From contig NZ_MSCN01000001.1 in the NCBI RefSeq assembly GCF_002954685.1, positions 2,374,429-2,438,428 on the forward strand: a DNA stretch of 64,000 nt, read 5' to 3'. The notes beneath the pieces were generated by a model. The model had not been told where the DNA came from. It worked only from the letters and a program-made list of their open reading frames with translations, and ran no database searches. A program made the translations under genes and the position numbers. Source of the stretch: Polaribacter porphyrae (GTDB lineage: Bacteria; Bacteroidota; Bacteroidia; Flavobacteriales; Flavobacteriaceae). Shown here piece by piece: positions 1 to 64,000 of this stretch; positions within the stretch are counted from its first letter, which is position 1; each line of letters begins with the position of its first letter.

Positions 1-351
1 AAACATCCTGCGTTAGCAGATTTTCCAACAGAATTTCATTCCAACTGGCAATGGTGGGATGCAATGACAAATTCTAACGCAATTATTTTAGATGATTTTA
101 ATAAAAATCTAAAACCAATTGTACGTGTAATTGATGATTGGTTTAAAAATAGAAGTACTGCTTTAATTTTTGAAGCCAAAGTTGGTAAAGGAAAAATACT
201 CGTTTCAGGAATCGATTTACACACCAATTTAGAAAAAAGACTAGAGGCAAAACAGTTATTGTATAGCTTAAAAAAATATATGAATAGCAACAAATTTGTG
301 CCAAAAATACCATTAAAAATTAGCGAAATACAATCGCTTTTAAAATCATAA
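1..351 (+). CDS. C-terminal end of a GH2-like glycan-degrading enzyme (partial, 5' end outside window)
   Basis: The frame is open from the first base, so this is the last 116 codons of a gene that starts upstream. The encoded tail aligns closely with the last ~115 residues of the GH2-like lipoprotein at 11100-13898: both share HSxWQWWD, an IVRVID segment, FEAKVGxGK and AKQLxYSL. This identifies it as the C-terminal domain of a paralogous GH2-family glycosidase of the same locus. No catalytic residues fall inside the visible part, so activity cannot be judged. It lies 31 bp upstream of the DUF5107 gene on the same strand and is probably in one operon with it. An internal ATG at 64 is not the real start. 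Confidence 0.8.
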   Translation, partial: KHPALADFPTEFHSNWQWWDAMTNSNAIILDDFNKNLKPIVRVIDDWFKNRSTALIFEAKVGKGKILVSGIDLHTNLEKRLEAKQLLYSLKKYMNSNKFVPKIPLKISEIQSLLKS

Positions 352-382
352 AAAGAAAACAAACTAACTAAAAACACAACGT

Positions 383-3300
383 ATGAAAACAGTTAAAGCT
401 TGGAGAGAAAAAGTAATTATCCCCACTTACGAAGTTGGAACACCAGAAAAATATCCTGTTTTTTTAGAAAAAAGAGTGTATCAAGCAAGTAGTGGAGCAG
501 TATATCCACATCCTGTAATTGAAAAAATTAGCGACACCAAAGTAGATAAGGAATGGGACGCAATTTATATAGAAAATGAGTATATAAAAGTAATGGTTTT
601 ACCAGAATTAGGTGGTAGAATCCAAATGGCGTATGATAAAGTGAGAGAACGTCATTTTGTGTATTATAATCACGTAATTAAACCAGCTTTGGTAGGTTTA
701 ACAGGTCCTTGGATTTCTGGAGGTATCGAATTTAACTGGCCACAACACCACAGACCAAGTACATACGACCCAACAGATTCTACCATAGAAGAAAATGCTG
801 ATGGAAGTAAAACCATTTGGGTAAGTGAGTTAGAACGTATGTTTAGAACCAAAGGAATGGCAGGTTTTACCTTACATCCAGACAAAGCATATATAGAAAT
901 TAAAGCCCATTTATATAATAGAACTCCTCATCCACAAACTTTTTTGTGGTGGGCAAACCCTGCTGTGGCAGTAAATGATCATTATCAATCAGTTTTTCCA
1001 CCAGATGTAAATGCTGTTTTTGATCACGGAAAACGTGATGTTTCTGAATTCCCAATTGCAAAAGGCGAATATTATAAAATAGATTATTCTCCAGGGACAG
1101 ACATTTCTAATTATAAAAATATTCCTGTACCAACAAGTTATATGGCAATTACCTCTAAATATGATTTTGTGGGTGGGTATGAAAATGATTCTAAAGGAGG
1201 TTTATTGCATGTTGCAGATCATAATGTCTCACCAGGAAAAAAACAATGGACTTGGGGAAATGGAGATTTTGGAAAAGCGTGGGATAGAAATTTAACAGAC
1301 GCAGATGTCCCATATATTGAGCTAATGTGTGGTGTGTATACTGATAATCAACCCGATTTTTCTTGGATGCATCCTTATGAAGAAAAAAGTTTTAAGCAAT
1401 ATTTTATGCCTTATTATAATGTTGGGGTTGTAAAAAATGCAACTAAAGAAGCTTTGGTAAATTTAGAGATGAAAGAGAACAAAGCGTTGGTAAAAGTGTA
1501 TGTAACTTCTACTTATGATAAATGTAAAATCACACTAAAAGGAAAAAATAACATTTTATTCGAAGAGGTTTTAAACTTGTCTCCAAAAAATGGTTTTGAG
1601 CAATTAATAGACATCAACGGATTGCAATTTGACGATTTGCACATTTCAGTTTCAGATAAAAATGGAAACGTTTTGGTTTCTTGGGAAACTGATAAAGACA
1701 TTGAAATGGAAATTCCTGAACCAGCAAAAGCAGCAAAAGCACCTAGCGAAATTGAAACTGTAGAAGGTTTGTTTTTACAAGGAATGCATTTAGAGCAATA
1801 CAGACACGCTACATTTAATGCAACAGATTATTATGAAGAAGCCTTAAAAAGAAGCCCAAAGGATGTACGATGTAACAATGCAATGGGTTTGTTATTAATG
1901 AGAAAAGGACAACTAGAAAAGGCGGTTTCTTATTTTGATACTGCAATTAATACATTAACAAGTCATAACCCAAATCCTTATGATGGAGAAGCGTATTTTA
2001 ATAGAGGAATTGCACTAAACTTTTTAGGTAGAAAAGACGATGCGTATGCAAGCTTCTTTAAAGGATGTTGGAATGCACAATGGCAAGATGCTGGGTATTT
2101 TAATTTAGCACAAATAGATACGTTTAGAGGCGATTTAGACAAAGCATTAGATTTAATTGATAGAGCATTAATTAAAAACTGGCACAATCATAAAGCAAGA
2201 CATTTAAAAGTAATTATTTTAAGAAAATTAGGTAGAATTGAGGAAGCAAATCAATTAATAAATAATTCTTTAGCCATTGATAAGTTCAATTTTGGAGTGC
2301 TATACGAACGTTATTTAATTTCTGGAAAAGTAGAAGATTTGCAACATTTTAAAGAAATTATTAGAGGTTATGCACATAATTATAATGAGTTCTCTTTAGA
2401 TTATGCAATGGCAGGTCAGTTTACTGAAGCAATTTCTTTATTAAAAGTTTTTACTTATAAAAATGAGGAAGTATATCCAATGACCTATTATTTTATGGGC
2501 TGGTATTATGACCAAAAAGGAGAGGCTAAAAACGCATTAGAATGCTATAAAAAAGCAGCTCAAATGTCAGATACGTACTGTTTCCCAAATAAAATTGAAG
2601 AAGTTTTAGCATTGCAAGCTGCTGTTAAAGCTAATTCAAAAGATGATAAAGCATTTTATTATTTAGGTAATTTTTGGTATGCAAATAGACAGTATAATGA
2701 AGCACAATCTTGCTGGGAGACAGCTGTAAAATTAAACAATGGTTTTGCAATTACACACAGAAATTTAGCATTGTTATACTTTAACAAAACCAATCAAAGA
2801 GAGTTAGCGCAACAACATTTAGAAAAAGCATTTGAGTTAGATAATAAAGACGCTCGTTTATTAATGGAATTAGATCAATTTTATAAAAAAGTAAATGTTT
2901 CAGTTGATGAACGCTTGGCATTCCTTCAAAAAAATATTGATTTAACCATTTCTAGAGATGATTTATATTTAGAATTGGTAACACTTCATAATTTAAAAGG
3001 AGAGTTTGAAACTGCAAAATCTTTAATTGAAAAACGTCAATTTCATCCTTGGGAAGGTGGAGAAGGAAAAGTACCTTTTCAATATTTAACTACGCAAGTA
3101 GAATTGGCGAAGAAAAACATCAATCTAAATAATTTTGAGGAAGCTATTAGTTTGTTGATTGAAGCAAAAGAATACCCACATAATTTAGGAGAAGGAAAAT
3201 TACATGGAACTGTAGAAAATGACATCGATTATTGGTTAGGTTGTGCTTATGAAGGTTTGCAGAATCAAGAAAAAGCAACTGAATTTTTTACAAAAGCATC

Positions 3301-3685
3301 TATAGGTTTGAGTGACCCAAGTCCTGCAATTTTTTATAACGATCAGCAACCAGATAAAATCTTTTATCAAGGTTTGGCATTGCAAAAATTAGGCAATCAG
3401 CAAGAAGCAAATATCCGTTTTAACAAATTATTAGATTATGGTAATACACATTATAATGATGATGTAAAGCTAGATTATTTTGCAATTTCTTTACCAGATT
3501 TATTAATTTGGGAAGAAGATTTGAATATAATAAATCAAATTCATTGCGATTATTTAATTGGTTTAGGGCAATTAGGTTTAGGAAATCAAGAAGAAGCTAT
3601 AGAGGCTTTTAACAAAGTAAAACAAACTAATTTAACACATATTCCAGCACATATTCATAACAAAATGGTTTCTGTTTTACAATAA
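383..3685 (+). CDS. DUF5107 domain protein with C-terminal TPR array
   Basis: The 1100-residue protein has no signal peptide and is predicted to be cytoplasmic. Residues ~30-360 form a beta-rich DUF5107 domain. Its LPELGGRI motif and the GGIEFNWPQHH segment resemble galactose-mutarotase-fold proteins, so it may bind or act on a sugar. From about residue 455 to the end there are many TPR-type helical repeats (for example YFNRGIALNFLGRKDDAYAS), suited to protein-protein contacts. Proteins of this architecture are common in Bacteroidota glycan utilisation loci. Here it sits between a GH2-like gene and a sulfatase, 7 bp before the latter, which suggests co-transcription. The enzymatic role is not established from sequence alone. 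Confidence 0.8.
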   Translation: MKTVKAWREKVIIPTYEVGTPEKYPVFLEKRVYQASSGAVYPHPVIEKISDTKVDKEWDAIYIENEYIKVMVLPELGGRIQMAYDKVRERHFVYYNHVIKPALVGLTGPWISGGIEFNWPQHHRPSTYDPTDSTIEENADGSKTIWVSELERMFRTKGMAGFTLHPDKAYIEIKAHLYNRTPHPQTFLWWANPAVAVNDHYQSVFPPDVNAVFDHGKRDVSEFPIAKGEYYKIDYSPGTDISNYKNIPVPTSYMAITSKYDFVGGYENDSKGGLLHVADHNVSPGKKQWTWGNGDFGKAWDRNLTDADVPYIELMCGVYTDNQPDFSWMHPYEEKSFKQYFMPYYNVGVVKNATKEALVNLEMKENKALVKVYVTSTYDKCKITLKGKNNILFEEVLNLSPKNGFEQLIDINGLQFDDLHISVSDKNGNVLVSWETDKDIEMEIPEPAKAAKAPSEIETVEGLFLQGMHLEQYRHATFNATDYYEEALKRSPKDVRCNNAMGLLLMRKGQLEKAVSYFDTAINTLTSHNPNPYDGEAYFNRGIALNFLGRKDDAYASFFKGCWNAQWQDAGYFNLAQIDTFRGDLDKALDLIDRALIKNWHNHKARHLKVIILRKLGRIEEANQLINNSLAIDKFNFGVLYERYLISGKVEDLQHFKEIIRGYAHNYNEFSLDYAMAGQFTEAISLLKVFTYKNEEVYPMTYYFMGWYYDQKGEAKNALECYKKAAQMSDTYCFPNKIEEVLALQAAVKANSKDDKAFYYLGNFWYANRQYNEAQSCWETAVKLNNGFAITHRNLALLYFNKTNQRELAQQHLEKAFELDNKDARLLMELDQFYKKVNVSVDERLAFLQKNIDLTISRDDLYLELVTLHNLKGEFETAKSLIEKRQFHPWEGGEGKVPFQYLTTQVELAKKNINLNNFEEAISLLIEAKEYPHNLGEGKLHGTVENDIDYWLGCAYEGLQNQEKATEFFTKASIGLSDPSPAIFYNDQQPDKIFYQGLALQKLGNQQEANIRFNKLLDYGNTHYNDDVKLDYFAISLPDLLIWEEDLNIINQIHCDYLIGLGQLGLGNQEEAIEAFNKVKQTNLTHIPAHIHNKMVSVLQ

Positions 3686-3692
3686 AAATAAT

Positions 3693-5195
3693 TTGAAAAT
3701 AACATTAATACATATCATTTTTTTAGGTTTCCTGCTAATGCCATTAGTAGCTTCTTGCCAAGATAAAAAGCCAAATATTGTTATCATTTATGTGGATGAT
3801 TTAGGCTATGGAGATATTGGAGTTAATGGAGCAATTGGTGTAAAAACGCCAAATGTAGATGAATTGGCAAAAAACGGATTAAATTTCACAGATGCACATA
3901 GTGCTGCAGCAACGTGTACTCCATCTCGTTATTCTTTGTTAACAGGTAGTTATGCATTTAGAAATAAGGCACAAATTCTTGAAGGTGATGCACCTTTAAT
4001 TATCAACCCTAAAATGGCAACATTACCAAAAATGTTACAAAAAGCAGGTTACAAAACGGGTGTTGTTGGTAAATGGCATTTGGGTTTAGGTAAAGGTAAA
4101 ATCGATTGGAACAAAAGAATTGGTCCAGGACCAGAGGAAGTTGGTTTTGATTATAGCTTTTTAATTCCAGCAACAGGAGATCGAGTTCCTTGTGTTTTTA
4201 TGGAAAACCAGAAGGTGGTTAATCTTGATAAAAATGACCCAATAACAGTGAGTTATGGAGCAAGAATTGAAGGATATCCTTGGGGTTTCCAGCATCCAGA
4301 ATTGTTAAAACAACATACAGATCCTTATCATCAAGGAGCTATCATCAATGGTATTAGTAGAATTGGTTATATGAAAGGTGGTAAAAATGCACTTTGGGTT
4401 GATGAGAAAATTCCTTTTGTTTTATCAAAAAAAGCCACAGATTTTATCAACAAAGAAAAAGACAATCCATTCTTTCTATATTTTTCCTTACACGACATTC
4501 ATCAACCAAGAACTGCCAATATCAAGTTTGTAGAAAGTAGTTCTATGGGACCAAGAGGAGATGTAATTGCACAGATGGATTGGTGTGTGGGTCAAATAAC
4601 AAAAACTTTAAAATCTCAAAATTTATTAGAAAACACGTTACTCATTTTTACTAGTGATAATGGACCTATTTTAGACGATGGCTATGTTGATTACGCAAGA
4701 GAATTAGTGGGTAACCATAAACCTGGAGGTAAATACAGAGGTTCTAAATATTCGGTTTACGAAGCAGGTACAAGAATGCCAACAATTGTGCATTGGCCTA
4801 AAAAAGTAAAAGCAGGCAAAAGCGATGCTCTAATTTCTCAAGTAGATTTATATGCGTCTTTAGCCAAATTATTACATCAAACAGTAAATAAAAACGAAGC
4901 CGTAGATAGTAAGAATGTATTGAATGCTTGGTTAGGAAAATCTAAAAAAGGACGTAAATTTTTGCTGGAAGAAGCCTACACTTATGGTTTACGAATGGGA
5001 AAATGGAAATACATACAACCAAAAAACAAACCTGTTCCAAATTGGATTGTACAAAAATTTGTAAATCCTGGTTTTAGCAAACAAGTGCAACTTTTTGATT
5101 TGGAAAAAGATCCTTCAGAAAAAATAAATATCTCAAAAGATTTTCCAAAAATTGTAAAAAAAATGGAAAAAGAACTAGCTCGAATTTTAAAATAA
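3693..5195 (+). CDS. Type I sulfatase (CxPSR), lipoprotein
   Basis: This is a 500-residue S1-family sulfatase that would remove sulfate esters from a glycan. The formylglycine signature is C75-T-P-S-R79 followed by YSLLTG. An upstream metal-binding DD (YVDDLGYGDIG) and a downstream SDNGP motif are present. The N-terminus is hydrophobic and ends in VAS-C22, a lipobox, so it is probably a periplasmic or surface lipoprotein. The start is TTG; no ATG fits the signal peptide better. It lies 7 bp after the DUF5107 gene and abuts the next sulfatase. The anaerobic or FGE maturation enzyme it needs is not in the window. Substrate position cannot be deduced. Confidence 0.9.
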   Translation: MKITLIHIIFLGFLLMPLVASCQDKKPNIVIIYVDDLGYGDIGVNGAIGVKTPNVDELAKNGLNFTDAHSAAATCTPSRYSLLTGSYAFRNKAQILEGDAPLIINPKMATLPKMLQKAGYKTGVVGKWHLGLGKGKIDWNKRIGPGPEEVGFDYSFLIPATGDRVPCVFMENQKVVNLDKNDPITVSYGARIEGYPWGFQHPELLKQHTDPYHQGAIINGISRIGYMKGGKNALWVDEKIPFVLSKKATDFINKEKDNPFFLYFSLHDIHQPRTANIKFVESSSMGPRGDVIAQMDWCVGQITKTLKSQNLLENTLLIFTSDNGPILDDGYVDYARELVGNHKPGGKYRGSKYSVYEAGTRMPTIVHWPKKVKAGKSDALISQVDLYASLAKLLHQTVNKNEAVDSKNVLNAWLGKSKKGRKFLLEEAYTYGLRMGKWKYIQPKNKPVPNWIVQKFVNPGFSKQVQLFDLEKDPSEKINISKDFPKIVKKMEKELARILK

Positions 5196-5196
5196 C

Positions 5197-7341
5197 ATGA
5201 AAAATTTTTCCAAAATATACATCTTATTTGTTTTAATTGGTTCTTTATCGGCTCAAGAAAAGCCCAACATTCTTTGGATTACTATAGAAGATACTTCTCC
5301 ACATTTTGTTGGTTGTTATGGAAATAACAATGCAAGTACACCAAACATTGATAAGTTAGCTAATGAAGGAATTCGATTTACAAATGCGTTTGCAACAGGA
5401 ACAGTCTGTTCAGCAAGCAGATCTGCAATAATAACAGGAGTTCCTACTTATAAATTGGGTACTGGAAATCACAGAAGTACTCATAAAATTCCTAGTGAAA
5501 TAAAAGGTTTTCCTGTCTATTTAAGAGAAGTAGGTTACTACACTTCTAACAATGTAAAAACAGATTACAATATTGCCAGTGCAACCAACTTTACAGCAGC
5601 AGCTTGGAACGATTCTTCTAGCACAGCAAGTTGGTCTAAAAGAAGCACAGCAAGTCAACCATTTTTCTCTGTTTTTAATTTTGGTGATTCACATCAATCT
5701 AGAACTATGACATTTAGTTATGATTGGTATGTAACAAATGTTTTCAACAATTTATCACAAAATGAAAGAACAGGAGATAATGAATTCGATATGCCACCTT
5801 TCTACAAGGACAGTCCTGAAATGAGAAAGCAATTTGCAAGGGTTTACAATTCTATAACATTAACTGATAAAAAAATTGGCGATTTACTACAACAATTAGA
5901 AAACGATGGTCTAGCAGATGACACTATTATTTTCTTTTATGCAGATCATGAAGAAGGAATGCCTAGAGGAAAATCAAATGGAATAAATTATGGTTATCGA
6001 GTTCCATTTATTGTAAAATTTCCAGAAAAATATAAACATTTATCTCCTTGGGGAGGTACAGGATCAGTTACTGATGAATTGATTAGTTTTGAAGATTTAG
6101 CGCCAACCATTATCAATCTTGCAAATGGAAATGTCCCTGATTATTTAAAGGGGAGAACGTTAATTGGCGATAATAGATCAGCTAAACGTGACCATCTTTT
6201 ATTATCTGCAGATAGAACAGATAATGGCCCAGATTTGGTAAGAACTGTTACTGATGGACGTTATATATATACCAGAAATTTCATGCCATTTATGCCAGAA
6301 GTTCGTTATATAAATTATTTTGAAATCGGAGATATCTCAAAGCAAATGCGTGCTGATTATAAAAACAATCAGCTAAATAAAGTTCAAAAATCAATCCTTG
6401 AAAAAAGACCATTGGAAATGTTGTATGATATTGAAAATGATCTTTGGGAAACTAATAATTTGGTTGATGATCCTAATTATAGTTCAATTTTAACAACAAT
6501 AAGAGCAAAGTTAGATCAAAGCATATTAGAAGCAAAAGACATACATTTTATGCCAGAACTTGAAATGAAGCAAATTTCAAATGGTAGTACAACACTTTAT
6601 GATTATAGACAATCATCTTCTAGTTATCCCTTTGAAACTATTTATAAAGTGGCATCCTTATCTGGAAAAAAAGGTGATGAAATTGCAAAACAACAATCAG
6701 ATTTCTTAAATAAAACCAATAAAGTAGTAAGATATTGGGCTGCATTGGGTTTATTAAGTCAAGATACAGAAGTTGTGGCTCCATACACATCTGAATTAAC
6801 AAATAAATTAAACGATTCTTACTCACCAACTAAAATTACAGCTGCTGCAGTTTTGTATGATAAATTTTCACATGAAACCTCAAAAAATCTATTAATATCT
6901 TTTATTGATAATTTTAGTTTTTACAGAACATTAATGACGCTTAATTACATTACTTATATTAAAAACAAAACCCCATTTGTTGCTGCTGTGGAAAACCTGC
7001 TGAATAGAAATAATTTAAATGGAATCATTAGAGGTGCTTGTTTAGATTTTTTATCAAGTGTAGAAAATGATGTTTCGTTATCAATATCAGATTATACTCA
7101 AGAAGATTTTAAGTTATATCCACTGCCATTTTCTACATCCACTAATTTTAAATTTCCTAGAAAATTGGTTAACGGAAACTTAATCATTTACAATTCTTTG
7201 GGTGTTGAAGTGAAAAAATATAAAAATATTAATAGTATTGAATTAAAGATCATAAAAGGCAATTTAAATAGTGGGGTTTACTTTTATAATCTAAAGGAAA
7301 ATGATATAAGATTGACTACAGGAAAACTTGTCATTAATTAA
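5197..7341 (+). CDS. Sulfamidase-like type I sulfatase with T9SS sorting domain
   Basis: This 714-residue exported sulfatase has a signal peptide ending near SLSAQ20. The modified cysteine is C71 in CSASR (alanine at the proline position). The first metal motif is IEDTSP instead of DD. Both traits are usual in sulfamidase-like S1 sulfatases. A helical HEAT-like region occupies ~490-625. The last ~75 residues are a T9SS C-terminal sorting domain (KLYPLPF start, SGVYFYN near the end), so it should be exported across the outer membrane. The second metal motif reads DHEEG where the tandem paralogue has DHGEG, which may affect activity. Its start lies one base after the previous stop. Confidence 0.9.
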   Translation: MKNFSKIYILFVLIGSLSAQEKPNILWITIEDTSPHFVGCYGNNNASTPNIDKLANEGIRFTNAFATGTVCSASRSAIITGVPTYKLGTGNHRSTHKIPSEIKGFPVYLREVGYYTSNNVKTDYNIASATNFTAAAWNDSSSTASWSKRSTASQPFFSVFNFGDSHQSRTMTFSYDWYVTNVFNNLSQNERTGDNEFDMPPFYKDSPEMRKQFARVYNSITLTDKKIGDLLQQLENDGLADDTIIFFYADHEEGMPRGKSNGINYGYRVPFIVKFPEKYKHLSPWGGTGSVTDELISFEDLAPTIINLANGNVPDYLKGRTLIGDNRSAKRDHLLLSADRTDNGPDLVRTVTDGRYIYTRNFMPFMPEVRYINYFEIGDISKQMRADYKNNQLNKVQKSILEKRPLEMLYDIENDLWETNNLVDDPNYSSILTTIRAKLDQSILEAKDIHFMPELEMKQISNGSTTLYDYRQSSSSYPFETIYKVASLSGKKGDEIAKQQSDFLNKTNKVVRYWAALGLLSQDTEVVAPYTSELTNKLNDSYSPTKITAAAVLYDKFSHETSKNLLISFIDNFSFYRTLMTLNYITYIKNKTPFVAAVENLLNRNNLNGIIRGACLDFLSSVENDVSLSISDYTQEDFKLYPLPFSTSTNFKFPRKLVNGNLIIYNSLGVEVKKYKNINSIELKIIKGNLNSGVYFYNLKENDIRLTTGKLVIN

Positions 7342-7385
7342 AACTTTCACAGAAAAAAAGATATTAATTTTTAGAAAAAATAATT

Positions 7386-9272
7386 TTGATAAAAAATAAA
7401 ATAATTTTCATTTTACCATTGTTAATGGTAAGCATCTTTTTCGCACAAGAAAAACCAAACATAGTTTGGATAACTATAGAAGATACTTCACCTCAATTTA
7501 TAGGTTGTTATGGTAACAAAAATGCAAGCACACCAAATATTGACAAGTTGGCTAAAGAAGGCATTAAATTTACCAATGCTTTTGCAACAGGCACAGTTTG
7601 TTCTGCAAGTAGATCTGCAATAATAACAGGAGTTCCTACTTATAAAATAGGTACAGGAAATCATAGAAGTAACTTTCCTATTCCAGATTTTATTCATGGT
7701 TTCCCTTATTATTTAAAACAACATGGCTATTACACTTCTAACAATGTAAAAACAGATTATAATGTTGCTGATGAAAAAGTAATGATTGCAGAATCTTGGG
7801 ATGAAAGTTCTAAAAAAGCAACTTGGAGCAATCGAAAAGATAAAAAACAGCCGTTCTTTTCGGTTTTCAATTTTGCAGCTTCACACCAATCTAGAACAAT
7901 GTCTATGCCTTTTGATTGGTATAAAAAATATGTTTGGAATTATTTACCAGAAGAAGATAGAATTGGCGATAAGGATTTTGAAATGCCTGCCTATTTTAAA
8001 GACTCACCAGAAATGCGAAAGCAATTTGCCAGAGTATATAATTCTATAAAACTGACTGACAATAGAATTGGGAAATTATTACAAAAATTAGAAGATGATA
8101 ATTTAAAAGAAAATACCATTATTTTCTTTTATGCAGATCATGGAGAAGGTATTCCAAGAGCAAAAACCAATGGAATTAATCTAGGTTATCGAGTACCATT
8201 TATTGTTCATTTTCCAGAAAAGTTCAAGCATTTATCACCTTGGGGAAAAGTAGGTTCTGTAAGTAGTGAACTCATTAATTTTGAAGATTTAGCACCAACA
8301 TTAATTAGTTTAAGTGGTGGCAAAGTTCCTGATTATTTAAAAGGAAGAGTGTTAGTAGGAAAAAATAGAGACCAAGAAAGAAATCATCTTTTATTGTCTT
8401 CTGATAGAGCAGATAATGGACCAGATTTAACTAGAACAATTACAGATGGCAAGTTTGTGTATTCTAGAAATTTTCAGCCATTTACACCAGAAATGCGCTA
8501 TATCAGATATATAGAACAAGCAGAAATTACCCAGCAAATGCGTAAAGATTTAAAGGTGGGCACTTTAAATGATGTGCAAGAAAACATATTTAAAACAAGA
8601 CCTTTTGAAGTTTTATATGATATAGAAAATGACATTTGGGAAAGCAATAATTTGGCAAATAACCCAAAATATGAAGCTGTTTTACAAAAAATGAGAAAAC
8701 AGTTAGATAATGCTATTTTAAAAGCAAGAGATGTACATTTTGCAACAGAATACAAGATTGCAGAAATTTCAAAAGAGACAACTCCATATCAATTTCGATT
8801 AAATGAAGAAAAATATCCTTTTCAAAAAATCTATAAAGTAGCTTCTTTATCAGGTAAAAAAGGAAAAAAAATAGCCAGAAAACAAGCCAAATATTTAAAA
8901 AGTAATACAGAAGAAATAAGATATTGGGCAATTACTGGTTTTTTGAGCCAAGAAAAAGAGTTTATAGCTTGTTATAAAAAAGAAATTACAAAAGCACTTG
9001 ATGATAAGTTTCCTCCTGTAAAAATTACAGCTGCAGCAGTTTCTTTTGAGCATTTTGGCGATAAGAAATCAGAAAATATTTTGAAAGAATTTAGTAAAAG
9101 TAACAATTTAGATTTGGCTTTATTAAGTATAAATTATTTGTTATACATCAACAATAAACAGCCATTTATAGAAACCATACAAGAAGCAAAAAAACTACCA
9201 AACAGAAATTACAATGTAAAATCTGCTTGCACTGATTTTTTAATGATTGTTGAGTTAGGTAAAAATCAATAA
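7386..9272 (+). CDS. Sulfamidase-like type I sulfatase, tandem paralogue without sorting domain
   Basis: The 628-residue sulfatase has a signal peptide cleaved near FFAQ21, CSASR at C72, IEDTSP, and an intact DHGEGIPR metal motif. It is strongly similar along its whole length to the preceding gene, including the C-terminal helical part, so the pair arose by tandem duplication. Unlike its neighbour it stops after the helical region (SACTDFLMIVELGKNQ) and lacks the T9SS sorting domain. It is therefore predicted to stay in the periplasm while its paralogue is exported. The start is TTG at 7386. It is part of the sulfatase and glycosidase operon. Confidence 0.9.
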   Translation: MIKNKIIFILPLLMVSIFFAQEKPNIVWITIEDTSPQFIGCYGNKNASTPNIDKLAKEGIKFTNAFATGTVCSASRSAIITGVPTYKIGTGNHRSNFPIPDFIHGFPYYLKQHGYYTSNNVKTDYNVADEKVMIAESWDESSKKATWSNRKDKKQPFFSVFNFAASHQSRTMSMPFDWYKKYVWNYLPEEDRIGDKDFEMPAYFKDSPEMRKQFARVYNSIKLTDNRIGKLLQKLEDDNLKENTIIFFYADHGEGIPRAKTNGINLGYRVPFIVHFPEKFKHLSPWGKVGSVSSELINFEDLAPTLISLSGGKVPDYLKGRVLVGKNRDQERNHLLLSSDRADNGPDLTRTITDGKFVYSRNFQPFTPEMRYIRYIEQAEITQQMRKDLKVGTLNDVQENIFKTRPFEVLYDIENDIWESNNLANNPKYEAVLQKMRKQLDNAILKARDVHFATEYKIAEISKETTPYQFRLNEEKYPFQKIYKVASLSGKKGKKIARKQAKYLKSNTEEIRYWAITGFLSQEKEFIACYKKEITKALDDKFPPVKITAAAVSFEHFGDKKSENILKEFSKSNNLDLALLSINYLLYINNKQPFIETIQEAKKLPNRNYNVKSACTDFLMIVELGKNQ

Positions 9273-9299
9273 GATAATTTTTAGAAAATTATTATAAAA

Positions 9300-11084
9300 A
9301 TGAAAGAAATAAAAAATAAATTTAACATTCTAATTCTAGTTGGGTTCTGTGTTTTTAGCAGTTATATAAATGCACAAACGAATGTTGTTGTAAATCCAGA
9401 TATTGAGTACCAAACTATGGAAGGTTGGGGTGTTTCTTTAGCTTGGTGGGCAAATTTAGCTGGAGGAATGGGTGAAGAAACCATAAACGAACTAGCAAAT
9501 TATGCAGTAAATGACCTGAATTTAAATGTATTTCGTTTTAATATTGCTGGTGGCGATAATCCAAATTGCACAGAAGGAGATCACATCAGAAAAGATGGTG
9601 GGCAAATGCCTGGATATAGAAGTATTCAAAACGATAATGAAGGTTGGGGCGTAAATAACTTAACAAACGATATTCGTCAAATTACAGTAATGAATAAAAT
9701 AGCAGCATTAAGAGCTGCTAAAGGAGATATAATCACAGAAATTATTTCCTATTCTCCACCTTGGTGGATGACTTTTGGAGAATGCTCTGCTGGAAACGTT
9801 AATAAAACTTCAGAAAATTTAAAACCAGAATTTATTGATGATTTCGCAGATTACTTGGTTTCTGTGACTAAAGATTTAAATACTGCATACCCTAGTTGGA
9901 ATATCAGTTATATTAACCCTTTTAATGAGCCAACTTCTGGTTATTGGGGTAAAGGAGGAAATCAAGAAGGCTCTGCATTTTACCCTGCAACACAAGCACA
10001 GGTTTTATGGCGATTATGGCAAAGAAGAAGAGATTTAGATGTATTATCTATACAACTTTCTGCAGCAGATAATACAAGTGTAACCAAAGCATTAACTAAC
10101 ATAGAAACCTTAAAAAATAACAATCTTAATGAGTTTAGTGGCATTGCTAAAATAAGTACGCATAGTTATTCTGGTAATTGGGAAGATAAAAGAGATTTAG
10201 CCAATTTTGCTAAAGAAAATGGAAACAAACCAATTTGGCAAACAGAAACAGGCCCATTAAGTTGGAGTCCGCCAACAGGAACAAACGACTGGTTTATAAG
10301 GCATTATGATATGGCTTACAGATTAATCGAAGATTTAAGAAATTTAAAAGCTACAGTTTGGTGCGATTGGCAATTAATGTCTAGAGATGATGGTTGGGGA
10401 ATGCTTCATCAAACCAACTGGAATGAAAATATTCCATTTAGAAAACCTATTCTAAAAAAAACTAGAGGTTTTTACTTGAGAAAAAATGTTACGAATCATA
10501 TAAAAGTTGGTTATAAAATCATAAATACCAATGATGGAAATACATTAGCAGCATTGAGTCCTGATGAAAATGAAGCTGTTTTTGTGGTTGTAAATGCATC
10601 AAAAAATACAAAAAATTACAGTATAGATTTATCTAAATTTGATGCAATAAATAGTTTTAAAACCTATAGAACTTCTGGAGAAAACGCCAATTCTGGAGAA
10701 AATGCTGTCGAGAAAACCACTGAAGCAATTACTCAAAAAGGAGTATTATCTAATAAAAAAATTGCTTACAATGCTCCTGCATATTCTTTAACCACTTTTG
10801 TAATAAACACTGCTAGCTCACTTTCTAATGAGAAATTTGAGAGAGATGCATTAAAAATTTATCCTGTCCCGTTTTCAGAAAATTGCACTTTTCAATTTCC
10901 AAGGCAATTGTTGAATGGGAAATTAATTATTTATAACAGTTTGGGTAAAGAAGTTAGAAAGATAGAAAACATCAATACTAAAAAATTAAAATTTGAGAGA
11001 AAACAACTAAAAAGTGGTGTTTACTTTTATAATGTTGTGCAAGATTCTACCTCGCTTTCAAAAGGAAAATTTACAATCAACTAA
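9300..11084 (+). CDS. GH30-family glycoside hydrolase with T9SS sorting domain
   Basis: The 594-residue exported protein has a signal peptide ending near SYINAQ26. The (beta/alpha)8 barrel begins at the GH30-like MEGWGVSLAWW. Likely acid/base is E210 in NPFNEP and nucleophile E316 in IWQTETG. It resembles the endo-beta-1,6-galactanase group of GH30, but substrate is inferred only. A beta-sandwich follows (residues ~405-500). The final ~75 residues form a T9SS sorting domain (LKIYPVPF to SGVYFYN) very similar to that of the sulfatase at 5197-7341. The gene sits between sulfatase and GH2 genes and should attack the main chain or side chains of the same sulfated glycan. Confidence 0.87.
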   Translation: MKEIKNKFNILILVGFCVFSSYINAQTNVVVNPDIEYQTMEGWGVSLAWWANLAGGMGEETINELANYAVNDLNLNVFRFNIAGGDNPNCTEGDHIRKDGGQMPGYRSIQNDNEGWGVNNLTNDIRQITVMNKIAALRAAKGDIITEIISYSPPWWMTFGECSAGNVNKTSENLKPEFIDDFADYLVSVTKDLNTAYPSWNISYINPFNEPTSGYWGKGGNQEGSAFYPATQAQVLWRLWQRRRDLDVLSIQLSAADNTSVTKALTNIETLKNNNLNEFSGIAKISTHSYSGNWEDKRDLANFAKENGNKPIWQTETGPLSWSPPTGTNDWFIRHYDMAYRLIEDLRNLKATVWCDWQLMSRDDGWGMLHQTNWNENIPFRKPILKKTRGFYLRKNVTNHIKVGYKIINTNDGNTLAALSPDENEAVFVVVNASKNTKNYSIDLSKFDAINSFKTYRTSGENANSGENAVEKTTEAITQKGVLSNKKIAYNAPAYSLTTFVINTASSLSNEKFERDALKIYPVPFSENCTFQFPRQLLNGKLIIYNSLGKEVRKIENINTKKLKFERKQLKSGVYFYNVVQDSTSLSKGKFTIN

Positions 11085-11099
11085 AATATAGTTATTAAT

Positions 11100-13898
11100 A
11101 TGAAATTATTTCGTTTATTATTAGTTTTTATCATTACTTTCATAAGTATTTACAGTTGTTCTGAAATTGAAAATAACAAAATTTCACTAGCAGGAACTTG
11201 GCAAGTAAAACTAGATTCCGCAAATATTGGTATATCAGAAAAATGGGCCTCCAAAAAGTTTACAGGTACAGAAATTGCCTTACCAGGAACTTTAGATGAT
11301 GCTAAAATCGGAAAAAAAAGTACTCTAAAACCAGCTATTAACAATTATGTGATGTCTAATTTGACTAGAAAGCATCAATATATTGGCAAAGCTTGGTATC
11401 AAAAAGAAATTGATATTTCTAATGATTTAAAAAACAAAAAAGTAATCTTATCACTAGAAAGAATTATTTGGGAATCAACTGTTTATCTCAATGGAAAAAT
11501 GATAGGTTCTAACAATAGTTTAATTGCAAAACATACATTTGATGTTACTAAACACTTATCAAAAGGAAAAAATTTAATTACTATTTTAATTGATAATGGA
11601 AACAAATTTCCGAACATAAATGTACCAGGTACAAGATATCCAGACAAAGTAAATCAAGATATGGCACACGCATATACCAACCATACACAAATAAAATGGA
11701 ATGGTATTTTGGGGGATATAGCTCTTGAGTTTTCTGATGATAATGCACCAAAAAACTTGCAAATTTATCCTAATAAATCGCTAGATAAATTAAAGGTTAA
11801 CTTTAATCAAACTCAATTAGAAGCAGATAAAGCTACTTGTAAAATTATCGCTACAACAGGAGCAATTGTTTTTAATGATGATGTAACTTTAGAAAAAGGA
11901 CAAGAAGGTTTGTTAAGTTTTGAAATTGCAAAGCCAGAAAACTTAAAACTTTGGGATGAGTTTAATCCTAATTTATATGATGTAAAAATTAAAACGAATT
12001 CTGGTGAGATTTCAGAAAGATTTGGATATAAATCTGTTGGAAATAACAACGGAAATTTAACCTTAAATGATAAAAGAATCTTTTTAAGAGGGAATTTAGA
12101 ATGCGTTATTTTCCCACTTACAGGATATCCACCAACCAAAAAAGAAGATTGGGCAAAATTGATAACCCAAGCCAAAGCTTATGGACTGAATCATTTGCGT
12201 TTTCATTCTTGGTGTCCGCCAAAAGCTGCTTTTGAAGCTGCAGATGAAGCAGGTTTTTATTATCAAGTAGAATTACCTCATTGGAGTTTAAAAGTTGGTA
12301 AAGATGTAAAAACTACTGAATTTTTAAGAGCCGAAGCAAAAAGAATGTTGGCTAATTATGGGAATCATCCTTCGTTTATATTTATGGCTTTGGGCAACGA
12401 ATTACAAGGCGATATTAGTGTTTTAAATAAAATGGTTGCAGAAATAAAGCCATTAGATAACAGGCATTTGTATGCTACAACAGCATTTTCTTTTCAACAA
12501 CCAACAGGAACAAGACCAGAAAAGGAAGACGAATTTTTTATAGCACAATGGACAGACAAAGGCTGGATAAGAGGACAAGGAATTTTCAATACAAAAGCAC
12601 CACATTTTAATGCAGATTACTCATCTGGCTCAAAACATATTAATATTCCTTTAGTTTCTCACGAAATTGGTCAATATTCTGTGTATCCAGATATGAGTGA
12701 AATTAAAAAATATACAGGTGTTTTAGATCCATTAAATTTTAAAGCAGTAAGAAACGATTTAGAAAAAAAAGGCTTGCTGGAATTTGCACCTAAATTTACA
12801 AACGCTTCTGGTAAGTTAGCAGCTTTATTATACAAAGAAGAAATAGAAAGAGCCTTAAAAACACCAAGTTTTGATGGTTTTCAATTATTACAACTCCAAG
12901 ATTTTCCAGGACAAGGAACTGCTTTGGTAGGTTTATTAAATGCATTTTGGGAATCTAAAGGAATTATATCTGCAGAGAAATTTAGTGAATTTAATAGTGA
13001 GATTGTACCTTTAATTCGTTTTGAAAAAGCGACGTATACCAGTGGAGAAACGTTTACTGCCTATTTAGAAATGGCAAACTTTTTTGAAGAGAAAACAAAT
13101 CAAAATATAGTATTTTTAGTTACAGATAAAGAAGGAAATGAAATCAAAAAAGAAACTATTTCTGGTGTAAATTTAAAAATTGGTAATAACACCAATTTAG
13201 GTACAATCAATTTTCTAATACAAACTGATGAAGCAAAAAAACTAACCATAACTGTTGCTTTAAAAGGCTCAAAGTATAAAAATAGCTGGAATATTTGGGT
13301 ATATCCAAAAAATGTACCTACTACAAAAGAAGGTGTTATAGTAACATCATCCATAAAACAAGCTATAGTTTTATTGAAAAGAGGTAAAACAGTATTATTA
13401 AGTCCAAACCCAAAAACATTAAAAGGTATAGAAGGTAGATTTGTACCTGTTTTTTGGAGTCCTGTGCATTTTCCAAATCAGCCAGCAACAATGGGTGTTT
13501 TATTGGATGAAAAAAATGCGGCTTTTAATAATTTTCCAACCAATTATCATAGCGATTGGCAATGGTGGGATTTATGCATCAACTCAAAATCTATAATTAT
13601 AGATGATTTAGAGGTAGAACCAATTGTAAGGGTTATAGATAATTTTGTTACTAACCACCATTTATCAAATGTTTTTGAAGCAAAAGTTGGTACTGGCAAA
13701 TTAGTGTTTTCATCCATAGATTTAATTTCTGATTTAGACAAAAGACCAGTGGCAAAACAGTTGAGGTATAGTTTATTAGAATATATGTCTAGTGATGAGT
13801 TTGCACCAAAAAAATCAATAGATAATAAAGATTTAGAAAACATTAAAATGAATAAGAAAAAAGGTTCATTTTCTACCAATGATATTTATAAAGAGTAA
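11100..13898 (+). CDS. GH2-like glycoside hydrolase lipoprotein
   Basis: The 932-residue protein has a lipoprotein signal (C20 in IYSC). The order is a GH2 sugar-binding jelly roll (~30-210), an Ig-like domain, a TIM barrel from ~320, and beta-rich C-terminal domains. The likely acid/base is E434 in ALGNELQG and the nucleophile E522 in VSHEIGQ, both in expected GH2 positions. The last ~115 residues are homologous to the partial gene at the left edge of the window, so the locus carries at least two enzymes of this subtype. The exact linkage cleaved (galactoside, glucuronide or other) cannot be told from sequence. It starts 15 bp after the GH30 gene. Confidence 0.85.
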   Translation: MKLFRLLLVFIITFISIYSCSEIENNKISLAGTWQVKLDSANIGISEKWASKKFTGTEIALPGTLDDAKIGKKSTLKPAINNYVMSNLTRKHQYIGKAWYQKEIDISNDLKNKKVILSLERIIWESTVYLNGKMIGSNNSLIAKHTFDVTKHLSKGKNLITILIDNGNKFPNINVPGTRYPDKVNQDMAHAYTNHTQIKWNGILGDIALEFSDDNAPKNLQIYPNKSLDKLKVNFNQTQLEADKATCKIIATTGAIVFNDDVTLEKGQEGLLSFEIAKPENLKLWDEFNPNLYDVKIKTNSGEISERFGYKSVGNNNGNLTLNDKRIFLRGNLECVIFPLTGYPPTKKEDWAKLITQAKAYGLNHLRFHSWCPPKAAFEAADEAGFYYQVELPHWSLKVGKDVKTTEFLRAEAKRMLANYGNHPSFIFMALGNELQGDISVLNKMVAEIKPLDNRHLYATTAFSFQQPTGTRPEKEDEFFIAQWTDKGWIRGQGIFNTKAPHFNADYSSGSKHINIPLVSHEIGQYSVYPDMSEIKKYTGVLDPLNFKAVRNDLEKKGLLEFAPKFTNASGKLAALLYKEEIERALKTPSFDGFQLLQLQDFPGQGTALVGLLNAFWESKGIISAEKFSEFNSEIVPLIRFEKATYTSGETFTAYLEMANFFEEKTNQNIVFLVTDKEGNEIKKETISGVNLKIGNNTNLGTINFLIQTDEAKKLTITVALKGSKYKNSWNIWVYPKNVPTTKEGVIVTSSIKQAIVLLKRGKTVLLSPNPKTLKGIEGRFVPVFWSPVHFPNQPATMGVLLDEKNAAFNNFPTNYHSDWQWWDLCINSKSIIIDDLEVEPIVRVIDNFVTNHHLSNVFEAKVGTGKLVFSSIDLISDLDKRPVAKQLRYSLLEYMSSDEFAPKKSIDNKDLENIKMNKKKGSFSTNDIYKE

Positions 13899-13952
13899 TT
13901 TTTATGTCTATTTTTCGTAGTTTTAGTATTGGTAATCAATTGTGTTAATTAA

Positions 13953-17177
<3,225 letters not shown>

Positions 17178-17364
17178 AATTTTTTAACATTCATTGCAGT
17201 TTCTTCATACTATCATATTTTAAAAAGAAATACAATATTTTGATTAAATGATATTTATGGATATTAATATTTATCAAATTAATAAAAAAATCCATATTTA
17301 GATAATTTCCGTCTATTTTTTAAAAACCCTAAAATCATAAATTTAACAAAACTTTAAATTTTAT

Positions 17365-19484
17365 ATGATGATTAAAAATATTACGTTATTTTTTATTCTA
17401 ATTACTACGTTTGCGTTTGGACAGACCGTAAATGATTTTGAAACTGGTTCTGCTGCACCTATTGGTGCTATTGGAGGATTTACTGCTACTGTGGTTGCAA
17501 ACCCTGATAAGACAGGTATAAATGCTTCAGATAATTGTTTACAAATAGAAAGAACAAGTGGAGATAACTGGTGGGCTTTGGTAGGTATAAACGTTGATCC
17601 TGATTTAGCAGTATCAACATCAGATACTAAATTTATACACTTCCAAGTATACTCTAGTGTTCTAACAGATTTAGGATTGAGAACTGATGGTCCTAGTGAT
17701 GCTTCTAATGGAACAAATGGAAATATTATTAGACCAAATCCATACACAGCTGTTACTAATAGTTGGCAAGAAGTAGTAATACCCCTTTTAGATACACCAT
17801 CTTCATCTAATTTTTCTAAAGGTACTTTGTATAGAATTGATTTTCATACAGATATGGGTTTGTTGGAGGAAGACCTAGATCTGCATCTAGCATCGTGTAT
17901 ATAGATAATATAACAATTAATGATAGTGCAAATAAAGTGTATACATCAACTTGGAATGGTGCTACTTCAGATTGGGCTACATCAACAAATTGGACTGGAG
18001 GTTTACCAAACCAAACTGTACCAGTTACAATACCTTCTGGGACTCCTTTTAATCCTATTGTTGGTTCCTCATCTGGTGTTTCAGTAGATGTTTTAACATT
18101 AAATTCTGGTGCTAATATTACAATAAATTCAGGAGGCTCTTTAATAGCATCATCATCTACTGGTACAGGTACAATAACCTATAAAAGAACTATAACTAAA
18201 GATTCAGATTTATCTAATGCTTGGTACTCTGTAACATCACCCGTTTCTGGTGCAACAGTAACTACTTTACAAGCAGAAAACTCTTTTGCAGCAGGTTCTG
18301 GAGGCAGTAGAATTGGGTTAGCAACCTATAATAATGATGGCACAGATTGGAATTATTTTACAACATCAAGTACAGATGTAATTAATGCAGGAACAGGTTT
18401 AATAGCAAAAATTGATAATGGTGCTGCAAGTAATGATCTTTCTTTTACAGGTACATTTACAGGTACAAACGTAGAGCCAAGTATATCTCAAAATGGAGCT
18501 AATTTCTTTAATTTTGTTGGAAACCCATTTACAAGTTATATAAATTTAGGTACTTTCTTTACTGATAATAATGCCACAAATAGATTGTCTGAAGAAACCA
18601 TTTGGATTTGGGACGAAAATAAAAATGGAGCTAATATGGGTGGCTATGTACAAAAAATGTCAGGAACAGATGCAGCTTTTGAAATTGCACCTGGGCAAGG
18701 TTTTTTTGTAAGTGCAGGAACAGCAGGTTCTAACGTAGTTACTTTTAACACTGCCAATCAAAGTCATAAATCAGATTCTTTCTTAAAAAGTGCAAATTCT
18801 AGAATTGAAATTGATTTAAAAATTGCTCAAGATGATTTAGTATTCAGTACAAAATTGTATTATATAGAAGGTACATCAAAAGGTTTTGATAATGGTTTTG
18901 ATGGTTCTATTTTTGGAGGTGTAAATCATGATTTAGCAATTTATACAGAATTATTATTAGATAATAATGGAAGAAAAATTGGGATACAATCTTTACCAAA
19001 TTCAGACTTGGAGTCTATGGTAATTCCTATTGGTATCAAATCTGAAATTAATAAGGAGTTTATTATTTCTGCAAGTGGTCTAAACTTACCCAATTCTGTA
19101 AATATCTATTTAGAAGATAAAAAGAAAAATGCTTTTATAAATTTAAGTCAAGACAATTACAAAACAACATTAGATGCAAGTTCTGATGAACTAGGTAGAT
19201 TTTTTATCCATGCTTCATCATCAGCATTATCAGCTAATAATAGCACTTTAGTTGATGTAAATGTGTACAGAAAAAACAATAATATATTAAGAATATCTGG
19301 TTTAGATAATAGCAATGCAACTGTATCATTATACAATTTATTAGGAAAAAAAGTGATGTTTTCTAAATTTTCCTCACCACAAAGTAATATTGAGTTAAAA
19401 TTACCAAAACTAGCCACTGGTGTTTATATTTTTAAACTAGAAACAGCAAAAGGGAGTTTGAACAAAAAGATAATTTTAGAATAA
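17365..19484 (+). pseudogene. T9SS-secreted protein interrupted by a one-base frameshift
   Basis: Two overlapping frames form one gene. The first (17365-17904) has a signal peptide (ITTFAFGQ) and a beta-sandwich domain beginning VNDFETGS. It ends in low-sense residues after the codons for DMG at ~17851-17859. Shifting by one base at the GGGTTT run (17856-17861) continues as GFVGGRPRSASSIVYIDNIT, which matches the ending of the same domain in the paralogue at 19834-20655 (FAYVDNFTF). The second frame then runs to 19484, through a long beta-rich stretch to a T9SS sorting domain (LATGVYIFKLE). Intact, it would be about 706 residues. It is either a real lesion or a sequencing error. Function unknown; possibly a carbohydrate-binding surface protein. 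Confidence 0.75.
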
Positions 19485-19510
19485 TTTACTAAAACTTAAT
19501 AAGATATATA

Positions 19511-19666
19511 ATGACAAAAAATACAGATATTACTCGTAAAGAAGCAATTAAAAAAATTGGCAACTATGGTAAATATGCAGCATTAACTGCATTAGGAACT
19601 TATATGATTTTAAATCCACAAAAAGCACAAGCCCAAAGCCCTGAAAATCCAGGTACAGGTTTTTAA
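19511..19666 (+). CDS. Small exported peptide (51 aa) next to T9SS genes
   Basis: An open frame of 51 codons starts at ATG 19511, 26 bp after the T9SS gene, and ends just before a strong terminator. The peptide begins with a polar stretch holding TRKEAIKKIG, which resembles a degenerate Tat-like motif. A short hydrophobic segment (AALTALGTYMIL) follows, then a likely cleavage region AQAQ, and it closes with SPENPGTGF. That layout suggests an exported or membrane-anchored micropeptide. It has no ATG-started competitor on either strand. Function unknown; location suggests co-expression with the upstream secreted protein. Confidence 0.6.
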   Translation: MTKNTDITRKEAIKKIGNYGKYAALTALGTYMILNPQKAQAQSPENPGTGF

Positions 19667-19688
19667 TACAAAAAAGTATTTTTTTAAG

Positions 19689-19726
19689 AAAACTCCAATA
19701 AGTTTAATATTGGAGTTTTCTGTTTT
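19689..19726 (+). terminator. Rho-independent terminator after the 51-aa peptide
   Basis: A perfect 12-bp stem (19689-19700 pairing with 19708-19719) with a 7-base loop is followed by CTGTTTTT. It ends the transcript of the frameshifted gene and the small peptide. Confidence 0.85.
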
Positions 19727-19833
19727 TAAATTTAAAATAAAAGTATTTTAATCCATGTTTTTGATTTTTTCATCTATTTTTTTGAGATGTATAATTTATA
19801 ATTTTATAAAAATTTAACCTTAAAATTATTATT

Positions 19834-20655
19834 ATGATAAAAAAAATTACTTTTTTCTTTTTAGTTTGCATTACAACTTTTGGTTTCGCACAAACAGTTG
19901 TTAATGATTTTGAAACTGGTTCTCCAGTTCCTGTGAAAAGGTATGGTGCAGAAATTTCAGTTGTTGCCAACCCAAATACAACTGGAAATACATCTGCAAA
20001 TGTTGCAAAACTAGGAAGAACAACTAGTCTTTGGTATGAATTAATGGCCTTTGATTTAGCTACAGCTTACACTGTTCCTGCTGGTGAAATACGCTACTTT
20101 ACTTTTATGGCAAATTATCCTGCACAACCAGACATCACCATTCGATTTAATGCTGCAGATGCTAGTGTAGATGGTTCAGGAAGTCAAAGAGCATTAAATA
20201 AATACACTGCAACAGCTGGTGAATGGCAAGAAATAGTATTTGAATTAGATGGAGGTACAAATGGGATTACAATAAATGCAATTATATTTATTGGTGATGC
20301 AGGTTTTCAAAATGACCCTAAAGGATTAGTCTTAAACAATACTGATAAGTTTGCATATGTAGACAATTTTACATTTAAAGCTCAAAACCCATTAAGTACC
20401 AAAAACTTTTCATTAGAAAATAACACTTCTGTGTATCCAAATGAAGTTACTTCTACTTTTAAAATTGATTTAAACAACAGCACAAAAATTAGCGATATTT
20501 CTTTATTCAATATTTTAGGTAAAAATGTAACTCATAGCTTGTCTAAAATTAGTGATACTGAATACGATGCATCTAATTTATCTACAGGATTGTATCTTTT
20601 AAGGATTCAAGATCAGAATGGTAATAATGTTACTAAAAAAATCTTAAAAAAATAA
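19834..20655 (+). CDS. T9SS-secreted protein, paralogue of the frameshifted gene
   Basis: The 273-residue exported protein has a signal peptide ending near FGFAQ, then a single beta-rich domain (~20-185). That domain starts VVNDFETGSPVPV and shares VxANPxxTG with the N-terminal domain of the frameshifted gene at 17365. The last ~75 residues are a T9SS type A sorting domain (NTSVYPNEV to STGLYLLRIQ). It lacks the long middle region of its paralogue. The fold looks like a jelly roll and could bind carbohydrate, but no catalytic motif is visible. It is transcribed separately, between two terminators. Confidence 0.75.
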   Translation: MIKKITFFFLVCITTFGFAQTVVNDFETGSPVPVKRYGAEISVVANPNTTGNTSANVAKLGRTTSLWYELMAFDLATAYTVPAGEIRYFTFMANYPAQPDITIRFNAADASVDGSGSQRALNKYTATAGEWQEIVFELDGGTNGITINAIIFIGDAGFQNDPKGLVLNNTDKFAYVDNFTFKAQNPLSTKNFSLENNTSVYPNEVTSTFKIDLNNSTKISDISLFNILGKNVTHSLSKISDTEYDASNLSTGLYLLRIQDQNGNNVTKKILKK

Positions 20656-20739
20656 CATTAATTTTTACGAAAATTCAACTCTACAAATTAGTTGGAGATA
20701 TAAATTTAAAAATATAATACACTTACTTATTTATAATAG

Positions 20740-20773
20740 AAAAGGGTGAATTTAAATATTCATCCTTTTTTTG
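20740..20773 (+). terminator. Rho-independent terminator
   Basis: An 11-bp stem with one G-T wobble (20740-20750 with 20759-20769), an 8-base loop and a following T run. It ends the 19834-20655 transcript. Confidence 0.75.
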
Positions 20774-20775
20774 AA

Positions 20776-21362
20776 TAAATTTCGAAGAGAACATTATTAT
20801 AACGCTTTAAGATGTTTGGTTTAAAGTTAAATAATTAAATAAACCTATCGAATACTAAAGAATAAGAATTTTTCAATACCAATCTTTTTATCTTCTTCTA
20901 TAAATCGAGAAGTAGATATTTTTACGAGTGATTTTAGTAATGTAAACACATTTATGAACACAAAATTTATGTTCCAATACAAATTTAAAGATACCTCATT
21001 AAAACAACTAAAATACATATTAGAAAATCTTACAAAATAAAATTAACAGTAAATCAGTTAACTTCTTGTGAGAATAATTCCTAAAGTTTTAGCTAAAGCT
21101 AAAGAATATTTAGTTTAAATTTGTTCGATTTGAAAAAAGTAAAAAATAAATACGCATTCTTAATTGGTGTTATAATTATAATAATCATATTAATTATTTC
21201 TGCTTTAGGAATTTGGCATACAAGTTCCTTTTTATTTAATAATTAAACCATTTTAGTTTTTAACTGTCTAACTCATAAGCTTTTCAATTTGTAGATTATT
21301 ACAAATTAAGTTAACTTTGAGATCATCTCAATTAGTTTTTACCCACTTAAAAACTAAACTAT
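20776..21362. other. Gene-poor AT-rich spacer
   Basis: Together with the terminator just before it, about 700 bp separate the secreted proteins from the DUF1800 gene. I see no convincing gene. There is a 28-codon frame with ATG at 20954 (ends 21040) that could be the tail of a decayed gene. There is also a TTG-started 38-codon frame at 21130-21246 that encodes a lysine-rich N-terminus and one hydrophobic segment. No RNA gene or clear repeat was seen. Confidence 0.5.
21130..21246 (+). CDS. Possible small single-span membrane peptide (38 aa)
   Basis: This short frame starts with TTG and encodes a basic N-terminus (KKVKNKYAF), then an isoleucine-rich membrane span and a short tail. The composition fits a membrane micropeptide, but AT-rich DNA often yields isoleucine runs by chance. 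There is no strong ribosome-binding site and no partner gene. Treat as tentative. Confidence 0.25.
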   Translation: MKKVKNKYAFLIGVIIIIIILIISALGIWHTSSFLFNN

Positions 21363-22985
21363 ATGTCATATTTAGACACCTATTCTGGAAATTGGTCTGC
21401 TATTGAAGCAAGACATTTGTTAAAAAGAACCTCTTTTGGGGTAACACAAGCATTGACAGAAGAGTCAGTTTCTTTAGGTTTGTCTGGCACAATTTCAAAA
21501 CTTTTCGAAATAAAACCAATGCCAGAAACTCCTCTAAAATACGAACCAGATGGAACTGGTAGAGGTGAGATAAACGACCCAGATGTAAACTATGGTGAAA
21601 CTTGGGTAAATGCACCTGCTTATCCAGATTTGCCTACAAGCCAAGAAAGAAATCGAGTTTTTAGATCAAGAAATCGTTCTAACTATGCTTGGTCTTTTTT
21701 ACAAATGCAAGATGCAGGTTTATCAATCAGAGAAAAACTAACTTTATTTTGGCACAACCACTTTGTATCTGAAAATACAAATCCTCACAGAGAGTTTTTA
21801 TACATGAAAATTTTAAGAGAAAATGCTCTTGGAAATTTTAAAGAATTAACCAAACAAATCACTATTGACCCAAATATGCTCATCTATTTGAGTGGTTCTC
21901 AAAATACTAATACAGCTCCAAATGAAAATTATTCTAGAGAATTATTAGAATTATTTACCATTGGTAAAGGAGATGCTATTGGTAATGGAGATTACACAAA
22001 TTACACAGAAAACGATGTAGTACAAATGGCAAAAGTACTTACTGGATGGAGAGTTAGAGGCATTGCACATGCAGAAGGCTTAGTTCCTTTTTTCTCTAAT
22101 TGGTTTCATACAAAAGGAAGTAAAACCTTATCACATAGATTTAATAATGCCGTAATTTCTGAAAATGGAGAAAACGAATACAAAGATTTAATTGATAAAA
22201 TTTTTGAACAAGAAGAATGTTCAAGATTTATTACTAGACAATTATATATTTGGTTTGTAAATTCTGAAATCACTACTGAAATTGAGGATAATATTATTGA
22301 GCCATTAGCAAAAATCATCAGAGAAAATGATTATGAAATTGCACCAGCTTTGCAAGTTTTATTAACATCAGATCACTTTTTTGAGAACACATTTTGTATG
22401 ATAAAAAGTCCAATTGATTTGATGTTTTCTGCTACAAAATCACTGTTAGTTTCTGCACCAAAAACATCAGTTCAAGAAGAATATCAATTTGCTTTGGTAC
22501 TTTATTTAGCTTGTACAGATTTAAATCAATCAATTTTTCATCATCCAGATGTTGCAGGTTGGAAAGCCTATTATCAAGCCCCTTTATATTATAAAAGTTG
22601 GGTAAATAGTTATTTACTACCAAAAAGATTAGATTATTGTAGAATTTTAGTTACTGGAGGTGATTTAGTAATTGATGAGAAAAAATATACAGTACCACCT
22701 CTAGTACCTGTTTTACAAATTGTTGCAGGTATTCAAAATGCAACTAACCCAAATATTTTGGTTTCTGAATTGGCAAATCAACTATTTAATTACCAAATAA
22801 CTAATGAACAAATCATTGCTTTAAAAGATATTTTAATTCCTGGGTTACCAGATGTAGAATGGACTATTGAGTATGGAGAATATTTAGGAAATCCCTCTGA
22901 TGTTTCTGTAGCATTATCTGTTGATAAAAAATTAAGAGGCTTAATTGCTGTGATGGTTCAAATGTCTGAATTTCAAATGATGTAA
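21363..22985 (+). CDS. DUF1800 family protein
   Basis: The 540-residue protein matches the DUF1800 family, seen in the N-terminal ARHLLKRTSFG, LTLFWHNHFVS and NENYSRELLELFTIG motifs. It lacks a classical signal peptide in the visible start. The family almost always pairs with DUF1501 in Bacteroidota and other phyla, as here, where the DUF1501 gene starts 2 bp after its stop. Molecular function is unknown; a role in surface or secreted structures is only inferred from the partner, which carries export signals. Full family length, no damage seen. Confidence 0.88.
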   Translation: MSYLDTYSGNWSAIEARHLLKRTSFGVTQALTEESVSLGLSGTISKLFEIKPMPETPLKYEPDGTGRGEINDPDVNYGETWVNAPAYPDLPTSQERNRVFRSRNRSNYAWSFLQMQDAGLSIREKLTLFWHNHFVSENTNPHREFLYMKILRENALGNFKELTKQITIDPNMLIYLSGSQNTNTAPNENYSRELLELFTIGKGDAIGNGDYTNYTENDVVQMAKVLTGWRVRGIAHAEGLVPFFSNWFHTKGSKTLSHRFNNAVISENGENEYKDLIDKIFEQEECSRFITRQLYIWFVNSEITTEIEDNIIEPLAKIIRENDYEIAPALQVLLTSDHFFENTFCMIKSPIDLMFSATKSLLVSAPKTSVQEEYQFALVLYLACTDLNQSIFHHPDVAGWKAYYQAPLYYKSWVNSYLLPKRLDYCRILVTGGDLVIDEKKYTVPPLVPVLQIVAGIQNATNPNILVSELANQLFNYQITNEQIIALKDILIPGLPDVEWTIEYGEYLGNPSDVSVALSVDKKLRGLIAVMVQMSEFQMM

Positions 22986-22987
22986 TT

Positions 22988-24565
22988 ATGGGAAAAAATC
23001 AGAAATTAAATAGACGAGATTTTATAAAATTAAGCTCAATTGCTTCTGCTTCTCTACCTATAGCCTTAAGTGGTTTCCCAATTTATGCAAATGAGAAACC
23101 AAAAGCATTTCAATTTTCATCAGATAATAATAACGTATTAGTTTTAATACAATTACAAGGTGGAAATGATGGGTTAAACACCATTTTTGATTTAAATCAA
23201 TATGATAATTTACAAAATGTACGTTCTAATATTATTATTCCTGATACTGATTTATTAACGGTTGATAGTACAACTCGTTTTCACCCAGCCATGAGTGGAA
23301 TTCAAGAAATTTGGAATCAAGAAAAATTAGGAATTATACAAAATGTAGGCTACCCAAATCAAAATCGTTCTCACTTTAGATCAACAGATATTTGGCATTC
23401 TGCATCAGATGCAAATGAATACATTTCTTCAGGTTGGATAGGTCGTTTTTTTGATATTAATCACAATGCCTTTCCTGAAGGTTATCCTAATGAAAATAAT
23501 CCTCATCCTTTTGCAATTACTGTAGGTAAAGTTGTTTCTGAAACATGCCAAGGTACAAGTACTAACTTTTCTATGGCTCTTGAAGACCCAGATAATCCTG
23601 GCACTGCTTTAGTTTCTAATACTGGTAAAATTCCTAATAATTGTTATAGTAATGCTTTAAGTTTTGTGAATGATACTATTAAACAAACCAATGCTTATGC
23701 AGAAGGCATAAAAAATGCATCGAACTCTGGAAATAATGTATCAGATAAATATACCTCATCAGATTTATCAGAAAAGTTAAAACATGTTGCTAAATTAATT
23801 TCAGGTGGTTTGCAAACCAAAGTATATGTTGTACAAATTGGTGGCTTTGATAATCATGATAATCAAGTTGTAGAAGGCGAAACTACAACAGGAAAACATG
23901 CTGTATTATTACAAGAATTATCTGATGCTATGCTTGCTTTTCAAGATGATTTAAAATTACTTAATATTGATAATCGAGTTTTAGGAATGACTTATTCTGA
24001 ATTTGGAAGAAGAATACGTTCTAATGCAGGTCTTGGAACAGATCATGGAACAGCTGCTCCACTATTTGTATTCGGAAACTGTGCAAAAAATCAAGTTTTA
24101 GGTGATGCTCCAGAAATTAATACTCAAGTTGATGATCAAGAAGGAATACAAATGCAATATGATTTTAGAAATGTTTACAGTACTATTTTAACAGATTGGC
24201 TAGGAGCTACAAAATCTGAATCTAACGCTGTTTTGTTTGATAGTTTTGATGCGTTACCACTTTTTAAATCTGGATGTTCTGCAGCATTGTCAACAGATAA
24301 TGTATTGTTATCAACATCAGAAGTAAAGGTATATCCAAATCCTACAGCTGATTTTATCAATATCAAGTTTTTTGGTAATAATGAAAATTTGAGGATTACT
24401 TTATATAATTCTATTGGTGCTATTGTAAAACAGATTGCAAATAAAAAATATAGTTCTATTCAACATACTATTAAGATTAACATTTCTTCTTTACCTAAAG
24501 GAAATTACTTTATACATTATCAAAGTAAAAATGTTTCTAAAACTAAAAAGATTTTGAAATACTAG
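22988..24565 (+). CDS. DUF1501 protein with Tat-like signal and T9SS sorting domain
   Basis: The 525-residue protein begins with NRRDFIKLSSIA, a twin-arginine signal, followed by a hydrophobic stretch ending near PIYA. The DUF1501 core (sulfatase/alkaline-phosphatase-like fold by family knowledge) shows VLIQLQGGNDGLNT, SHFRSTDIWHSAS, QIGGFDNHDNQ and TYSEFGRR. The last ~80 residues are a T9SS sorting domain (VKVYPNPTADFINIKF to GNYFIHYQ). It therefore appears to cross the inner membrane folded by Tat and the outer membrane by T9SS. It is operonic with DUF1800 upstream, and its stop overlaps the next start. Confidence 0.88.
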   Translation: MGKNQKLNRRDFIKLSSIASASLPIALSGFPIYANEKPKAFQFSSDNNNVLVLIQLQGGNDGLNTIFDLNQYDNLQNVRSNIIIPDTDLLTVDSTTRFHPAMSGIQEIWNQEKLGIIQNVGYPNQNRSHFRSTDIWHSASDANEYISSGWIGRFFDINHNAFPEGYPNENNPHPFAITVGKVVSETCQGTSTNFSMALEDPDNPGTALVSNTGKIPNNCYSNALSFVNDTIKQTNAYAEGIKNASNSGNNVSDKYTSSDLSEKLKHVAKLISGGLQTKVYVVQIGGFDNHDNQVVEGETTTGKHAVLLQELSDAMLAFQDDLKLLNIDNRVLGMTYSEFGRRIRSNAGLGTDHGTAAPLFVFGNCAKNQVLGDAPEINTQVDDQEGIQMQYDFRNVYSTILTDWLGATKSESNAVLFDSFDALPLFKSGCSAALSTDNVLLSTSEVKVYPNPTADFINIKFFGNNENLRITLYNSIGAIVKQIANKKYSSIQHTIKINISSLPKGNYFIHYQSKNVSKTKKILKY

Positions 24566-24900
24566 TGGTAAATAATTGGAAAATTTTTGACGATGCAAAT
24601 ACGATAAATTCTCTTGGTTCTGAAAACGGCATCATTATCATTGATGAAGAAAATATTTTTGGAGCACGTATTACAATTGAAAGAAATACAGATATTGCTC
24701 CTTTTTCTGTAACATTTAGTATATATAATTTAATGTTTCACACAGAGTACTTTAATCGTTTATCTGAAGCAACATCTAAAGTAAAAATATATAAAGTAAG
24801 AATTGAAGAGATACTCTCTCATCTTAAAATATTAGATAAAAAAAGAGAGAAAAATTGGAGAGAAAAATATAACTTTATGCTCGAAAAACTAGTTGAATAA
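24565..24900 (+). CDS. Hypothetical protein, translationally coupled to DUF1501
   Basis: The 111-residue protein starts at GTG, which shares its G with the TAG stop of the DUF1501 gene, a sign of coupled translation. It has a predicted alpha/beta N-terminal half (FGARITIERN) and a charged helical C-terminus (LKILDKKREKNWREKY). There is no signal peptide or membrane span, so it is cytoplasmic. I do not recognise the family. Its position between DUF1501 and GSCFA genes, 6 bp before the latter, points to one operon. Confidence 0.7.
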   Translation: MVNNWKIFDDANTINSLGSENGIIIIDEENIFGARITIERNTDIAPFSVTFSIYNLMFHTEYFNRLSEATSKVKIYKVRIEEILSHLKILDKKREKNWREKYNFMLEKLVE

Positions 24901-24906
24901 TTATTA

Positions 24907-25857
24907 ATGAACCTACAAACAAAAATACCTTTAAAAAGACAACTTCATAATCAAATAGATTACAATTCAAAAATACTTTTGCTGGGTTCATGCTTTTCAG
25001 AAAATATTGGTGATAAATTTAACTATTTCAAATTCCAATCTACACAAAATCCTTTTGGAATTTTATTTCATCCTATTGCTATCGAAAAATTGATTACAAA
25101 TGCAATAAATGAAAAAAGATATACTGAAAAAGATATTATTTCACAAAATGAACGTTGGCACTCATTTGATGCACATTCAAGTGTAAGTACAACTGGAAAG
25201 CAAGAATTACTTCAAAACCTTAATTCTAGAATTTATTCTACAAAAAAACAACTTGTAGAAGTTTCTCATATCATCATAACATTAGGCACATCTTGGGTTT
25301 ATAGACATATTAAAAGTGATACAATTGTTACGAATTGTCATAAAATTCCGCAAAAAAAGTTTTTAAAAGAGCTTTTAACAGTTGATGAAATTTCTGAAAG
25401 TTTAGCATCATGTGTAGCATTAATCAGAACTATAAATAAAGATGTCAATTTTATTTTTACAGTTTCACCTGTTCGTCATCTAAAAGATGGTTTTGTAGAG
25501 AATACTCAAAGTAAAGCACACTTAATTGCAGCTATTCATCAGGTTGTTGAACCAAGAAAAAAAAGTTATTATTTTCCTTCTTATGAAATTGTAATGGACG
25601 AATTACGCGATTATCGTTTTTACAATGAAGATATGGTACATCCAAATAAAATTGCCATAAATTATATATGGGAAAGATTTGTAGAAACTTGGTTTTCTGA
25701 AGATACAAAACCCATTCTAAAAGAAGTTGATACTATTCAGAAAGGAATTTCTCACAAGCCATTTAATGAAAACTCTAAACAACATCAAGAGTTTTTACAA
25801 AGTTTATTATCTAAAAAGGAAAAAATAACTCAACAATTTTCGTTTATAAAATTTTAA
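24907..25857 (+). CDS. GSCFA domain protein
   Basis: The 316-residue protein carries the family name motif as GSCFSENIG near residues 27-35. It also has QNPFGILFHP, a central SPVRHLKDG and a conserved DMVHPNKIA near residue 240. GSCFA proteins resemble SGNH/GDSL-type hydrolases, with the S of GSCFS and the D/H of DMVHP as candidate catalytic residues. Substrate is unknown. No signal peptide. It closes the DUF1800-DUF1501 operon; its stop is embedded in a palindrome that may act as a terminator. Confidence 0.88.
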   Translation: MNLQTKIPLKRQLHNQIDYNSKILLLGSCFSENIGDKFNYFKFQSTQNPFGILFHPIAIEKLITNAINEKRYTEKDIISQNERWHSFDAHSSVSTTGKQELLQNLNSRIYSTKKQLVEVSHIIITLGTSWVYRHIKSDTIVTNCHKIPQKKFLKELLTVDEISESLASCVALIRTINKDVNFIFTVSPVRHLKDGFVENTQSKAHLIAAIHQVVEPRKKSYYFPSYEIVMDELRDYRFYNEDMVHPNKIAINYIWERFVETWFSEDTKPILKEVDTIQKGISHKPFNENSKQHQEFLQSLLSKKEKITQQFSFIKF

Positions 25858-25890
25858 AATACGTCATTTGACGTATTTAAATATTTTTAA
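25857..25890. repeat. Palindrome copy 1 (terminator-like)
   Basis: A 10-bp inverted repeat separated by two bases (25857-25878, core TACGTCA/TGACGTA) begins inside the GSCFA stop codon and is followed by T-rich DNA. It shares 18 identical bases (25860-25877) with copy 2 at 26650-26667. It may serve as a terminator, or as an operator for the gene between the two copies. Confidence 0.65.
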
Positions 25891-25925
25891 CTTTATTCGA
25901 AATTTACATTTTAAATAAAGTTATA

Positions 25926-26636
25926 ATGCTTAAAAATATCTTTTATCCTACTCCACAGAACGCTTTTGTTTGGTTGAGTTCTATTTATCTATTATTTCTT
26001 TTATACATAGGCAAAGCAAGTCCAATGACAATTTTATTTGCCTATTTTTTAGAAACAATCATTATAGGTATTTTTAATGCTTTAAAAATGTTCTGGAGTA
26101 TTTTTTTTGGGAAGTCAGAAAAACATGAGTTTGGATTAATTTTCTTTTTCTTGATTCATTATGGCATGTTTGTAGGTATCCAATCTATTTTTGCTTTTGC
26201 TTTATTTAGTATTGAAGGGAAAGGAATTATAAAAGAACCTTTTCATATTTTTGATAACTACGCTACAATATTATCTTTAGAGGATATAAAATATGCATTA
26301 CCTGCTATTATTTTTACTCATCTAGGAAAGTTTATTTCAGACTTTTTACATCATAAAAAATATTTGAAATTTTCAGCAAAGGATATTATGTTTAAACCTT
26401 ACTTAAGGATATTTATTCAGCAGTTTGTAGTTATTCTATCTTTCTTTTTTATCGTATTTGCAGAAGCAGGTATTATAGCTGCAATTTTACTCATTCTCTT
26501 TAGATTAATTGTAGATTTAGTTATGGAATCTATAAAAGAGAACTCAAAAGTACTAGATGTTTTATCAGAAAAACTTGCTAATGAAAAAGCTTCAAAATCA
26601 GAAATAAAAAAACAACTCTTAACACTTACAGAATAG
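25926..26636 (+). CDS. DUF6498-like multi-span membrane protein
   Basis: The 236-residue inner-membrane protein has about five or six hydrophobic segments (around residues 12-55, 77-99, 118-137, 158-195). Its charged C-terminal tail is lysine- and glutamate-rich (~200-236). The pattern and the start (FYPTPQNAFVWLSSIYLLFL) fit the DUF6498 group; this assignment is from memory and moderate. Function unknown. It is a single-gene unit flanked by two near-identical palindromes, unlike its neighbours. Confidence 0.7.
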   Translation: MLKNIFYPTPQNAFVWLSSIYLLFLLYIGKASPMTILFAYFLETIIIGIFNALKMFWSIFFGKSEKHEFGLIFFFLIHYGMFVGIQSIFAFALFSIEGKGIIKEPFHIFDNYATILSLEDIKYALPAIIFTHLGKFISDFLHHKKYLKFSAKDIMFKPYLRIFIQQFVVILSFFFIVFAEAGIIAAILLILFRLIVDLVMESIKENSKVLDVLSEKLANEKASKSEIKKQLLTLTE

Positions 26637-26648
26637 TATTTTTTAAAT

Positions 26649-26666
26649 ATACGTCATTTGACGTAT
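26649..26666. repeat. Palindrome copy 2 (terminator-like)
   Basis: This palindrome shares the 18-base identical stretch 26650-26667 with copy 1 at 25860-25877. It lies just after the membrane protein gene and is followed by a T-rich tract, so it may be a terminator. Confidence 0.65.
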
Positions 26667-26717
26667 TGTTTACCCTTTTCATTTTATTCAATTTTGTTGT
26701 AATAAAAAATCCTAAAA

Positions 26718-27821
26718 ATGAATACAATGAAAAAAATAAATTATAGTTTCTTATTTGCTTTATTATTCTCTATAAGCTTAATTTCTCAAGAAATTGGAGA
26801 TATTAAAGTGAAAAATAAATTCTATGGAGCTAAAACTATGAAAAAAGCACCAAAGAAAATTTATATCAATTCTTTTAACATTAATTATGAGTTTTATAAA
26901 GAGGCTGTTGACTTTAAAGTAGGTGGTAATGGAGGTAGAATTGGCGGAAATACAAGTAATGCAACTGCAAGAGCAGCCATTGGTTTAGGTGGAATTGAAG
27001 CAAATTTAATGCAAGAAAAAACCAATTTACTATACAATAATTTTATAGCTCGATTAAAAAGTGAAGGTTATGAAATTGTTTCTGCTGATGAAGCAGGTAA
27101 AACAGATTTATACAAAAACTGGAAAAAAGAAACTGGCCCTGATGTAAAGGAAAGTTTTTCGGGTATTATAAATACAATGCCAGAAGGTTATTCTTATTTC
27201 TATAAAAGAAAAACAAATAAAGGGGAAGTTAAGAAAGGTTTTTTAGGTGGTATTGGAAATCAAGCAAAACTTTCTAAAGCTCTTGGAGGAGCAACTATTG
27301 TTGATGTAAATTTATATGTAATGTTTACAGAAAATGGTTCTAATATGTTTAAAGGAAGAGCTGCAAAAGTAAAGCTAAAAACAAACTTACGTTTAGCTAG
27401 TAGTTATATGATATCTGTACCTGTAAAAACAAAGAAAAAGAAAAGTATAGCTGGTAAAATCTTTGGTTCTGTAAAAATAAAAGGAGCAACAAATCATTAT
27501 CCTGCAAACTCAAATATTAGCTTTATGCAAGGTAAAGTAGGGCTTGGATCTAAAGCTTCTTTTACAGGAACTTTAAAAGATGATGTAGAAATTAATGGAG
27601 TATTAAAAAAGCAAAAAGTTGTTGCTTACCAAAAACAAGGTTCTTTTGTACCCACATCATTTTCTACGTTTTCCACTTATTTAGCAGCTAAAGCTGATCG
27701 TTTTTCTACCACAGCAAAATGGATAAATGTTGATGGTAAAAAATATGCAGATGGTTTTTATAATGCTTGTAACACATTTTTGACAAAACAATTAGATGCT
27801 TTCTTCAGCAAAATAAAATAA
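26718..27821 (+). CDS. Hypothetical exported protein
   Basis: The 367-residue protein has a signal peptide (KKINYSFLFALLFSISLIS, cleaved near residue 22). The true start may be the second ATG at 26727, which precedes the lysines directly. The mature part has a glycine-rich loop (VGGNGGRIGGNTSNATARAA, ~70-90) and many lysine-rich strands. I do not recognise the family. It lies 15 bp upstream of a small lipoprotein gene and the two probably form an operon. Confidence 0.72.
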   Translation: MNTMKKINYSFLFALLFSISLISQEIGDIKVKNKFYGAKTMKKAPKKIYINSFNINYEFYKEAVDFKVGGNGGRIGGNTSNATARAAIGLGGIEANLMQEKTNLLYNNFIARLKSEGYEIVSADEAGKTDLYKNWKKETGPDVKESFSGIINTMPEGYSYFYKRKTNKGEVKKGFLGGIGNQAKLSKALGGATIVDVNLYVMFTENGSNMFKGRAAKVKLKTNLRLASSYMISVPVKTKKKKSIAGKIFGSVKIKGATNHYPANSNISFMQGKVGLGSKASFTGTLKDDVEINGVLKKQKVVAYQKQGSFVPTSFSTFSTYLAAKADRFSTTAKWINVDGKKYADGFYNACNTFLTKQLDAFFSKIK

Positions 27822-27836
27822 CAAAAACCTTATTCC

Positions 27837-28244
27837 ATGAAACTTACTAAAAATATCGTTTTAATCTGTTTTTCTCTTTTTATATTAAGTTGTTCCGGCT
27901 ATGGAGAAAAATTACAATACAACAAAACTGAAGTCTATTATACCAATAAAGTTGACAAGGCAGATGCCGAAAAACTTGGTGATTTTTTAATAAGCTCTGG
28001 TTTTGCTGGTGAAAATGAAAAATCGATTCAATTATCTAAAGATGATGAAAATGGGAACTATCAATTTAGAATGGTTACCACAAAAGAAGCTGCAGAAAGT
28101 GAAACTTACAAAGCTATTTTTGAAATCTTTGCAACTCAAATATCTGATTCCGTTTTTAATAAAAAACCTGTAGATTTTCATATTTGCAATAACATTTTTA
28201 AAACCTTAAAAGTTATTCCTTTTAAAAATGACAACACAAATTGA
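27837..28244 (+). CDS. Hypothetical lipoprotein (135 aa)
   Basis: The N-terminus (KNIVLICFSLFILSCSGYGEK) is a lipoprotein signal with the modified cysteine at 19. The remainder is a small alpha/beta domain. The segment TNKVDKADAEKLGDFLISSG resembles ligand-binding loops of stress-induced lipoproteins, without a firm family match. Its likely location is the periplasmic face of the inner or outer membrane. It is probably co-transcribed with the exported protein upstream. Confidence 0.7.
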   Translation: MKLTKNIVLICFSLFILSCSGYGEKLQYNKTEVYYTNKVDKADAEKLGDFLISSGFAGENEKSIQLSKDDENGNYQFRMVTTKEAAESETYKAIFEIFATQISDSVFNKKPVDFHICNNIFKTLKVIPFKNDNTN

Positions 28245-28560
28245 TTTTAATTTAATTAATATCAAGAAAACATGAAATTATTAAAATCTAATGTAAAATG
28301 AATAACAAGAAAAGGTTACACAAATGATAAAATAGAAGTTAAGGAACGAAAACTTAATGTTTCTAAAAACTAATAATTGGATTCTATGAAAAGGCGAAAA
28401 ATACGGCATCTGCCGTATTTTTTTTAGCTCAAATATTAAAGAGATTTGAGTTTCTATAACAAACAGACTTTATTAAAATTGAACTAAAGTTATAATTTTT
28501 AATACTATTAATTAACCTGAAAGACAGAGAATCTATGCCCATATATAAAATAAAACAACT
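28245..28560. other. Spacer with a decayed small reading frame
   Basis: The 316-bp spacer contains an ATG-started frame at 28272-28373, 33 codons long, which is broken by an in-frame TGA at codon 10 (28299-28301). The part after the stop is lysine-rich and protein-like (KGYTNDKIEVKERKLNVSKN). It could be a decayed small gene. A strong palindromic terminator follows. No other feature was seen. Confidence 0.4.
28398..28425 (+). terminator. Rho-independent terminator
   Basis: A perfect 11-bp stem (28398-28408 with 28411-28421, core TACGGCA/TGCCGTA) is followed by a run of T. Its core resembles the TACGTCA palindromes near 25860 and 26650. Confidence 0.8.
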
Positions 28561-28839
28561 ATGAATTTACAACTTACTATACTAATCTCTATTTTAACTT
28601 CATTATTTTTTTTATTGATTGTGATTTTTATTGTTGATTTCAAAAAACTTAAAACTTCAGAAAATTACAAATTAAATATACTTAAAAATGCTATTTTACA
28701 GGAAAAAAACATAACATCATCTTTAAAAAACAAATCGCAAAAAATTGATATTTTACAGAAAAAGACAAACCAACAACTTTTAACTATAAGAATAAAGGTT
28801 TTCAATTTAGAATTTTCATTATCAAAAATTTTTAGTTAA
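28561..28839 (+). CDS. Small membrane-anchored coiled-coil protein
   Basis: The 92-residue protein has one N-terminal membrane span (LTSLFFLLIVIFIVDF, ~12-27). A lysine- and glutamine-rich helix follows (~30-85) and is likely a coiled coil facing the cytoplasm. Not recognised. It sits ~100 bp upstream of the histidine kinase on the same strand, so a regulatory or structural partnership is possible but unproven. Confidence 0.55.
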   Translation: MNLQLTILISILTSLFFLLIVIFIVDFKKLKTSENYKLNILKNAILQEKNITSSLKNKSQKIDILQKKTNQQLLTIRIKVFNLEFSLSKIFS

Positions 28840-28945
28840 AAATAAAAAGTTTTTAATATCAATAAAAAAACAACTATTAAAATAATTTGTAAATTGTAAG
28901 TGTCATTTTACAACTAACCTAATAATCACTTCATATTTTTTCGTA

Positions 28946-31057
28946 ATGAGATATATAAAACATTTCCTACTCTTTTTTTTTGTGACTAGTTCTTTAGCTT
29001 CTCTTTCTCAAAATAAAAAGATAGATAGTTTAAAAACTATTTTAAAACAAGAAATTTCTACAGAAGAAAAAGCAGAAACATATATACTTTTAATTGATCA
29101 GTTTTTTAGTTTACAAAAAGATTCTGCAGAAATATACCTTAATAAAACCATTAAATTAACAGAAAATATAGAGAGCTTAAAAAGAACAAATATTCTAGCT
29201 TTACTAAAATATGCACAATTCTATATCATAAAAGGAGATTACACAAAGTCTCAAGAATATTATACAAAAGTAAATCAAAAACTAAGAGATTTTAAAAATT
29301 ATGATTTAGAAACTAAATATTTTGGAGATTTTGGTGTGCTTAACTTTTATCAAGGAGATTTTAAAGGAGCTTTAACAAACTTTGACAAAGCTTTACAGCT
29401 AGCTGAAAGTAATAAAAATGAAGAAGATCAACTGCGATTTTTAAATAACAAAGCACTTGCTATGTCTTATTTAGGTAAAGCTGAAGCTTCTTTAGACATC
29501 CATAAAAAAGCCATTTCTTTAGCAGAAAAATTAAATGATTCTACTGCACTTGGTAAATCTTTTAACAATATTGGTCTAATTTATGAAGACATGAAAGAAT
29601 ATAGGAAAGCTTTAGAATTTTACTTAAAATCTCTTAAAATTAAAGAAAATAGCAGTAGTCAAGTAGACGTTGCTAATAGCTTATTTAATGTAGCTGGAAT
29701 GTACAAGGAAATTGGAGAAGAAGAAAAAGACACCTCTTTATATGTTAATGCAGAAAATTACTATCAAAAATCTTTAGATGTTGCAAAAAAAATAAATTAT
29801 GGAAAAATAATATTGTTTAATAAAACGGGTATGGCTCAATTAGCTACAGTAAGAAAAAAACCAAAAAAAGCTATAGAAATATATAAATCTGTTATTAATG
29901 AAGCACAAAAAACTAAAGATTTACAAACGTTAAGAGTCACTTATTTAAATCTTGGTGTGAATTATATTAGAACAAAAAAAATTGCAAGTGCAGAACAAAA
30001 TTTATTACTTGCTAAACCCATGATAGAAAAAGCGAATAATCCTTCAGATTTAGCTAAATTATACAAAAACCTATCAGTACTATACCAAGAAAAAAAACAA
30101 TATAAAAAAGCATTTGAATATCTTTTAAAGCAAAAAGAATTTGAAGATGAACTTTCTAAAAATTCATTAAAAGATAAAATTTCAGATTTTGAAGTAAAGT
30201 ATGAAACCACCAAAAAAGAGAAAGAAATTGCCCAACAGAAAGAAGAACTTTTAACTCAAAAATTAGCCATTAAAAACAGAAATTTATATGCTATTTTGTT
30301 AACTGCTGCATTATTAATTTTAGGAATTATTTTCTTTGCTGTTTACAAAAGAAACCTGTTTAAAAAGAAACAACTCCAAAAAGAAATTGACTTAAAAGAC
30401 GCTTTAGCAACTATAAAAACTCAAAATCGTTTGCAAGAACAACGTTTAAGAATTTCTAGAGATTTGCACGATAATATTGGCTCCCAACTTACTTTTATTA
30501 TTTCATCTATAGACAATCTAAAATTTATTTCTAAAGATGCTAGTGAAAAACTAAAAGATAAATTATCAAATATCAGTTCTTTTACAGGAGATACCATTCA
30601 TCAACTTCGTGATACAATTTGGGCTATGAACAAAAGTGAAATTACTGTGGAAGATTTGCATACACGAATTTTATCATTTGTAGAAAAAGCAAAAAACGCG
30701 GTACCTAACACAAAATTTGATATAGAATATACCATTGATAAAAACGAGAATTTTACATCACTTGCAGGGATGAATATCTTTAGAGTTATACAAGAAGCTA
30801 TAAATAATAGCATTAAATATGCTGAAGCTGATACTATTAAAATAGAACTAAACAAAAAAGAACAACTTTTTATTGCCAATGTTATTGATAATGGAAAAGG
30901 GTTTAGTTTAAATTCTACAGAACTTGGTAATGGTTTATCTAATATGGAAAAGAGAATGAGTGAAATTGAGGGTTCTGTCAAAATTATTTCAAAAGAAACA
31001 AAAGGTACAACCATAACTTTAGAAGTTCCTCTAAAAAATAAGGCAAATGACGTATAA
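28946..31057 (+). CDS. TPR-containing sensor histidine kinase (NarX/DegS class)
   Basis: The 703-residue kinase has a signal/anchor at its N-terminus (FLLFFFVTSSLASLSQ). Periplasmic TPR repeats follow (~30-400), then a coiled coil and a membrane span near 447-469. The cytoplasmic dimerisation helix holds the phospho-accepting H508 in SRDLHDNIGSQL. The HATPase domain follows from ~600, with the N box EAINNSIKYA and G boxes VIDNGKGF and GNGLSNM. This is the HisKA_3-type layout paired with LuxR-class regulators, and the regulator gene follows 45 bp downstream. The TPR domain may sense a protein or cell-wall cue; the signal is unknown. Confidence 0.9.
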   Translation: MRYIKHFLLFFFVTSSLASLSQNKKIDSLKTILKQEISTEEKAETYILLIDQFFSLQKDSAEIYLNKTIKLTENIESLKRTNILALLKYAQFYIIKGDYTKSQEYYTKVNQKLRDFKNYDLETKYFGDFGVLNFYQGDFKGALTNFDKALQLAESNKNEEDQLRFLNNKALAMSYLGKAEASLDIHKKAISLAEKLNDSTALGKSFNNIGLIYEDMKEYRKALEFYLKSLKIKENSSSQVDVANSLFNVAGMYKEIGEEEKDTSLYVNAENYYQKSLDVAKKINYGKIILFNKTGMAQLATVRKKPKKAIEIYKSVINEAQKTKDLQTLRVTYLNLGVNYIRTKKIASAEQNLLLAKPMIEKANNPSDLAKLYKNLSVLYQEKKQYKKAFEYLLKQKEFEDELSKNSLKDKISDFEVKYETTKKEKEIAQQKEELLTQKLAIKNRNLYAILLTAALLILGIIFFAVYKRNLFKKKQLQKEIDLKDALATIKTQNRLQEQRLRISRDLHDNIGSQLTFIISSIDNLKFISKDASEKLKDKLSNISSFTGDTIHQLRDTIWAMNKSEITVEDLHTRILSFVEKAKNAVPNTKFDIEYTIDKNENFTSLAGMNIFRVIQEAINNSIKYAEADTIKIELNKKEQLFIANVIDNGKGFSLNSTELGNGLSNMEKRMSEIEGSVKIISKETKGTTITLEVPLKNKANDV

Positions 31058-31102
31058 AAATTTAAAAAATCTAATGTTACTTTTATAGAAATAAAATAAA
31101 CT

Positions 31103-31756
31103 ATGAACTTAAAAGTTTGCATTGCAGAAGACAACTATTTTTTAGTAAAAACGATTAAAGAAAAATTATCTTTCTTTGAAAACATATCTGTAAAATATCA
31201 TGCAAATAATGGTGCTGAATTAATTGGAAAATTAGAAGAAAATCATAATATAGATGTTATTTTAATGGATATTCAAATGCCAGTAATGAATGGTATAAAA
31301 GCTACTGAACTGGTTAAAAATAAATACCCACACATAAAAGTGATTATGTTAACAGTTGTAGATGATGATGAATGTGTATTTAAAGCTATTAAAGCAGGTG
31401 CAAATGGTTATTTACTTAAAGAAATTGATGCAGAAAATCTATACAATAGCATTATAGAAGTTACCAAAGGTGGTGCACCAATGACGCCAAGTATTGCTGT
31501 AAAAACTTTAAATTTGTTAAGAAACCCAACACTTTTACTTGCCAAAAGAGAGCTGAATGACAATATTAAATTAACCAAAAGGGAAACAGAAATATTAACT
31601 CATTTAAGCAAAGGATTAAATTATAACGACATTTCTGATAACCTAATCATATCTCCATCCACTGTTAGAAAACATATAGAAAATATTTACAAAAAATTGC
31701 AAGTACATAGTAAAATGGAAGCTGTGATGAAAGCCCAAAAAAGAAATTTAATTTAG
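31103..31756 (+). CDS. NarL/FixJ-family response regulator
   Basis: The 217-residue regulator has a receiver domain (1-125) with acidic pocket E9 D10, phospho-acceptor D56 in LMDIQMPVMNG and conserved K107 region (NGYLLKE). A LuxR-type HTH occupies ~150-215 (LTKRETEILTHLSKG, SPSTVRKHIENIYKKL). It is the cognate partner of the histidine kinase just upstream and would bind DNA on phosphorylation. Target genes are not identifiable here. Confidence 0.93.
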   Translation: MNLKVCIAEDNYFLVKTIKEKLSFFENISVKYHANNGAELIGKLEENHNIDVILMDIQMPVMNGIKATELVKNKYPHIKVIMLTVVDDDECVFKAIKAGANGYLLKEIDAENLYNSIIEVTKGGAPMTPSIAVKTLNLLRNPTLLLAKRELNDNIKLTKRETEILTHLSKGLNYNDISDNLIISPSTVRKHIENIYKKLQVHSKMEAVMKAQKRNLI

Positions 31757-31759
31757 GAT

Positions 31760-32074
31760 TTATTCTTCTAAATATTGAGCAACATTTTGCCAAGGACCAC
31801 CATTGATAACATCAAGCCCATTTTGTTTTAAAAATTGAGTGGCTTGCCCACTTCTACCTCCACTTCTACAAACTGCAATTATGGGTTTATTCCAAGATTT
31901 AATTTGATCAATTTCAACAGGAATTAAATTCAATACAATATGTTTTGAGTTGTAAATATGCCCTTCATCCCACTCCATTTGTGTCCTTACATCTAAAATT
32001 ACTGCATCTTTTTCAAGGTATTCTTTAATTTCATTTGTTGAATCCTTTTGACTAAATATTCCAAATAATCCCAT
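31760..32074 (-). CDS. Rhodanese-like domain protein
   Basis: The 104-residue single-domain rhodanese has active-site C69 in VCRSGGRSGQA, preceded by the family's LDVRTQMEWDEGHI. It would move sulfane sulfur or act in thiol chemistry in the cytoplasm. It lies 8 bp downstream of the aromatic amino acid hydroxylase gene and is probably in its operon. It converges with the response regulator gene with only a 3-bp gap. Confidence 0.9.
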   Translation of the reverse strand: MGLFGIFSQKDSTNEIKEYLEKDAVILDVRTQMEWDEGHIYNSKHIVLNLIPVEIDQIKSWNKPIIAVCRSGGRSGQATQFLKQNGLDVINGGPWQNVAQYLEE

Positions 32075-32082
32075 AATCCTTT

Positions 32083-33843
32083 TTAAAGTTGATGAACTTC
32101 AATCTTTAATAAATTTAATCCATTTTGAATTAGTTTACTATAAGCTACATTTTTTTGTAAATCTTGTAAATGCATTAAAATACCAGATTGAATTTTATAA
32201 TTATGTTGCAAAGCTAATTCATAAAGTTCTAAATTCAATAACCAATCTTGAGGAAAATCATTTTTTAACTGATTGAATATTTCTGTTATTTTCTTTGATG
32301 ATGCTGTATTTGCCTCACGCATTTTTTTTACTTGATCGTATAAAGTATACAATTCTTTTTCATCATCAGTATATATAATTTTGTGGGTTTTTGTTTCAGA
32401 TACTTTACCAAAATCTGCAAAAGAATCTACATCTGCTGTACCAGCATACGCAGAAACTACTTCTTTACCAACTGCCATATCATACAAACCCCATTCAGGT
32501 TGAAACAAAACTTCATTATTATAAGTTACAGTACATTCATCAAAAGTAATAATTAAAATTTTTCCTCGTAAATCTCGAGTACCAGTTATTGCTTTTCCTT
32601 TAAGAATAATACCACTTTCAAACTCTAATGTCATGAACTCTCCTTCGTAAATTCCATAAGCCTTTAAATCTCTAGGACTCATATCTTCAATAGGTAAATT
32701 AATTCCTTTCAACTTTCCTACTGGGCTTCCAAAACCATTTTTATGTACATTAATTCCATGACCTATCAACTCCTTATCTCTATTCGCTAAAGCTGTAAAT
32801 CCTGTAGTCTGAAAATAGGCTACTTTATTGTTTTTGAACTTGATAACTCTATCAAAGGTTCCAGAAATTTGAATACCAGTTGTCAATTCAATTGTACCTA
32901 AACTTTTAGATTTAATCAACTTTTCAACTCCTCTTAAGCCTCCTGTTCTTAATGCCATCGTATTTGCAAACTCATCTAATACTAAGCTTAAATAAGCAAA
33001 ATCTGAAGTAACAAATAATTGAGGCTGTGGTTTGGTTATATCAAAATTCACAGTTGCTGCATTTAGAGAATAAGGCACTTTAGTTACTTTATCTTGCATG
33101 CACCAAGCACTCTCTCCAATTGATGAAAGCAATCCTGCACCATAAATTTTAGGATTTTCTAAACTGCCAATTAAACCATATTCCACTGTCCACCAATGTA
33201 AATTTCGAATCATGGCCATTTCAGACAATTCTCCCATATTTTCTTGTATCCACTCTACTTTTTCTTGAGCCTCTTTTATTTCTTTTTCAGAAGAATTAGG
33301 ATTTTCTTTTAAAATTGATAACAATCGAATAGCTTCATACATCTCATAATCTTTGGCAGATGAAATTGCTTTGCTACCAATTTCTCCAAAACGCCTCAAG
33401 TATTCAGAATATTCAGGATTTGCAATAATAGGTGCATGACCTGCAGCTTCATGAATGATATCTGGAGCTGGTGTATATTCGATATGATTTATGGTTCTCA
33501 TATCTGAAGCAATTACCAAAACATTATAAGCTTGAAACTCCATAAATGCATTTGGAGGAATAAAACCATCTACAGAAACAGCTGCCCAACCAATTTCTTT
33601 GAGTATTCTATTCATTCCTTCCATTTTTGGAATATTTTCAAGAGAAATTCCTGTTTTTTCTAATCCTGAAATGTAAGATTGATGTGCAACTTTACTCAAA
33701 TAATCAACATTCATTCGCATCACATATCGCCAAACAGCTTGATTTTGAGGCGTATATTCATCATAGGGTTGTTTTACAACAAACTTGTGTAAATGCTTGG
33801 GTAACTTGCTAGTTACTTCGTTCATTTCAAAGTGTGATTCCAT
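32083..33843 (-). CDS. Aromatic amino acid hydroxylase (phenylalanine 4-monooxygenase-like), long form
   Basis: The 586-residue protein belongs to the pterin-dependent, non-haem iron hydroxylases. Iron ligands are H131 and H136 in PDIIHEAAGHAP and E154 in RRFGEIG. The catalytic domain covers ~30-310. It would convert phenylalanine to tyrosine with tetrahydropterin and O2. Typical bacterial PhhA proteins are about 260-300 residues; this one carries a ~270-residue C-terminal extension with beta-rich and helical parts, a form I associate with Bacteroidota. A start at residue 7 (MNEVTSKLP) is also possible. Promoter probably lies in 33844-33910. Confidence 0.87.
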   Translation of the reverse strand: MESHFEMNEVTSKLPKHLHKFVVKQPYDEYTPQNQAVWRYVMRMNVDYLSKVAHQSYISGLEKTGISLENIPKMEGMNRILKEIGWAAVSVDGFIPPNAFMEFQAYNVLVIASDMRTINHIEYTPAPDIIHEAAGHAPIIANPEYSEYLRRFGEIGSKAISSAKDYEMYEAIRLLSILKENPNSSEKEIKEAQEKVEWIQENMGELSEMAMIRNLHWWTVEYGLIGSLENPKIYGAGLLSSIGESAWCMQDKVTKVPYSLNAATVNFDITKPQPQLFVTSDFAYLSLVLDEFANTMALRTGGLRGVEKLIKSKSLGTIELTTGIQISGTFDRVIKFKNNKVAYFQTTGFTALANRDKELIGHGINVHKNGFGSPVGKLKGINLPIEDMSPRDLKAYGIYEGEFMTLEFESGIILKGKAITGTRDLRGKILIITFDECTVTYNNEVLFQPEWGLYDMAVGKEVVSAYAGTADVDSFADFGKVSETKTHKIIYTDDEKELYTLYDQVKKMREANTASSKKITEIFNQLKNDFPQDWLLNLELYELALQHNYKIQSGILMHLQDLQKNVAYSKLIQNGLNLLKIEVHQL

Positions 33844-34007
33844 TAAAAATTTAGTAAAATTTGCCCTGTAAAATTACGAATTTTGTAATAATATCCTCCT
33901 TTTTTTCTTGTTAAAAATTAATTTAAAAATGATTTATAGTTTTTACTATTAAATCTGTAATTGTAACATTTTCTCATTTTCTGCTACATATATAAAAAGA
34001 TACTGCT

Positions 34008-34265
34008 ATGAGTTTTACATCACACATGATTACAAGTTTAAAACACAACAGAAGAAAACGTATTTCCGCTTTTGAAAAGATAAAAAACTTCAAAGAAGGA
34101 AATAATATTCAGGTTTCTTTTGATGGGAAAGCTACACCCTGTCAACTTAAAAACATCAGAGAAAAACTTTCTGATGAAAATAGAAAAAGGAAAATAAAAA
34201 ATATTTTGATTTTTATAGTTGGGATGTCAACAATTATATATTTTGCTGGTTTTGCAAAATATTAA
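34008..34265 (+). CDS. Small basic protein with C-terminal membrane span
   Basis: The 85-residue protein is highly basic (SLKHNRRKRISAFEKIK) and ends in one hydrophobic segment (ILIFIVGMSTIIYFAGF). This suggests a cytoplasmic domain anchored at the inner membrane by its C-terminus. Not recognised. It stands alone between the hydroxylase and a PLDc_N protein. Confidence 0.6.
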   Translation: MSFTSHMITSLKHNRRKRISAFEKIKNFKEGNNIQVSFDGKATPCQLKNIREKLSDENRKRKIKNILIFIVGMSTIIYFAGFAKY

Positions 34266-34400
34266 AAACGCTATTCGATAAAATTTACTGGATAAAATTT
34301 TGAGTTTTTATCTTAAATCTAAAATATGAATTTATAAACAATAAAAAAGAGAAATTAATAGTATCTTGGCTTAAAATACTATTTTTAATATATAAAAACT

Positions 34401-34616
34401 ATGGAAACTTTACTGAATGATTTCTCTTTTGGGTTATTTGTTACTCAAACATTGTTACTTTTAGCATTAGTTCTTTTTATTTATGCTTTGTATGATGTTT
34501 TGAAAAATAAATTTATAAATAATAATAAAATCATTTGGACTTTAGTTGTGCTATTTGTTCCTTTTTTAGGCTCGCTTTTTTATGTTATTATTGGTAGAAA
34601 ACATAAATTAGTTTAA
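34401..34616 (+). CDS. PLDc_N domain small membrane protein
   Basis: The 71-residue protein has two membrane spans. The second carries the PLDc_N signature in WTLVVLFVPFLGSLFYVIIG, followed by RKHK. This domain normally forms the N-terminus of cardiolipin synthases, but here it stands alone, a common arrangement in Flavobacteriaceae. Function unknown. A bidirectional terminator follows. Confidence 0.8.
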   Translation: METLLNDFSFGLFVTQTLLLLALVLFIYALYDVLKNKFINNNKIIWTLVVLFVPFLGSLFYVIIGRKHKLV

Positions 34617-34640
34617 ACTATCTCTCAAATAATTTTACAA

Positions 34641-34667
34641 AAAAACTGCCTACAAGAGGCAGTTTTT
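34641..34667. terminator. Bidirectional terminator between convergent genes
   Basis: An 11-bp perfect stem (34641-34651 with 34657-34667), loop ACAAG, with A runs on one side and T runs on the other, separates the PLDc_N gene from the ankyrin gene. Confidence 0.9.
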
Positions 34668-34692
34668 CTAATTAATTCAAAAATAATTACTA

Positions 34693-35079
34693 TTACAAAG
34701 CTTCTTTTAAAACTTTGACAACGTCTACAGCTTTAGATCTTTCTGCAATTTGTAATGCTGTTAGCCTCGCACCATTTTCTGATTTAGTATTTAATTTAGC
34801 ACCACTTTTAATCAATAATTTTACAATTTTAACTTTATTTTGTCTTGCTGCAAACATAAGGGGCGTTAAACCTTTAGATTTTCTATTCACATCTTCTCCT
34901 GTATCTATAAGAGATTTTACAGCCTCATAGTTACCCATTTGTATAAGTCTACAAAAAGCATTGGTTATGTAACCAGCTTTTACAGATACTGATGTATGAG
35001 ATTTTAAATCTATTGAATTAGCATTGGTAGTAGAAAAAGCTAATAAGAATACTAGCATTGGTAAAAAAAGTTTTTTCAT
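34693..35079 (-). CDS. Ankyrin-repeat exported protein
   Basis: The 128-residue protein has a signal peptide (LFLPMLVFLLAFSTTNANS). About two and a half ankyrin repeats follow (GLTPLMFAARQNKVKIVKLL, then a repeat starting LTALQIAERSKAVDVVKVL). Ankyrin repeats bind proteins; the exported location suggests a periplasmic interaction role. Single-gene unit. Confidence 0.85.
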   Translation of the reverse strand: MKKLFLPMLVFLLAFSTTNANSIDLKSHTSVSVKAGYITNAFCRLIQMGNYEAVKSLIDTGEDVNRKSKGLTPLMFAARQNKVKIVKLLIKSGAKLNTKSENGARLTALQIAERSKAVDVVKVLKEAL

Positions 35080-35334
35080 GATTGATAGGTTTTAGTATTA
35101 ATAAAATTATTTTGGTGTTTATATTAAATAGACCATAAAAACTGTATTATGTTTCAAAGGCGAAGCTTATTTAACAAGCGTTTAACGCATATGTATTATT
35201 TAACTTAAAAAAAAATTAATTTATGTTAATATTCATTTTCTCTTTTTTAATTGACGAAATCAACTTTATCGGTTTCGTAAAATTTTAGAAATAGCTTTAA
35301 AATCTTTCTTATTTTTACATGATAATATAGAAAA

Positions 35335-36852
35335 ATGAACAAGAAAGTTATTCTTATGATTTTGGATGGTTGGGGAATTACTCAAGACCCAAAAGTCTCT
35401 GCTATTTACAATGCAAAAACATCATACATAGATAGTTTATATAACAAATATCCTAATGCAACATTAAGAACAGATGGAGAACATGTTGGTTTGCCTGAAG
35501 GACAAATGGGGAATTCTGAAGTTGGCCACATGAATTTAGGTGCTGGTAGAATTGTATATCAAAATTTAGCTAGAATAAATAAAGCTGTAAAAGAAAAAAC
35601 GTTAGGTAAAGAAAAAGTGTTATTGGATACATTTCAATATGCCAAAGAAAACAATAAAAATGTCCATTTATTAGGTTTGGTTTCTAATGGAGGTATTCAT
35701 GCGCACATCAACCATCTAAAAGGAATTTTAGATGTTGCTAAAGAAAATGAAGTAAATAATGTTTTCTTGCATGCATTTACAGATGGTAGAGATTGTGATC
35801 CTAAATCTGGAACGTATTTTATCAATGATATTCAAGAATACATGCAAGAAAGCACAGGAGAATTAGCTTCTGTTACTGGGCGTTATTATGCTATGGATAG
35901 AGATAACAGATGGGAACGTGTTAAAGAAGCTTATGATGGTGTTGTAAACGGAATTGGCACAAAAACTACAGATGTTATTACAACCATCAATCAAAATTAT
36001 GAAGCTGGTTTAACTGATGAATTTCATAAACCTATTATAATTACAAACGAAGATGGTTCACCAAAAACCACTATAAAAGAAGGTGATGCAATTATTTTCT
36101 TCAATTACAGAACAGATAGAGGAAGAGAATTAACAAACGTTCTATCTCAAAATGATTTCCCTGAATTTAGGATGAAAAAATTAGACTTATATTTTACAAC
36201 CATCACTTTATATGATGCTTCTTTTACAGGAATTAATGTGATTTATAATAATGATAACATTAAAAATACATTAGGAGAAGTTTTATCAGCAGCTGGTAAA
36301 AAACAAATAAGAATTGCAGAAACCGAAAAATATCCTCACGTAACATTCTTCTTTTCTGGTGGACAAGAAACACCTTTTAAAGGCGAATCTAGAATTTTAA
36401 GAAATTCACCAAAAGTAGCCACTTACGATTTAAAACCAGAAATGTCTGCATATGAGTTAAAAGATGCTTTATGTAAAGATTTAGAAAAAGGTGAAGCAGA
36501 TTTTGTCTGTTTAAATTTTGCAAATGGAGATATGGTTGGGCATACAGGAATTATGGAAGCTGCAATAAAAGCTTGTGAAGCTGTTGATATTTGCGCAAAA
36601 GAAGTGATTGAAACTGGTTTAGCAAACGGATATTCTACTTTGTTAATTGCAGATCATGGTAATTGTGAAACTATGATGAACCCTGATGGTTCTCCACATA
36701 CAGCACACACCACAAACCCTGTTCCTTTTATTTTAATTGATGATGAAATAAAATCAATAAAAAGTGGTATTTTAGGCGATATTGCTCCAACTATTTTAGA
36801 ATTAATTGGTGTAAATCAACCTAAAGAAATGACTCAAAAATCTCTATTATAA
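35335..36852 (+). CDS. gpmI: 2,3-bisphosphoglycerate-independent phosphoglycerate mutase
   Basis: The 505-residue enzyme interconverts 3- and 2-phosphoglycerate in glycolysis. Metal ligand D11 lies in MILDGWG and the phospho-serine S61 in GQMGNSEVGHMN. The metal cluster shows in FLHAFTDGRD, NYRTDRGRE, FANGDMVGH and ADHGNCETM. Length matches the family. The next gene, a thioredoxin-fold lipoprotein, starts 2 bp downstream, so they are likely co-transcribed. Confidence 0.97.
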   Translation: MNKKVILMILDGWGITQDPKVSAIYNAKTSYIDSLYNKYPNATLRTDGEHVGLPEGQMGNSEVGHMNLGAGRIVYQNLARINKAVKEKTLGKEKVLLDTFQYAKENNKNVHLLGLVSNGGIHAHINHLKGILDVAKENEVNNVFLHAFTDGRDCDPKSGTYFINDIQEYMQESTGELASVTGRYYAMDRDNRWERVKEAYDGVVNGIGTKTTDVITTINQNYEAGLTDEFHKPIIITNEDGSPKTTIKEGDAIIFFNYRTDRGRELTNVLSQNDFPEFRMKKLDLYFTTITLYDASFTGINVIYNNDNIKNTLGEVLSAAGKKQIRIAETEKYPHVTFFFSGGQETPFKGESRILRNSPKVATYDLKPEMSAYELKDALCKDLEKGEADFVCLNFANGDMVGHTGIMEAAIKACEAVDICAKEVIETGLANGYSTLLIADHGNCETMMNPDGSPHTAHTTNPVPFILIDDEIKSIKSGILGDIAPTILELIGVNQPKEMTQKSLL

Positions 36853-36854
36853 TT

Positions 36855-37433
36855 ATGAAATATTTAGTACTCATACTATCAACAGTAATTTTAGCAGCTT
36901 GTAACTCAAAAAAGTCTGCACTAGAATTAAAAACAGAAGTGATTAAAAGATTGCCAGCAAAAGAAGCAAATGCAGAAAAAAATGACCGAGGTTATTTAAT
37001 TGGAATTGCAAACAAAGAAATGTTTCAAGATCCAAGTTATAAAGGTTGGTATAACAGTAGGTATTCTGAATATAATGTTGATGAAGAAACTATCACTAAA
37101 TTAAAGCCAGTTATAAATAACTATACCATAAAAGGCTTTATGGGAACTTGGTGTGGTGATAGTAAAAGAAATGTGCCTCGCTTTTACAAAATTTTAGAAG
37201 AAGCAGGTTTTGATGAAAATTATTTTGAATTGGTTACAGTAGGTAGAAATAAAAAAACACCAGATAATCTTCAAGAAGGATTTGATCTTTTACGAGTACC
37301 AACTTTTATTTTTTATAAAAATGGAAAAGAAGTAGGTCGTTTTGTAGAAAGGCCTAGAGAAACTATAGAAAAAGATATTCTAAAAATTGTTACAGGAGAA
37401 CCTTATAAACATTCTTATGATAAGAGTGAGTAA
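36855..37433 (+). CDS. Thioredoxin-fold lipoprotein with CxxS active site
   Basis: The 192-residue protein has a lipobox (ILAAC16). Its thioredoxin-fold core shows GFMGTWCGDSKRNVPRF, where the usual CxxC is C100-G-D-S103. The lack of the second cysteine suggests monothiol chemistry or a glutaredoxin-like function, not disulfide shuttling. The later PTFIFYKNGKEVGR segment is the cis-proline region. Probably periplasmic, facing an outer-membrane partner. It follows gpmI by 2 bp. Confidence 0.85.
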   Translation: MKYLVLILSTVILAACNSKKSALELKTEVIKRLPAKEANAEKNDRGYLIGIANKEMFQDPSYKGWYNSRYSEYNVDEETITKLKPVINNYTIKGFMGTWCGDSKRNVPRFYKILEEAGFDENYFELVTVGRNKKTPDNLQEGFDLLRVPTFIFYKNGKEVGRFVERPRETIEKDILKIVTGEPYKHSYDKSE

Positions 37434-37439
37434 TCAAAA

Positions 37440-37503
37440 AACACAGATTTCACGGATAACTGCCTCATAAGAATCCGTGAAAGTTTGTAAAATCCGAGTC
37501 AAA
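37440..37503. repeat. Decayed copy of the GxxExxY-element inverted repeat
   Basis: Positions 37477-37503 match 23 of 27 bases of the right inverted repeat at 38811-38837. Positions 37443-37456 match the inner part of the left repeat with one deletion. The two halves face each other around 20 bp, forming a hairpin without any gene inside. It looks like the remnant of the same element family, just upstream of map. Confidence 0.65.
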
Positions 37504-37534
37504 AACCCTCACTAATAATTATCAATAAATATAG

Positions 37535-37542
37535 TAACTTTG
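37535..37542 (+). promoter_or_regulatory. -7 box of the map promoter
   Basis: TAACTTTG matches the Bacteroidota -7 consensus TAnnTTTG. It lies 18 bp before ATG 37561 and overlaps a TTG that would otherwise extend the frame, so it supports the downstream ATG. No clear -33 TTG at the usual distance was found. Confidence 0.6.
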
Positions 37543-37560
37543 CGTTTCAATTTTTTCAAT

Positions 37561-38373
37561 ATGATTAAAATTAAAACCAGAGAGGAAATAGAAATTATGC
37601 GTGAAAGTGCATTAATTGTTTCCAAAACTTTAGGTATGCTTGCCAAAGAAGTAAAACCTGGGGTTACTACTTTATATTTAGATAAACTTGCAGAAGAGTT
37701 TATAAGAGCTCATGGAGCAGTTCCTGGTTTTTTAGGTTTGTATGATTTCCCAAATACACTTTGTATGAGTCCAAACTCACAAGTAGTCCATGGATTCCCA
37801 ACTAAAGAACCTCTTAAAGAAGGTGATATTATCTCAATAGATTGTGGTGCTTTAAAAAATGGGTTTTATGGAGATCATGCATACACATTTGCTGTTGGTG
37901 AAATTGATGAAGCCACAAAAAATTTACTAGATGTTACTTTAGAGAGTTTATACGTCGGTATTCGTGAATTTAAGGCTGGAAACAGAGTTGGCGATGTTGG
38001 TTTTGCAATTCAAAATTTTACAGAAAAACATGGTTATGGAGTTGTAAGAGAGTTGGTAGGTCATGGATTAGGACGTAAAATGCACGAAGACCCAGAAATG
38101 CCAAATTACGGAAGAAGAGGAAGAGGAAAAAAATTTGCTGAAGGAATGGTTGTGGCTATTGAGCCAATGACAAATATGGGTACGCATAAAATAAGACAAC
38201 ATGCTGATGGCTGGACAATAACAACTTTAGACAATAAACCTTCAGCTCATTTTGAACATGATGTTGCTATTGTCAATGGAAAACCAGAATTGCTTTCTAC
38301 TTTTAAATATATAAATGAGGCTTTGGGTATTGTTACTGATGTAGAGAATGAATTTCGACAAGAGATTATTTAA
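37561..38373 (+). CDS. map: Methionine aminopeptidase type I
   Basis: The 270-residue metalloprotease removes the initiator methionine from nascent proteins. Metal ligands are seen in SIDCGA, GDHAYTF, GHGLGRKMHE, AIEPM and AHFEHD. The frame can be extended to a TTG at 37540, but that codon lies in the promoter -7 box, so ATG 37561 (MIKIKTREEIEIM) is chosen. The family N-terminus agrees. It is flanked on both sides by copies of the GxxExxY-associated repeat. Confidence 0.95.
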   Translation: MIKIKTREEIEIMRESALIVSKTLGMLAKEVKPGVTTLYLDKLAEEFIRAHGAVPGFLGLYDFPNTLCMSPNSQVVHGFPTKEPLKEGDIISIDCGALKNGFYGDHAYTFAVGEIDEATKNLLDVTLESLYVGIREFKAGNRVGDVGFAIQNFTEKHGYGVVRELVGHGLGRKMHEDPEMPNYGRRGRGKKFAEGMVVAIEPMTNMGTHKIRQHADGWTITTLDNKPSAHFEHDVAIVNGKPELLSTFKYINEALGIVTDVENEFRQEII

Positions 38374-38378
38374 AAAAG

Positions 38379-38837
38379 TTTGACACTGATTTCACAGATT
38401 TTCACGGATTAAAAAATTGCTAAATAATATGGACAATCTACTTTATAAAGAAGATACTTATAAAATTATAGGTCTTTGTATGGAAGTTCATAATCAGTTA
38501 GGCAAAGGTTTTAATGAGGTGGTTTATAGTGATGCTCTTGAAATAGAGTTTATTGACAATAATATTAAATATTCCAAAGAACAAAAATTTAACATCAATT
38601 ATAAAGGAAACATTCTTCCTCACAAATACAGAGCAGATTTTATAATAAACGATAAAATAGTTTTAGAAATTAAAGCAATAAAATGTTTAACTTCATCTCA
38701 CGTAAAACAAACCTTAAACTATTTAGCAGTTTCTAAATTGAAAATAGGCTTATTGATTAATTTTGGAGAAGATAGTTTAAAATATCAAAGAGTAATTCTA
38801 TAATTTATCAGTGAAAATCTGTGAAATCCGTGTCAAA
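38379..38837. mobile_element. 459-bp inverted-repeat element carrying a GxxExxY gene
   Basis: The left repeat 38379-38409 and the right repeat 38807-38837 are inverted copies matching at 29 of 31 bases. They enclose one GxxExxY gene and little else. A decayed copy lies at 37440-37503. The layout resembles a non-autonomous, cassette-like or MITE-like insertion. No transposase is present and no target-site duplication could be assigned with certainty. The right repeat contains GTG 38821 and GTG 38830, the only plausible starts of the next gene. Confidence 0.75.
38429..38803 (+). CDS. GxxExxY protein
   Basis: The 124-residue protein carries the family motif as GFNEVVY, after EVHNQLGKG. The HKYRADFIINDKIVLEIKA segment gives D-(x)n-ExK, consistent with the PD-(D/E)XK nuclease-like fold attributed to this family. 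A TTG at 38417 would add four residues, but ATG 38429 is preferred. It is embedded in the inverted-repeat element. Function is not established; small, widely dispersed in Bacteroidota and Planctomycetota by family knowledge. Confidence 0.88.
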   Translation: MDNLLYKEDTYKIIGLCMEVHNQLGKGFNEVVYSDALEIEFIDNNIKYSKEQKFNINYKGNILPHKYRADFIINDKIVLEIKAIKCLTSSHVKQTLNYLAVSKLKIGLLINFGEDSLKYQRVIL

Positions 38838-39606
38838 CAAAATATTCAAATCCATACTAAACAAAATACCAAGACCATTACTAATTAAAGTCAGTTATTT
38901 GGTACGTCCAATAATAGCTTTTACTTTAAGAGGTAATAGATTTACAGATCCAATTGATGGGAAAAGCTTTCGTAAATTTTTACCTTATGGTTATGGAAAA
39001 CAGCGTGAAAATGCACTTTCTCCATCAACATTATCATTAGAAAGACACAGATTAATGTGGCTGTTTTTACGTGATGAAACTGATTTTTTTATATCCGAAG
39101 AAAAACAAAAAGTACTACATATTGCACCTGAACAATGTTTTTTAGACATCTTCAGAAAACAAAAAAATTTAGATTATATCACTTCAGATTTAGAAAGCCC
39201 AATTGCAGATGTAAAAGCAGATATTTGTAACTTACCTTTTAAAGACAATGAGTTTGACGTTGTGTTCTGTAATCATGTTTTAGAACACATTTCTGATGAC
39301 ACTAAAGCTATGCAGGAGTTATTTAGAGTGATGAGAAAAGGTGGTTTTGGTATTTTTCAAATTCCACAAGATACTTCAAGAAAAACAACTTTTGAAGACA
39401 ACTCTATCACAGATAAAAAAGAAAGAGCTAAAATTTTCGGGCAATATGACCATGTGAGAGTTTATGGTTTAGATTATTTTGATAAGTTGAGGAGCGTAGG
39501 TTTTACAGTAGATGAAGTTGATTTCACTACGAAAATATCATCAGAAAAAATTGAAGAATTTTGCTTAATGAAAGGAGAAATTTTACCCGTTTGTTACAAG
39601 AAATAA
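38821..39606 (+). CDS. Class I SAM-dependent methyltransferase
   Basis: The 261-residue protein has VLHIAPEQC as a motif I-like segment, an acidic SDLES, and VVFCNHVLEHISDDTKAMQE followed by RVMRKGGF, typical of Methyltransf_11/25 domains. The substrate is unknown. The first residues (from GTG 38821 or GTG 38830) are encoded by the right repeat of the upstream element. There is no downstream ATG before residue ~78, so the element seems to have replaced or supplied the native start. The IPRPLLIKVSYLVRP segment is family-like. Confidence 0.85.
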   Translation: MKSVSNKIFKSILNKIPRPLLIKVSYLVRPIIAFTLRGNRFTDPIDGKSFRKFLPYGYGKQRENALSPSTLSLERHRLMWLFLRDETDFFISEEKQKVLHIAPEQCFLDIFRKQKNLDYITSDLESPIADVKADICNLPFKDNEFDVVFCNHVLEHISDDTKAMQELFRVMRKGGFGIFQIPQDTSRKTTFEDNSITDKKERAKIFGQYDHVRVYGLDYFDKLRSVGFTVDEVDFTTKISSEKIEEFCLMKGEILPVCYKK

Positions 39607-39609
39607 CAT

Positions 39610-40590
39610 TTACTTATAAGTAGCATATTCTTCTAAATTCCCATTTTTGTTTGTGTAAATCAAGATTACTTTTAAGTGTTGCTTATCTTTTAAAAATGCT
39701 TTAGTTTTTTCTAAACCCATAGCCATAAACGCTGTTGCATAAGCATCAACATCTGCACAATCTACACTACCAATAACAGAAGCACTTAATAAATTACTTT
39801 CAGTAGCTCTTCCTGTTTTAGGGTTTATTGTGTGTACATATTTTTGCCCTTTTTTTGTAACTCTAAATTTTCTGTAATTACCAGAAGTTGCCATAGATTT
39901 ATCAGAAAGATCAATCACTTTAAAACCACTACTAATATTAACAGGATCTACAATTTTAATGAGCCAAGGTTTGTTATTTTTTTTAGTGCCTTTTGCTCTT
40001 ATTTCGCCACCAATTTCTATCAAATAATTATTGATATTTTTAGAATTAAAAAAACGAGCAATTACATCAAGACCAAAACCTTTTGCTGTAGAATTAAAAT
40101 CAAGAAAGATATTAGGGTTCGTTTTAACAATTTTATTTTCATGTAAGGTTACTTTATCCAAACCAACAAATTTCATGTAATTTTCAATGTCTTCATCAGT
40201 CAAATTTTTCTTTTCTTTTTTGGGTCCAAAACCATAAGCATTTACTAGATTTCCTACAGTTGGATCGAAAAAACCGTCTGTTTCTTTGTAGATTTTTTTA
40301 GATTTTAAAAATACTTCCTTAAAAAAATCATCAATTACCACTGTTGAATCTCCACTATTTATTTTAGAAATATCTGATGTAGATATATAAGTTGATAATG
40401 AGTTATTTATCAATAAGAATAAACTATCTATAGATTCTTGATAATTCTTGTCTGCATTTAAATAACTTATTTTATATGATGTGCCAAAAACACCTCCTTT
40501 TAGTATAAAATCCTTTTTTTCTATTTTTTGATGACAAGAAAATAAAATAACAATAAGAAAATAAAATAACGACTTTTTAATAATTTCCAT
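39610..40590 (-). CDS. apbE: ApbE-family FAD:protein FMN transferase
   Basis: The 326-residue lipoprotein (C in VILFSCHQ) transfers FMN from FAD to threonine of periplasmic flavoproteins such as Nqr/Rnf subunits. Motifs seen are GGVFGTSYKISY, DFNSTAKGFGLDV, EIGGEIRAKG, MATSGNYRKF, HTINPKTGRA and DADAYATAFM (written VDAYATAFM here). The frame can be extended to 40620, but ATG at 40588-40590 directly precedes the lysine-led signal peptide and is preferred. It lies 3 bp convergent with the methyltransferase. Confidence 0.92.
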   Translation of the reverse strand: MEIIKKSLFYFLIVILFSCHQKIEKKDFILKGGVFGTSYKISYLNADKNYQESIDSLFLLINNSLSTYISTSDISKINSGDSTVVIDDFFKEVFLKSKKIYKETDGFFDPTVGNLVNAYGFGPKKEKKNLTDEDIENYMKFVGLDKVTLHENKIVKTNPNIFLDFNSTAKGFGLDVIARFFNSKNINNYLIEIGGEIRAKGTKKNNKPWLIKIVDPVNISSGFKVIDLSDKSMATSGNYRKFRVTKKGQKYVHTINPKTGRATESNLLSASVIGSVDCADVDAYATAFMAMGLEKTKAFLKDKQHLKVILIYTNKNGNLEEYATYK

Positions 40591-40672
40591 ACAAATTCTT
40601 AAGAATACCAAAAATAGCATATAATTTTTTCATAAAAAGACCTATAAAACTATTTTTATATATGCTTTTTGT

Positions 40673-40680
40673 TAAATTTG
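40673..40680 (+). promoter_or_regulatory. -7 box of the OmpA-family gene
   Basis: TAAATTTG fits TAnnTTTG and lies 25 bp before ATG 40706. No good -33 element was found. Confidence 0.5.
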
Positions 40681-40705
40681 TGCCATAAATTTATATATTT
40701 TAAAG

Positions 40706-41551
40706 ATGAAAAAAATATCAATATTCTTATTTTCTATTTTCATATTATCTTCTTGTGTTTCTAAAAAGAAATTTTTAGAACTAGAAGCAAAACAAAGTGA
40801 TACAAAAGACGAATTGCTAAAAGTAGAAACTACTTTACAAAAATGTTTAATAGAAAAAGAAAAACAAACATATAGAGTAGAATCTTTAAATGAGCAGGTT
40901 TCTTCTTTAAAAGAGGACAAGAAAAATGCCTTAAAACAAGTAGAGAATTTAACTGTTTTAAATAAATCGTCTATAGATGGTATTAACAAAACCATAACTC
41001 AATTAGACGAAAAAGATAAATTTATTAATGGTATTAGAAGTGCCATGACTCAAAAAGATTCTTTAAATCTTGCCATTAAATATCACTTAACAAAGAATTT
41101 AACAGATGGTATTAGAGACAAAGATATTGTGGTAAACGTTGAGAAAACTGTGGTTTTTATCTCAATTTCTGATAAATTACTATTTAAAAGTGGTAGCTAC
41201 AATGTAACTGATAAAGCATATACTATTTTAGAAAAAATAGCAAAAGTGATTAATGACCAACCAAAAATGGATGTAATGATAGAAGGGCATACAGATGCTA
41301 CCCCAATTAAAAGAAATTTAATTCAAGATAACTGGGATTTATCTGCTTTAAGAGCAACTTCTATTACAAGAATTTTACAATACAAATATGGTGTTAAACC
41401 ACAAAGATTAATTGCTGCTGGTAGAAGTCAATACATACCTTTAGCACCAAATGATACGAAAGAGAATAAATCTAAAAACAGAAGAACAAAAATTATTATT
41501 ATGCCAAGACTTAACGAATTTTTCGATTTGTTAGAGCAAGATGCTGAATAG
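40706..41551 (+). CDS. OmpA-family peptidoglycan-binding lipoprotein
   Basis: The 281-residue protein has a lipobox (ILSSC), a long coiled coil (~20-105), and a C-terminal OmpA domain. That domain shows IEGHTDATPIKR, WDLSALRAT and GRSQYIPLAPN, the peptidoglycan-binding D and R positions being conserved. It would link the outer membrane to peptidoglycan. It has its own promoter and terminator. Confidence 0.93.
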   Translation: MKKISIFLFSIFILSSCVSKKKFLELEAKQSDTKDELLKVETTLQKCLIEKEKQTYRVESLNEQVSSLKEDKKNALKQVENLTVLNKSSIDGINKTITQLDEKDKFINGIRSAMTQKDSLNLAIKYHLTKNLTDGIRDKDIVVNVEKTVVFISISDKLLFKSGSYNVTDKAYTILEKIAKVINDQPKMDVMIEGHTDATPIKRNLIQDNWDLSALRATSITRILQYKYGVKPQRLIAAGRSQYIPLAPNDTKENKSKNRRTKIIIMPRLNEFFDLLEQDAE

Positions 41552-41572
41552 TTTTTTTTAAAATTATATATT

Positions 41573-41606
41573 AAAGGCTGTCTTTTAACGAGACAGTCTT
41601 TTTTTA
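41573..41606 (+). terminator. Rho-independent terminator
   Basis: An 11-bp stem with one G-T wobble (41573-41583 with 41591-41601), 7-base loop, then a T run, follows the OmpA gene. Confidence 0.85.
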
Positions 41607-41630
41607 TATCTTTAAACAAAAAATTCTGCT

Positions 41631-42176
41631 ATGTTTACTGTAAAGGTTTCTGATGCTATTCTAGAACATTGTAAAAATCAAATAAATGCATATAATTTTG
41701 GAAAAAGATATACTGCAAATGGGTCAAAACAACAACAATTAACTGGTATTATTGGGCAAAGTGTTGTGATGCATCTTTTTAATAAAGGTTTAATTGATGG
41801 AAAATTAGGTTTTGATAATGGAGTTGATATAATGTACAACAACTTAAAAATTGATGTAAAAACCATGGGGAGAACCACAAATGTTCGTTCTAATTACACC
41901 AATAACTTTTTAAAACTCCAAGATTATTTTGAAACTGAAGTTTACATTTTTTGTAGTTATCATAAAACTAAACAAGAACTTACCATTTGTGGTTGGATAG
42001 ATAAAGAAAGGTTTACAAAAAAAAGAAGGTTTTACCCAAAAGGAAGTACCAGAAAACGTTTTGATAATTCTACTTTTATAACTTTTGCAGATTTATATGA
42101 AATTGATAATAATCAACTGAATAATTGTAATTCTATTAAGGATTTGAAAGAGCAACTAAATGTGTTTAAAAAATAA
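41631..42176 (+). CDS. PD-(D/E)XK-like hypothetical protein
   Basis: The 181-residue cytoplasmic protein has the pattern GIIGQSVVMHLF, then GVDIMYNNLKIDVKT. D66, D75 and K77 form a D-x(n)-D-x-K arrangement typical of the PD-(D/E)XK nuclease fold (the usual helix glutamate is Q43 here). A basic stretch (KRRFYPKGSTRKRF) follows. It may be a nuclease or a DNA-binding relic; neighbours do not show a restriction system. Often such proteins are phage or defence-related, but that is inference. Confidence 0.6.
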   Translation: MFTVKVSDAILEHCKNQINAYNFGKRYTANGSKQQQLTGIIGQSVVMHLFNKGLIDGKLGFDNGVDIMYNNLKIDVKTMGRTTNVRSNYTNNFLKLQDYFETEVYIFCSYHKTKQELTICGWIDKERFTKKRRFYPKGSTRKRFDNSTFITFADLYEIDNNQLNNCNSIKDLKEQLNVFKK

Positions 42177-42290
42177 AAAGTGGGTAATTACACTATGTAT
42201 ATAATACTGAAAATCAAATAAAAAGACTGTCTATTTTGGGTAAATTATACTTGACTTTCTCAAAAAAATCAGCTAACTTCGTTTAACTTC

Positions 42291-42320
42291 TGATAAAATG
42301 AGTTAAAACTCATCTTATCA
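42291..42320. repeat. Strong hairpin in intergenic spacer
   Basis: A 14-base arm pairs with a 14-base arm (13 of 14) around AA. It is not followed by a T run, so it is not a standard terminator. Confidence 0.6.
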
Positions 42321-42323
42321 TAA

Positions 42324-42340
42324 TAGTTGTGGTTTATATT
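42324..42340. repeat. Left inverted repeat of the JAMM-like/DUF6705 module
   Basis: This 17-base sequence (core AGTTGTGGTTT) matches the reverse complement of 44543-44559 at 16 of 17 positions. The pair flanks the two genes 42428-43921 and 43931-44542. Confidence 0.6.
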
Positions 42341-42427
42341 CGCCTACTTATTGGCTAAATTGAATGCTCAAAAATTGCAGTTTCCTAATTAGTAAAAATT
42401 GAATAGTAATTATTAAATTTAATCTAT

Positions 42428-43921
42428 ATGAAAAAAAGAAAAATTAACTTTATCAAACTCGGAATCCTTCTCTTTGGAATTTCTTTATTTTTATTTAATT
42501 GTGAGAAAGGGGAACTAAATCAAGTAAATAAGAACACTTCTTTATTAAAAACAGTTTCTAAAAAAGAATCTGCTTCTTTTTTAACTCAAAATAAGACTTT
42601 AGCTAAAGGCTACAATTCTTATTTGACTTATGATATTTCTAAAATAAGTTTTGAAAACATAACAAATTCTGAATCAAAATTAACAGTAATACCTGCTAAA
42701 GTTGAAGGTAGTAGTCTATATAGTAGAATACTTTTATTGAAGATAAATGATACCATTAAAAGTGTTGTTTATAATATGTATCCAAACTTAATTCAAGAAA
42801 CTCCATACTTTTCTGGTCAAGTAACACTAACTAATTTAAACGGAAAAGTAAAAAAAGCATTTAGATATTTAAATGGGGTAATGATGAATGTCTATACTTT
42901 AAAACAAAACAATTTTTACAATAGAAGTACTACTGATGCTTCAGCAGAATGCAGAATGTTTTGTGGACACGATTCTTCTGACCAGTATTGTATTTGTAAT
43001 ACTCAAGAATTAGAAGGGTTCGAAATTACTGCATCTAATAATACAAGTGATTACGTACCTATTGCTATTTTATATGGAGAAGATGATGGAACTTCAGGTA
43101 GTTCAAATACTTGTGAAGTAAACTGCAATGGTTGGGATGATGGTGGTGGAAATAATGATAATTTACAAAATTGTGGAGAAAATGAAGTTTATAACCAAGC
43201 AACTAATAAATGTATTTGTAAAGCAGGGTTTATAAAAAACAGTAGTGGAGATTGTATTAAAGACATCAATTGCGTGAGACTTAAAAGATTAGTTAAAAAC
43301 GATTCAATAGGATCTAACATAGTACCAATGGTTAATCAGTTAAGAAATAAACTTGGGATTGGGAATAAAGAATGGTCTATTGCTTATAAAAACAAATGGA
43401 TAAATGGCACAAGAAAAAACGTACCTGATGAAAACGGAATACAAGAAGGTCCTTCAGATACAAGATCGCACTTTACGTCTGGTAATATTTGGGTAGGTCA
43501 AATGCATACACACCCTCAAGGTACAATTTCTATCTTTTCTTGGTTAGATATTAGAGCACTTAAAACTTTACATACAGATTCTCACGATAATTTTAATGAT
43601 GAAGTTTTTGTAATGTCTGTTACTCCCAACAATTTAACCTATACTATTAGAGTTGACAATATACAAACACTTATTTCTAAAATTCAAAATGATATGGATA
43701 ATGCTAATGGCAATAATGATGATGAAAAAATAAAAAGTATAATGAAAGAAATGACAGAGGATTATAGAAAAAGCAGTAATTTAGAGCAAACCTTTTTAGA
43801 CTTATATGGTAGTTATGGTATTTCGCTGTATAAAACTACAGATGCAAATTTAAATAATTGGAAACAATTAGAATTGGATACAAATGATAACCAAATTGTA
43901 AATGAAACCCCTTGTAATTAA
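42428..43921 (+). CDS. Cysteine-rich lipoprotein with C-terminal JAMM/MPN-like motif
   Basis: The 497-residue protein has a lipobox (LFLFNC25) and an N-terminal beta-rich region. A cysteine-rich stretch with EGF-like spacing follows (~175-285, CRMFCGHDSS to CKAGFIKNSSGDC). The C-terminal domain contains GQMHTHPQGTISIFSWLDI. H360, H362 and D374, with S371, resemble the JAMM metal site HxH-x7-SxxD, with one extra residue. It could be a metal-dependent isopeptidase or peptidase, or only related in fold. It pairs with a DUF6705 gene 9 bp downstream inside an inverted-repeat-bounded module. Confidence 0.65.
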   Translation: MKKRKINFIKLGILLFGISLFLFNCEKGELNQVNKNTSLLKTVSKKESASFLTQNKTLAKGYNSYLTYDISKISFENITNSESKLTVIPAKVEGSSLYSRILLLKINDTIKSVVYNMYPNLIQETPYFSGQVTLTNLNGKVKKAFRYLNGVMMNVYTLKQNNFYNRSTTDASAECRMFCGHDSSDQYCICNTQELEGFEITASNNTSDYVPIAILYGEDDGTSGSSNTCEVNCNGWDDGGGNNDNLQNCGENEVYNQATNKCICKAGFIKNSSGDCIKDINCVRLKRLVKNDSIGSNIVPMVNQLRNKLGIGNKEWSIAYKNKWINGTRKNVPDENGIQEGPSDTRSHFTSGNIWVGQMHTHPQGTISIFSWLDIRALKTLHTDSHDNFNDEVFVMSVTPNNLTYTIRVDNIQTLISKIQNDMDNANGNNDDEKIKSIMKEMTEDYRKSSNLEQTFLDLYGSYGISLYKTTDANLNNWKQLELDTNDNQIVNETPCN

Positions 43922-43930
43922 AAATTAAAA

Positions 43931-44542
43931 ATGATGAAAAAAATAATATTTATAGCAGTATTTATAGTAGCACTATATAATTGTAAAGCTCAAAGCCCTA
44001 TATTAAATATGGAAGATACAAATATTACTAAAAGTAAAGCTCCTAACAACTCCTATTATAAGGACGTTAATAATACTCTAAACACTTTTGAAGGCACTTG
44101 GCTCTATATTAATGGTAATACTTCATTAAAAATAAAATTAGTAAAAAGCATAAAGTTTTTTAATGGTAAATTTTATGAAGACTTATTAAGTGGTGGTTAT
44201 CAATACATTAAAGATGGTGTAGAAAAAATAAATACACTTTCTGATGCTAACGACCCAAGTATTGGACGTAATGCTAGTATTAGAGGAAACAACATATATA
44301 ATAATTGTAAACATTTACCAGTTAATGATTGTGTAGAAGGTGAAAAAAATTTAGACTTGTCCATAAATGATATTCCGCTAAATGGACATATAGGTGATTT
44401 AAGGTTATTTAAAAGAACCATTAATGGACAACAAGTATTAAAAGCAAATATGGTAATGAATTATCTTAGAGAAATTAGCGGAAGAGCTCCAGACCCAACA
44501 TTACCCTGGAGAATAAAAAATTTTGTGCTTATTAAACAATAA
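43931..44542 (+). CDS. DUF6705-like exported protein
   Basis: The 203-residue protein has a signal peptide (IIFIAVFIVALYNCKAQS). A lipocalin-like beta domain follows: FEGTWLYINGNTSLKIKL opens it and RIKNFVLIKQ closes it, as in DUF6705 proteins (assignment from memory). There is a cysteine pair near residues 134 and 141. ATG at 43934 is an alternative start. Function unknown; coupled to the JAMM-like lipoprotein upstream. Confidence 0.7.
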   Translation: MMKKIIFIAVFIVALYNCKAQSPILNMEDTNITKSKAPNNSYYKDVNNTLNTFEGTWLYINGNTSLKIKLVKSIKFFNGKFYEDLLSGGYQYIKDGVEKINTLSDANDPSIGRNASIRGNNIYNNCKHLPVNDCVEGEKNLDLSINDIPLNGHIGDLRLFKRTINGQQVLKANMVMNYLREISGRAPDPTLPWRIKNFVLIKQ

Positions 44543-44684
44543 AATACAAACCACAACTACGTATATAAAAAATAGCAGTTAAGAGTTAGACCTAAAGTGT
44601 AATTCTTTTCTGCTATCTTTATTTATACTTTGAAAAGTAATAGTGTTTTCAACTGCTATCTTCCATATACAAAACCGTTAAACG
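44543..44684. repeat. Dispersed-repeat-like element, including right inverted repeat of the module
   Basis: 44543-44559 is the inverted partner of 42324-42340. The rest holds nested inverted segments (TAGCAGTT near 44570 and AACTGCTA near 44651) and ends in a CCGTTAAACG core. From memory it resembles long intergenic repeats dispersed in many Bacteroidota genomes, with some likeness to attC-type folded sites. There is no gene inside. Confidence 0.45.
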
Positions 44685-44687
44685 AAT

Positions 44688-45053
44688 CTATTCCAAAACT
44701 CTCACAAAATCATCAAAAGCTACATAATAAGGTTGATCTTTAAAAACAGGGTTTTCCACACTTTCTGCATTGGCAATACCAACACCTGCAAACCAAACTT
44801 TAGCATTTTGTTTTTTTGCATGATTTAGAAATGTTTCCATCCAAATAGAATCGTAATCATTGGGGTTTTGTAAATTATTAGTCGCTTTTACCAACACAAA
44901 AATGGTAGGCTCTCCTTTTTTAAACAATACAAATTGCGGATGTCTTTTTAACTGACTATTTATTGCCTGAAATTCATATCCCATTTTGGTAAGCTTCTCT
45001 CCTACTATATTCATTGCCAAATTATGCAACTCTTGTTTTGTTAAAATCTGCAT
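44688..45053 (-). CDS. Conserved flavobacterial hypothetical protein
   Basis: The 121-residue protein (MQILTKQELHNLAMNIVG...) has a compact alpha/beta pattern: KHPQFVLFKK-like strand (RHPQFVLFKKGEP), TIFVLVKATNN, AKVWFAGVGIAN. I recall close homologues in Flavobacteriaceae being labelled Na(+)-translocating NADH-quinone reductase subunit F. It has no FAD, NADH or iron-sulfur motif, so that name is almost certainly wrong. Function unknown; the strand order hints at an endonuclease-like fold. Confidence 0.75.
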   Translation of the reverse strand: MQILTKQELHNLAMNIVGEKLTKMGYEFQAINSQLKRHPQFVLFKKGEPTIFVLVKATNNLQNPNDYDSIWMETFLNHAKKQNAKVWFAGVGIANAESVENPVFKDQPYYVAFDDFVRVLE

Positions 45054-45070
45054 TATTTTTTAATTTTTCT

Positions 45071-45201
45071 TAACTGTCATTTTGAGTATTATCGAAAACA
45101 AAATATATTTTGATCAAAGATAGCTTTGCAGAGCAAAACAATGAATTCGAAAAACCTAAATATTGATTTTAGATTTCTCCACAAGGTCGAAATGACAAAC
45201 T
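45071..45201. repeat. REP/MITE-like imperfect inverted repeat
   Basis: The ends TGTCATTTTGA (45073-45083) and TCGAAATGACA (45187-45197) are inverted with one mismatch. The inner edges (ATTATCGAAAA on the left, TTTCTCCACAAGG on the right) match the dispersed GTCATTTCGA...ACAAGGTCGAAATGAC type of intergenic repeat seen in many Bacteroidota. Adjacent to the helicase 3' end. Confidence 0.55.
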
Positions 45202-45210
45202 GGCTTAATT

Positions 45211-46563
45211 TTATTTTTTCTTATTTCTACGATTATAGTTTTTATCTCCTCTCGTTTTTGGTTTTTTATATTTCTTTGCAATTTCTCTTCTGTAAGAACC
45301 TCCTAAATTTACTTTACTATTCTTTTCACTCTTTTCGTGGAACGCTGGTCCAGGCACATATTCTAAACCAGTTCTGTTTTTAGATTGCTCATTATCTTCT
45401 TTTGGGCGTTCATCTTCAGTTAACAATTTTGAAATTTCAACTTCTTCTGGGATTTCTAAAACAGGAATTTTATAATCCATTAAAATTTCTATTTCATCTT
45501 TAGCTTTTTGCTCTTTTTCTGTGGATAATAAAATGGTTTTACCTGCTTTTTCTGCACGACCAGTTCTACCAATTCTATGCATATAATTTTCAGGAAAATC
45601 TGGTGTATCAAAATTGATAACATGGCTTACATTATCAAAATCTAAACCTCGAGCCATAACATCTGTTGCCAGTAAAATTCGATTTTTACCTTCATCAAAT
45701 TGACGAATAGAACGTATTCTATAGTTTTGTGTTTTGTTAGAATGTATCACACAAATTTCACTAGAAAACGCTTCTTCTAAATGCTTAAACAAGTAATCTG
45801 CAGTTCTTTTAAAAGCAACAAAAATTAATACTTTATAATAGGTTTCTTTGTCTTTTAATAAATGGTGTAGCAAATTCACTTTTGTAAAAAAGTTAGGAAT
45901 ATTGTAAGAAACTTGCTCAATATTATACAAAGGTGTTCCACTAACTGCAATAGAAATTTTCTTCGGATTTTTAAAGTAATCGTAAATCAAGGCATCTACA
46001 TCTTCTGTCATGGTTGCAGAAAACAGAATGTTTTGTCTCCTTTCTGGAATGATGTCAAAAATGTTCATCAACTGAAAACGAAAACCCAAATCTAACATTA
46101 CATCAACTTCATCAATCACTAATTTTTGGATAGATTTTAGCTTTAAAGCATTACTCAAACCTAAATCGTATAAACGACCTGGAGTTGCAACGATGATATC
46201 TTGCCCTTGTAAAATAGCTTGTTTTTGCGTATTGATATTTGTACCTCCATAAACTCCTAAAACTCTTGTATTGATATATTTTGATAGTTTTTCAATTTCA
46301 TCTACAACTTGGATAACCAATTCACGAGTTGGCACCAACACCAAAACTCTTGGATGCTGTTGTTTCGAAAACTTTAAATCGCGTAAAATTGGCATCATAT
46401 ATGCAAAGGTTTTTCCTGTACCTGTTTGCGCAATTCCGACTACATCTTTACCAGATCTAACAACTGAAAATGCTTGTTCTTGAATTGGAGTTGGGTTCTC
46501 AAAGCCCAAATCATCAATCGCATATTGTAGTTGATTCGATAAGTCTAAATCTTTGAAAGTCAT
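45211..46563 (-). CDS. DEAD-box RNA helicase (RhlE-like) with DEVD motif II
   Basis: The 450-residue ATP-dependent RNA helicase has Walker A AQTGTGKT (K51), motif Ia VPTREL, TPGR, motif II D151-E-V-D154 instead of DEAD, SAT (182-184) and motif VI HRIGRTGRA. A basic C-terminal tail (KYKKPKTRGDKNYNRRNKKK) suits RNA binding. It likely acts in ribosome assembly or RNA turnover. A -7 promoter box lies just upstream. The DEVD variant is known in some family members and should still bind Mg-ATP. Confidence 0.93.
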   Translation of the reverse strand: MTFKDLDLSNQLQYAIDDLGFENPTPIQEQAFSVVRSGKDVVGIAQTGTGKTFAYMMPILRDLKFSKQQHPRVLVLVPTRELVIQVVDEIEKLSKYINTRVLGVYGGTNINTQKQAILQGQDIIVATPGRLYDLGLSNALKLKSIQKLVIDEVDVMLDLGFRFQLMNIFDIIPERRQNILFSATMTEDVDALIYDYFKNPKKISIAVSGTPLYNIEQVSYNIPNFFTKVNLLHHLLKDKETYYKVLIFVAFKRTADYLFKHLEEAFSSEICVIHSNKTQNYRIRSIRQFDEGKNRILLATDVMARGLDFDNVSHVINFDTPDFPENYMHRIGRTGRAEKAGKTILLSTEKEQKAKDEIEILMDYKIPVLEIPEEVEISKLLTEDERPKEDNEQSKNRTGLEYVPGPAFHEKSEKNSKVNLGGSYRREIAKKYKKPKTRGDKNYNRRNKKK

Positions 46564-46578
46564 CCTTTACATTTTATA

Positions 46579-46586
46579 CAAAGATA
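46579..46586 (-). promoter_or_regulatory. -7 box of the helicase promoter
   Basis: Read on the minus strand this is TATCTTTG, a perfect TAnnTTTG, 15 bp before the helicase start codon. No -33 TTG was seen at the usual spacing. Confidence 0.55.
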
Positions 46587-46607
46587 CAGTTTATAAAGAT
46601 GTAATCT

Positions 46608-46641
46608 TTTGATTTTATCAGCACTAATATTCTTAATTTTG
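46608..46641 (+). promoter_or_regulatory. Promoter of the TatD gene
   Basis: TTTG (46608-46611), a 22-bp spacer and TAATTTTG (46634-46641) match the Bacteroidota -33/-7 consensus. The site lies upstream of ATG 46666 and inside the longer frame that could start at 46609, so it supports the shorter protein. Confidence 0.6.
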
Positions 46642-46665
46642 TTATTCAATATTCAACTTTTTTTG

Positions 46666-47430
46666 ATGATTACAGATACACACACCCATTTATATTCAGA
46701 ACAATTTGATGAAGACAGAAAAGCGATGATACAACGTGCAAAAGATGCAGGCGTTTCTCGCTTTTTTATTCCTGCTATAGACTCTTCTTATACAGAACAA
46801 ATGTTTTCTTTAGAGAAAGAAAATCCTGAAGATGTTTTTTTGATGATGGGTTTGCATCCAACCTCTGTAAAAGAAAACTACAAAGAGGAATTAGCACACG
46901 TAAAAGAATGGATTGACAAAAGAAGCTTCTACGCAATTGGTGAAATTGGAATCGATTTGTATTGGGATAAAAGTTTTCTCTCTCAACAACAAGAAGCTTT
47001 TAGAACTCAAATAAAATGGGCAAAAGAAAAAAAACTACCAATTGTAATTCATTGTAGAGATGCTTTTGATGAAATCTTTGAAGTTTTAGAAACTGAAAAA
47101 GGAAAAGGTTTGTACGGAATTTTTCACTGTTTTACTGGAACTAAAGAGCAAGCTCAAAAAGCCATTTCTTACAATATGAAATTAGGAATTGGTGGAGTTG
47201 CAACCTTTAAAAATGGGAAAATTGATAAATTCTTAAATGAAATAGACATCAAACACATTGTTTTAGAAACAGATGCACCTTATTTAGCACCAACACCATA
47301 TAGAGGAAAAAGAAATGAGAGCTCTTATATTATCAATGTTGTTGATAAATTAGTAGATATTTATGGTTTAACTTTTGATGAAATTGCTGAAATTACAACT
47401 CAAAATTCTAAAGAAATTTTTGGTATATAA
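46666..47430 (+). CDS. TatD-family metal-dependent DNase/hydrolase
   Basis: The 254-residue protein begins MITDTHTHLYSEQF, with HTH metal ligands, and continues with GEIGIDLYWDKS, IHCRDAFDE, FHCFTGTKEQA and LETDAPYLAP, all TatD landmarks. It would hydrolyse DNA or related phosphoesters, with a role in quality control. A longer frame from TTG 46609 is rejected because it starts in the promoter. Its stop overlaps the next start (TAATG). Confidence 0.95.
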   Translation: MITDTHTHLYSEQFDEDRKAMIQRAKDAGVSRFFIPAIDSSYTEQMFSLEKENPEDVFLMMGLHPTSVKENYKEELAHVKEWIDKRSFYAIGEIGIDLYWDKSFLSQQQEAFRTQIKWAKEKKLPIVIHCRDAFDEIFEVLETEKGKGLYGIFHCFTGTKEQAQKAISYNMKLGIGGVATFKNGKIDKFLNEIDIKHIVLETDAPYLAPTPYRGKRNESSYIINVVDKLVDIYGLTFDEIAEITTQNSKEIFGI

Positions 47431-47924
47431 TGCAAGAAGTACAAACCACATACTACAAAACCCCAATAGGAATAGCAAAAATTGTTGGTGATAAAAATGG
47501 AATTCAATCTGTTTCTGTTTTGGATGATTATTCTGTTGCAGAAGAATTGTTACATCAATCAGTACCATATTGTCTACAAGAATGTGTAGTGCAATTAGAA
47601 GAATATTTTAAAGGGAAAAGAGCTAGTTTTGGTTTAACTGTGAATCCTAAAGGAACAGATTTTCAAAAAAAAGTTTGGAAAAGTCTTTTACAAATTCCTT
47701 ACGGAAAAACAAGAAGCTATTTAGAACAAAGTAAAGCTTTAGGCGATGTAAAAGCGATAAGAGCTGTGGCTTCAGCCAATGGCAAAAATCCTCTTTGGAT
47801 CATAATTCCCTGTCATAGAGTTATTGGTTCTGATGGTTCTCTCACAGGTTATGCAGGTGGAATTTGGCGTAAAAAATGGTTGCTAAATCATGAGAATCCT
47901 GCAAAACAACAATCTCTTTTTTAA
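47430..47924 (+). CDS. ogt: Methylated-DNA--protein-cysteine methyltransferase
   Basis: The 164-residue DNA repair protein removes O6-alkyl groups from guanine. The acceptor is C128 in IIPCHRVIG; the DNA-binding helix has IPYGKTRSYLEQ, RAVASANGKNPL and the final GGIWRKKWLLNHE. The 5' end overlaps the TatD stop by one base, so the two are coupled. Confidence 0.95.
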   Translation: MQEVQTTYYKTPIGIAKIVGDKNGIQSVSVLDDYSVAEELLHQSVPYCLQECVVQLEEYFKGKRASFGLTVNPKGTDFQKKVWKSLLQIPYGKTRSYLEQSKALGDVKAIRAVASANGKNPLWIIIPCHRVIGSDGSLTGYAGGIWRKKWLLNHENPAKQQSLF

Positions 47925-47982
47925 TTTCAGCTTTTTTAAAACATAAAAAACATATTTTTACGTTAAGAACGTTTTGTTTTAT

Positions 47983-50900
47983 ATGTCTCAAAAAATTCTT
48001 TTTTTCTTTTTGTTTTTTGTTGGGTTTTCAATCCAATCGCAAACAATTTCCACAGATTTTAGGAAAAAAATTATTGAGGTAAAAAAAGACACCATTCAAT
48101 TAGATTCTGTTCCTATAAATTCTCAAAAATTTAAAATTACAGATTCATTAAAAACTGTACTTAAAAAAACTGCTTATCAAATTGATTTTAGTAAAGCCCA
48201 ACTTATTATTAACAGTAAAAAATACCCTAAAATTATTGTTGAGTATTTTAGAATTCCAGAATTCATCACAAAGACTTACACTCCTTTTGATGATAAACTC
48301 ATCTTACAAAACACAAATAGTAATGGTACTTTATACAGCCTAACCACTAACAAAAAAGCTAATGATATAAAGCTATTTGATGGTTTACAAACAAGAGGAT
48401 TCATTACGAGAGGTGTAACTACTGGCAATAACCAAAATGCAGTAACTAATTCTGCTTTAGACCTAGAAATTGCTGGTAAATTATCAGAAAATGTAACCTT
48501 AAGAGCAAATATTTTTGACACCAATATTCCTATTCAAGAGAATGGATACTCTCAAAACTTAACAGATTTTGATAGAGTATTTATAGAAATGGAAAGCAAA
48601 AATTGGCGTGTAAAAGCTGGTGATTTATCTATTCAAAACAACGAAACCTTCTTTTTTCCGTTTGCAAAACAAGTAGCAGGTTTAGAGGTTGAAGCTAATA
48701 TTAATGACAAAATAAATGTGTTGGCTTCTGGTGCAGTTGTAAGAGGTAAGTTTAACACATTTACATTTACAGGAGTTGAAGGTAACCAAGGCCCTTATAA
48801 AATTTTTGGAGCAAATAACGAAAGTGCAATTTTAATTATTGAAGGTAGTGAGCAAGTATATGTAAATGGAGTTCAAATAAAACGTGGCGAAAACGAAGAT
48901 TATATGGTAAATTATAATTTGGGTGAAATTACCTTTAATACTACATATCCTATTACAAATGATATGAGGGTATGGATTGATTTTCAATATGCAGAACGAA
49001 ATTACACACGTTTTATTACCTATAATAAAGCATCTTACAAGGGAGAAAAATTTAGTATTGCTGGCTATTTTTACAGTGAAAATGATGTAAAAAGTCAGCC
49101 TTTACAACAAAGTTTAACAGATGCTCAAAAACAAATTTTAGCCAATGCTGGTAATAATACAAGTGCCATGTTTGCAGAAAGTGCTTTTATAGATACTTTT
49201 AATGAAAATAAAGTATTGTATAAAAAGGTAATTATTGGAAATAACGAGTTTTTTGAATATTCAACAAATGAAAACGATGTTTTATACACAGTTGCTTTTA
49301 CCAATGTTGGCGTAAATAATGGCGATTATATTTTAGACAATACCATTGCTATTGGTAATATTTTTAAGTTTGTTGGAGTTAATCAAGGAGATTTTAGCCC
49401 AGTTGTTAGATTAATTGCTCCTTCTAAATCTCAACTATTTATTGTAAAACCTGCTTTAAATGCAACTAAAAAAACAAGTCTAGATGCTGAAATTGCAGTT
49501 AGTAATTATGATGCTAATTTATTTTCTACCATTGGCGATGATCAAAACGTGGCTTTAGCTGCAAAAGTAAATTGGCGACAAACATTAATTGATAAAAAAT
49601 GGAAACTAACTAGTAAAATTAGCCATGAATTTGCCGATAAAAATTTCTTTTCAGAACAAGGTTGGGAACCTGTAGAATTTAATAGAGATTGGAATATCTT
49701 AACAAATAGAGCTACCAAAAACTTTTTTCAATCAGAATTTAACCTTACAAATAAAAAAGATGATTATATCAGCTACAGATTTAATAATTTAAGTTATGAC
49801 AATGGTTTTAAAGGCAGTAAACACGATTTTAAATCAAAACTGAAAGCCAATAAAACCACTTTTTTTGCTGATGTTAGTTTCCTAAATAATTCATCACCAC
49901 TAGAAAATAATTCATTTTTTAGAGCTAAAGCTAATGCAGAACATAGTTTAAAAAAATCTTGGTTTGGTACGTTTATCAATTTTGAAACCAATTTACGAGA
50001 AAATGAGAACGCCAGTCAATTTATAAATACTAGTCATCGTTTTAAAGAATATGAAGGCTATTTTGGTATAGGAGATTCCACCAAGATATTTGCAAAAATC
50101 GGGGTAAATTATAGAGATAATGATAGTATTAAATCGAATAGATTTACCGAAATTAATAATAGAAAAACATTTTACATCAACAGTAAACTAATAAAAAATA
50201 AGAACACCAATTTAAGTGTATTTGCAAATTATAGAATTACAGAAAATAGCTTTACAAATGATGAAAAAGCATTAAATTCAAGAATAGTATTCAATCAAAA
50301 ACTATTTGATAATTTTTTAAATTTAAGCACAGTTTATGAAACTTCTTCTGGCAATGTAGCTAGACAAGATTATATATATGTACTTACAGAACCAGGTTTA
50401 GGCTTTTACACTTGGATTGACTATAATAATGATGGTGTAAAAGATTTTAATGAGTTTGAAGTAGCTCAATTTCAAGATCAAGCCAATTACTTGCGTTTAC
50501 CTAAACCCAATTTGCGTTTTATTGCTACTCAACGTGCAAAATGGCAACAGAACGTAACTCTAAATCCAAGAAATTGGGCAACTAAAAAAGGATTTAAAAA
50601 ATTTGTTTCCTATTTTTACAATCAAGCTTTTTTAACTGTGGAAAATGAGCAAGAAAGAATAGATAATTCATTTCAACTTAACCCTTTTGATTTTGATGAA
50701 AGTTCATTAATAAGCCTTAATTTAAATTTTAGAAACAGCCTATATTTTAATAAAGATTTACAAAAGCATAGTACAACTTTTACATATGGAAATTCACAAT
50801 CTAAACAACAGTTTTTTATTGGAAATCAAGAAAATAATATCAAATTACATCAAATAAATTATATTCATAAATTTTCAACATTTTGGTTGATTGAATTTAT

Positions 50901-51360
50901 GGGAAATACATCTATAAATAAACTAGAAACGGAGAATTTTACAGATAGAAACTATACAATTAATACCAATGAACTCCAGCCAAAAATTAGTTTTTTATAC
51001 AACACTAACAATCGGTTTACAGCTTTTTATCATCTTAAAAACAAGCACAATACTATTTTAAATATGGAAGAGTTACAACAACAAAAATTTGGGGTTGAAT
51101 ACTTTTATATAGGTAAAAAGAAAAACCAGATATCTGCAAATGTAAATGTATTTTTAAATGATTTTGAAGGGAATTCAAATTCACCAGTAGCCTACCAAAT
51201 GTTAGAAGGTTTGCAAGCTGGTACTAATTATACTTGGAATTTAATTTTTAATCAAAAACTAAATTCATTTTTAAATCTAAACTTGAGCTATTTAGGTAGA
51301 AAAAGTGAAAACTCTAAAACGATTCATACAGGAAGTGTGCAGTTACGAGCAAATTTTTGA
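47983..51360 (+). CDS. Very large outer-membrane beta-barrel protein, family uncertain
   Basis: The ~1125-residue exported protein has a signal peptide (MSQKILFFFLFFVGFSIQSQ). The earlier ATG at 47974 would add three residues. An N-terminal region follows, then repeated amphipathic strands with aromatic girdle residues up to the final QLRANF, a typical outer-membrane C-terminus. The segment VYVNGVQIKRGENEDYMVNY is the best family landmark. I do not recognise a named function. It may be a surface channel or organiser; no plug domain or TonB box is seen. Confidence 0.75.
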   Translation: MSQKILFFFLFFVGFSIQSQTISTDFRKKIIEVKKDTIQLDSVPINSQKFKITDSLKTVLKKTAYQIDFSKAQLIINSKKYPKIIVEYFRIPEFITKTYTPFDDKLILQNTNSNGTLYSLTTNKKANDIKLFDGLQTRGFITRGVTTGNNQNAVTNSALDLEIAGKLSENVTLRANIFDTNIPIQENGYSQNLTDFDRVFIEMESKNWRVKAGDLSIQNNETFFFPFAKQVAGLEVEANINDKINVLASGAVVRGKFNTFTFTGVEGNQGPYKIFGANNESAILIIEGSEQVYVNGVQIKRGENEDYMVNYNLGEITFNTTYPITNDMRVWIDFQYAERNYTRFITYNKASYKGEKFSIAGYFYSENDVKSQPLQQSLTDAQKQILANAGNNTSAMFAESAFIDTFNENKVLYKKVIIGNNEFFEYSTNENDVLYTVAFTNVGVNNGDYILDNTIAIGNIFKFVGVNQGDFSPVVRLIAPSKSQLFIVKPALNATKKTSLDAEIAVSNYDANLFSTIGDDQNVALAAKVNWRQTLIDKKWKLTSKISHEFADKNFFSEQGWEPVEFNRDWNILTNRATKNFFQSEFNLTNKKDDYISYRFNNLSYDNGFKGSKHDFKSKLKANKTTFFADVSFLNNSSPLENNSFFRAKANAEHSLKKSWFGTFINFETNLRENENASQFINTSHRFKEYEGYFGIGDSTKIFAKIGVNYRDNDSIKSNRFTEINNRKTFYINSKLIKNKNTNLSVFANYRITENSFTNDEKALNSRIVFNQKLFDNFLNLSTVYETSSGNVARQDYIYVLTEPGLGFYTWIDYNNDGVKDFNEFEVAQFQDQANYLRLPKPNLRFIATQRAKWQQNVTLNPRNWATKKGFKKFVSYFYNQAFLTVENEQERIDNSFQLNPFDFDESSLISLNLNFRNSLYFNKDLQKHSTTFTYGNSQSKQQFFIGNQENNIKLHQINYIHKFSTFWLIEFMGNTSINKLETENFTDRNYTINTNELQPKISFLYNTNNRFTAFYHLKNKHNTILNMEELQQQKFGVEYFYIGKKKNQISANVNVFLNDFEGNSNSPVAYQMLEGLQAGTNYTWNLIFNQKLNSFLNLNLSYLGRKSENSKTIHTGSVQLRANF

Positions 51361-51487
51361 TAAAATAACGCAACCATTTTTGGTTTTATTCGTCTGTATA
51401 TAGTAATATTACAACTTATTAAAAAGTTATAATCTTGGTATGTTCTTTGATAAGAATACTAATCTAATACTTAATACAATCAAACAA

Positions 51488-52009
51488 ATGAAAAAAATTA
51501 CTTTACTTATTGTTTTACTAGTTAGCATCACATTAAATGCTCAAGAAAAAGAAAATACTCCTCCACAAGATGTAGATAAAAAAGGAGAAGTAAAAATAAA
51601 TGCCTTAACACTATTAGCAGCAAAATGGATAGATATTTCTTATGAAAGATTAATCGATGAAGAATCTTCTTTTGGTATCGCTGCAACTTTAAATACAGAT
51701 ACAGCTGAAACTGATTTAAATTTTGCTATAACTCCTTATTATAGAAGATATTTCTCTGGGAAATTTGCAAGAGGTTTTTTTGTTGAAGGTTTTGGTGCTT
51801 TATTTTCTGCTAGAGACAATCCTTTTATTTTTGGAACAAACGAAAAATTTGAAACTGGATTTGCTATGGGTGTTTCTGTTGGAGGTAAATTTGTATCAAA
51901 AAAAGGTTTTACTACAGAATTGTTACTGGGTATTGGACGTAATTTAGTCTCTAGTGATAATAATGAAGCTTATGGTAGAATAGGTATTTCTGTTGGATAT
52001 AGATTTTAA
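51488..52009 (+). CDS. DUF3575-like outer-membrane protein
   Basis: The 173-residue protein has a signal peptide (MKKITLLIVLLVSITLNAQ). An eight-strand-like barrel follows, opening with KINALTLLAAKWIDISYERL and closing with GRIGISVGYRF. A longer frame from 51440 is rejected because the signal peptide starts at ATG 51488. It is paralogous to the next gene: both contain SFGI followed by TPYYR. Function unknown. Confidence 0.8.
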   Translation: MKKITLLIVLLVSITLNAQEKENTPPQDVDKKGEVKINALTLLAAKWIDISYERLIDEESSFGIAATLNTDTAETDLNFAITPYYRRYFSGKFARGFFVEGFGALFSARDNPFIFGTNEKFETGFAMGVSVGGKFVSKKGFTTELLLGIGRNLVSSDNNEAYGRIGISVGYRF

Positions 52010-52050
52010 TTCTATTTTTGTAATTTAGTATGCAAATTCAATAAAATTTT

Positions 52051-52548
52051 ATGAAAAAAATATTAATAGTTTTTACTATACTTACAAGTGGTTTAAGTTT
52101 TACTCAAAGAGAAATTAAGCTAGATGTTGCAGATGCACTTGTGATTCGAAGTTTAGAATTTTCTTATGAAAATTATATCAATGAAGATTCTTCTTTTGGT
52201 ATTTCTGCTCTCTTTAATTTGGCTGAACAAAATATTGATTTTAGGTATAATGAAAACATGATGATTACTCCTTATTATCGTCATTATTTTACAACCAATG
52301 AAAAATGGAACTTCTTTGGGGAAGGTTTTTTAGGCATAAATTCTGGAAAGAAGGAATCTGTAAAAGATTCTGGTATTTTTGATGTAAAATATACAGATGG
52401 TGCTTTAGGTGTTGCTGTTGGTACAAAATATATTTCAAGTGGAGGATTAGTGATAGATTTATATGGTGGAGTTGGACGTAATTTATTTGGTACAGACTCA
52501 CCAGTTTTAGTACCAAGAGTTGGTTTAAATGTTGGCTGGAGGTTTTAA
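52051..52548 (+). CDS. DUF3575-like outer-membrane protein, paralogue
   Basis: The 165-residue protein has a signal peptide (MKKILIVFTILTSGLSFTQ) and barrel strands ending VPRVGLNVGWRF. It shares DSSFGISA, MITPYYRHYF and GGVGRNLFG with the preceding gene, indicating tandem duplication. It is directly followed by a headless remnant. Confidence 0.8.
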   Translation: MKKILIVFTILTSGLSFTQREIKLDVADALVIRSLEFSYENYINEDSSFGISALFNLAEQNIDFRYNENMMITPYYRHYFTTNEKWNFFGEGFLGINSGKKESVKDSGIFDVKYTDGALGVAVGTKYISSGGLVIDLYGGVGRNLFGTDSPVLVPRVGLNVGWRF

Positions 52549-52550
52549 TT

Positions 52551-52802
52551 TTTAAAGCCATTACAAAAGCTAAAATTTCGAAACATTATCCACAAAATTT
52601 ATTCTTAAAAACACAATCTGCAATAGCGATTTCTAACGATTTAAACATTAATGAAAACAGCACTGAAAGTATTATTTTAACCAATAAATTCAATGGTGTT
52701 TTAGATATTGTTTCAAATAAAAACATAAAGAAATCAGGTCATTACTCTTTAGAAAGAATTCCAAATTTGACAGGAGATTTTAAGAAAAAAAAGAATAATT
52801 AA
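52551..52802 (+). pseudogene. Headless gene remnant (C-terminal piece)
   Basis: An open frame of 83 codons without ATG, GTG or TTG start runs from about 52482 to TAA 52800-52802. It yields a protein-like tail (TNKFNGVLDIVSNKN, SGHYSLERIPNLTGDFKK). So long a stop-free frame is unlikely by chance in such AT-rich DNA. It looks like the 3' end of a deleted gene. Parent family not recognised. Confidence 0.45.
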
Positions 52803-52850
52803 TAATAAAAGCGAATTGTATAAAATATCAGTTTTGTTGTTTAGAGAAAT

Positions 52851-53498
52851 ATGGCAAAAAAAAATAAAAAAATAGAAAGTGGAACAATTATAAGAATAAA
52901 GTTGAATTTTGATTTAGGCTATACTTTTGCAAAAGTAGTTAATATGTGTGATTTTTCTGAAATTGATCTATCTACAACTCTTCATTATATAATATATCCA
53001 TATAATTACATTGAAAAAAAAGAAAATATTTTTAATTATATTAAATTTATTGAATCAAAACCACTAACAGGTCCTTTATTCGTTATAGATATCTTATATG
53101 CTATTAAAAATTCTAAATATCAAATTGTTGGAACAAGTTTATTAAGAAATTATGAGCAAAATATCCCTGATTTTAGAGGCTTTAGTTCAGATGTTTTTGC
53201 TATACATAAATATGAAAAAGATGCAACTAGTTGGAATTATTTTGAAAAGGGAAGACCATTTAAACGAATATCAGCGAACTATGACCAAGTAAAGCATTTG
53301 GAAGGTAATGCAGCTTTATCTCACAATCATATTGAAAAAAGACTATCAATGGAGGTCTTAAATCGTAAAAAGTTAAAAATAGAAGATTTTTACGATATGC
53401 AAGATTGGATAAACTTAAAATTATACTATAATATGCATTATACTGTTCCTTTTAATGAAGTCCCAAATCATATTAAGGGTAAAGCAATTTTATGGTAA
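52851..53498 (+). CDS. Hypothetical protein (Imm26-like start)
   Basis: The 215-residue cytoplasmic protein begins with a lysine-rich start and ESGTIIRIKLNFDLGYTFAKVV, which faintly resembles immunity protein 26 (Imm26). The remainder (GFSSDVFAIHKYEKDATSWNYF, split here) is alpha/beta. No toxin gene adjoins it. Not firmly recognised; the Imm26 hint is weak. Confidence 0.6.
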   Translation: MAKKNKKIESGTIIRIKLNFDLGYTFAKVVNMCDFSEIDLSTTLHYIIYPYNYIEKKENIFNYIKFIESKPLTGPLFVIDILYAIKNSKYQIVGTSLLRNYEQNIPDFRGFSSDVFAIHKYEKDATSWNYFEKGRPFKRISANYDQVKHLEGNAALSHNHIEKRLSMEVLNRKKLKIEDFYDMQDWINLKLYYNMHYTVPFNEVPNHIKGKAILW

Positions 53499-53653
53499 TA
53501 CTAATACGTTTTTAATTTTATCTGAAAACTAATTTAAATCCCAAATTACAGGAATCAAAAAAAATTACCACTAACTTTAAGGATACAAATGCTACAATAA
53601 TTATTTTAAAAGTTTTATTTGAACCATTTAGAGAAATTTTATAAAAACAAAAA

Positions 53654-53690
53654 CCTCATCAAAATTAAAAATTGATGAGGATTATTTTTT
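53654..53690. terminator. Bidirectional terminator
   Basis: A 9-bp perfect stem (53654-53662 with 53672-53680) and a T-rich tract on both strands lie between the hypothetical gene and glyS. Confidence 0.85.
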
Positions 53691-53706
53691 TTATTGAAAA
53701 AAATTG

Positions 53707-55254
53707 TTATGAATCTATTTTCTGCAACCAAGTTTTTACATCAACTTCGGCTTTTATAATTTCTTTTAATTCTGATATGGCAACACGCTTTTGTTCCATT
53801 GTATCTCTGTGTCTTATGGTAACAGAATTATCTTCTAAAGAATCGTGATCTACTGTAATACAAAATGGAGTTCCTGCAGCATCTTGTCTTCTGTAACGTT
53901 TACCAACTGCATCTTTTTCATCATAAAAAACGTTGAAATCCCATTTCAAATCATCCATAATTTTACGAGCAACTTCTGGTAAACCATCCTTTTTAACCAA
54001 AGGAAAAATTGCTGCTTTGTAAGGTGCTAAAACTGCTGGCAATTTTAAAACGGTTCTTGTGGTTCCATTATCTAATGCTTCTTCCTGTAATGAGTTTGAG
54101 AAAACTGCTAAAAACATTCTATCTAAACCAATAGAAGTTTCTACTACATAAGGCACATAGCTCTTATTTTCTGTATGGTCAAAATATTGTAATTTCTTAC
54201 CTGAAAATTCTTCGTGTGCTTTTAAATCAAAATCAGTTCTTGAGTGAATTCCTTCTAATTCTTTAAACCCGAAAGGAAAATTAAATTCGATATCTGCTGC
54301 TGCATCTGCATAATGTGCTAATTTATCATGGTCATGAAAACGATAGTTTTCTTCTCCCATTCCTAAACTTAAATGCCATTTTAAACGGGATCCTTTCCAG
54401 TTTTCATACCATTCTTTTTGAGTGCCTGGTTTTACGAAAAATTGCATTTCCATTTGTTCAAACTCACGCATTCTAAAAATAAATTGTCTTGCAACAATCT
54501 CATTTCGAAACGCTTTACCTGTTTGTGCAATTCCAAAAGGAATTTTCATTCGTCCAGTTTTTTGCACATTTAAAAAGTTTACAAAAATACCTTGTGCTGT
54601 TTCTGGTCTTAAATATACTTGCGTAGAATTTTCTGCTGATGCTCCTATTTGCGTTCCAAACATTAAGTTGAATTGCTTTACTTCTGTCCAATTTTTAGAA
54701 CCTGAAGCTGGGCAACCTATTCCTAGATCTACAATTAATTGTTTAAAGCCAACCAAATCACTTTCTTCTTGAACTCTTGTCAATTCTGCAGAAATTTCAT
54801 CAATTTGTTTTTGACGACGAATTACATTTTGATTTGTAGCTCTAAACTCTTCCTCATTAAAAGCATCACCAAAACGTTTTTGTGCTTTAGCAACATCTTT
54901 TTGTATTTTCTGATTGATTTTTTCTCTAAAATCTTCGACCAAAACATCTGCTCTGTATCGTTTTTTAGAATCTTTATTATCAATTAAAGGATCGTTAAAA
55001 GCATCTACGTGACCAGAAGCTTTCCAAGTAGTTGGATGCATTAAAATGGCAGCATCAATACCTACAATGTTTTCGTGCATTTGCACCATTGCTTTCCACC
55101 AATAATCTCTAATATTCTTCTTTAACTCAACTCCATTTTGAGCGTAATCGTAAACCGCACTTAAACCATCATAAATTTCAGAAGACTGAAATACATAACC
55201 ATATTCTTTTGCGTGTGATAAAACCTTTTTAAACTGATCTTCTTGTTTTGCCAT
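53707..55254 (-). CDS. glyS: Glycyl-tRNA synthetase (class II)
   Basis: The 515-residue single-chain enzyme charges tRNA-Gly. Class II motifs appear in PETAQGIFVNFLNV, FRNEIVARQFIFRMREFEQME and SIGLDRMFLAVF; a C-terminal anticodon domain follows (LPAVLAPYKAAIFPL). The frame opens to 55281, but ATG 55252-55254 follows a perfect promoter by only 8 bp, so the shorter start is right. The message is thus almost leaderless. Confidence 0.96.
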   Translation of the reverse strand: MAKQEDQFKKVLSHAKEYGYVFQSSEIYDGLSAVYDYAQNGVELKKNIRDYWWKAMVQMHENIVGIDAAILMHPTTWKASGHVDAFNDPLIDNKDSKKRYRADVLVEDFREKINQKIQKDVAKAQKRFGDAFNEEEFRATNQNVIRRQKQIDEISAELTRVQEESDLVGFKQLIVDLGIGCPASGSKNWTEVKQFNLMFGTQIGASAENSTQVYLRPETAQGIFVNFLNVQKTGRMKIPFGIAQTGKAFRNEIVARQFIFRMREFEQMEMQFFVKPGTQKEWYENWKGSRLKWHLSLGMGEENYRFHDHDKLAHYADAAADIEFNFPFGFKELEGIHSRTDFDLKAHEEFSGKKLQYFDHTENKSYVPYVVETSIGLDRMFLAVFSNSLQEEALDNGTTRTVLKLPAVLAPYKAAIFPLVKKDGLPEVARKIMDDLKWDFNVFYDEKDAVGKRYRRQDAAGTPFCITVDHDSLEDNSVTIRHRDTMEQKRVAISELKEIIKAEVDVKTWLQKIDS

Positions 55255-55262
55255 AATGAGGG

Positions 55263-55292
55263 CAAAGATAAACGTTTGCATAAATTTATCAA
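55263..55292 (-). promoter_or_regulatory. glyS promoter
   Basis: On the minus strand TTG, a 19-bp spacer and TATCTTTG match the Bacteroidota consensus exactly. It lies only 8 bp from the glyS start codon. Confidence 0.7.
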
Positions 55293-55353
55293 CTAAAAAA
55301 ACAACAATCTGTATAGCTAATTTTATTATCTTTAGGTTGAATTGCTATTACTT

Positions 55354-56043
55354 ATGAAAGAAATTTTAAAAAATCTAGTACAGATATTTTATCCAGATTT
55401 ATGTGCTATTTGTGAAGATAAGTTACTACAAAATGAACACACTATTTGTACAATTTGCAGGCACGATTTGCCCCTAACAAACATTACAAATTACAGTGAT
55501 AATAAAATATTACATACTTTTTATGGCAGTGTTATAATTGAAAAAGCATTTGCTTTGTTGTTTTACACAAAAAAAGGAATTGCAAAAAAGCTAATACATG
55601 AGTTAAAATATAAAGATAATGAAGACATTGGAATATTTTTTGGCAATTGGATAGGAGAAATTTTAAAAGAAAATGAAGAATTTAAAAATGTAGATGTTAT
55701 AATACCTGTACCTTTACATTCTAAAAAAATTAGAGAAAGAGGATATAACCAAGTAACTAAATTTGGAGAAAGGTTAAGCTACCATTTACAGATTCCGCTT
55801 GTAGAAAATAATTTAGTTAGAATTTCATCAACTAAAACACAAACCTTTAAATCTCGTTTTGAACGCTTTACTAATGTTGATACACAATTTTCTTTGAAAC
55901 AACCTAAATATTTTAACAATAAACATGTTTTAATTATCGATGATGTTATTACAACAGGTGCTACTTTGGTAGCTTGTGCCAAACAATTTCAAAAATCTAA
56001 ACATTGTAAAATAAGTATTTTAACTATTGCTTACACAGCGTAA
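55354..56043 (+). CDS. ComF-family phosphoribosyltransferase-like protein
   Basis: The 229-residue protein has a zinc-finger-like cysteine set C17, C20, C32, C35. A phosphoribosyltransferase domain ends in VLIIDDVITTGATL, the PRPP loop. ComF aids natural transformation, and PRTase activity is uncertain. A TTG at 55342 gives a four-residue longer frame, but ATG 55354 is preferred. Confidence 0.93.
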   Translation: MKEILKNLVQIFYPDLCAICEDKLLQNEHTICTICRHDLPLTNITNYSDNKILHTFYGSVIIEKAFALLFYTKKGIAKKLIHELKYKDNEDIGIFFGNWIGEILKENEEFKNVDVIIPVPLHSKKIRERGYNQVTKFGERLSYHLQIPLVENNLVRISSTKTQTFKSRFERFTNVDTQFSLKQPKYFNNKHVLIIDDVITTGATLVACAKQFQKSKHCKISILTIAYTA

Positions 56044-56098
56044 AAGTTTATGATTTTATATTGAAAAATTAATCGTTAATTTGCAGTAAATTATTTTT

Positions 56099-57715
56099 GT
56101 GAAAATCGTTTATAGACTCCTTTTTATTCTTTTTTTTACATCACTTTTTACAAACTGTGCAAGAACAGGAAGACCTGATGGTGGCCCTAAAGATGAAAAA
56201 GCACCTTTATTTGTAGTTGCAAATCCACCTTATGGGGCTACAAATTTTAACGAAGACAAGGTAAAACTAGAATTTAATGAGTTTATCGTTCTAAAAGAAT
56301 TGAACAAGCAATTCGTAGTATCACCACCTATGAAAAATCCTCCTTTGGTTTCTCCTCAAGGTTCTGCAAGCGATTTTATTAAAATAGAGATTTTAGATAC
56401 ACTTAAAAAGAATACAACTTACATTTTTAACTTTGGTAACGCAGTTCAAGATAATAATGAAGGAAATAAACTCGAAAATTTTAAATATGTTTTTTCTACA
56501 GGAAGCTATATAGATTCACTCAAAACGTCTGGTTCAATAGTAGATGCTAAATTAGTTGAAGCTCCTAAAAATATTAATGTTCTTCTCTACAAACTAGACA
56601 CTTCTTTTAGAGATTCAATTATCTATAAACAAAAACCAAACTATATTACAAGTACTTTAGATACTACACTTTTTAACTTTACCAATCTAAAAGAGGGTAA
56701 ATACTTAATGTTAGCATTACAAGAATCTTCTAGTGATTATATTTTTAATTCTAAAACTGATAAAATTGGTTTTGTTGCAGATACTATTCAATTACCTAGA
56801 GATAGTATTATAAAAAAGCCAATTGTTTTGTTTAAAGAAAATCAACCTTACAAATTTAAAAGAGGCAAAGAAATTACTAAAGGTAAAATTCAGTTTGGTT
56901 TTGAAGGTGGATTGAGAGATTTAAAAGTTGACCTTCTTTCTGATGTCCCAAAAGATTTTAAAAGTATAGCCAAGTATGAAACTGATAAAGACACGCTAAA
57001 TTATTGGTTTAGCCCTTTTAAAACTGATTCTTTAAATTTCACCATTTCTAACGCTGATTATATTGATACTGTTACTGTTAGATTGCGTAAGAAAAAATTA
57101 GATTCTTTAGCAATAAATGCATCAATTAAAAGTGTTTTACATTTTAGAGATACTTTTTTTGTTAATAGTAATAATCCAATTGTTAAAATTGACACTACCA
57201 AAATAACACTTTTTGACAAAGATACTTTAGCTGTAAACTATACTATTTTAAGTTCTAAAAAAGAGAACAAAATTGGTATTCTTTTTAAGAAAGAACCTAG
57301 TCAAAAATATAAACTTACAGCATTACCAAATACATTTACTGATATTTTTGATATTAAAAATGATACCTTAACGTATAACTTTGTTACCAAAAAAATTGAT
57401 GATTATGGTAGAATTACTATCAATTTAAATAACACTAATAATAAAAATACTATTGTAGAGTTATTAACTGGTAGAGAACAAAATGAACTTGTTGAACGCC
57501 AGTTTACAAACTCTTCTAACAAGGTTATTTTTGATTTATTAGAACCTAAAAAATATACCATTAGAGTTATTATCGATAAGAATAATAATAGAAAATGGGA
57601 TACAGGTAGTTATTTACAACGCATTCAACCAGAAAAAATAATATACCATCAAGCCATAAACAACTATAATTTAAGAGCCAACTTTTATTTGGAAGAAAAT
57701 TTTACCATTGAGTAA
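56099..57715 (+). CDS. Ig-like domain lipoprotein
   Basis: The 538-residue protein has a lipobox (LFTNC19ARTG), followed by GRPDGGPKDEKAP, a landmark of Bacteroidota Big_5/SbsA Ig-like proteins. Residues ~35-130 form the Ig-like domain; repeated beta domains follow, with DKNNNRKWDTG near the end. GTG start at 56099. Likely an outer-membrane or surface lipoprotein with a structural role. It precedes a small PLDc_N protein by 3 bp. Confidence 0.85.
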   Translation: MKIVYRLLFILFFTSLFTNCARTGRPDGGPKDEKAPLFVVANPPYGATNFNEDKVKLEFNEFIVLKELNKQFVVSPPMKNPPLVSPQGSASDFIKIEILDTLKKNTTYIFNFGNAVQDNNEGNKLENFKYVFSTGSYIDSLKTSGSIVDAKLVEAPKNINVLLYKLDTSFRDSIIYKQKPNYITSTLDTTLFNFTNLKEGKYLMLALQESSSDYIFNSKTDKIGFVADTIQLPRDSIIKKPIVLFKENQPYKFKRGKEITKGKIQFGFEGGLRDLKVDLLSDVPKDFKSIAKYETDKDTLNYWFSPFKTDSLNFTISNADYIDTVTVRLRKKKLDSLAINASIKSVLHFRDTFFVNSNNPIVKIDTTKITLFDKDTLAVNYTILSSKKENKIGILFKKEPSQKYKLTALPNTFTDIFDIKNDTLTYNFVTKKIDDYGRITINLNNTNNKNTIVELLTGREQNELVERQFTNSSNKVIFDLLEPKKYTIRVIIDKNNNRKWDTGSYLQRIQPEKIIYHQAINNYNLRANFYLEENFTIE

Positions 57716-57718
57716 ACT

Positions 57719-57934
57719 ATGAAAACCCTAACCCTTATTACCCTTATTGTTTTAACAATTATACTTTGGTTTAAAGCGATAAATGATATTACTAAAACAA
57801 AATTTGAAAATGATAGATTAAATAGAATCTGGTTTTTAATTGTATTTTTTATTCCAATTATTGGAGCAATAATATATTTTCAATTAAAAAGAAAGTTTAT
57901 TCTAAAAAAACCTAGAAAAAAATCTAGGTTTTAA
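57719..57934 (+). CDS. PLDc_N-like small membrane protein
   Basis: The 71-residue protein has two membrane spans with IWFLIVFFIPIIGAIIYFQL, the PLDc_N pattern, and a basic tail. It starts 3 bp after the Ig-like gene. Its last codons lie in a terminator hairpin. Confidence 0.8.
   Translation: MKTLTLITLIVLTIILWFKAINDITKTKFENDRLNRIWFLIVFFIPIIGAIIYFQLKRKFILKKPRKKSRF
57907..57932 (+). terminator. Terminator overlapping the PLDc_N gene end
   Basis: A 10-bp perfect stem (57907-57916 with 57923-57932) and A-rich loop. It overlaps the coding end. Confidence 0.7.
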
Positions 57935-57942
57935 AGTATAAA

Positions 57943-57977
57943 ACACCTTCCACCTATTATAATCTAATAGAAGGTGT
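57943..57977 (-). terminator. Terminator for the cystathionine gamma-synthase-type gene
   Basis: The arms 57943-57950 and 57970-57977 are inverted, with further pairing inside. It lies between convergent genes. Confidence 0.65.
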
Positions 57978-57983
57978 ACTTAA

Positions 57984-59132
57984 TTATAAATTTAAAGCCT
58001 GATCTAAATCTGCAAGTAAATCTTCTTCATCTTCTATACCAACACTTAAGCGAATTAAAGAATCTGTAATTCCTATTTTCAACCTTTCTGGTTCTGGTAT
58101 TGAAGCATGAGTCATTGTTGTTGGATGATTTACCAAACTTTCTACACCTCCTAAAGATTCTGCCAAAGTAAATACATGTGTATTTTCTAAAAATTGAAAT
58201 GCAGCTACCCTACTCTCATCTTTTAAACGGAAAGAAACCATGCCTCCAAAATCTTTCATTTGTTTTTTAGCCACTTCATGATTAGGGTGATCCTCAAAAC
58301 CTGGGTAATATACCTCTCCTACTTTTGGATGATTTTTTAAAAAATTAGCAACTGCCCTTCCATTTTCACAATGTCTTTGCATTCTAATATGTAGTGTTTT
58401 AATACCTCTTAAAGCCAAAAAAGAATCCATTGGCCCAGCTACTGCACCTGCTGCAAACTGAATAAAGTGTAACTCTTCTGCTAATTTTGCATCTTTTACC
58501 ATTAAAGCTCCCATAACTAAATCACTATGCCCTCCTAAATATTTAGTTGCAGAATGCATAACAATATCAGCACCTAAACTTAATGGTTGTTGTAAGTAAG
58601 GGGTCGCAAATGTATTATCAACTGCAACTAAAATATCTGAATTTATAGCTTTTACAGCTGACGAAATCGCTTCTATGTCAGCAATTTTCATTAACGGATT
58701 TGTTGGTGTTTCTAGCCAAACTAATTTTGTTTTTTCTGTAATGGCATCAGTAACATTAGCAACTGAATTCATATCCACAAAAGAAAATTCTAAACCATAT
58801 TTTTTAAACAAACGAGTAAACATTCTATAAGTTCCACCATACAAATCATCACCAGCTACAATTTCATCTCCTGGACTTAAGGTTCTTAAAACACAGTCAA
58901 TTGCAGATAAACCTGATGAAAATGCAAAACCATGTGTACCGTTTTCAATTGCTGCAAAGCTATTTTCTAAAGCGGTTCTTGTTGGGTTTGCTCCCCTTGA
59001 ATATTCGTAACCTTTATGCTGGCCAGGACTGGATTGTGCGTATGTTGATGTTAAAAAAACTGGAGGCATAACAGAACCTGTAGCTTCTTCATGCTTTTGA
59101 CCTCCGTGAATTGTTTTGGTATTAAATTTCAT
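57984..59132 (-). CDS. Trans-sulfuration PLP enzyme (cystathionine gamma-synthase/lyase type)
   Basis: The 382-residue enzyme of the Cys/Met metabolism PLP family has PLP lysine K197 in HSATKYLGGHSD and the phosphate-binding YEYSRGANPTR, AGDDLYGGTYR and LAESLGGVESL. It forms or cleaves cystathionine. Synthase versus lyase cannot be decided from these motifs alone. Confidence 0.92.
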   Translation of the reverse strand: MKFNTKTIHGGQKHEEATGSVMPPVFLTSTYAQSSPGQHKGYEYSRGANPTRTALENSFAAIENGTHGFAFSSGLSAIDCVLRTLSPGDEIVAGDDLYGGTYRMFTRLFKKYGLEFSFVDMNSVANVTDAITEKTKLVWLETPTNPLMKIADIEAISSAVKAINSDILVAVDNTFATPYLQQPLSLGADIVMHSATKYLGGHSDLVMGALMVKDAKLAEELHFIQFAAGAVAGPMDSFLALRGIKTLHIRMQRHCENGRAVANFLKNHPKVGEVYYPGFEDHPNHEVAKKQMKDFGGMVSFRLKDESRVAAFQFLENTHVFTLAESLGGVESLVNHPTTMTHASIPEPERLKIGITDSLIRLSVGIEDEEDLLADLDQALNL

Positions 59133-59174
59133 GTTTTATATATTTCTATCTATAGTCTAAAAAAAGACAAAAGT

Positions 59175-59639
59175 TTACAAAAATTTCTTGATTGATCTTA
59201 TAATTCCATAATGAATCCCCTCATGAAAATTATTAAAAGGTATTGCATTTTCTATTGAACTCAACACAAAACCTGTACTTGTTGGGTATTCTGTATAATT
59301 TTTAAAAATGCCTGCAGTATAATCTTCTTCTAATGTGTTTGGTAGGGCAACTAACAACTCTTTTACCTCTTCAAATTCTTCTGCTGTAAAAGTTTTTGTT
59401 GGCGATGTTCCTTTTCTATGTGCTTCAATTAACTCGTCTGTACATAAAGGATTTAGTCCAGATAATTTGTAATGCAACAATTGTTGTGTTACAACCAAAT
59501 GTGCCACATTCCAAGCAATACTATTTTTAAAACCTTCAGGGATTTTATGAATTCCCTCTAGAGTTAACCCTTCTAATTCTTTAATAACAAGTTCTCTAGA
59601 TTTTCTTAAAATATCAAATTGAGTATTCATTTTTATCAT
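59175..59639 (-). CDS. DinB-family protein
   Basis: The 154-residue four-helix bundle shows the metal histidines H47 (NVAHLV), H139 and H143 (FHEGIHYG). DinB/YfiT-like proteins are thiol-linked or metal-dependent transferases of uncertain role. A start at residue 4 (MNTQFDIL, codon ending 59630) is also plausible. Confidence 0.9.
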   Translation of the reverse strand: MIKMNTQFDILRKSRELVIKELEGLTLEGIHKIPEGFKNSIAWNVAHLVVTQQLLHYKLSGLNPLCTDELIEAHRKGTSPTKTFTAEEFEEVKELLVALPNTLEEDYTAGIFKNYTEYPTSTGFVLSSIENAIPFNNFHEGIHYGIIRSIKKFL

Positions 59640-59647
59640 TAATTTTG
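59619..59647 (+). promoter_or_regulatory. Promoter of the ArsC-like gene
   Basis: TTG, an 18-bp spacer and TAATTTTG (59640-59647), 25 bp before ATG 59673. It overlaps the start region of the divergent DinB gene. Confidence 0.6.
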
Positions 59648-59672
59648 ATACTGTAAATATAATTGATAAAAA

Positions 59673-60011
59673 ATGAAGAAAGTCTATTTTTTAAAAACTT
59701 GTGATACTTGTAGAAGAATTTTAAAGGACCTAAATTTAGAAGGTTTTGAACAGCAAGAAATAAAAACCAACCCTATTACAGCTAATGAATTAGAAGAAAT
59801 GTACCAACTTTCTAAAAGTTATGAAGCTTTATTTAACAAACGTGCAAGACTATACAAGTCATTAGATTTAAAAAACAAAGATTTATCTGAAATTGACTAC
59901 AAAGATTACCTTTTGCAAGAATACACTTTTTTAAAACGCCCAGTTTTTATAATTGATAACCAAATTTTTATTGGTAATAGTAAAAAGGTTGTTGAAGAAA
60001 TGAAAAAATAA
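59673..60011 (+). CDS. ArsC/Spx-family thioredoxin-like protein
   Basis: The 112-residue protein has C10-D-T-C13 in KTCDTCRRIL and KRPVFIIDNQIFIG at the end, as in arsenate reductase-related and Spx-like proteins. Arsenate reduction is not established; no ars genes are nearby. Divergent from DinB. Confidence 0.88.
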   Translation: MKKVYFLKTCDTCRRILKDLNLEGFEQQEIKTNPITANELEEMYQLSKSYEALFNKRARLYKSLDLKNKDLSEIDYKDYLLQEYTFLKRPVFIIDNQIFIGNSKKVVEEMKK

Positions 60012-60017
60012 AAAATT

Positions 60018-60998
60018 TTAGTTTTTATATATTTTCATCAATTTTTCTGCCTCTTTTTTGGCACTCCAATTTTGTAAAATTTCTTGTCTAGCTTGTTTTC
60101 CTAAATGGGGAATTTTTGCTGTTATACTTTTTTTAAGTAATGTTTGTAGTTCTTCACTATTCCCTGCTTCAAACAGGTATCCATTTTTATTATGCGTAAT
60201 TAATTCTGAATGCACACCTACATTTTTTGTAGCAATTACAGAACATTCACAAGCCATTGCTTCTGCTGTTACCAGAGAAAAACCTTCAGAAAAACTTGGT
60301 GCTACTACTATTTTTGATGCTTGATAATATTTAATAATATCTCTAGTTTCGTCAATAAAATGTACTTGATTTTCAAAACCATGTTTTTTGGCTATTGCTT
60401 TGAGTTCTTCTAAAAAATTTGGTTTATCAGATTTGCCAACAATTACCAAAGCCCAATCTTTATGATCTTGCAGAACTTTTGCAGCTTCTAATAAAATGAT
60501 TTGACCTTTGGCTTTACGAACTCTACCTGCATTTAGAATAATATTTTTTTGAGCAACGTTTTTGAGTTTTGCTTTTGGATTTGGTATAAATTCATCAACC
60601 TTAATTCCATGACCAACTATGGTGTTTGGTATGCCTAAATTGGCACTCATCGTTTTAATAAGTGTAACAACTTTATCTGCTTTTTTTAAAAGAAACTTTG
60701 TAAGCGATGATGGTTTGGTTTCTGCATGTCTTGTAGCTATTAAAGTAAATTTTGCTCCTAAAATTCGATACCAAAGCATTTTTAAAATCTCATTGTTTCT
60801 ATGGCAATGCACCACAATTTTAGCATCAGAAAATAAAAAGGATTTTAGTTTTGAAGTAGTAATATGTTTTCCATCAATATTAGAACCATAGACATAAGTT
60901 TCAAATTCATCATCAAAAAAAGGGAGTACATTTTCTATGCTTCTAGTGACTCCTGTTTTTCGTTTGTGAAAGTGGGTATGTATTAATATTGGTTTCAA
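60018..60998 (-). CDS. Family 4 glycosyltransferase
   Basis: The 326-residue cytoplasmic enzyme has ILNAGRVRKAKGQ (donor-binding domain start) and PSFSEGFSLVTAEAMACE, the EX7E motif of GT4 retaining transferases. It would add a sugar in LPS or exopolysaccharide synthesis; substrate unknown. Confidence 0.92.
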   Translation of the reverse strand: MKPILIHTHFHKRKTGVTRSIENVLPFFDDEFETYVYGSNIDGKHITTSKLKSFLFSDAKIVVHCHRNNEILKMLWYRILGAKFTLIATRHAETKPSSLTKFLLKKADKVVTLIKTMSANLGIPNTIVGHGIKVDEFIPNPKAKLKNVAQKNIILNAGRVRKAKGQIILLEAAKVLQDHKDWALVIVGKSDKPNFLEELKAIAKKHGFENQVHFIDETRDIIKYYQASKIVVAPSFSEGFSLVTAEAMACECSVIATKNVGVHSELITHNKNGYLFEAGNSEELQTLLKKSITAKIPHLGKQARQEILQNWSAKKEAEKLMKIYKN

Positions 60999-61003
60999 AT
61001 AAT

Positions 61004-61074
61004 TAAGTTTGAAGTTTGAAGTTTGAAGTTTGAAGCATCAATATTGAATCTTAAACTCTAAACTTTAAACTTAT
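61004..61074. repeat. GTTTGAA tandem repeat and facing inverted tract
   Basis: Four copies of the heptamer GTTTGAA lie at 61007-61034. A facing TTAAAC/AAACTTTAAACTTA tract follows to 61074, which can fold back on them. It separates two minus-strand genes and may act as a terminator. Confidence 0.6.
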
Positions 61075-61896
61075 TTAGGCAAATTTACGTGTTATAATTT
61101 CCATAAACCTAGTTTCTAATTCTTCTTGATTAGACCAATCATAATCTGGTTTTACCATATTTTTAATGAACTTTTTAGCTTCCTTTTCTGCCTTAAACGT
61201 ATTTAATTGAGAAATTACTCTATTATAGTTTTCTTGGTCACCTTCAAAAAGATGTTTTACAAAAGCAATTCTATCATTTAGTCCAATCTGAATATTTGCA
61301 GATAATTTATCATTTAAAGATTTTGGTTGTGCGTTTTCAAACAAATCTGCAATAACATCAACAGAAATGGTATCTTGCAATTCGTCTTCTAAAGTAGGTG
61401 TTTTCTTTTCTCCAACATCTTTTACATCATTTTTAAAATTGGTTGCAGTAGTATTATCTGCAAACATAAGCTCTTCTAGCTCATCAAAAGGTTGCTCTAT
61501 AATTTCTTCTACTTTAGGTTCTTTTATTGTTTTAGTTTCTATTACCTCTTTTTTATCTTCAATAACAACTTGCTTTTCTTCCTCTTTTGGTTCATCAATT
61601 AAATTATAAATAATTTTTTCATCTTCGCTTTCTGTTAAAACATTACCCTGATTCATTTCAGAATTTATTTGCTTTTCTTTTAGTTCAAAAGCGGTAATTA
61701 CTTGTTCTTCAAGTTCAGATTTTGTTTCGTTTAAATTAGGAGTAACATTAACATATTCTTCTACAAATGCTAGCATTGATAACTTTTCATAAACATCTTT
61801 AGCTTTATCTTTTAGCGCAAATACATCTTCTTTATTTTTCATTTTTAAAATGCTGTGTGCTAAACTAATTAAATCTGCTTCTAATTTTTTGTGCAT
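61075..61896 (-). CDS. Acidic coiled-coil hypothetical protein
   Basis: The 273-residue cytoplasmic protein has an N-terminal helical domain (~1-55) and a long acidic, low-complexity linker (~60-175, EEKQVVIEDKKEV). The conserved C-terminal helical domain (~190-273) shows SANIQIGLNDRIAFVKHLFE and EEAKKFI-like KAEKEAKKFIKNM. This layout is common in Bacteroidota; function unknown. It is divergent from tdk. Confidence 0.8.
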   Translation of the reverse strand: MHKKLEADLISLAHSILKMKNKEDVFALKDKAKDVYEKLSMLAFVEEYVNVTPNLNETKSELEEQVITAFELKEKQINSEMNQGNVLTESEDEKIIYNLIDEPKEEEKQVVIEDKKEVIETKTIKEPKVEEIIEQPFDELEELMFADNTTATNFKNDVKDVGEKKTPTLEDELQDTISVDVIADLFENAQPKSLNDKLSANIQIGLNDRIAFVKHLFEGDQENYNRVISQLNTFKAEKEAKKFIKNMVKPDYDWSNQEELETRFMEIITRKFA

Positions 61897-61936
61897 AAGT
61901 TGTTTGTTATAGTTACTATTTACTGCTAAATATTTA

Positions 61937-61944
61937 TAAATTTG
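61937..61944 (+). promoter_or_regulatory. -7 box upstream of tdk
   Basis: TAAATTTG fits TAnnTTTG, 53 bp before ATG 61998. No -33 element at the usual distance. Confidence 0.4.
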
Positions 61945-61997
61945 TAAACGCCGAAAATTAAATAAAATTATAAAATTCTAACGCTTAAAATTACAAA

Positions 61998-62654
61998 ATG
62001 TTTCTTGAAAATACTGTAAATCACACAGAACAATTTGGTTGGATAGAAGTAATTTGTGGTTCTATGTTTTCTGGTAAAACAGAAGAATTGATTAGACGTC
62101 TAAAACGTGCACAATTTGCCAAACAAAATGTAGAAATTTTTAAGCCTGCAGTAGATACACGTTATGATGACGAAGAAGTAGTGTCTCATAACGATTCTAG
62201 AATTCGTTCAACTCCTGTGCCAGTTTCGTCAAATATTAGATTATTAGCCAATAATGTTGATGTTGTTGGTATTGATGAAGCTCAATTTTTTGATGATGAA
62301 ATTGTTGCTGTTTGTAATGATTTAGCCAATAGAGGAATTCGTGTGATTGTAGCTGGTTTAGATATGGATTTTAAAGGTAAACCTTTTGGCCCAATGCCAG
62401 CTTTAATGGCTACTGCAGAGTATGTAACCAAAGTACATGCAGTTTGTACACATACAGGAAATTTAGCTCATTATAGTTTTAGAAAAGCACAAAATGATGA
62501 TTTGGTATTATTAGGTGAAACTCAAGAATATGAACCCTTAAGTAGAGCTGCTTATTACAAAGCTTTGCAAAAGCAAAAAGAAAATTCTGAATCTAACTTA
62601 AAAGGTTCTGAAACAAGTTCAGATGATACTGAAGTAAATTCAGCACAAATATGA
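61998..62654 (+). CDS. tdk: Thymidine kinase
   Basis: The 218-residue type II thymidine kinase salvages thymidine. Walker A GSMFSGKT holds K27; DEAQFFDDE is the Walker B/lasso start. The zinc-finger cysteines usual in this family are not all seen: [11 protein letters not shown] has one at the first position. Its stop overlaps the alr start by 4 bp (ATGA), giving coupled translation. Confidence 0.95.
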
Positions 62655-63751
62655 ACAATCATGTAACTGTTCTAGAAATTGATGCAAATGCTTTAGAGCA
62701 TAACCTAAATTATTTTAAACAAAAATTAGAACCTAGCACCAAAATATTGGCTGTTGTTAAAGCTTTTGGTTATGGAAGTGATGGTGTGCAAGTGGCTCAA
62801 TTCCTACAAGACAAAGTAGATTATTTTGCTGTAGCTTACACTCATGAAGGTATTGCTCTAAGAGAGGCTAAAGTAAAAACACCCATTTTAGTGCTACACC
62901 CTCAAATACAAAATCTACAAACTATTGTAGAGTACAGGTTAGAACCTAATTTATATAATTTTAAAATATTTAATGCGTTTTTAAAACTTGCAGATGAAGC
63001 CCCTTTAATGAATTATCCCATTCATATTAAATTCAATACAGGGTTAAACAGGTTGGGCTTTTGGCATAATGATTTGTCAATTATAATTAGTAAGCTAAAA
63101 GAGACCAATCATGTAAAAGTACAATCGCTATTTTCTCATTTAGCAGCTAGTGAAGATTTAGAAGAAAAGGAGTTTACCATAAATCAACTAAATAATTTTG
63201 CATATATAGCCAAACAATTTTATAAGCATCTCGACTATGAACCCTTATTACATATTCTAAATACTTCTGGAGTTGTAAATTATGCAAAAGCTCAATTTGA
63301 TATGGTTAGAATTGGCATTGGTTTGTATGGCTTTGGAAACGACGAAAAAGAAACTGCTCAACTTAAAAACACACACAATTTAAAGTCAATTATTTCTCAA
63401 ATTCATTTAATAGAACCCGGAGAAACTGTAGGTTATAATAGAGCTTTTGTTGCTAAAAAACATTCTAAAACAGCTACAATTCCTGTGGGTCATGCAGATG
63501 GTTTATCAAGAAAACTTGGAAACAAAAAGGGATATGTGTTTATTAATAATCAGAAAGCTAAAATTATTGGTAACGTCTGTATGGATATGATTATGGTTGA
63601 TGTTACTAAAATTGATTGCAATGAAGGTGATGAAGTTATCGTTTTTAACAGCCAAGAAATGTTAAAACATATTGCAGAAGTTTCAGAAACAATAGTATAT
63701 GAAACTTTAACAGCCATTTCTCAACGTGTTAAGAAAGTGTTAAAGAGATAA
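62651..63751 (+). CDS. alr: Alanine racemase
   Basis: The 366-residue PLP enzyme makes D-alanine for peptidoglycan. PLP lysine K37 lies in [11 protein letters not shown]; the C-terminal domain has [16 protein letters not shown] and [14 protein letters not shown]. Full length. Overlaps tdk by 4 bp. Confidence 0.95.
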
Positions 63752-63799
63752 AAAAAATTAGTACATTAGCACCACTAACAAATTAAAAATCAATTAAAA

Positions 63800-64000
63800 A
63801 TGGGAATGCTTAAAGAATTTAAGGATTTTGCAATGAAGGGAAACCTTATTGACATTGCAGTAGGTTTTGTAATGGGTGCTGCTTTTAAACAAGTAGTAAC
63901 TTCATTTACAGGTGGAATTGTTTCTCCACTTATTGGCCTAATTTTCAATGCAGACTTCAAAGACATGAAGTGGATTGTTAAAGAAGGTGTTGCAGATGCA
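63800..64000 (+). CDS. mscL: Large-conductance mechanosensitive channel MscL (partial, 3' end outside window)
   Basis: The frame starts at ATG 63800 and is open to the window edge (67 codons). It opens [20 protein letters not shown] and contains [14 protein letters not shown] and VSPLIGLI, the first membrane helix and gate of MscL. The channel releases osmolytes during hypo-osmotic shock. Confidence 0.95.

Follow-up and report, generated by a model that had tools for sequence, protein, structure and literature searches.

A GxxExxY nuclease gene set within matching inverted repeats may belong to a type of mobile repeat system that has been overlooked

Among the closest described counterparts of the feature analyzed here are the RAYT/REP/REPIN systems, and the comparison with them is drawn from PMC8049555, PMC8266576 and PMC3733652. 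PMC8049555 and PMC8266576 describe a chromosomal nuclease gene accompanied by short inverted repeats, gene-less inverted pairs together with decaying singlets, and repeats that are commoner where the gene is present and are not seen on plasmids. The GxxExxY locus presented below resembles these systems on these points. It lies in a window of 64,000 nucleotides (the whole stretch of DNA that was analyzed) from Polaribacter porphyrae. Neither a published account of repeats flanking GxxExxY genes nor a study of GxxExxY function was found in the open-licence PMC literature; the word GxxExxY appears in two papers there, one of them PMC8934634, and PF13366 in one.

The element occupies the gap between map and a methyltransferase gene (Table 1). 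The original prediction described inverted ends that match at 29 of 31 bases and enclose only a GxxExxY gene. This core was recovered exactly, and the arms extend beyond it to 35 nt each, with 91% complementarity. GxxExxY is the sole gene between them, and profile searches match its product to TIGR04256 with 141.2 bits (curated cut-off 35) and to PF13366 (PDDEXK_3) with 129 bits. As first noticed, no transposase was found between the arms, either among the open reading frames or by profile search. Both candidate GTG starts of the methyltransferase do fall within the right arm, and the reported lack of an early ATG also holds, the next in-frame methionine being residue 79 of the frame that opens at 38821.

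Table 1. Coordinates of the element and its neighbors in the window
Feature	Position	Strand	Description
Gene-less small hairpin with arm-type units	37441..37503	.	Left arm 37441-37459, right arm 37472-37503; 5' of map
map, type I methionyl aminopeptidase	37561..38373	+	Left host flank; TIGR00500, 293 bits
Left arm	38378..38412	+	Three iterated units CAC-TGATTT CAC-AGATTTT CAC-GGAT; outer end GTTTGACAC
GxxExxY gene	38429..38803	+	124 aa from ATG; predicted PD-(D/E)XK nuclease; TIGR04256 and PF13366 matches
Right arm, inverted copy	38804..38838	-	Outer end GTGTCAAAC
Further in-frame GTG candidate of the methyltransferase	38821	+	Inside right arm
Methyltransferase (Methyltransf_11)	38830..39606	+	GTG at 38830 is in line with where the gene begins in element-free relatives

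The arm sequence is also found away from the gene. Allowing 3 mismatches, a 22-nt stretch from the core of the arm matches the window three times, against 0.00 expected from shuffles, and the third of these is part of the gene-less hairpin 5' of map. The window genome, which holds one PF13366 match, contains nine three-unit arms when 2 mismatches are allowed, including the element's own two; the reversed-pattern control gives 0. Among congeneric loci that reach 5' of map, an inverted pair of the unit pattern occurs only in genomes G000 and G069, and inspection by eye adds a degenerate pair in G073 and a degenerate half in G009. All four of these genomes carry the gene at the map site.

The catalytic D...ExK and the nuclease-fold matches place the GxxExxY protein in the PD-(D/E)XK superfamily. 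Residues E30, Y33, D70, E80 and K82 are kept in all 180 distinct members, comprising 101/101 from the profile and neighborhood search, which had no ExK requirement, and 79/79 among the matches listed for a search whose pattern required ExK. Q94 is present in 98/101 of the former and in 79/79 among the ExK-patterned matches listed. The motif order E, D, ExK, QxxxY resembles that of Cas4/RecB-type nucleases. An AlphaFold model of the window protein has a mean pLDDT of 94.8, and its best solved fold is SSO0001 (4ic1), a Cas4. Foldseek gives E 1.7e-5 for this match, and VIA aligns 98 residues at 3.1 A with Z 10.0, the next row having Z 7.6. Cas4 proteins have conserved cysteines that belong to an Fe-S cluster. 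No invariant or near-invariant cysteine column was found in 48 GxxExxY members, which sets them apart from Cas4. T7 endonuclease I was considered as the nearest sequence relative and set aside, the match reaching only E 0.065. Y1_Tnp is absent from the 18 Pfam families matched by the 48 members (E 0.1), and the window protein matches only the PF13366 and TIGR04256 domains, with no Y1/HUH transposase domain. Among nine genes at the map site, the median dN/dS over 36 pairs is 0.20 (NG86; a rough value, many dS being near or above 1), which points to a gene under purifying selection.

Flanking inverted repeats recur around GxxExxY genes well beyond this site. Loci were taken from relatives, from at least 80 named loci and from the window's phylum. 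The frame reached 95 aa or more in 189 of the 194 loci (L024, L145, L192, L213 and L252 were shorter), 180 were distinct once nine duplicates were removed, and 176 had enough flank after four short-flank loci were left out; L032, a sub-cut-off match, was omitted as well. Each upstream flank was scored against the reverse-complemented downstream flank, with mismatched flank pairs as the control; the sampled loci are the best-scoring matches, hence non-random, and related loci are non-independent. Inverted repeats exceed the 95th percentile of the control at 124 of the 176 loci (about 9 expected) and the 99th percentile at 81 (about 2 expected). The corresponding counts are 113 and 74 of 163 with the map-site loci removed, 71 and 44 of 100 for loci from the profile and neighborhood search, and 53 and 37 of 76 for named loci among the matches listed. 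These listed matches span 24 phyla, of which 18 include a locus that exceeds the 95th percentile, mostly with one locus tested per phylum. When the largest other open reading frame was scored in 145 loci, 9 exceeded the 95th and 6 the 99th percentile; GxxExxY gave 100 and 68 in these loci (Wilcoxon p 9e-21). The remaining 52 of 176 genes have no repeat above the 95th percentile, indicating that some family members are unbracketed. GxxExxY was matched in 154 of the 296 sampled genomes of the window's phylum, and a single genome can have as many as 12 family matches when fragments are counted.

The arms are built from iterated 9-10-bp units. In the left arms of 77 loci the match frequency at lags 9 and 10 is 0.415 and 0.361, compared with 0.28 in shuffled sequence. 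The units read (C)RC-N-R-A and end in TT, G or A. Unit class was set against the protein tree for 94 loci, 30 of 124 having been dropped for want of a clear class. One protein clade of 40 rows contains 35 G-type loci and the other, of 54 rows, contains 1; the main split has SH-aLRT support of 98, and many inner forks are poorly supported. Changes between G and non-G number 7 on this tree versus a shuffled mean of 29.3 (minimum 24 in 200 shuffles). Within single genomes (9 multi-copy genomes, 28 loci) there are 3 changes versus 9.05 on shuffling, with 1 of 500 shuffles as low, so paralogues tend toward the unit of their own clade. Double units lie near 117 of 176 GxxExxY genes, 13 of 81 distant neighbors and 2 of 17 Y1-transposase genes (17 of 20 Y1 loci used). 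The recurrence across phyla and the way in which the unit follows the protein clade support the original prediction that arms and gene form one unit, with GxxExxY perhaps acting in its own mobility. As the window genome has a single such gene, it is other genomes that answer the question of further repeat copies around GxxExxY genes. The arms offer this nuclease a specific, clade-matched candidate DNA substrate, and this matching reduces the question of what it cuts to a binding and cleavage assay with built-in controls.

Gene-less copies of the arms are dispersed through the genomes of relatives. Over 59 relatives, T-type tri-units (the genes' own arms included) number 143 in the 19 genomes with a PF13366 gene and 14 in the 40 without (Mann-Whitney p 6e-6, relatedness ignored). 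Similarly, a hand tally of G-type two-unit copies gives 91 in genomes with the gene and 8 in those without. Taken one by one, the dispersed copies include some inverted pairs and many single arms in place of complete ends; a uniform reading of them as MITEs was dropped because many are single arms. T- and G-type arms co-localize, in 5 of 18 clusters in G013 (0.04 expected) and in 4 of 8 in G009 (0.01 expected). G009 carries 12 T-type and 15 G-type copies, and the presence of T-type copies in such G-clade-only genomes means that solo copies do not always match in class.

Several further observations concern the layout of these copies. On contig 1 of G009, 11 of 12 T-type arms lie on one strand, and tandem arm arrays with a spacing of roughly 40-60 bp occur at L075 (G017:C24) and on G017:C7 and C22. 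The dispersed arms of L312-L340 have an ATG-started open reading frame within 60 nt of the outer end in 14 of 67 cases and of the inner end in 4 of 67 (a rough count with overlapping arms); arms may favor the space just 5' of start codons. The interior of L333, a gene-less GxxExxY-type pair, holds an unrelated second hairpin (GTCATTTCGACGATAGGAGAAATCTC...). Relatives of the window protein were found in 8 of 72,556 plasmid records and 0 of 50,697 phage records (E 1e-5), a search made with one T-clade query that may miss distant members. Horizontal transfer was considered for L007 and L008, which encode identical proteins in two species, and was set aside, the region being colinear at about 80-91%. 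No arms were found at these two loci, which therefore yield no element boundaries.

The map-methyltransferase junction was compared across 57 loci from 56 congeneric genomes. In the junction alignment L052 and L091 lacked an anchor and L078 and L082 were left out; five duplicates (L093-L097) were excluded from the map-site set. The map gene lies upstream of the methyltransferase at all 57 loci, and a GxxExxY match falls between the two at 15. At 14 of the 57 the frame is intact (120-128 aa), and these genes belong to two divergent clades; L052 is partial. L039, L052, L063 and L066 look like decayed states. Two pairs of close relatives, G033/G059 and G060/G062, were compared. At the map site the genes of G033 and G060 belong to one clade, and those that G059 and G062 have at the identical position belong to the other. 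The G059 and G062 genes are about 42% identical to the window protein, the two clades standing at about 40%. Flank identity on the map side is 96.6% for G033/G059 and 92.3% for G060/G062, and on the methyltransferase side 91.8% and 90.0%. The breakpoints between the cassettes fall at the map stop on the left and at methyltransferase codons 3-4 on the right. A second intergenic site (G033:C1, about 1,503,430) has T-type hairpins in G033 and G059, a degenerate form in G073, a G-type CGCAAAG hairpin in G062 and a mixed arrangement in G060.

Neither a target-site duplication nor an exact empty site was established at the junctions compared. L051 has an element with repeated host-flank pieces on both sides, and L060 has none. 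Between the cupin stop and the methyltransferase start of L051, the flank pieces GATTATAAATG and GTGTCTATCTTTAAA recur on either side of the element, as if a flanked cassette had landed within another. These repeated pieces suggest recombination over simple cut-and-paste. The gap is a hotspot for several insertions. A small open reading frame occupies it in L054, L060 and L051 (translated) and, by eye, in L053, L069, L071 and L088; that of L054, the only one tested, is a Cupin_2, and L051 holds both a cupin and GxxExxY. In addition, L197 (G274, from another genus) has a G-clade GxxExxY gene directly 3' of a map homologue.

The original prediction was that the element appears to donate the start codon of the methyltransferase, and it proposed a comparison with strains that lack it. 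In many element-free congeners map and methyltransferase almost abut, and the methyltransferase starts mostly with GTG, TTG or ATG, with TCN as the next codon and hydrophobic-F-K codons after it; GTG-TC starts are found, for instance, in L040, L042, L047, L067 and L073. The GTG at 38830 in the window clade is the homologue of this element-free start, with AACAAA as extra bases after GTGTC. The clade thus reads GTG-TCA-AAC-AAA, six bases more than most element-free relatives, and L066, which has no gene, shares this reading and looks like a scar. Since element-free relatives carry an equivalent start, the start within the arm was not created by the element; the outer GTGTC of the arm coincides with a methyltransferase start that relatives have without it. 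What stands of the prediction is that the first codons switch upon cassette exchange: close relatives with a T-type or a G-type cassette differ in start and first codons (GTGTCTATT versus ATGAAATTT), the methyltransferase beginning with GTGTCTATT in one pair and with ATGAAATTT or ATGAAACTC in the other.

The arms could owe their movement to some other enzyme, for example to a Y1/RAYT-type transposase that works in trans, with GxxExxY as a passenger or domesticated cargo. Y1_Tnp genes occur in 24 of the 59 relatives, 15 of which also have GxxExxY, and by hand tally those 15 genomes hold 138 of the 157 T-type copies. The nine Y1-only genomes hold just 2, yet the four GxxExxY-only genomes hold just 5, and the 31 genomes with neither hold 12. 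Y1 genes are not flanked by units in the way that GxxExxY genes are, and the unit class tracks the GxxExxY clade inside single genomes. A Y1 transposase as the mover is weakened by these observations, and we consider this account unlikely. Alternatively, the system might serve the host. Its arms would then be hairpins with a regulatory or terminator-like role, or sites used in chromosome upkeep or in defence, and GxxExxY would be their cognate nuclease with no real mobility. Purifying selection on the gene, the near absence of its relatives from plasmids and phages, and the rough excess of outer over inner arm ends near ATG-started frames would suit such a role. Its sporadic presence, the decayed copies, the cassette differences and the dispersed copies look selfish instead, and we consider a purely host-serving function rather improbable.

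Under an RNA-level explanation, modelled on 23S rRNA intervening sequences, the arms would form the stem of a processed transcript. This would be in keeping with one small ORF between long inverted repeats, and a four-helix-bundle (23S IVS-type) family has comparable arms. On the gene strand, however, arm mismatches at 81 loci comprise 93 G-U-compatible and 92 A-C transitions. This balance, free of wobble bias, does not point to an RNA stem under selection, and the RNA-stem reading was rejected on it. A stem has no need of iterated units within one arm, and an Rfam scan of 37300-39100 returned no match; we regard this as the most improbable of the explanations considered. A vertical relic is also conceivable, with the gene ancestral beside map and the present pattern reflecting loss and drift of neutral repeats. 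The intact gene at 14 map-methyltransferase loci and its position right after map in the different genus of G274 speak for such descent. Against it, two clades at about 40% identity share the site in species whose flanks are 90-97% identical, and unit-protein tracking holds across phyla. Different cassettes between alike flanks are hard to reconcile with a relic, which we consider very unlikely.

In the reading that we prefer, with modest confidence, the window contains one copy of a nuclease-repeat system that resembles REP/RAYT but uses an unrelated nuclease; binding, cutting and recombination as the copying step are the parts that we infer. The GxxExxY protein would recognize the iterated C-R-C-N-R-A units both in the arms of its own gene and in the dispersed gene-less copies, and would nick or cut at them. 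Host recombination or gap repair could then copy or exchange the cassette at sites that already carry units or a similar stretch, which here would be the methyltransferase start with its GTGTC. Solitary arms and hairpins without a gene would be by-products or decaying remnants. A small Cas4/RecB-type PD-(D/E)XK nuclease would thus stand in for the Y1 transposase. A broader and more tentative proposal, to which we give slightly less than even weight, is that GxxExxY genes with their unit arms are phylum-spanning selfish elements. In these, a single Cas4-like nuclease would co-evolve with its own iterated recognition units. It would spread both cassettes and solo arms through break-induced exchange wherever units are already present, and neither a transposase nor an integrase would take part. 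The four-helix-bundle (TIGR02436) genes may form a second, parallel class. The GxxExxY system could also underlie some of the short palindromes that litter the intergenic DNA of these bacteria.

Known systems each share some of these traits. The predicted fold of GxxExxY is like that of Cas4/RecB-type nucleases (SSO0001, lambda exonuclease, LHK-Exo); unlike Cas4, it has no conserved Fe-S cysteines and the element has no cas genes. The 23S rRNA intervening sequences with their S23 ORFs likewise have one small ORF between inverted repeats, but the GxxExxY protein is unrelated, the units are different, there is no RNA-pairing signature, and the window element lies between map and methyltransferase, outside rRNA. 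Four-helix-bundle TIGR02436 loci (L216-L245) also show iterated inverted arms, with units GTATTAAGTATTAAG, GGTTATTAG and GTGAACGGTGAAC; 13 of 29 score above 12.5 and 6 of 29 above 16.4 (control 95th and 99th percentiles 12.5 and 16.0), and G000 has four TIGR02436 genes. With IS elements and MITEs the GxxExxY element shares a short single-gene unit, terminal inverted repeats and gene-less derivatives; it differs in having no transposase domain and internally iterated arms, and no target duplication was found at the junctions compared, but L051 carries repeated host-flank pieces. RAYT/REP is the parallel that the preferred reading follows. As in a REPtron, dispersed pairs and singlets of GxxExxY repeats are more numerous where the gene is present. 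The differences are that GxxExxY is a PD-(D/E)XK protein rather than a Y1/HUH transposase, that its arms consist of 9-10-bp iterated units, with GTAG absent from both window arms, and that it reaches up to 12 matches per genome, fragments included, whereas RAYT is described as single-copy. The GxxExxY system could show that REP/RAYT-like pairings of repeat and nuclease arose more than once, from unrelated enzymes.
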